Of a stretch of DNA of 21,456 nucleotides, positions 1-21,456 are shown in pieces. Made by a program: the position numbers and the translations under genes. Position 1 is the stretch's first letter; every line of letters starts with the position of its first letter. Below the pieces are notes generated by a model that saw only the letters and a program-made list of their open reading frames with translations, made no database searches and had not been told where the DNA came from. This DNA comes from a virus. Location of the stretch: the IMG/VR virus record IMGVR_UViG_3300025467_000088, positions 1 to 21,456 of that record. One strand, written 5' to 3'.

Positions 1-142
1 CAATTATGTTTGCAACAACGTCTGATGTGTTGCCGTTGACGGGCCACTGAAGAATGGTATCGGTTGAAATTGACAAAGACTCATAGCCCACCTGTGATGG
101 GCTGATGGTCTGTCCTGTATAGGGGGAAACGTAACTTGTCAT
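1..142 (-). CDS. N-terminal fragment of a virion protein (continues beyond window)
   Basis: An open frame runs from ATG at 142 off the left edge. It codes for 47 visible residues beginning MTSYVSPYTGQTISPSQVGY and going on ESLSISTDTILQWPVNGNTS, then DVVANII. The YVSPYTGQTI.PSQVGY.S ... T.LQWP.NGNT pattern is, from memory, the start of a conserved structural protein in podovirus-like phages, probably tail-associated. It is beta-rich in appearance and has no signal peptide. Most of the protein is missing, so function stays open. Start choice is supported by the ATG lying just after the upstream stop. Confidence 0.75.
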   Translation of the reverse strand, partial: MTSYVSPYTGQTISPSQVGYESLSISTDTILQWPVNGNTSDVVANII

Positions 143-144
143 AT

Positions 145-789
145 TTAGCTATCCACGGCAACTGCTTGACGATCACCAAGACGATCCACATCTTCTGTTT
201 TGAGAGATTGAATTGCCTCAGTGTACTTTTGTTGGAAAATCTGACGCTGATCGTTCTTTAGGAACGGCATTGCTTGTAAAAGGGTGCCAAACAACATTGC
301 TGTTGGAGCATTTTGAGTCAACCAATTAGTTTGATTAGTAGAGCTCAATGGAGCAATACGCTCGTAGTAGAGCACTTCAAAATCATAGTTTTGGTCAGGA
401 GTAGGGGCCAAATACCAGTGTTCCCAGTCAGTATCTGCATAGAACTGAGGAGGAGCCATTTCATTATTGTCAGGCCAAAAATTAGTTAAATACTCATATT
501 TGCGAAGAAATACAGGCTTTCTTGTCCCAGTGGCATCTGTGAAATTAAAAGACACAGTCTTACGCCATCTAGCTGGTTTAGCCAATACTGGATTTCCAGC
601 AAGCATGGTTGCCTGTGCTACCTGCAATTGACCAAGAGTCTTGATCTCCTGAGCAATTTCAAATTCAGCCAAGGTAATAAATGTAGGAATAGCATTGATA
701 GTGGCCTGATCTGACCGCTCCAAGTACTGTAGAACAGTCGATGTCAGACTATCGTAGGTCATTACCCATGATGGTGTAGCTGTGGTCAT
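145..789 (-). CDS. Second adaptor-like (T7 gp11/P22 gp4-type) tail protein
   Basis: The 214-residue protein begins MTTATPSWVMTYDSLTSTVL. It has N-terminal helices including AEFEIAQEIKTLGQLQ (41-56), a beta part with RKYEYLTNFWPDN and HWYLAPTPDQNYDFEVLYYE (124-143), and a C-terminal helical part with TNWLTQNAPTAMLFGTLLQA. This helical/beta/helical layout is that of phage portal-adjacent adaptors, and the LYYERIAPLS...NWLTQNAPTA.L.G stretch is familiar from podovirus-like tail adaptor proteins. The gene lies after the lysis cassette, away from the other adaptor gene. A 2-base gap separates its stop from the next ATG. The upstream 56 bases (790-845) show no clear promoter or hairpin. Confidence 0.75.
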   Translation of the reverse strand: MTTATPSWVMTYDSLTSTVLQYLERSDQATINAIPTFITLAEFEIAQEIKTLGQLQVAQATMLAGNPVLAKPARWRKTVSFNFTDATGTRKPVFLRKYEYLTNFWPDNNEMAPPQFYADTDWEHWYLAPTPDQNYDFEVLYYERIAPLSSTNQTNWLTQNAPTAMLFGTLLQAMPFLKNDQRQIFQQKYTEAIQSLKTEDVDRLGDRQAVAVDS

Positions 790-845
790 TTTTTCCCCAT
801 TGTTCCGTCTATTTTCCCATCAGGTTGACAATCTCACAAGGTCGC

Positions 846-1361
846 TTATGCAATCATAGATTCTGATGTACTTTTGACTTGTGCGACACGATTCAACCAC
901 CCTTTTCCGAATGTACCAAAGGTCGGAAGACTCTTATAAAACGCATCTTTTTCGTCACTAAATTTGTTGATCAAATCGATTGGATTGGCATTCTTGATAA
1001 CCTGTAGGGTTCCATTGCCAATAACCCCATCAGCAGGCACTCCTGCGGCCTCTTGGATAAGCTTTGAAGCCCTACCTACACCCATGTTCACAGATGCATC
1101 AAAGACTGCGTAATCCACGCCTGAAGGTAGGTCGTCGCCCTTTACCTTGTCCCAGTAGTTTTGCTTGTAAAGGTTGTAGACATCCTGATCAGAAATGTTC
1201 TTTAGGTCATCCTTGCTGATGTGTGGATTTCCCTTCCAAGAACGATAAGTCTCCAAAGTAATGCCCTTCATAGTGGCACCGCCGGGATCGGCTGGATTGT
1301 CACTCCATAATCCTTCGCTTTGAAGAACATGGTTTAGGGCAGACTGGTAGTTCTCTTTCAT
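846..1361 (-). CDS. Endolysin, GH108-type N-acetylmuramidase
   Basis: The 171-residue protein matches the glycosyl hydrolase 108 lysozyme layout. An N-terminal helix carries the likely catalytic glutamate E16 in HVLQSEGLWSDNPADPGGAT (11-30), followed by MKGITLETYRSW. The usual EGG is EGL here. The middle has YNLYKQNYWDKVKGDDLPSG, and VDYAVFDASVNMGVGRASKL (82-101) leads into a peptidoglycan-binding-like C-terminal half (GVPADGVIGNGTL). It cleaves the glycan backbone of peptidoglycan. It lacks a signal peptide, so it depends on a holin for release. The ATG overlaps the holin stop (ATGA). The gap to the next gene is 56 bases. Confidence 0.9.
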   Translation of the reverse strand: MKENYQSALNHVLQSEGLWSDNPADPGGATMKGITLETYRSWKGNPHISKDDLKNISDQDVYNLYKQNYWDKVKGDDLPSGVDYAVFDASVNMGVGRASKLIQEAAGVPADGVIGNGTLQVIKNANPIDLINKFSDEKDAFYKSLPTFGTFGKGWLNRVAQVKSTSESMIA

Positions 1362-1573
1362 TGCTCAGATCCTATCTTAATGCCTGTAATTAAGCCAATA
1401 AATCCACCAATAATGGTTTGGAATGCTGGCCCGACTATCTCAAAAAGCTTGTTGTTATCGACTTGTGGGTTAAAAAACCCAAACATAAATACTGTCACCA
1501 TAGACAGCACTGTTATGCATAAAGTAAAAGAGGCAATCATGGTCACCCATGTAGCTAGTTCGTCTTTGTTCAT
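1358..1573 (-). CDS. Putative two-TM holin
   Basis: I choose the ATG at 1573, which overlaps the Rz TGA as ATGA, over an in-frame GTG at 1603. The product is 71 residues with two hydrophobic segments, WVTMIASFTLCITVLSMVTV (9-28) and FQTIIGGFIGLITGIKIG (about 51-68). A short polar loop (NPQVDNNKLFE) lies between them. Two-TM small proteins directly before an endolysin are typical class II-like holins. Its TGA overlaps the endolysin ATG (ATGA), giving tight coupling. Of the three membrane-protein candidates in this cassette it is the best for the main holin, based on topology and adjacency, but this is inference. Confidence 0.75.
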   Translation of the reverse strand: MNKDELATWVTMIASFTLCITVLSMVTVFMFGFFNPQVDNNKLFEIVGPAFQTIIGGFIGLITGIKIGSEQ

Positions 1574-1992
1574 TTTGTCACCGCATCGTATTGGGAATAA
1601 CACGCCTCAAGGGCTACTCTGATTTGGTCTGCACGGGAAGCTTCCCGTTCAAGAAATTCTGAATCCTCGGCAGAAAGGCTGGCTCCAGTGTTTCCGCAGG
1701 TAACTTGTCCATTGACGGTGCTTTGACTGGCCCTACTGGGGCGGTTCCGCAACTCGACAAGAGCATTAGCGAGCTGATTGTTGATAGCACTAATTTGAGC
1801 ATCTTTATCTTTCCTTATTTGGTCTGTTGCTGTTTGTTGTTCTGCTTCTTTGGCTCGTGTGGCGGCTTCTTGCTCCAACTTATATGTCGTAAGCTTGCCA
1901 TACCCAATGCTATAGCCGTTATACCAAGCACCAAATACAATGAGACCACCAATGATAATTTTGACATAGGTGCCTATTGATAGTGGGAACAT
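1570..1992 (-). CDS. Rz: Rz-like inner-membrane spanin (i-spanin)
   Basis: The 140-residue protein has one N-terminal membrane segment (about 8-25, TYVKIIIGGLIVFGAWYNGY) and a long periplasmic Lys/Glu/Ala/Gln-rich helical region (about 33-83). This is the i-spanin layout. The C-terminal part has Cys99, LSAEDSEFLEREASRADQIR (106-125), Cys131 and a final CYSQYDAV. Spanins fuse inner and outer membranes in the last step of Gram-negative lysis. A separate lipoprotein gene with a lipobox lies fully inside it in another frame, which strongly supports the Rz/Rz1 identification. Its ATG overlaps the upstream stop (TAATG) and its TGA overlaps the next ATG (ATGA). Confidence 0.85.
   Translation of the reverse strand: MFPLSIGTYVKIIIGGLIVFGAWYNGYSIGYGKLTTYKLEQEAATRAKEAEQQTATDQIRKDKDAQISAINNQLANALVELRNRPSRASQSTVNGQVTCGNTGASLSAEDSEFLEREASRADQIRVALEACYSQYDAVTK
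1614..1802 (-). CDS. Rz1: Rz1-like outer-membrane lipoprotein spanin, nested in Rz
   Basis: A 62-residue reading frame lies entirely inside the Rz gene in a different frame. It begins MLKLVLSTISSLMLLSSCGT: a short signal peptide followed by a lipobox LSSC with the lipidated cysteine at residue 18. The mature ~45 residues are Pro-rich (APVGPVKAPSMDKLPAE, LPRI), typical of Rz1-type o-spanins. AAGGA-like sequence lies upstream of the ATG at 1802. Full nesting as in lambda is known, and the coincidence of lipobox, proline richness and location makes this a real gene rather than a shadow. Confidence 0.85.
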   Translation of the reverse strand: MLKLVLSTISSLMLLSSCGTAPVGPVKAPSMDKLPAETLEPAFLPRIQNFLNGKLPVQTKSE

Positions 1993-2213
1993 TAACTAGG
2001 CTCCGCATCTTTTTTCATCATGACGGAAGCCCCTCCAGCACCGGATACGATTCCTAGTGATTCAGCTAACTCTCTTAAGGATACTGGCCCACTCATTACT
2101 TCATAAGCCGCTATTCCTAAAATAGCTAAAAATCCAATAAGCCAAGTAACCCGACCTATATCAAAAGTTTGATTGTCTTTGCCAGTCAATAGATGAATGA
2201 AAAATTCTTTCAT
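1992..2213 (-). CDS. Putative one-TM holin-like protein
   Basis: I place the start at the ATG at 2213, which overlaps the upstream TGA as ATGA. An in-frame TTG at 2225 would add four residues but is less likely. The product (73 aa) has a basic N-terminal part with LLTGKDNQTFDIGRVTW, a hydrophobic segment (WLIGFLAILGIAAYEVM), and a Gly/Ala/Ser-rich second half (LGIVSGAGGASVMMKKDAEP). LTGKDNQTxDxxRVxW is a motif I associate with small phage membrane proteins, sometimes called holins. Its stop shares bases with the Rz start (TAATG). A role in inner-membrane permeabilisation is inferred from place and topology. Confidence 0.65.
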   Translation of the reverse strand: MKEFFIHLLTGKDNQTFDIGRVTWLIGFLAILGIAAYEVMSGPVSLRELAESLGIVSGAGGASVMMKKDAEPS

Positions 2214-2440
2214 TTTGCGTGCCAAAATCCAGCTATGAAGCTGATTAATCCACTAATGGCTGAAACAATAGCCATCCCCATCCAAAATCCTCCTCGGCTC
2301 TTATTAGCCAAGGCACATAATTCTTCTAGCTGAGATTCCATCTTGTCCATTTTCTTGGACATATCATTAAACTTGGTCTCATATCCTTCGACTTTTTGCC
2401 AAAGTACGCCATACTTCACTGGGTCGAAGTCGTAACTCAT
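2210..2440 (-). CDS. Putative membrane protein of lysis cassette (coiled coil plus one TM)
   Basis: The 76-residue protein has an N-terminal polar coiled coil (about 16-46, VEGYETKFNDMSKKMDKMES then QLEELCALA) and one C-terminal membrane segment (about 51-72, FWMGMAIVSAISGLISFIAG). This coiled-coil-then-TM design resembles XhlA-type holin-associated proteins. Its TGA overlaps the next ATG (ATGA). Its place, first of three membrane-protein genes ahead of the endolysin, supports a holin, antiholin or holin-accessory role, but the assignment is by architecture and context only. Charge distribution would fit an N-terminus in the cytoplasm. Confidence 0.7.
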   Translation of the reverse strand: MSYDFDPVKYGVLWQKVEGYETKFNDMSKKMDKMESQLEELCALANKSRGGFWMGMAIVSAISGLISFIAGFWHAK

Positions 2441-2442
2441 GA

Positions 2443-2616
2443 TTAATCATATCCACGAAGTGTCTTCGCCAAGCGAGCACGTTGACCAAGTTTCCCTGAT
2501 TTTTTAGCGGCGGAATCCAGTTTCTTCTTAGGGATGTCATGTCCTTCTTTGACATGTAATTCCTTACGAAGAGCACCGGGATGCTTAATGGCTTTTTGAA
2601 TCCACTTCTCGGACAT
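2443..2616 (-). CDS. Small basic protein (57 aa, EKWIQKAIKHPGALRK type)
   Basis: A short minus-strand gene with ATG at 2616 and TAA at 2443. The product begins MSEKWIQKAIKHPGALRKEL. It goes on with IPKKKLDSAAKKSGKLGQRA and RLAKTLRGYD. This pattern (KWIQKAI..PGALR, then A.K..GKLGQRARLA.TL) is one I recognise as a small basic protein found in many phages of Gram-negative hosts and usually unnamed. The protein is Lys/Arg-rich and all-helical in appearance. Another reading frame here (2379-2576) is a shadow. It lies between the small PAEAP protein and the lysis cassette. Function is unknown; nucleic-acid or virion binding is possible from charge. Confidence 0.85.
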   Translation of the reverse strand: MSEKWIQKAIKHPGALRKELHVKEGHDIPKKKLDSAAKKSGKLGQRARLAKTLRGYD

Positions 2617-2627
2617 GATTAAATTCC

Positions 2628-2810
2628 TTATTGAGCTGGTGTCTCAGCAGGAGCTTCAGCAGGAGCTGGAGCTTCTGCAGGTTGTGCACCTTGTGCTTGA
2701 GCTTGTTGTTGAATAGCTTGTACTAAACCTGCAACTTCTACAAATTTTTGGTTACCCAAATATTGCAGGATTGCGTTTACTAGATCAGTTGATAGTTTGA
2801 TACCATCCAT
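2628..2810 (-). CDS. Small helical protein with Ala/Pro/Glu tail
   Basis: A 60-residue protein. The N-terminal half is an amphipathic helical region (MDGIKLSTDLVNAILQYLGN, then VEVAGLVQAIQQQAQA). The C-terminal ~20 residues are a low-complexity PAEAP tail (PAEAPAPAEAPAETPAQ). GGAG precedes the ATG. I recall comparable small LSTDLVNAIL-type proteins near tail and lysis genes in other phages, none with a known role. The tail composition suggests a flexible linker, so it may be a minor virion protein or an assembly factor. The ORF is short but has good start signals and lies in a colinear operon. Confidence 0.65.
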   Translation of the reverse strand: MDGIKLSTDLVNAILQYLGNQKFVEVAGLVQAIQQQAQAQGAQPAEAPAPAEAPAETPAQ

Positions 2811-2830
2811 TTTTTAATCTCCATGAAGTT

Positions 2831-2852
2831 GCCACCAAATTAGGGTGGTGGC
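2831..2852 (-). terminator. Terminator-like hairpin lacking a U-tract
   Basis: The minus-strand RNA has GCCACCA / UGGUGGC, a perfect 7-bp stem with an 8-base loop, beginning 14 bases after the stop of the 136-aa gene. AACUUC follows instead of a U-run. It may be a decayed terminator, a processing/stability hairpin, or a Rho-linked site. Confidence 0.4.
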
Positions 2853-2865
2853 TTCCCTTTAAATA

Positions 2866-3276
2866 TTATGCCTGAGCTGGTGCGGTTGTGGAAGTTGCAG
2901 GTGGAGTTACCCAAGGAAGCGGAGGAGTAACTACTGGCGGATTGATTTGATTTGCAATTTGAGTATCCAAATAAGACTCAATGTTTGCAACGCCTTCTGT
3001 TCCCAATGCTGATTGAACCCATCCAATTACCTGTGATTGAGTCAATTGCGCATAAGGAGTGTAGGGATCTCCAGATTTGTACATAACACCAGTAGAAGCA
3101 TAAGTTGAAGCTGTGTAAGGAACCTGATAAGTTGTTCCGTCTGGATTTGTGTAAGTTTTTTCTTCAGAACTTGTTGCTACGCAACTCCAATTCACAGTAA
3201 AAACTACATCAGTTTGACCTTCTGATTGAGGGTAGCAATTTAATGAATTGACTATCCAGTTGTATGTGTTTGACAT
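2866..3276 (-). CDS. Conserved tail-region protein (DUF7936-like)
   Basis: The 136-residue protein begins MSNTYNWIVNSLNCYPQSEG, followed by QTDVVFTVNWSCVAT. It contains PYTPYAQLTQSQVIGWVQSA (71-90) and ends in a Pro/Thr/Ala-rich tail with NPPVVTPPLPWVTPP (112-126). From memory this matches a family widespread after fibre genes in tailed phages (I believe DUF7936): N-terminal beta part, a helix that reads QVIGWVQ, and a Pro-rich PPLPW end. AAAGGA precedes the ATG. No membrane segment is visible. It may be a virion or tail-associated protein, but function is unproven and the family name is not verified here. Confidence 0.75.
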   Translation of the reverse strand: MSNTYNWIVNSLNCYPQSEGQTDVVFTVNWSCVATSSEEKTYTNPDGTTYQVPYTASTYASTGVMYKSGDPYTPYAQLTQSQVIGWVQSALGTEGVANIESYLDTQIANQINPPVVTPPLPWVTPPATSTTAPAQA

Positions 3277-3290
3277 TTTTAATTTCCTTT

Positions 3291-5735
3291 TTAAGAAGCT
3301 TGGAATCTAGTCCAAGTGACATATGCACCTAATGTTCCACCAGCGGTGTTTGTTAAAGCTACTGTTCTTGCCGTTCCGCTGACTGCAAATGAACATCCAG
3401 AGGTTGTTATATTTGTAACTGTTAATGTTCCAGTACCAGTACCAACTACAACTAAAGCCATAGCCCAAATACCTCCGTTAGGAGCACCATTTTGGCGAGC
3501 AAAGAATAAATACATTCCTGATACTCCATTTGGGAATGTATAAACATCACTTGTTCCCGGATATGGAATAGATAATGCAGTCGCACCATTAACTACTGGG
3601 CCAGCAACAACCAAACCGTATGCTTGACTCGATGGATTGGTTGTTGTACCAATTAAAAGAGAAGCATTGCTATCTAAAGTCATAGCTTGGTTTGAGCCGT
3701 TTACCCACCAAGAACTTTGGTTATAAAAACCTTTGTAAACAGGTTGTTGAGAACCAAAACCATATTCACAATATAAGTTAATTGACCTTGTATTATTGGT
3801 CTGTTTTTCTGCGGTAATCATATTTACACCAGATGACGCATCACCTATGTTAATACCAGTTGTTCCAGATGTGCTACTTGAATTAAGTGCGTAATTAGCT
3901 AAACTTAAAGTTGTAGATCCATACGAATTAAAAGATTGATTACCATCTGAAGCTGAATTTGATCTTGCTTGACCAAGAGCACCAATACTACCTGAAGTAT
4001 TTACAACTTGGCTAAACGAACCAAAAGGAGTTATAGAAGATACATAAGTTGCATCTACATAAACTGGAGCGCAATTTCCATAACTACCATTAAACCAAAT
4101 ACCAACATCAGGATTACCGCCAGAAACTGATGTTTCAATGGCATGGTAAACCGTTCCACCATAGGTTACTTTTACAGTTTGTACGATGTATGGAGAAGAA
4201 TTAGTTGTAACTTGAACATATAAATCTTCAGTGTTGTAAGCAGTATTAGAAAATACTTGCCATGTATCTGTACGATTTCCTGATCCAGCTCCACCACGTT
4301 TTATGGTAATAGTACCGTCAACCCAAGAAGCCGCTTGACCTACAGATCCAGCATAAGCTTTTGCAAGCAACAAGTAACCTTTGTTTGTACCAAGGTTAGG
4401 AGAACCTAAAGTCAAAATAAATTCATTTTGGAAAATAGGAGTTGCACCATAATTTGAAGCAATACGCTGTTGAGCATTTCCCGGTGTTACACCACCAACA
4501 CCAAGGTTTCCGTCTTTAGTAATAATCGCTGTTTGGCTATAGCTAGGTGTAGTACCAGCAGAACCAGATGATGCGTAGTACCAAGCACATGCACCAGAAC
4601 CAGTGCTTGCTTCCATCAAAACAGATGGATTTGTTGCCTTAAATTTCCATACTGTGCTGTTTCTATAAGCGTTTAAAGCAAAACCACCATACGAACCACT
4701 ACTTCCATAAAAAGAAGTATTTGCATTCAAATCAAGTGCTGTGTATCCACTATCCCAACTATAAACAGTGGTGATGTTGTTTCCTAAAGTTAAATTCCCT
4801 AAAGTAGACAAGTTCAATGTATTTTGAACTGCGGCATTTGCACCTGCTGTACCAGATACAGCATGATAAATACTAGTAGCACCACCGTTCATTTGCAGGT
4901 AACCGGCAACATCACTAGTAATGTATTTCCAGTTAGCCGCATTCCAGTATGCGTTTGAAGTAACTACAGTATTTGCGTTACCTGCGCCACCAAAACCAGC
5001 AGTATCTGCTTGGAAAGCAATAAATCCATTCCAACCAGAAGTGTATGGTGCAGTATTTCTAATACCTAAACATCCAGCAGTATCCAAAATTGCACGAACT
5101 GTATTAGCAGTAGCAAATTGAATTGGGTAAGAAGCAGAGTTAATAACTGAGTTATAGGCAGTTGAACCAGTGGCTAATTGACCACCAGCACTACTTTCAA
5201 CACCAATGGTCAAAATATAGCTATTGGTGATATTAATTGCAGAGCTATAAGTTCCAGTTGCCGCCGAAAATTGTGATGATTGAGCAGTACTTGATGGGGA
5301 TGTAACTGATAATTGTTTGCCAGTATTAAACGTATTACCAATTGCTAACTGGGATCCGTTAAATTGCAGATTAGCAGAAGTAGAAAGTGCAGTTGAACTA
5401 TTGCCATAAGGGATATATCCAGCAGTAACTGCTGTCAATCCTGTGCCACCATTGGTAACAGCTAAAGTACCTCCAACGGTAATAGCACCAGTAGTTGCGG
5501 TATTTGGTGTAAGGCCTGTTGTACCAAAGCTTAATGAAGCTACGTTAATGCTAGTTGCTTTAGAAGCAAGAAGCTGTACGTTACCTGAAGCGTCTTTGTA
5601 GAAAAGCTTACCGTCAAAGTAGTTCAATGCCAGTTCAGCACCACTTGCACTGCTGGTCAAGTTAGACGCAGATGGAGTGTTGCCAGTGGTTCCACTAGCG
5701 TAGATCAGAATCGGGGTATATCCGCTTTGTGCCAT
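3291..5735 (-). CDS. Second tail fibre-like protein
   Basis: The 814-residue protein follows the first fibre gene after 34 bases, with AAAAGGA before its ATG. The N-terminus MAQSGYTPILIYASGTTGNT, then NYFDGKLFYKDASGNVQLL (38-56), is a familiar fibre start. Residues 69-122 repeat the long TGLTP...YIPYGN unit. G-x-LGI/LGV turns typical of trimeric fibre shafts recur at GCLGIRNTAP (221-230) and GNLGVGGVTPGN (409-420). Residues about 435-575 look like a separate jelly-roll-like domain with KGYLLLAKAYAGS and DTWQVFSNTAYNTEDLYVQV. The C-terminal ~100 residues (MYLFFARQNGAPNGGIWAMA onward) form a compact beta domain, possibly a receptor-binding tip. Three sampled 60-base lines average about 36% GC against about 47% for three lines of the first fibre gene, hinting at separate acquisition. 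Confidence 0.8.
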   Translation of the reverse strand: MAQSGYTPILIYASGTTGNTPSASNLTSSASGAELALNYFDGKLFYKDASGNVQLLASKATSINVASLSFGTTGLTPNTATTGAITVGGTLAVTNGGTGLTAVTAGYIPYGNSSTALSTSANLQFNGSQLAIGNTFNTGKQLSVTSPSSTAQSSQFSAATGTYSSAINITNSYILTIGVESSAGGQLATGSTAYNSVINSASYPIQFATANTVRAILDTAGCLGIRNTAPYTSGWNGFIAFQADTAGFGGAGNANTVVTSNAYWNAANWKYITSDVAGYLQMNGGATSIYHAVSGTAGANAAVQNTLNLSTLGNLTLGNNITTVYSWDSGYTALDLNANTSFYGSSGSYGGFALNAYRNSTVWKFKATNPSVLMEASTGSGACAWYYASSGSAGTTPSYSQTAIITKDGNLGVGGVTPGNAQQRIASNYGATPIFQNEFILTLGSPNLGTNKGYLLLAKAYAGSVGQAASWVDGTITIKRGGAGSGNRTDTWQVFSNTAYNTEDLYVQVTTNSSPYIVQTVKVTYGGTVYHAIETSVSGGNPDVGIWFNGSYGNCAPVYVDATYVSSITPFGSFSQVVNTSGSIGALGQARSNSASDGNQSFNSYGSTTLSLANYALNSSSTSGTTGINIGDASSGVNMITAEKQTNNTRSINLYCEYGFGSQQPVYKGFYNQSSWWVNGSNQAMTLDSNASLLIGTTTNPSSQAYGLVVAGPVVNGATALSIPYPGTSDVYTFPNGVSGMYLFFARQNGAPNGGIWAMALVVVGTGTGTLTVTNITTSGCSFAVSGTARTVALTNTAGGTLGAYVTWTRFQAS
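5370..5531 (-). repeat. TGLTP/NGGTGLT/YIPYGN fibre repeat, copy 5 (second fibre gene)
   Basis: Codons 69-122 of the second fibre gene: SFGTTGLTPNTATTGAIT ... NGGTGLTAVTAGYIPYGNSS ... STSAN. It pairs with copy 4 near the end of the first fibre gene. Confidence 0.75.
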
Positions 5736-5769
5736 TTTTAAGTCCTTTTAACTTTCATGTATTTTGCCA

Positions 5770-8631
5770 TCAGAATGCACCGCCAGCAATGCCGCCAAGT
5801 GCAGTTGCAGTTCCTGCGACAAGTAAATTTGTTGAACCAGCATCAGTTGTTGTACCAACTGAGAAACCACCACTTACAGATAAACGAAGCTTTTCAACAC
5901 CATTGTTCCAAAATGTCATTGGAAGATAGGTGCCAGTACCGTTGATTCCTGATACCAATTGGACATCTGTAGATCCATTGGTAGCAATCAGAATCTTGGA
6001 TGCATTGGTTGGATTCGAGTTATTGAATGCCTGCCAAGATGCCGCTATAGAGGTTCCATTAGGCAATGCATAGATGCCAGTTGAACCGTTTGCTGTACCA
6101 GTGACAAAAGCGGTTCTTGAAGCAAATGTTGCGTTGCTAAAGTCACCTTGGAATCGAGCGGATACGCCAGCATTACCAAGGGTTAAAGTTGTTCCGTCAA
6201 AGGTGTGATTAGCACTAGACTGGAATGCACTTGTACCGTTACCGTAAGGGATGTAGTTAGCTGTAAGGCTAGTTAAACCTGTACCGCCGTTGCTCACCAC
6301 CAAAGTACCGCCAAGAGTAATCGCACCTGAAGTCGCAGTCGATGGAGTCAAACCAGTTGTGCCGCCGCTGAATGTAGTCACAGCCACGCCACTCAATGTT
6401 GACCACTGAGGAGCTGTACCAGTAGATGTCAGAATCTGACCGCTAGTACCAATTGCAAGGGTGTTGTAAGCAGATGTACCGTTGCCATATACCAATGATC
6501 CAGCAGTCAAGCTAGTCAATCCTGTACCGCCGTTAGCTACTGGAGTCGTGCCCAACAGGCTCAACAATTGAGCTGTTGTTGCCGCAGTAGCATATCCAGT
6601 GGTGTTATTTGCGTATACGAATCCAGTCAAACCGCCAACTTGCAAGTTAGTAGTGATCAAATTTGTGAATGACTCAGTGGTAGAACCGGGGATCTTTTGC
6701 CATGCACCGTTACTGAAGATGGCCCAATCACCTACGTTCCAACCTGAAACACCATTCAAAGTCGTGTTACCTGCAGTCGTTACCACATAGTAGTAGCCTG
6801 CTGTACCGACGCTAGATGTCAAAGTAGGACTGTTTGTATTGGCGTTCCATGTGCCTTGATAGGCAGGAGCATTAGTCGCTTGTGTGCTGATCGAGGTGAT
6901 TTGACCTTGAGCGTTAACTGCAATAACTGGAATAACTGCTGAAGAACCATAAGTTCCTGCGGTTACACCAGTTGCTGTAATCGATGGAGTAATGCTTCCT
7001 GAACCATTGGTAATAGTGATACCAGTACCAGCAGTAATTGTTGTACGAGTAAATCCTGTGCCATTACCAATGTCAATTTGACCGTTGGAAGGTGTTGCTG
7101 TGAGTCCAGTACCACCATTGGCGATAGCCAAAGTACCAGCCAAAGTAATGGCACCAGTCGTCGCTGTGTTAGGTGTAAGTCCAGTTGTGCCTGCTGAGAA
7201 GCTTAATACACCAGTATTGGCAATAGTTACTGCGGCAGATCCATTGTATGAAGTTCCGCTTAAACCAGTTCCAATAGTCAATGCATAAGGATTTACCGCA
7301 GTGATTGTTCCTGATGCACCGAGAGCCACAGTCACGCCGTTATAGGTCACTGAATTGTTTGTCAGGGCACTATTTGGAATGTTTGTGAATGTATTGGCAG
7401 AACCCGACATCGACTTGTTAGTAAGGGTTTCTACTCCCCCTAAAGTCGCTAAAGTGCCAGTTGTAGGCACTGTGACGTTAGTTGCACCAGTTGCTGTTAG
7501 GGTTAATGCGTATGCCCCTGAAGTTGCAAAGTTTCCAGCAACAGTAATTGTGTTTGTGCCGTTGTTAACTCCAGTACCGCCAGTCGCTGGGTTTACGATG
7601 CCACCCAAAACAATACCGCCTGCTGTAGGCGTATTAGGTGTCAATCCAGTAGTGCCTGCACTAAATGTCACAACACCTGTACCAGCAGATACGGTATTCC
7701 ATCCTAGATTGGTATAAACCTCTAGGGCCCCAGTATCAGTGTTGTATCGGAAAGCACCATATGATGGTGTGCCACGCTGTGCAGTTGTACCAATAGGCAA
7801 CTGAACAAAGTTTGTACCGGGCAATGTTGGGTTTGGAGCAATGCTGACAACTGGAGTAGTTGTACTGTTAGCGACTGCAATTTGATTGACTGTTCCCTGT
7901 ACGCTGGTGACAGTACCATCTCCAGTACCTATGGTTGCCCAAGAACTGCCTTCATAAAACTCAAATCTAGCTGTATCGGTGTTATAGCGAACTACGCCAT
8001 TGACAGCTAATCTTTGTAATGTAGATCCTGATGGGACTTGAACGCCGCCATTGCCGGGCAAAATTGGATTGGAAACAATGCTAATCGTAGGTGATCCACT
8101 AGCCGCATTTCCGTTGGCAATACTAATCTGATTAGTAGTTCCCTGTAATGTGAATGGGGAAAAAGTGCTTCCATTGATAGCCAAAATACCAGTGCCTGAC
8201 AAGCTTGCCAAGTTCTGTAGATTAGTATTCAAGCCAATTAAAGGGTTACCAGCGATCGCATCGGCATTGGCAATAGTCATGCCTGCACCTACTGTTAAAA
8301 GTCGATTGGTGACCGTTGTAGAGCCTGTTTTGACGATTATTCCAGTGCCTGCATTATCCAATGACAGTGCGGCACCGATTAAGTTGATTTGTAGGCTATT
8401 TCCTGCCCCGTTATCGGTAACAGTTAAACCTGAACCTGTGGCAATGTAGCGTGCCTGAGTCAGACCAGCAGTAGATCCTACTGTCAAAAATGGATAGTTA
8501 AGAGCACCAGCACCAGCAATAGCACCCGTAGTAGTTTGTACCGTTACGCCATTTTGAACGATTGGAACGCCTTCAGTACCTGTTAGAGCACCAGCGACTG
8601 GTAATTGGGTTATCGTTACTTGTCCACTCAT
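5770..8631 (-). CDS. Tail fibre-like protein with TGLTP...NGGTGLT repeats
   Basis: The 953-residue protein is Gly/Thr/Ser/Asn/Ala-rich and repetitive, as in trimeric phage fibres that bind host receptors. The N-terminus MSGQVTITQLPVAGALTGTE, then VPIVQNGVTVQTT, is a common fibre start and may be the virion anchor. Two ~50-residue copies of LPG...QxP.GT..QR...RYNTDT lie at 186-235 and 265-314. Fuller copies of GTTGLTP-x-TxTxGAI-x-LxGT-x-NGGTGLT occur at 324-355, 479-511 and 755-808, with a partial copy at 694-725. The segment about 588-655 (WNVGDWAIFSNGAWQKI) resembles a phage fibre carbohydrate-associated module. The C-terminus (820-953) is non-repetitive and has no visible S74 peptidase-type chaperone motif. 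The start follows the upstream stop by one base with no strong Shine-Dalgarno. Confidence 0.8.
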   Translation of the reverse strand: MSGQVTITQLPVAGALTGTEGVPIVQNGVTVQTTTGAIAGAGALNYPFLTVGSTAGLTQARYIATGSGLTVTDNGAGNSLQINLIGAALSLDNAGTGIIVKTGSTTVTNRLLTVGAGMTIANADAIAGNPLIGLNTNLQNLASLSGTGILAINGSTFSPFTLQGTTNQISIANGNAASGSPTISIVSNPILPGNGGVQVPSGSTLQRLAVNGVVRYNTDTARFEFYEGSSWATIGTGDGTVTSVQGTVNQIAVANSTTTPVVSIAPNPTLPGTNFVQLPIGTTAQRGTPSYGAFRYNTDTGALEVYTNLGWNTVSAGTGVVTFSAGTTGLTPNTPTAGGIVLGGIVNPATGGTGVNNGTNTITVAGNFATSGAYALTLTATGATNVTVPTTGTLATLGGVETLTNKSMSGSANTFTNIPNSALTNNSVTYNGVTVALGASGTITAVNPYALTIGTGLSGTSYNGSAAVTIANTGVLSFSAGTTGLTPNTATTGAITLAGTLAIANGGTGLTATPSNGQIDIGNGTGFTRTTITAGTGITITNGSGSITPSITATGVTAGTYGSSAVIPVIAVNAQGQITSISTQATNAPAYQGTWNANTNSPTLTSSVGTAGYYYVVTTAGNTTLNGVSGWNVGDWAIFSNGAWQKIPGSTTESFTNLITTNLQVGGLTGFVYANNTTGYATAATTAQLLSLLGTTPVANGGTGLTSLTAGSLVYGNGTSAYNTLAIGTSGQILTSTGTAPQWSTLSGVAVTTFSGGTTGLTPSTATSGAITLGGTLVVSNGGTGLTSLTANYIPYGNGTSAFQSSANHTFDGTTLTLGNAGVSARFQGDFSNATFASRTAFVTGTANGSTGIYALPNGTSIAASWQAFNNSNPTNASKILIATNGSTDVQLVSGINGTGTYLPMTFWNNGVEKLRLSVSGGFSVGTTTDAGSTNLLVAGTATALGGIAGGAF
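6208..6369 (-). repeat. TGLTP/NGGTGLT/YIPYGN fibre repeat, copy 4
   Basis: Codons 755-808 of the first fibre gene: SGGTTGLTPSTATSGAIT ... NGGTGLTSLTANYIPYGNGT ... SSAN. This long form matches copy 5 in the next gene over its whole length. Confidence 0.75.
6457..6552 (-). repeat. Partial NGGTGLT fibre repeat (copy 3)
   Basis: Codons 694-725 of the first fibre gene: TTPVANGGTGLTSLTAGS, then YGNGTSAYNTL. It lacks the TGLTP half and keeps the YGNGTSA continuation seen in copy 4. Confidence 0.6.
7099..7197 (-). repeat. TGLTP/NGGTGLT fibre repeat, copy 2
   Basis: Codons 479-511 of the first fibre gene: SAGTTGLTPNTATTGAIT ... IANGGTGLT. Confidence 0.7.
7567..7662 (-). repeat. TGLTP/GGTG fibre repeat, copy 1
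   Basis: Codons 324-355 of the first fibre gene: SAGTTGLTPNTPTAGG ... PATGGTGV. Most diverged of the fuller copies. Confidence 0.6.
7690..7839 (-). repeat. RYNTDT-type repeat, copy 2 (fibre)
   Basis: Codons 265-314 of the first fibre gene. Motifs PTLPGTNFVQLPIGTTAQR, then RYNTDTGALEVYTNLGW. Confidence 0.65.
7927..8076 (-). repeat. RYNTDT-type repeat, copy 1 (fibre)
   Basis: Codons 186-235 of the first fibre gene. Motifs PILPGNGGVQVPSGST, then RYNTDTARFEFYEGSSW. Pairs with the copy at 7690-7839, about 80 residues away. Confidence 0.65.
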
Positions 8632-8632
8632 A

Positions 8633-9019
8633 TTATTGGCTCGTCGGTGAATTAGGGCTTGGTGAAATTATGTCTGTATTGCCATCTTGCTGTGGTACCG
8701 CAGTCCCGTTTTCAGTGCTGATATAGAATTCGCTTGGATTACCGCCCGGTATGCTTGTATCGTTAGGGCCAATTACTAATCCAGCATCATCTGCCGCAAC
8801 ACTGAGGTCAGGTCTTGGATATTGTAAATTGATACGCTCAGTTTTACGAGCAGGTAGTCTGTAAGGGTCTTTCTGATCCGCACATCCTTGTTGACACACT
8901 TTTAGACCCGGAAAATTGGGGTCAGGCATGGCCTCAGTAATGGCCCTCTTCATCTTGCATCGATCGCAAATGAAGATTGCTATTACTGCGTTGCCAGTTG
9001 TGTTTAACCATTTAGGCAT
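8633..9019 (-). CDS. Four-cysteine (putative zinc-binding) phage protein
   Basis: The 128-residue protein has four cysteines in a CxxC...CxxxC arrangement: C18, C21, C42 and C46 (FICDRCKMKR, then LKVCQQGC). This arrangement could bind zinc. A conserved-looking stretch follows, DPYRLPARKTERINLQYPRP (51-70). The remaining ~55 residues are Gly/Pro/Ser/Asp-rich and probably flexible. The start ATG shares bases with the connector stop (TAATG), and the stop lies one base before the next ATG. A small Cys protein between connector and fibre could be a tail-attachment or bridging protein. I recall similar unnamed proteins in this position in other phages, but no proven function. Confidence 0.7.
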   Translation of the reverse strand: MPKWLNTTGNAVIAIFICDRCKMKRAITEAMPDPNFPGLKVCQQGCADQKDPYRLPARKTERINLQYPRPDLSVAADDAGLVIGPNDTSIPGGNPSEFYISTENGTAVPQQDGNTDIISPSPNSPTSQ

Positions 9020-10092
9020 TATCTTGTGTAAACTCCAATGTTGGGTGCAAAGTAAATCGGAGACTTATCACGCTCTTCGTTTTCAGCCATAGTGAAATAT
9101 AGCTGGGCTTGTGTGTCCAAATACTGAATTCTAGTCAGCTCAACAGCAGGCAAAATCATGCTCATCTGATGGGCCAATAGGAATTGAATAGCCTGATTCC
9201 AACGCTGTGGGATCTCCAATTGACCATTCAAATCACCTACGTCCATGATTTGGCGTGAATACCAAATAGTCATTTGTACAAACGCATTAGATGGAGCAGG
9301 CCATAAAGTGATTTTTGCCTGTGGAATTGTGCGGTTTAACCAATATTGATAAGGCTGATTGGCATTGAAATTCTTGTTTGGCAGGTTTGTATAGTCATCA
9401 CGATTAAGGCGAGACATGGTCACTTCGGTTGAATTATCGCCAAAGTAGAGCTCACGCAAGGCCAAAGTTGTGCCATTAAACGCCTGCATTCTGTAGTACT
9501 GAGCAGTTGCACCCGGATCTATATCTTGCCAAATCCACTGTCCATCAGTCACAGCTACGTTAGTGCCTGTATACAGGTTTACCCAATTGGTTCCATCGTA
9601 GGAGTACTGTAGGTAATAGTTCCATGTGGAAGAACCGCCACCAGCGATATATGGCATAAATCCAATGGAGCCAATGTACTGTGAGTTATTAGTACCGTAA
9701 TTGACAGAAAAATATCCGTTTGGGGATGTTTGTTGGCAATAGGTTTGAGTATTGTTGTCATAGATGTTTGACACCGTTCCCCCTGCACTGGATGAATACG
9801 CTCCTGAAGGGCGTGTCATCGTGCGATAAAGGGCGTTCAATACGTCAACGCCACCTACTGGTAGTAAATACTCATATTGGTCAGGAATCAGGCCATAAAC
9901 CTGTTTATTGATTGCCCAATAGTTAATACCTTGGTTAATTAGGTTGCTTAAAACAAAAAACAAAGCCTGCTTAGAACTTTGTACTTGCTCAACTGTGAGC
10001 TCTTCCGCAAGTTTGCCAGCTAAACGGGCACCTTGATCAATAAAGTTTTGGACTGTTACTACAGTCTGTCCTACCGTTCCGCTGTAAGCCAT
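9019..10092 (-). CDS. Head-tail connector/adaptor protein with discoidin-like insertion
   Basis: The 357-residue protein has an N-terminal helical region (VQNFIDQGARLAGKLAEELT, then SNLINQGINYWAINKQ, about 14-63). It also has a C-terminal region with LNRTIPQAKITLWPAPSN (252-269), MTIWYSRQIMDVGDL and helices at 294-340. Together these resemble T7 gp11/P22 gp4-type adaptors that join portal to tail. Between them, residues about 95-220 look like a discoidin (F5/8 type C) domain: YDNNTQTYC, an aromatic-rich strand set, YDGTNWVNLYTGT (165-177), then YYRMQAFNGTTLALRELYFG. This insertion could bind carbohydrate. GAGG lies before the ATG, and its TAA overlaps the next ATG (TAATG). The adaptor role is inferred from architecture and context. 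Confidence 0.75.
   Translation of the reverse strand: MAYSGTVGQTVVTVQNFIDQGARLAGKLAEELTVEQVQSSKQALFFVLSNLINQGINYWAINKQVYGLIPDQYEYLLPVGGVDVLNALYRTMTRPSGAYSSSAGGTVSNIYDNNTQTYCQQTSPNGYFSVNYGTNNSQYIGSIGFMPYIAGGGSSTWNYYLQYSYDGTNWVNLYTGTNVAVTDGQWIWQDIDPGATAQYYRMQAFNGTTLALRELYFGDNSTEVTMSRLNRDDYTNLPNKNFNANQPYQYWLNRTIPQAKITLWPAPSNAFVQMTIWYSRQIMDVGDLNGQLEIPQRWNQAIQFLLAHQMSMILPAVELTRIQYLDTQAQLYFTMAENEERDKSPIYFAPNIGVYTR
9433..9810 (-). other. Discoidin-like (F5/8 type C) domain insertion in connector
   Basis: Codons about 95-220. The order of motifs (DNNTQTY, strand with SIGFMPY, WNYYLQYSYDGTNW, WIWQDI, YYRMQAF, LRELYFG) follows the jelly-roll pattern of discoidin domains. It is flanked on both sides by adaptor-like helices. 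Assignment is by pattern only. Confidence 0.55.
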
Positions 10093-10100
10093 GGGTTACC

Positions 10101-10355
10101 TCAAAACTTATGTTTGTGTTTCGGATTTTTTTGTTCCGCTGTATTAACCTTGCAATCTTTTAAACTAATTGTTCCACCTTCTTTTTTTTGTGGCTTGTAA
10201 GAAGGATGTCTTGGATAAATTAAATTTTTCATCATGTCGTTAATAGTTTTGTTTGGAACGCCATTTTTTTTAATATCAGTAATAGTTTCATCATGCATTT
10301 TTTTTGCATAATCATTTAAACCTCTTGCTTTTTCAATGTCTTCTTTACTTGGCAT
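10101..10355 (-). CDS. Small AT-rich basic hypothetical protein (84 aa)
   Basis: A clear AAGGAG lies upstream of the ATG. The product begins MPSKEDIEKARGLNDYAKKM, is Lys-rich, and ends in a segment with EGGTISLKDCKVNTAEQKN and then KHKHKF. Its base composition is far lower in GC than its neighbours: I counted 48 G/C in the 180 bases at 10141-10320, about 27%, with several runs of 8-9 T. That suggests a different origin from adjacent genes. No membrane segment is visible. I do not recognise a named family. The KEGG and Lys-rich character matches the nearby basic proteins, so it may share their role. Confidence 0.7.
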   Translation of the reverse strand: MPSKEDIEKARGLNDYAKKMHDETITDIKKNGVPNKTINDMMKNLIYPRHPSYKPQKKEGGTISLKDCKVNTAEQKNPKHKHKF

Positions 10356-10364
10356 AATTTCTCC

Positions 10365-10622
10365 TTACCAACCGGGGCATTTCCAGCGTTTCAATGATGC
10401 TTTTGCCCTAGGTGCATCACCTTTTGAATGTTCCACAACTCCACTCATTCTTGCACAAAATGAATCTTTTCTCGACCCCCCTTGTGGTTGTGGAGCCTTG
10501 AGGTGGGAACCAGTTTTTGCGTTGTAAGCTTTACGACCAGCTTCGGTCATACCAGCACCTTCTTTGGTGCTAAGGTAATGACGTTTTTTGCCTTTAGTGG
10601 TTTTGCTTATAGGGCTTACCAT
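10365..10622 (-). CDS. Small basic protein with SFCARM motif (DUF6321-like)
   Basis: The 85-residue protein is Lys/Arg-rich. It contains MTEAGRKAYNAKTGSHLKAP (about 25-44) followed by RKDSFCARMSGVV (51-63) and a C-terminal LKRWKCPGW. The combination of AGR..YN..TG..LKAP, SFCARM and a terminal RWKC is, from memory, characteristic of a phage family of unknown function (I believe DUF6321). The two cysteines (C56 and C82) are conserved in that pattern. The gene overlaps its upstream neighbour by 7 bases. It may bind DNA or be a minor virion protein. The family name is remembered, not searched. Confidence 0.75.
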   Translation of the reverse strand: MVSPISKTTKGKKRHYLSTKEGAGMTEAGRKAYNAKTGSHLKAPQPQGGSRKDSFCARMSGVVEHSKGDAPRAKASLKRWKCPGW

Positions 10623-10921
10623 ACACAGCCGCCTACTTTTTTCTTAGCTGTTTTAGCAGATTGGACAAAAGCGTCTTTAGTTGGAGCACCCTTTGAACCG
10701 GGTTTACGCATATGCTCAACAGGTAATCCTTTAGCTTTTTCACGTTTAATCCTTTCTTGTTTTCGGTGGATGTTTTCATACAAACCGCCACTTTTAAACT
10801 TCTTTCCTTCATCTGCTTCTGCAAATTCTTTACCAACTTTTTGAGGAACGCCACCATATCCACCTTTAGTGTGGGCGGCGGCTTCCATCAAATTGTGTTG
10901 TGCCTTAGATTTGCTAGGCAT
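10616..10921 (-). CDS. Small basic phage protein (MPSKSKAQHNLM type)
   Basis: Encodes 101 residues and begins MPSKSKAQHNLMEAAAHTKG. It continues with GVPQKVGKEFAEADEGKKFK (residues 24-43), a pattern I have seen in small basic proteins of freshwater and marine phages, usually unnamed. It is strongly Lys-rich with scattered GG doublets (KSGGLYEN), resembling the KxGG style of the large upstream protein. A probable helix lies at NIHRKQERIKREKAK. The C-terminus is KKKVGGCVW. It overlaps the next gene by 7 bases. The function is unknown. High positive charge suggests nucleic-acid binding or packaging inside the virion (inference). Confidence 0.7.
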   Translation of the reverse strand: MPSKSKAQHNLMEAAAHTKGGYGGVPQKVGKEFAEADEGKKFKSGGLYENIHRKQERIKREKAKGLPVEHMRKPGSKGAPTKDAFVQSAKTAKKKVGGCVW

Positions 10922-10923
10922 GA

Positions 10924-11700
10924 TTACTGTCCGGGTTGAGTTGTCAATACATCTACAGGAATCAATAAACCTTCTGCATACATTGAAACGTGTTGGTTTG
11001 AGCTATCACTGGTTGAAAACAAAAACTGAAGATCAGTTTTTGGGCCAAACGTGTTTGCACAGTAGCGATGCACATCCATAAACAATTCAAAGCTCACTTG
11101 TGCGGCAGACAATAATGCGGCACCAGATTGTTGAGATACTAAATTGTAGTAAATGTATACGCCAGAAGCCAAAGAGCTACCTGACCAACAATTGATGCGA
11201 CGCAAATAGAAATTGAATCCATTAGGCACTGAATACACAGTCATTTGGCTACGACCTAAACCAGCATTGATTTGTGCATATGTGGTTGAGCCATTTTTAA
11301 CTGTAATGGTTCCTACGTTAGTAGATTGACCAGTTGCAGGTGTATTCATGATCACACTGTTGATACGCAAATACTGATTGACAGTAGTTACGCCAGTAGT
11401 GCCATTCAAAGTAACTTGTTCAGAAATTGCATTCCAATTAGCATCCAAACCATTGATGGTTAGTTTTGCTGGCGATGCGTCAGTTGCGGATGAACTTACA
11501 ACAGTCATCGTCAATGCAGATGCTGGAAATGTGTAAGCAGTTGCATTTTCCCACAATGGGATCTGTGTACCTGCTACAGCGGCGTTATAACCATTAATGT
11601 TCACATTACTGTGACCATCAATTTGATTGCGATTCACTTGCAGATCAAATGGTTCACTTGTACCTGCTCTAGTAATCGATGAAACGATTCCATTGCTCAT
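10924..11700 (-). CDS. Beta-rich virion structural protein
   Basis: The 258-residue protein is dominated by Ser, Thr, Asn, Gly and Val in alternating patterns, as in phage beta-sandwich virion proteins. Features include LTINGLDANWNAISEQVTLN (81-100), GVTTVNQYLRINSVIM (104-119), TNVGTITVKNGS and a C-terminal part with FELFMDVHRYCANTFGPKT. There is no signal peptide or membrane segment. AAAGGA precedes the ATG and directly abuts the U-tract of the upstream terminator. The GLD...W...E.V.LNG..GVTT pattern occurs in structural proteins of several phage groups to my knowledge. I cannot decide between head decoration, tail or fibre-associated roles. Confidence 0.7.
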   Translation of the reverse strand: MSNGIVSSITRAGTSEPFDLQVNRNQIDGHSNVNINGYNAAVAGTQIPLWENATAYTFPASALTMTVVSSSATDASPAKLTINGLDANWNAISEQVTLNGTTGVTTVNQYLRINSVIMNTPATGQSTNVGTITVKNGSTTYAQINAGLGRSQMTVYSVPNGFNFYLRRINCWSGSSLASGVYIYYNLVSQQSGAALLSAAQVSFELFMDVHRYCANTFGPKTDLQFLFSTSDSSNQHVSMYAEGLLIPVDVLTTQPGQ

Positions 11701-11712
11701 AATTTATCCTTT

Positions 11713-11739
11713 AAAAGTGGGGAGCCGAAGCCCCCCTAC
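11713..11739 (-). terminator. Intrinsic terminator with UUCG tetraloop after the KxGG protein gene
   Basis: The minus-strand RNA has GGGGGGC-UUCG-GCUCCCC, a 7-bp stem (one G-U pair) closed by the very stable C(UUCG)G tetraloop, followed by UUUU. It starts 5 bases after the stop of the 628-aa gene. The next gene's ATG is only 13 bases past the U-tract, and its Shine-Dalgarno AAAGGA abuts the U-tract. Confidence 0.8.
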
Positions 11740-11743
11740 TTAA

Positions 11744-13630
11744 TTAACACTTTCTTGCAGAGCCACCACGTCTTTTAGCTGGCGTAACTGTTACTGATTT
11801 CTCAGTCTTTGTCACGCTTTCAGGAGCCTTTGAACCAAACAAACCTTTAACAGCACTCACTCCACGTTTAACCATGTTTGGAATGATGTTGGCATCTGCT
11901 TCGTTCTCTTCTCTCTGACTTTTTTCCCAGTTGGCATATGCCTTGTTGTTTGCTCTTGTTTGAGCATCATCAACAACTGAGTCTCCATCAGCATAACGCT
12001 TTGCCTTTCCACCATGTTTGTAACGGTTTAATGCAAACTTGGCTGTATCGTGAGCATCTTCTTTATCATCGGTGTGATAGTCGGAATCAGGAAAATGCTT
12101 TCCTTCAGGACTATAAAACCGAACACGATGCTCACCCCAATCCTTGTCTTTATAAACCTTTGCTACATGGCCTTTAGGGCCTGTGTGCGTAGAAATTAAC
12201 CGGAGGTTGGGTTTTTCCTCCTTCTCCGCACGACCACCCTTAGCGAGCTTTTTTACTCCACCACCAGTCTTGAAAGTACCTGACTGGAGGCTATTAGCCA
12301 CGGGACGGCTGACGAAATGACGAGGCATTTTTACTGCCTTACCATCATCGACAACATTACCGCCCGTGGCGTAGTGCTTTTTTGAAGCATGACCTCCACG
12401 CTTAAAACCACCAGCATTGGATTCTTTTACTTCTCCAGTGCGTGTGTTTTTAACGCCAGCGGTCGCTGTATCAGCCGCACGATTTTCCCAATCGCCGCCT
12501 TCTACAGCATCATGCTTAAAATGACCTTCCCTCTTGTTTTTCTCAGTAGCCGCTGGAATTGCACCACCTGTTGCTTTGTGATGCATTTTGCCGCCATGCT
12601 TGAAGCCACCAGCATTACTCATTGCTACACCACCTGTGGATTTTTGTCCACGATCAGGTTTAGCAGAATGCATCTGAGTATCTTCATAATCGTGCTCGTT
12701 GTCCTCAATAGTGCCACCAAACTTGGTTTTACCCTTGTTATATGACTCATGAGTATCGGAAGGAGTGCGATCACCAGTTGTACCACCTTTGGCATAGCTA
12801 CCACCTTTGCACATCTTAGCCATATGCTTGTGCTCTTCGCACTTGCGAGCATGGTGTGCAGAACCAGTTTCATCACACATTTTCTTGTGATGTTTAGCCA
12901 TAGCTTTGTGATGCTCATGTGAACCTTCAGGATGACCTGAAATACGATGAACTTTACCGCCATGCTTGTAGCCTGCTGGACGATCTTCATGGATCTCACC
13001 AGTGCCATGTGCACGATCACGATGAGCTGTATCCATCTTGGTCTTCTCGAACTTCTTGGCACCTTTTTCGATGGTTGTGCGTGTTTCTGCACGATCGATA
13101 GAACCGCCGGAAGCCTTGTGATGGGCTTTAGACATTGGTAATGACTCATGGTGATGGAGTTCTTTTTCAAGCTTCTCAATCATCTTATGGTCAGCAGATC
13201 CACCTTTTTTCATGCCTGTAAGTGCTTTGCGAACAGCCATTGCACGAGCATTACGTTGCATAGGATTCATTGCACCAATTGCTTTAGGGCCCATTGGAGT
13301 CATAGGAGCACGACCCTGATCCATTGCTGGATTAGCCATTGGCATACCGCCACCCATAACCTTATGAGCAACTTTGCCACCCTTTTTGTACTGATTAGGG
13401 TTCATTGCCTTCATACGCTCCATCATTGAAGGCTTTTTAGGGGCTTTGCCATGCTCTGATTCAAAAGCGTGATGCATACCACCCATAGCGTGATGCTCCA
13501 TGCTCTTATGACCATGATGCTCACCACCTTCTTTGTGATGCTTGGCTTTGACCTTACCACCTTTTTTGAGTTTCAAAGATACTGAAGGCTCATCGGTGTA
13601 CATCTTTACCATTGGTTTAAATTCAGACAT
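11744..13630 (-). CDS. Lys/His/Gly-rich modular protein with KxGG repeats
   Basis: The 628-residue protein has an extreme composition, rich in Lys, His, Gly and Met, with GG doublets throughout. These include LKKGGKV (21-27), YKKGGKV (81-87), YKHGGKV (221-227), FKHGGKM (343-349), FKRGGHA (409-415) and YKHGGKAKRY (537-546). Three related modules end in (A)GG(Y/F)K(H/R)GG, at about 199-228, 308-349 and 376-413. A His/Cys cluster lies at 251-274 (C252, H259, H260, C264, H268, H270, C274). One segment looks folded, about 476-537 (HVAKVYKDKDWGEHRVRFYS then YHTDDKEDAHDTAKFA). The C-terminus is basic and ends RGGSARKC. AGGAG precedes the ATG, and a terminator follows. Its place after the capsid gene suggests a virion-associated or nucleic-acid-binding role, but I know no proven function. 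Confidence 0.75.
   Translation of the reverse strand: MSEFKPMVKMYTDEPSVSLKLKKGGKVKAKHHKEGGEHHGHKSMEHHAMGGMHHAFESEHGKAPKKPSMMERMKAMNPNQYKKGGKVAHKVMGGGMPMANPAMDQGRAPMTPMGPKAIGAMNPMQRNARAMAVRKALTGMKKGGSADHKMIEKLEKELHHHESLPMSKAHHKASGGSIDRAETRTTIEKGAKKFEKTKMDTAHRDRAHGTGEIHEDRPAGYKHGGKVHRISGHPEGSHEHHKAMAKHHKKMCDETGSAHHARKCEEHKHMAKMCKGGSYAKGGTTGDRTPSDTHESYNKGKTKFGGTIEDNEHDYEDTQMHSAKPDRGQKSTGGVAMSNAGGFKHGGKMHHKATGGAIPAATEKNKREGHFKHDAVEGGDWENRAADTATAGVKNTRTGEVKESNAGGFKRGGHASKKHYATGGNVVDDGKAVKMPRHFVSRPVANSLQSGTFKTGGGVKKLAKGGRAEKEEKPNLRLISTHTGPKGHVAKVYKDKDWGEHRVRFYSPEGKHFPDSDYHTDDKEDAHDTAKFALNRYKHGGKAKRYADGDSVVDDAQTRANNKAYANWEKSQREENEADANIIPNMVKRGVSAVKGLFGSKAPESVTKTEKSVTVTPAKRRGGSARKC
12392..13036 (-). 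repeat. Three diverged modules ending in (A)GG(Y/F)K(H/R)GG
   Basis: Module A (13036-12947) has RDRAHGTGEIHEDRPAGYKH before GG. Module B (12709-12584) has HDYEDTQMHSAKPDRG, then SNAGGFKHGGKM. Module C (12505-12392) has TRTGEVKESNAGGFKRGG. B and C share SNAGGFK exactly. A aligns only through its acidic/Gly part and the final YKHGG. The repeats are at protein level and diverged in DNA. Confidence 0.6.
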
Positions 13631-13642
13631 TTTTGTCTCCTA

Positions 13643-14620
13643 TTAAGCTTGGGTTACGCCAAGAGCACCAGTGCGTGTTGCATTAGGGCCTACAGCGATA
13701 GCTGGAACTGCAATCGACATAACTAAGCGGCTTGAACCGTTGGTTGCTGAAGATGGTTGGTAAGTACCACGAACGTCACCAGTTGTGCTTGTAGCAGGAT
13801 TGGTTGTATCTGCGGCTACGAATGTTCCAGTATCAGGAGCTAATGCACCAGCCCAACCCGGATCAATGATGTATCCACCATCAATAATACGAACTGGAGA
13901 ACCTAAAATGTCGGTAGTACCAACAGTTACGGCTGTTGCAGAACCTGAAATGGTAACGCTTGAGATTTGATACCAAGCTTTTTTACCAAACTTAGGTGTG
14001 CCTGCAGTAGCAACAACGATGCTTTCAGTCATTGGCTGACCATAGTAATCCCAACCGCTTACTGTGAATGTACGAGCAGTGGTTGAAGAGTTAACTTGCA
14101 ATGCACGAGGTACGTCCAACTGGATAACAGTTGTGCCATCTTGACGAACGATGGACTTAGCAGATGTACCTGCTGTCAAAGTCAACGAACCTGATGCGGC
14201 TGGAGCTTGAGAAGCGGCTACGTTTGCTGTTTGCAATGTTTGTGGAATTGTGTCCCAAATATAGATACGACCTAATGGGCCAACACCTAAAGACATTGGG
14301 GATGGATCTCCTAACAATGCATTACCAGCGGCATACATAGTTACTGAACTTACTGATGTAGTAGAAGCAGATAATGTGTATGTGTTGAGTCCACTAGAAT
14401 TTTGACCTAATGAAGCTGTAATGTATGTATTAGCTGTTACGCCTGAGCCAGTAATGTATTGACCGACAACCAATGGGTCGCCTGACAACAAAGCATTAAC
14501 AGTCAAAGTTGTAGTTGTAATAGAACCTGTAAAAATGGAAGTAGCTGATTGTGGCCCAGTACCCATATAGGTCTGACCGCTATTTCCACCTAAGAATAAA
14601 TCATCACCGAATTGTGGCAT
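13643..14620 (-). CDS. Beta-rich virion structural protein with an inserted repeat domain
   Basis: The 325-residue protein starts with AAGGAG upstream of its ATG and lies directly after the capsid terminator. The N-terminus is [20 protein letters not shown]. Residues about 25-98 ([30 protein letters not shown], then LNTYTLSAS) resemble a small beta-domain that recurs in many phage tail and fibre proteins. The host protein then resumes at [20 protein letters not shown] (105-124). The C-terminal two-thirds are Ser/Thr/Ala/Gly-rich with alternating hydrophobic residues, typical of a beta-sandwich virion protein. A segment [16 protein letters not shown] is typical of such surface proteins. Exact role is unknown: it could be a head fibre, decoration or tail protein. 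Confidence 0.7.
14327..14548 (-). other. Inserted FTGSI...TYTLS beta-domain within the 325-aa structural protein
   Basis: Codons 25-98 of the structural gene. The segment has the pattern FTGSI-x-TTLTV ... GQYITGSGV ... TYTLSAS, a small Ser/Thr-rich module known to me from phage tail and surface proteins. It interrupts an otherwise continuous N-terminal region. Boundaries are approximate. Confidence 0.5.
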
Positions 14621-14659
14621 TTTGTCTTCTCCTTGAAAAGCTTGACATAAATAAATTTT

Positions 14660-14687
14660 AAAAAGGGTCGGTTTTTACGCCGACCCC
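14660..14687 (-). terminator. Intrinsic terminator after the major capsid gene
   Basis: The minus-strand RNA forms GGGUCGG / CCGACCC, a 7-bp GC-rich stem (arms 14680-14686 and 14665-14671) with an 8-base loop. A run of five U follows. It begins 8 bases after the capsid stop codon. The next gene starts only about 40 bases downstream and no promoter is evident there, so it is probably partly read through. Confidence 0.85.
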
Positions 14688-14694
14688 TACAACT

Positions 14695-15609
14695 TTAGAT
14701 ACCGGGTGTACCGTACGCACAACGTGGGTCAGTAAAGCCCAAATCGTAACGCTCAGTAGCCTTGTAACGCATTGTGTCAGTCTCGAAATCACCTTCCATG
14801 GTTTTCTCCAAACGACGACGCATCAGAAGCTTAAAGCCTTCAGGAGCATCGGTTTGAACCCACCAAGCAGTTGCTGATGTCAAACGTGACAATACAGCGG
14901 CACCTTCGTCAAGCAAGCCAATAGACTTGATTGGGTTGATGTCGTTGTTTGCGTTACCAGTACGCAATACAGATTTCAACAATACTTCAGCTTGGAAGAT
15001 ATTGCCCGGAGCCACGATCAATTGACGTGGAACCAAACGAATACGCTTACCGTTGTTGTCTACTGCTTGACGGATCTGAATCAACATCTGTTCTAAAGAT
15101 GTTTGTGACAGAACAGCGGCTGTAGCTAACTGGTTGCTGAATGTACCGTTTACGATTGGGTGTGCAGTGTTAATCAAAGACACGCCATCGCCGCCCGGAT
15201 AGGCAGAGTTGAAAGCTGTATTTAACACGTTAGCGGCTAACAATTCTTTGGTTTCCACCAAGGATTGTGCCAAGTGACGTGCATATACTTGACCGATACG
15301 AATATGGTCGCCGTCTTCAACCAATACCTTAGTCAAAGCGAAGGCAAGGCCATACACTTTGTATAGGTAACGCTTGAGGAACAATACGCCACCTTGCTGA
15401 TAGGTAACAGGTGTACCGTCAGGCAATTGTGGAGCGGCTCCAAATCCATAAAGGACTGGTTCTTCGTGGTAGTTGCGTGGAATACCGTCTTCCTCACGGA
15501 ATACTCGGCTCCATTCGTCTGCACGTTGGTCATAAACTCCATCGAAACATTCGTTGAGGATTGGTTCAACGATTGATCGGAAGTCCGTACTTCTCATCGG
15601 TGCGGCCAT
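14695..15609 (-). CDS. Major capsid protein (HK97-type fold, Mu gpT-like group)
   Basis: The 304-residue product has the features expected of a major capsid protein. N-terminal helices (RSIVEPILNECFDGVYDQ) precede a region with an aromatic/basic helix (LFLKRYLYKVYGLAFALTKV, about 76-95). Next comes a spine-helix-like stretch (ARHLAQSLVETKELLAANVL). The TAHPIVNGTFSNQL segment (about 148-161) and the LVPRQLIVAPGNIFQAEVLL segment resemble the Mu gpT-like capsid group. The C-terminal part contains QTDAPEGFKLLMRRRLEK. It follows scaffold and decoration genes, has GGGAG before the ATG, and is followed at once by an intrinsic terminator, as expected for the most abundant virion protein. No N-terminal cleavage propeptide is evident. 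Confidence 0.9.
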   Translation of the reverse strand: MAAPMRSTDFRSIVEPILNECFDGVYDQRADEWSRVFREEDGIPRNYHEEPVLYGFGAAPQLPDGTPVTYQQGGVLFLKRYLYKVYGLAFALTKVLVEDGDHIRIGQVYARHLAQSLVETKELLAANVLNTAFNSAYPGGDGVSLINTAHPIVNGTFSNQLATAAVLSQTSLEQMLIQIRQAVDNNGKRIRLVPRQLIVAPGNIFQAEVLLKSVLRTGNANNDINPIKSIGLLDEGAAVLSRLTSATAWWVQTDAPEGFKLLMRRRLEKTMEGDFETDTMRYKATERYDLGFTDPRCAYGTPGI

Positions 15610-15625
15610 GATTTAGCTCCCTAGA

Positions 15626-16216
15626 TTAAGCAAAAGCGGTGAAGGCACCGAACATTTGTGAGTTACTGTTTACGACTCGTACAATTGTGTATGAATCGCC
15701 CCATGCATTGTCGACATATGGTGCTAAGTCAACAACACGCATTTGACCTTGAGTTGCATTACCAACAGCAGTCGAAGCACCTAAAGTTGCTTGTGACAAA
15801 CCTGTAGTAGATGAACCATTGGTCACGTTGGTGAACAAATATTCGTTACCAATTGTGGTCTGAGCCATTGAAGCATCAGCTTGGATTTCATAAACGATGT
15901 TGTTGTCGTTGTAGAAGTAAGCTGTGCAAGTACCTGCTGTGTAAGCAGTGTTTGCAGGCCAATAGTTAGACACACGAGCACGTCCAGTAGTATCAGTCCA
16001 CTGTACACCTGCGAAAGCACCTGACCATGCGGCATTGGTGCTGTTAGCAGTAACAGGAACGATAACACCAGCAGAAGCTGAATAAGCAACTGGTTGGCCC
16101 TTAAGAATTTGGGTTGCATAACCCGATGTAATGCCGCCAGCTAACGCCTGAGCACGATCCAAACCGGAGGGATGGAACGCAGGACGCAAGCCAAACGGAG
16201 CTGAAGTTGCTGACAT
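15626..16216 (-). CDS. Putative head decoration/structural protein
   Basis: The 196-residue protein begins MSATSAPFGLRPAFHPSGLD, a start pattern I associate with a conserved structural protein encoded beside capsid genes in several phage groups. It is Ala/Thr/Ser/Gly-rich and probably beta-structured. Recognisable segments are GRARVSNYWPANTAY, CTAYFYNDNNIVYEIQADA and LAPYVDNAWGDSYTIVRV. It has no membrane segment or signal peptide. The gene directly precedes the major capsid gene (17-base gap) and has AGGAG upstream. A capsid-decorating or minor capsid role is likely from context, but no specific function is proven. Confidence 0.7.
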   Translation of the reverse strand: MSATSAPFGLRPAFHPSGLDRAQALAGGITSGYATQILKGQPVAYSASAGVIVPVTANSTNAAWSGAFAGVQWTDTTGRARVSNYWPANTAYTAGTCTAYFYNDNNIVYEIQADASMAQTTIGNEYLFTNVTNGSSTTGLSQATLGASTAVGNATQGQMRVVDLAPYVDNAWGDSYTIVRVVNSNSQMFGAFTAFA

Positions 16217-16233
16217 ATCAATTCTCCTAAAAG

Positions 16234-16776
16234 TTAGCCTGAAAATACAGGCAATTTGGTTGGTTGCTGATCAATAGAACCCATACCTTCGCCTTCAACG
16301 CTAACTAATGAACGACCGTGACTGTCACGACCTTGGAGGCTTTCCAACTGGACTTTGATCTTATCTGCTTCTTCACGAGGTTTATCGTGATGCATATGAG
16401 TCATGACCTCTTGGAAAATTTCCATTGGTAACTTGAACAGTAACATCTCGTTACATGAGATATATCCAACATGTTCACCTGACTTCACTCGGTAATCTTC
16501 ATAGCCGGGTAACTCTTCAGATTTAACTGGAACGTACCCTAAGCGAATCCGCTTATCGATTGAATCATAACTGTTGGTTGTTGAGAGCCAGCAAAGATGC
16601 CACCCGTCCATACTGGGTAGTTTGGGCAATGCTGATTGCGTCCATTCCTCGCTCCACATATTTTTACGTTCCTGCGTTGAAATGAACTTCTCTTCGGGTG
16701 CTGTGTGGCTTGCTTCCCCATTTGAACGGTCTTGGCGACCACCAGCATTCAAAGATTTTTTTAAACGTGATTCCAT
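16234..16776 (-). CDS. Conserved hypothetical head-module protein
   Basis: The 180-residue protein lies between scaffold and the putative decoration/capsid genes, with AAGGGG upstream of its ATG. The N-terminal ~45 residues are polar and probably disordered. The middle looks folded, with DGWHLCWLSTTNSYDSIDKR (about 56-75), GYVPVKSEELPGYEDY and HVGYISCNEMLLFKLPMEIF. A His-rich and charged stretch (MTHMHHDKPREEADK) leads into a C-terminal tail. No membrane segment is visible. I have the impression of a conserved protein in podovirus-like head modules but cannot name a family. Its place suggests a minor head component or head-completion role (inference). A short GCCTG/CAGGC inverted repeat spans the end of the gene and its stop codon (16237-16252). 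Confidence 0.7.
   Translation of the reverse strand: MESRLKKSLNAGGRQDRSNGEASHTAPEEKFISTQERKNMWSEEWTQSALPKLPSMDGWHLCWLSTTNSYDSIDKRIRLGYVPVKSEELPGYEDYRVKSGEHVGYISCNEMLLFKLPMEIFQEVMTHMHHDKPREEADKIKVQLESLQGRDSHGRSLVSVEGEGMGSIDQQPTKLPVFSG
16237..16252 (-). other. Short inverted repeat across a stop codon
   Basis: The minus-strand RNA has GCCUG-UAUUUU-CAGGC followed by UAACUUUU, overlapping the last codons and the stop of the 180-aa gene. A 5-bp stem is too short for a confident terminator. It could be a weak attenuator before the decoration gene, or chance. Confidence 0.25.
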
Positions 16777-16793
16777 AATGTATTCCCCTTAGA

Positions 16794-17789
16794 TTAGTTG
16801 TTTCGATTTGCACGATCATAAGCAATAAATTGCTTAATCATCTTAGCTTTACGTTCAGGATTTTCCCAAGCTCCAGCTTCCTTCATAGCTCTCACCCTAT
16901 CAGGTGATAGTACGAACTGGGAGCGATTAGATCCCCCATAGGCGGCTGATGCTTCTCTTCCTGAACTCCCCACAACATTCCTTGGTCGTCTGACATTACG
17001 GGAATCGTCGTCATTGTTTCCATTATATCTATGAGGTAATTCTTTTTGCAAACGGCTATCTAATTCCTCCCAATAATCAGGATCTGCTGGATCCCAATTG
17101 GTTGCCGCCATCAAATCATCGATACGTTTAGCAATACGGCTATCGGCATCGTTGTTCTGTGGGTTGTACCAAGGATTCTTACGCATCCATTGTTGTGCCA
17201 AGCGTGCGGCATCAGGATCTACAGCAGGTTGGTTGTTTTGTTGAGGACGTTGCTTAAGTTCTTTGTCAGCTTGGTAACGTAGATTGTTTAAATGGCGTAC
17301 TTCTTCTGATGCGTTCTGCATCAAAGTCTGTGCTTCTACCATTCCTTGACCATCACCGTTCTGTGTGGCCTCGGCAATCTTCATTTTTGCGTATTCCAAG
17401 CGAGTTTGAGCATCTTCGATGTTCTTATCGATACGAATTAGCCCTTCAGTCTTGGTACTACGCTCCAATTGGTTCAAACGACGCTTAAATTCCTCGTTTT
17501 CACGCTGAAGCATCTGTAATCGTGCGTCTTTTTCTTGATTTGTCTTGCGAACCAAGTCTTTTTTGGCACGACGACGGTTGCGTTTAGCCGCTCTGAGCTC
17601 TTCATTGTCGTCTTCGTGGTCTTCGTCAGCAGGATCTGTGACTTCTCCACCTTCTTTTGCTCTCTCAAACCCATTTTGCTCGGTATTTTCTTCCGGAGTT
17701 AGCAATTTTGGGTCTACTTCCACTACCGCAGAGCCATCATCTGCCTCTATTGCGTCTAGTGCTAATTCTGCTTGATCTGTATCAGCCAT
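16794..17789 (-). CDS. Capsid scaffolding protein
   Basis: A 331-residue, highly charged protein with the usual features and position of a podovirus scaffold, which guides procapsid assembly and then leaves or is degraded. It has an acidic N-terminal region (1-66) with a DDGSAVVEV motif at 17-25 that also occurs in the portal. A long Lys/Arg/Glu/Gln-rich coiled coil follows (about 65-185). The next region is Gln/Asn/Pro-rich (180-215), with tryptophan-containing segments WMRKNPWYNP and NWDPADPDYW. The basic helical C-terminus is RVRAMKEAGAWENPERKA and beyond (298-331), which resembles the coat-binding helical C-terminus of P22 scaffold in character. AAGGAG precedes the ATG. No protease motif is seen. 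Confidence 0.8.
   Translation of the reverse strand: MADTDQAELALDAIEADDGSAVVEVDPKLLTPEENTEQNGFERAKEGGEVTDPADEDHEDDNEELRAAKRNRRRAKKDLVRKTNQEKDARLQMLQRENEEFKRRLNQLERSTKTEGLIRIDKNIEDAQTRLEYAKMKIAEATQNGDGQGMVEAQTLMQNASEEVRHLNNLRYQADKELKQRPQQNNQPAVDPDAARLAQQWMRKNPWYNPQNNDADSRIAKRIDDLMAATNWDPADPDYWEELDSRLQKELPHRYNGNNDDDSRNVRRPRNVVGSSGREASAAYGGSNRSQFVLSPDRVRAMKEAGAWENPERKAKMIKQFIAYDRANRNN
17715..17741 (-). repeat. DGSA motif in scaffold N-terminus
   Basis: Codons 17-25 of the scaffold gene read DDGSAVVEV, matching both motifs in the portal N-terminus. The GATGATGGCTCTGC core is identical in DNA to the first portal copy. Confidence 0.7.
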
Positions 17790-17799
17790 TTAGGTCTCC

Positions 17800-18261
17800 T
17801 TAAACGTAGGCTTTGAACGATAACGGGTCGTCAGTGACTGCCGCAATCAGTTCATGGTCATTAATAGTCATAAATAAAACTGGTTCTTTGTAGTCTGAGT
17901 CAGTTTCTGCTGGGTCAAAACGCTCCCAACGATCACCACCCCACCTTGGAACACGAACATAGTCACCAACTTCAGCCCAAGAGCCTTCAGCCCATGGTTG
18001 CATAGTGTCTCGGTTCCTAAACGCCAATGGGCCAATAGCCACGACCTTACCGATCATGTTGTTCCATTTTTCGTTCTCTTTAGTTTCATCTACGATGATG
18101 ATTCGTCCTGAAGTCTTTTTAATACGACGCAGTTGAATAATCACTCGACCGCCAAAAGGACGCTGTCCCGGCTTTACATCAGGAAAGGCCCAAGCCAACT
18201 CAGTTGGATCAGGCGTTCCGTCATTCCCATCAATAGTGGGAATAGGTTGTTGCTCACTCAT
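17800..18261 (-). CDS. GroES-like co-chaperonin
   Basis: The 153-residue protein matches the layout of a GroES (chaperonin-10) fold. A strand with PFGGRVIIQLRR (about 35-46) corresponds to the PLHDRVIVKR strand of GroES. It is followed by a mobile-loop-like segment TSGRIIIVDE (50-59). Then come GKVVAIGPLA (71-80, like GEVLAVGNG), VGDYVRVPRWGG (98-109, like VGDIVIFNDGYG) and VLFMTINDHELIAAV (128-142, like VLIMSESDILAIV). The III at 54-56 sits where GroES has its IVL GroEL-binding tripeptide. Compared with the ~97-residue bacterial protein it has a ~34-residue N-terminal extension and an insertion around 80-97 and 110-126. Phage co-chaperonins such as T4 gp31 work with host GroEL to fold the major capsid protein, and this gene sits in the head module before scaffold and capsid. 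The ATG is preceded by AAAGGA. The fold is inferred from sequence pattern and has not been confirmed. Confidence 0.8.
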   Translation of the reverse strand: MSEQQPIPTIDGNDGTPDPTELAWAFPDVKPGQRPFGGRVIIQLRRIKKTSGRIIIVDETKENEKWNNMIGKVVAIGPLAFRNRDTMQPWAEGSWAEVGDYVRVPRWGGDRWERFDPAETDSDYKEPVLFMTINDHELIAAVTDDPLSFKAYV

Positions 18262-18297
18262 TGTTTTCCTTTCACATCATATTTCAGATGCATATAC

Positions 18298-18311
18298 GCA
18301 CTTTTCAGTGC
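18298..18311 (-). other. Small GNRA-loop hairpin in leader of the GroES-like gene
   Basis: The minus-strand RNA reads GCACU-GAAA-AGUGC, a perfect 5-bp stem closed by a GAAA tetraloop. It lies in the 56-base gap between the 59-aa gene and the GroES-like gene. No U-tract follows, so it is not an intrinsic terminator. It could be an mRNA processing or stability element, or chance. Confidence 0.35.
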
Positions 18312-18317
18312 AGGGGG

Positions 18318-18497
18318 TTAATCTTGATTCTTTTCTTCGTCCAACATTTCGTCGATCATATCCATGGCTTTTTGGAGCCCTTGATATTCACCGACAAGTC
18401 TTTGATACGATTCCCAGTTTATAGGTGACCCTGAAGCTAGGGCCAACTGTAATTCTGCTTGTCGTATCTTAACTCTGTGAATCAACTGCTCAATCAT
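18318..18497 (-). CDS. Small helical hypothetical protein (59 aa)
   Basis: The start ATG overlaps the stop of the preceding gene (ATGA). The product begins MIEQLIHRVKIRQAELQLAL and contains SPINWESYQRLVGEYQGLQ, then an acidic end (MIDEMLDEEKNQD). It looks all-helical and amphipathic, probably a short helical hairpin. I recognise the general pattern as a small protein found near portal genes of other podovirus-like phages, but know no function. Start choice depends on the ATGA coupling because no strong Shine-Dalgarno sequence is present. It may assist head assembly or bind the portal, but there is no direct evidence. Confidence 0.75.
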   Translation of the reverse strand: MIEQLIHRVKIRQAELQLALASGSPINWESYQRLVGEYQGLQKAMDMIDEMLDEEKNQD

Positions 18498-18661
18498 TTA
18501 TTTTTCTTACTTGCGTGAGAAAGACCACCTGATTTTGCTTTTGATTCTTCATTGCCACCTTTAGGTTGCATTGATGTGCCATCGAGCTTAACGCCCATGG
18601 CTAAACGAGCGTGGTAACGCACGTCAATGCCTTTCTGCTCTTTATCCGACGATGTTGCCAT
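18494..18661 (-). CDS. Small hydrophilic hypothetical protein (55 aa)
   Basis: A short gene that begins inside the end of the portal gene and ends in an ATGA overlap with the next gene. A perfect AAGGAG lies 6 bases before its ATG (18668-18673), which strongly supports this start. The protein begins MATSSDKEQKGIDVRYHARL and becomes Gly/Ser/Lys-rich toward the C-terminus (KSGGLSHASKKNK). It is probably soluble and partly disordered, with no membrane segment. The function is unknown. Its place between portal and scaffold suggests a minor head-assembly or accessory role, which is inference only. Confidence 0.75.
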   Translation of the reverse strand: MATSSDKEQKGIDVRYHARLAMGVKLDGTSMQPKGGNEESKAKSGGLSHASKKNK

Positions 18662-21095
18662 TTGGTTCTCCTTGTTGAGGGGTTGGTGCTACTGGGGGTG
18701 CAGGCGGTTGGGCCTGCGGTTGAGCATTAGCGATATTTTGTATCGTTTGATGCGTCAATTCTGCGTTCTTAATTTCAATCTTGGTTTGATTATCAAGAGC
18801 GGCTTTTTGTGCGTCTGCTGTGATCTTAGCCTGTGCAATCTGTGCATCAGCTTGATCTTTAGCAGTCTTACGTTGTGTCTCAGCCGTTGCAGTGTCCTTA
18901 ACCACTTGTGCATCAGGTGGCAATTGTGGAGGTGCATTCTTGGCTTGTGCCATTTGAATAAGTTTTTGGAAGGATGGGGCAAACTGACCCATCACTTCGG
19001 TTACGTCCATCATCACATGGGCACCAACAGTCGTGTACAGCTTGTCGATGATTGGTGTGTAGTTTGGATTCTCGTAATCGTCCACAGGCTTCTTGGTGGT
19101 TTCTTGCACATAACCATTGGAACGGTTGAGATACCAAAGGGTCATATGTTGCTTGAGATGCTCGATCAGATTGTTCAGATAAGATGGATCTGCAAATGGT
19201 GACTGGCCCATGTATGGGTTCATCGCAAACTGCAAGTGATCCTGAATGTGAGCAATATGATCCTGCTGGATATAAGCATAGGCAGGCTGTCCAATCAGTA
19301 ATGCCGCATTCTCATCTGCTGAGGTACGTTGTTCCGGAGCAGGAGTGTCAACCATAATCTCATTGATGTTTGGTATCTTCATCTGCTTGAGGAATCGGGC
19401 AATTACTGGGCCCATTTTAAACTGATCAGGATGCTTCTCAGCCAAGGCGAGCACAGCTTGTGACTGTGCCATCCGTTGAGTCTCAGAGAATATATGCGGA
19501 TCAGAGACAGGAACCACATCTGTGTTCTTGGAGAAATCTTCACGAGTTACATCCAAGTCGGAGACAATGTCCCCTTTTTGCATGTCATCAAAATGCCAGC
19601 GATTGAGTCGGCAAAGGATTTTAAGAACCCTTGCTTGTGACTCATGGAGTCGGGCGTGGATCGATGAGTAAACTTGTGAGCCCTGCTCAATCAAAGCTTG
19701 TGTAGTGCCCACAGGAGCGTTTGCAGAGATGTCAGCTATCTTCTCTTCAGCAGTGGTTACTACGGAGCTTGTAGCCTTATCCAAGAAGCCTAGGAGCTCA
19801 AATAGAACCTGACTAGGTGGATTGAATGGCATAGGCATCGCAATTTGGCGAATGTCCTGCACGCCGGGTGCACCTTCGATTTCTACGATTTGTGTAACGT
19901 CTACTTGCTGGCTTTGTCCACTGATCTTTGCTCCTTTGAGCTTGAGCATCGTAGCCGCATTATTAATGTGTGCACTATCCAGTAAAGCACGCAATGAACC
20001 AGTAAGAGCGGCACTAAGACCACCGATAAGATGAGGGAGCCCAATAGCAAAGGCACCACGCCAAGGTATAAATTTAAATTCAACAATCCAATCAAGCTTA
20101 GTTCGGGTCTCATCGGACTCCTCCCAGTTGCGGTACAAGCCCACTACCTCGTTATCGAGCTCGTCGATCATCAAGATGTAAGGGGCGTTTTTACCTTTAG
20201 TGGATTTATCGTCGTCTAGCTCCAACCATGTATAGATGTGATAGACCTTACGCAGGCCATCTTTGTTTGATTCGTATTGCTTGCCTTCAATCTTGTTGTT
20301 GGCTTGGGCTACTTTGCCCTCTTCTAAATTCTCAGTCGCTTTTGCGTAGCTGATGTCACGATACATACCGGATCTGATACGACGCTCAAATTCGTAGGTA
20401 GTAATCTCATGGACTTCAGCCGCACGCTGGGCGGTATAGAAATTGGTTGCGGCGAACGGTAGGATCACTCGGTCAATAGGCAAGAACTCAACGCATGGGC
20501 GTTTCTTATCCTCATCAAACCAAAGCTTGAAGTACTGTGAGCCACCTAGTGGTAGCTGAGTCAGGAGCTGTTCTTGCTCATCCCGGAACTCTTCGATCTG
20601 CTCGGTAATCTGCCAGTTAAGGTAGTCGACCTTGCGTTCTGCTACCGCCGCTTTGAGGTCATCCTGCTTACCAATGATCTTGGATTTGACCGGGCCATCC
20701 GGTGGGAACATTTCTTTAATTGCTCGTGCGGCGAAGTCAACGCATCCTTCAGCCATAGCAGGGTGCACGACTTTAGAAGCACCCATAAAGGTCGCACCTC
20801 CGGGGGCATCATTGCCCATACCAGTCCGTTTAATACCCTCTTCATACTGCTTATCTCTTAGTTCACGAGCTTGTTTATCGCTTTCCAATAGATCCATGTA
20901 TTGAAATACTAGATCTCCCAATGTACCAGCATCGACTGTATCTGCTAAGTTGTCATAGAACTCAGGATTGAATTCAGGGCCATCATCTAACTCAATGATT
21001 GCTGAACCATCAGCTTGCTCTTCAGTATCCATGCTGGGCATGTCAACGAATGCAGAGCCATCATCTTGTTCGTCAATGTTAATATCGTCTGCCAT
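18642..21095 (-). CDS. Portal (head-tail connector) protein
   Basis: The 817-residue product resembles podovirus (P22-like) portal proteins. The dodecameric portal forms the vertex through which DNA is packaged and to which the tail attaches. Visible features: an acidic N-terminus with two DGSA motifs (residues 11-19 and 28-36); a segment typical of this portal group, GGATFMGASKVVHPAM (about 99-114), followed by CVDFAARAIKEMFPP; a long mixed alpha/beta core; and a C-terminal Ala/Gln/Lys-rich helix (about 722-790) ending in a Pro/Gln-rich tail. The C-terminal helix could be a barrel-like extension as in P22. The length is typical for this type. The ATG at 21095 overlaps the previous stop (TAATG). 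Its 3' end overlaps the next gene by 20 bases. The portal assignment rests on remembered family signatures, length and gene order, because no search was possible. Confidence 0.9.
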   Translation of the reverse strand: MADDINIDEQDDGSAFVDMPSMDTEEQADGSAIIELDDGPEFNPEFYDNLADTVDAGTLGDLVFQYMDLLESDKQARELRDKQYEEGIKRTGMGNDAPGGATFMGASKVVHPAMAEGCVDFAARAIKEMFPPDGPVKSKIIGKQDDLKAAVAERKVDYLNWQITEQIEEFRDEQEQLLTQLPLGGSQYFKLWFDEDKKRPCVEFLPIDRVILPFAATNFYTAQRAAEVHEITTYEFERRIRSGMYRDISYAKATENLEEGKVAQANNKIEGKQYESNKDGLRKVYHIYTWLELDDDKSTKGKNAPYILMIDELDNEVVGLYRNWEESDETRTKLDWIVEFKFIPWRGAFAIGLPHLIGGLSAALTGSLRALLDSAHINNAATMLKLKGAKISGQSQQVDVTQIVEIEGAPGVQDIRQIAMPMPFNPPSQVLFELLGFLDKATSSVVTTAEEKIADISANAPVGTTQALIEQGSQVYSSIHARLHESQARVLKILCRLNRWHFDDMQKGDIVSDLDVTREDFSKNTDVVPVSDPHIFSETQRMAQSQAVLALAEKHPDQFKMGPVIARFLKQMKIPNINEIMVDTPAPEQRTSADENAALLIGQPAYAYIQQDHIAHIQDHLQFAMNPYMGQSPFADPSYLNNLIEHLKQHMTLWYLNRSNGYVQETTKKPVDDYENPNYTPIIDKLYTTVGAHVMMDVTEVMGQFAPSFQKLIQMAQAKNAPPQLPPDAQVVKDTATAETQRKTAKDQADAQIAQAKITADAQKAALDNQTKIEIKNAELTHQTIQNIANAQPQAQPPAPPVAPTPQQGEPNGNIVG
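18668..18673 (-). promoter_or_regulatory. Strong ribosome binding site inside portal 3' end
   Basis: AAGGAG on the minus strand, 6 bases before the ATG at 18661 and inside the portal coding sequence. It fixes the start of the 55-residue protein. Confidence 0.8.
20988..21065 (-). repeat. Two DGSA motifs in portal N-terminus
   Basis: Codons 11-19 (DDGSAFVDM) and 28-36 (ADGSAIIEL) of the portal gene repeat the pattern (D/A)DGSA, two hydrophobic residues, an acidic residue, then a hydrophobic one. The same motif occurs in the scaffold at 17715-17741. Confidence 0.7.
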
Positions 21096-21325
21096 TATTT
21101 AGCTCTCTTCATTAGTTCTTGACGCATTTGCTCGATAGTCTGTGCCAACTTCGTGCCCCTAATCTTGGTATTGCGAAGGGCACGCAGGTCTAAACCACGA
21201 TGCTTACCACGTCCTTTTACTTCATGCCATTCAGGCTTGTTATAGGTGCCCGGATCGTTATGGTGCTCATGACCATGGAACTGATGGTAAAAGTCTTCGA
21301 CGGCTAGTTTAGTCTTCTTGATCAT
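21095..21325 (-). CDS. Small basic hypothetical protein upstream of portal
   Basis: Encodes 76 residues. The start ATG overlaps the upstream stop as ATGA, and its own TAA shares one base with the portal ATG (TAATG), so it is translationally coupled on both sides. The protein is basic and rich in His (FHGHEHHND near residues 16-24), then Lys/Arg (KGRGKHRGLDLRALRN, about 37-52). A probable C-terminal helix (KLAQTIEQMRQELMKRAK) follows. No membrane segment or signal peptide is visible. I do not recognise a named family. The position suggests a packaging or portal-associated role, but this is inference from context only. Confidence 0.75.
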   Translation of the reverse strand: MIKKTKLAVEDFYHQFHGHEHHNDPGTYNKPEWHEVKGRGKHRGLDLRALRNTKIRGTKLAQTIEQMRQELMKRAK

Positions 21326-21456
21326 ACTTTATCCCCATCATCATTAGTAGCCAACTTCAACTCTTCATACTGTGGCTTGATCCGTACTTCTTTGTTCTGT
21401 GCAATGGTGTTGCCCTTGGCATCTCTTGCATAGATCGGCTTACCACTCTTATTAAG
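21322..21456 (-). CDS. C-terminal fragment of an unidentified phage protein (5' end beyond window)
   Basis: An open frame enters from the right edge and codes for 44 residues before a TGA stop. The stop overlaps the ATG of the next gene (ATGA). The visible peptide is hydrophilic and ends in an acidic tail (ATNDDGDKV). It includes a segment KPIYARDAKGN that could be a beta-hairpin. I do not recognise the family. Its place just upstream of the portal region is where terminase or small packaging proteins often lie, but nothing in these residues shows that function. The frame is credible because it is open to the edge and stop/start-coupled to its neighbour like other genes here. Confidence 0.7.
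   Translation of the reverse strand, partial: LNKSGKPIYARDAKGNTIAQNKEVRIKPQYEELKLATNDDGDKV

Follow-up and report, generated by a model that had tools for sequence, protein, structure and literature searches.

The window, by which we mean the whole 21,456-base viral record analysed here, encodes a 357-aa protein (P0001) that appears from its profiles and predicted fold to be a T7/SU10-type portal adaptor and should, by analogy, form a ring under the portal. A discoidin/CBM32-like domain is spliced into one hairpin of the adaptor beta (fibre-dock) domain and, as judged by comparing related sequences, this insert moves between close relatives separately from the rest of the adaptor, an observation that is new here. 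The domain insertion is confirmed, and carbohydrate-binding modules on phage neck and tail proteins are already known as a kind; no published discoidin domain on an adaptor was found in the literature covered (including discoidin combined with adaptor and portal; subscription papers lay outside this coverage). We lean towards a role of the domain as an accessory adhesin, for which we infer an outward position, a copy number, a glycan ligand and an effect on adsorption.

P0001 is encoded in a tailed-phage structural block on the minus strand of the window (Table 1). The block runs from the portal through a GroES-like protein, a probable scaffold, the major capsid protein and several small proteins to P0001 and a 128-aa cysteine-rich protein, and continues with a pair of long fibre-like proteins, the lysis genes and a further adaptor-like protein; the P0001 gene is thus placed between the major capsid and fibre genes, and MW202545 has the same order. 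This further protein is encoded close to the lysis genes, and the phage apparently has two proteins of adaptor type, which perhaps form two stacked rings as in crAss001 or GP4. Elsewhere in the window, a 628-aa protein (11744-13630, minus strand) whose sequence abounds in His, Lys and Gly and repeats HH/KH/GG motifs lies between two putative decoration proteins and has only a short C-terminal PHROG match (phrog_7884). The cysteine-rich gene adjoined the adaptor gene in 82 of 82 and 78 of 81 related, insert-bearing loci and in 0 loci of other classes by BLAST, while profile searches found weak homologues of its product directly after the insert-less adaptors of L249 (E 0.0096) and L250 (E 0.0012). 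As its homologues also follow insert-less adaptors, it was rejected as an insert-specific gene partner and is regarded as a syntenic neighbour; searches of Pfam, PHROGs and NCBIfam assigned it to no family (only a chance-level Pfam hit).

Table 1. Features of the window discussed in the text, with the evidence for each
Feature	Positions	Strand	Basis
P0001, 357-aa portal/tail adaptor with inserted discoidin domain (predicted)	9019..10092	-	ORF, profiles, alignment, models
N-terminal part of the adaptor core, residues 1-90, with helices 14-25 and 34-53 and the first strands of the dock	9823..10092	-	alignment, model
Inserted discoidin/CBM32-like domain, residues ~91-221	9430..9822	-	Pfam, model, PDB fold matches, boundaries
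C-terminal part of the adaptor core, residues 222-357, with the other strands of the dock, helices 296-313 and 319-343 and the end tail	9022..9429	-	profile, alignment, model
128-aa cysteine-rich (zinc-ribbon-like) protein adjoining the adaptor	8633..9019	-	loci comparison
953-aa probable tail fibre protein, downstream of P0001	5770..8631	-	PHROG_31660 tail fiber, E 3.5e-5
Second adaptor-like protein, 214 aa, matching SU10_adaptor more strongly than P0001 does	145..789	-	E 7.4e-26
Major capsid protein	14695..15609	-	profile matches
Portal protein	18642..21095	-	PHROG_1216, E 9.2e-21

A sequence-only reading had proposed an F5/8 type C jelly roll at residues 95-220 of P0001 (exactly 9433-9810 of the window), and a Pfam match, an AlphaFold2 model and PDB fold matches all agree with it. 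The Pfam family F5_F8_type_C matched residues 99-206 of the whole protein (E 1.8e-5) with 25.3 bits, below the curated 28.2, and the cut-out domain (E 1.9e-6) with 28.5 bits, just above that value; in relatives, E went down to 1.6e-8. In the AlphaFold2 model, for which an alignment of 92 relatives was the input, the insert is an all-beta sandwich with pLDDT 93-97 (mean of whole P0001, 84), and the jelly roll is present. This part of the model matched a CBM62 (PDB 2yfu) with Z 17.1 and rmsd 2.0 over 126 residues (91-220 of the model), numerous CBM32s (Z 14.5-16.7) and also F-lectins, the structures of these kinds lying at about Z 14-17 over ~115-128 residues at ~2-2.7 Å. On the model, residues ~91-221 of P0001 form a discoidin/CBM32 jelly roll. 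The interval proposed earlier lies inside this domain, while its ends are better placed at ~91-221 (9430-9822), the boundaries given by the alignment with insert-less relatives and by a sharp drop of identity in close pairs.

Besides the fold, the insert shares with CBM32, CBM62 and F5/8 type C domains the S-x-D-G-x-x-W motif and an Asp, a Thr and a late Glu. These three residues (D112, T117 and E214) are invariant in 82 of 82 sequences, and they may correspond to the structural calcium site usual in the family. In contrast to those domains, the P0001 domain is embedded in a virion ring protein, and the residues typical of the CBM32 galactose site (His, Arg, Asn, aromatic) were not recognisable in a rough profile alignment of the insert, in which Y148 presumably stands where the galactose-site Arg is usual. 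A search by sequence for a close relative with a solved structure found none; phmmer of P0001 returned only a weak hexosaminidase module (E 0.027).

Both flanks of the insert had also been taken for adaptor sequence, and this was borne out by the PHROG_12985 profile, by SU10_adaptor matches in relatives and by the fold of an insert-less relative. The flanks of P0001 match PHROG_12985 with E 7.9e-13, and the profile matches P0001 and insert-less members alike; the Pfam family SU10_adaptor is weak for P0001 alone (E 0.2) and matches 67 of the 92 family members, with a best E of 2.2e-15. Because the insert fills the fold list of P0001, we modelled the insert-less relative L252 (pLDDT 80) for the adaptor fold search instead. 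Its best 18 Foldseek hits were all phage portal-tail, tail or virion chains of adaptor, connector or ring type (lowest E 1.5e-8), from phages including cyanophage A4, Vibrio phage VP1, Ralstonia phage GP4, Pa223, KHP30, SU10, N4, crAss001 and T7. The Z values (A4 13.1, VP1 12.5, P22 gp4 12.4, GP4 11.9, SU10 10.4 and T7 gp11 10.2) are of a size that is unconvincing singly for partly helical proteins, but the whole match list of L252 is of one kind. Outside the insert, the P0001 model has the same order of helices and strands as L252, and the insert lies between strands 81-93 and 220-229, in the part corresponding to the dock domain. The adaptors of SU10 and P-SCSP1u are dodecamers with a helix bundle, a fibre-dock beta domain and an embracing loop or helix (PMC9509320, PMC10575957). 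P0001 resembles the portal adaptors T7 gp11, SU10 gp11, P22 gp4, A4, VP1 and GP4 in its helix pair, beta domain and C-terminal helix pair, in a head/tail-block gene between capsid and fibre genes, and in the PHROG_12985/SU10_adaptor profile family, whereas it has a ~130-residue discoidin domain in one hairpin and the matched adaptors are ~150-240 aa long without it. PHROG_12985 is listed as being of unknown function; its tested members (P0001, L166, L252 and L247 4476-5411), whether they carry an insert or lack one, are portal-adaptor-like by fold, and the family can now be named portal adaptor.

The site of the insert is 7-15 residues long in insert-less relatives, compared with 130-135 residues in the full form of the insert and 104 in a short form. 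Insert-less proteins were found in Roseobacter phages CRP-901 and CRP-902, Pelagibacter phage HTVC023P, DSL-LC04, Pag-Yong1, Alcaligenes phage QDWS535 and many uncultured relatives; Planktothrix phages are among the hosts of such insert-less proteins. Since such orthologues exist and align with P0001, and the model of one of them matches solved adaptors, the domain is an insertion, as the sequence-only reading had held, and the alternative that it is integral to all adaptors was rejected. On a tree of the core columns, all insert-bearing rows group together (24 rows, support 95) with one change needed, the full and short forms are sister groups (support 99 and 95), and the insert is present in 24 of the 24 sampled members of its clade. 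As read from this sampled core tree, the discoidin insert was gained once; it is shortened in the Caulobacter-phage group.

The short form belongs to Caulobacter phages RW, GB2A, RLK and KcrB, the sister group of the window's group on the core tree, whose proteins (hypothetical in the records) are 36% identical to P0001 over their full length and carry the insert in the same place. Their loop is shortened (104 versus 135 residues): it shares its C-terminal half with the P0001 insert (hhalign E 6e-12) and lacks the equivalent of P0001 residues ~106-127, including D112 and T117, and with E214 mostly Gln the calcium-type motif is lost. As this branch is without the first-half loops and the motif, glycan binding is unlikely to be the sole reason for keeping the domain. 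In L292-L297 and HTVC027P, a second loop, after about residue 66, is occupied by different beta inserts ~75-85 residues long, with at least two changes forced on the tree. The loci concerned are L292 (1819-2727), L293 (3727-4644), L294, L296, L297 and L247 (4476-5411; HTVC027P gp64). The HTVC027P insert gave a match to a family of tail-fibre domains (PHROG_11439, E 4.6e-6); kinship of the L292/L293 loop insert with a 325-aa protein of the window, suspected by eye, was rejected, as the two have no similarity.

Exchange of the insert was analysed in 81 sequences of the window's group, in which insert and core protein identity are only loosely related (Spearman 0.33). For example, core and insert identity are 92% and 42% between P0001 and L070, compared with 74% and 71% between P0001 and L076. 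In close pairs there is an abrupt fall in identity at about residues 91 and 222. As a control, the pairwise identities of two flank parts (residues 5-91 and 224-290) correlate at 0.77, whereas those of the insert halves and the flanks correlate at only 0.20-0.41. In AU tests, the insert data rejected core clades (p 0.005 and 0.003) and the core data rejected insert clades (p 5.8e-6, 3e-45 and 0.02), although the exact p values are weakened because the tested groups were picked after the trees, which were quick ones, had been seen. Vertical inheritance of the insert with its flanks was rejected by these tests for several clades, although monophyly of the 'B' insert allele (that of L070) on the core tree was not rejected (p 0.34). 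At dS 0.7-1.5, omega was 0.177 for the insert versus 0.08-0.10 for the core, so that the insert changes ~2x faster, still under purifying selection.

Because the insert is exchanged independently of its flanks, a surface-contact role is favoured; together, the exchange, the faster change, the lectin-type fold and the insertion point in the dock domain favour an accessory adhesin over a purely structural part. By analogy, the ring would carry twelve copies of the predicted domain and, from homology to dodecameric adaptors, up to twelve could stand out at the collar. Contacts to host surface polysaccharide or surrounding glycans, weak individually, might be strengthened by copy number and keep the particle close to the cell as its fibres locate the receptor, and exchange of the domain between related phages would alter what is bound and leave head-tail joining undisturbed. 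In lactococcal 936 phages, neck, tail and Dit proteins carry carbohydrate-binding modules, of which one from the neck and one from the tail bind host cells when fused to GFP (PMC6669499). The neck-passage, major-tail and Dit modules of these phages resemble the P0001 domain as multi-copy, modular, carbohydrate-binding-type modules on neck or tail structural proteins, whereas their neck modules are on separate collar fibres of siphophages and that of P0001 is inside the adaptor itself.

The alternative that survives best, although we consider it unlikely, is a structural role, in which the domain would clamp or attach the adaptor ring to the vertex of the capsid or to a decoration protein and so brace it. 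In R4C and RcGTA, the attachment domains of the adaptors make contact with the capsid (PMC10276861, PMC7296036), and both adaptors resemble P0001 in having an accessory beta domain on a dodecameric head-tail adaptor; they differ in being siphophage-type, and that of R4C has an N-terminal Ig-like domain touching the capsid and no mid-protein discoidin insertion. Given its position near the head, the R4C authors thought a part in adsorption unlikely for this Ig-like domain (PMC10276861). Purifying selection on the insert and its presence in every sampled clade member would suit a clamp, and the Caulobacter branch, in keeping a shortened domain without the calcium-type motif, suggests that the domain may also serve structure; however, exchange independent of flanks that can be ~92% alike around inserts only 42% alike is unexpected for a capsid-fitting part, and orthologues manage without the insert.

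We think it improbable that the domain is instead an extended dock for the tail-fibre N-terminus with alleles tracking fibre alleles: the insertion does lie in the beta domain corresponding to the fibre dock of the T7, SU10 and P-SCSP1u adaptors, and fibre genes follow shortly downstream of the adaptor gene, but phages with tail-fibre genes, CRP-902 and others, lack the insert. Discoidin-type domains occur on many surface-displayed proteins, and nearly all relatives in the group are environmental contigs, yet we hold it very improbable that the insert targets a mucus-like matrix or glycans of the environment instead of the host, two kinds of binding that look alike at the sequence level.

Two contigs in betaproteobacterial genome bins carry proteins 77% and 67% identical to P0001, which is a weak hint, by sequence relationship, of a betaproteobacterial host, as viral contigs can be binned by chance. 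Contigs L330 and L331, from Burkholderiales/betaproteobacterial metagenome bins, carry close relatives; the cysteine-rich gene downstream of the adaptor in L331 seems to be divided between two frames. We infer a freshwater phage from the betaproteobacterial bins together with relatives found in spring water and streams.

Explanations of how short-tailed phages adsorb usually involve only fibres and spikes. With the accessory-adhesin role as our preferred reading, we tentatively suggest, as a broader view that may well not hold, that the adaptor ring of a widespread environmental phage group is a display platform, in which two loops take different beta domains and the discoidin cassette is traded independently of the ring, giving a collar-borne, swappable recognition layer apart from the tail fibres. 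If true, a lectin-like domain of the adaptor ring that is exchanged without the ring itself would provide an abundant group of environmental phages with a second layer of recognition and would give a testable reason for the large variation in adaptor length, and the cultured Caulobacter phages with the short form, together with cultured insert-less relatives, open the question to experiment.
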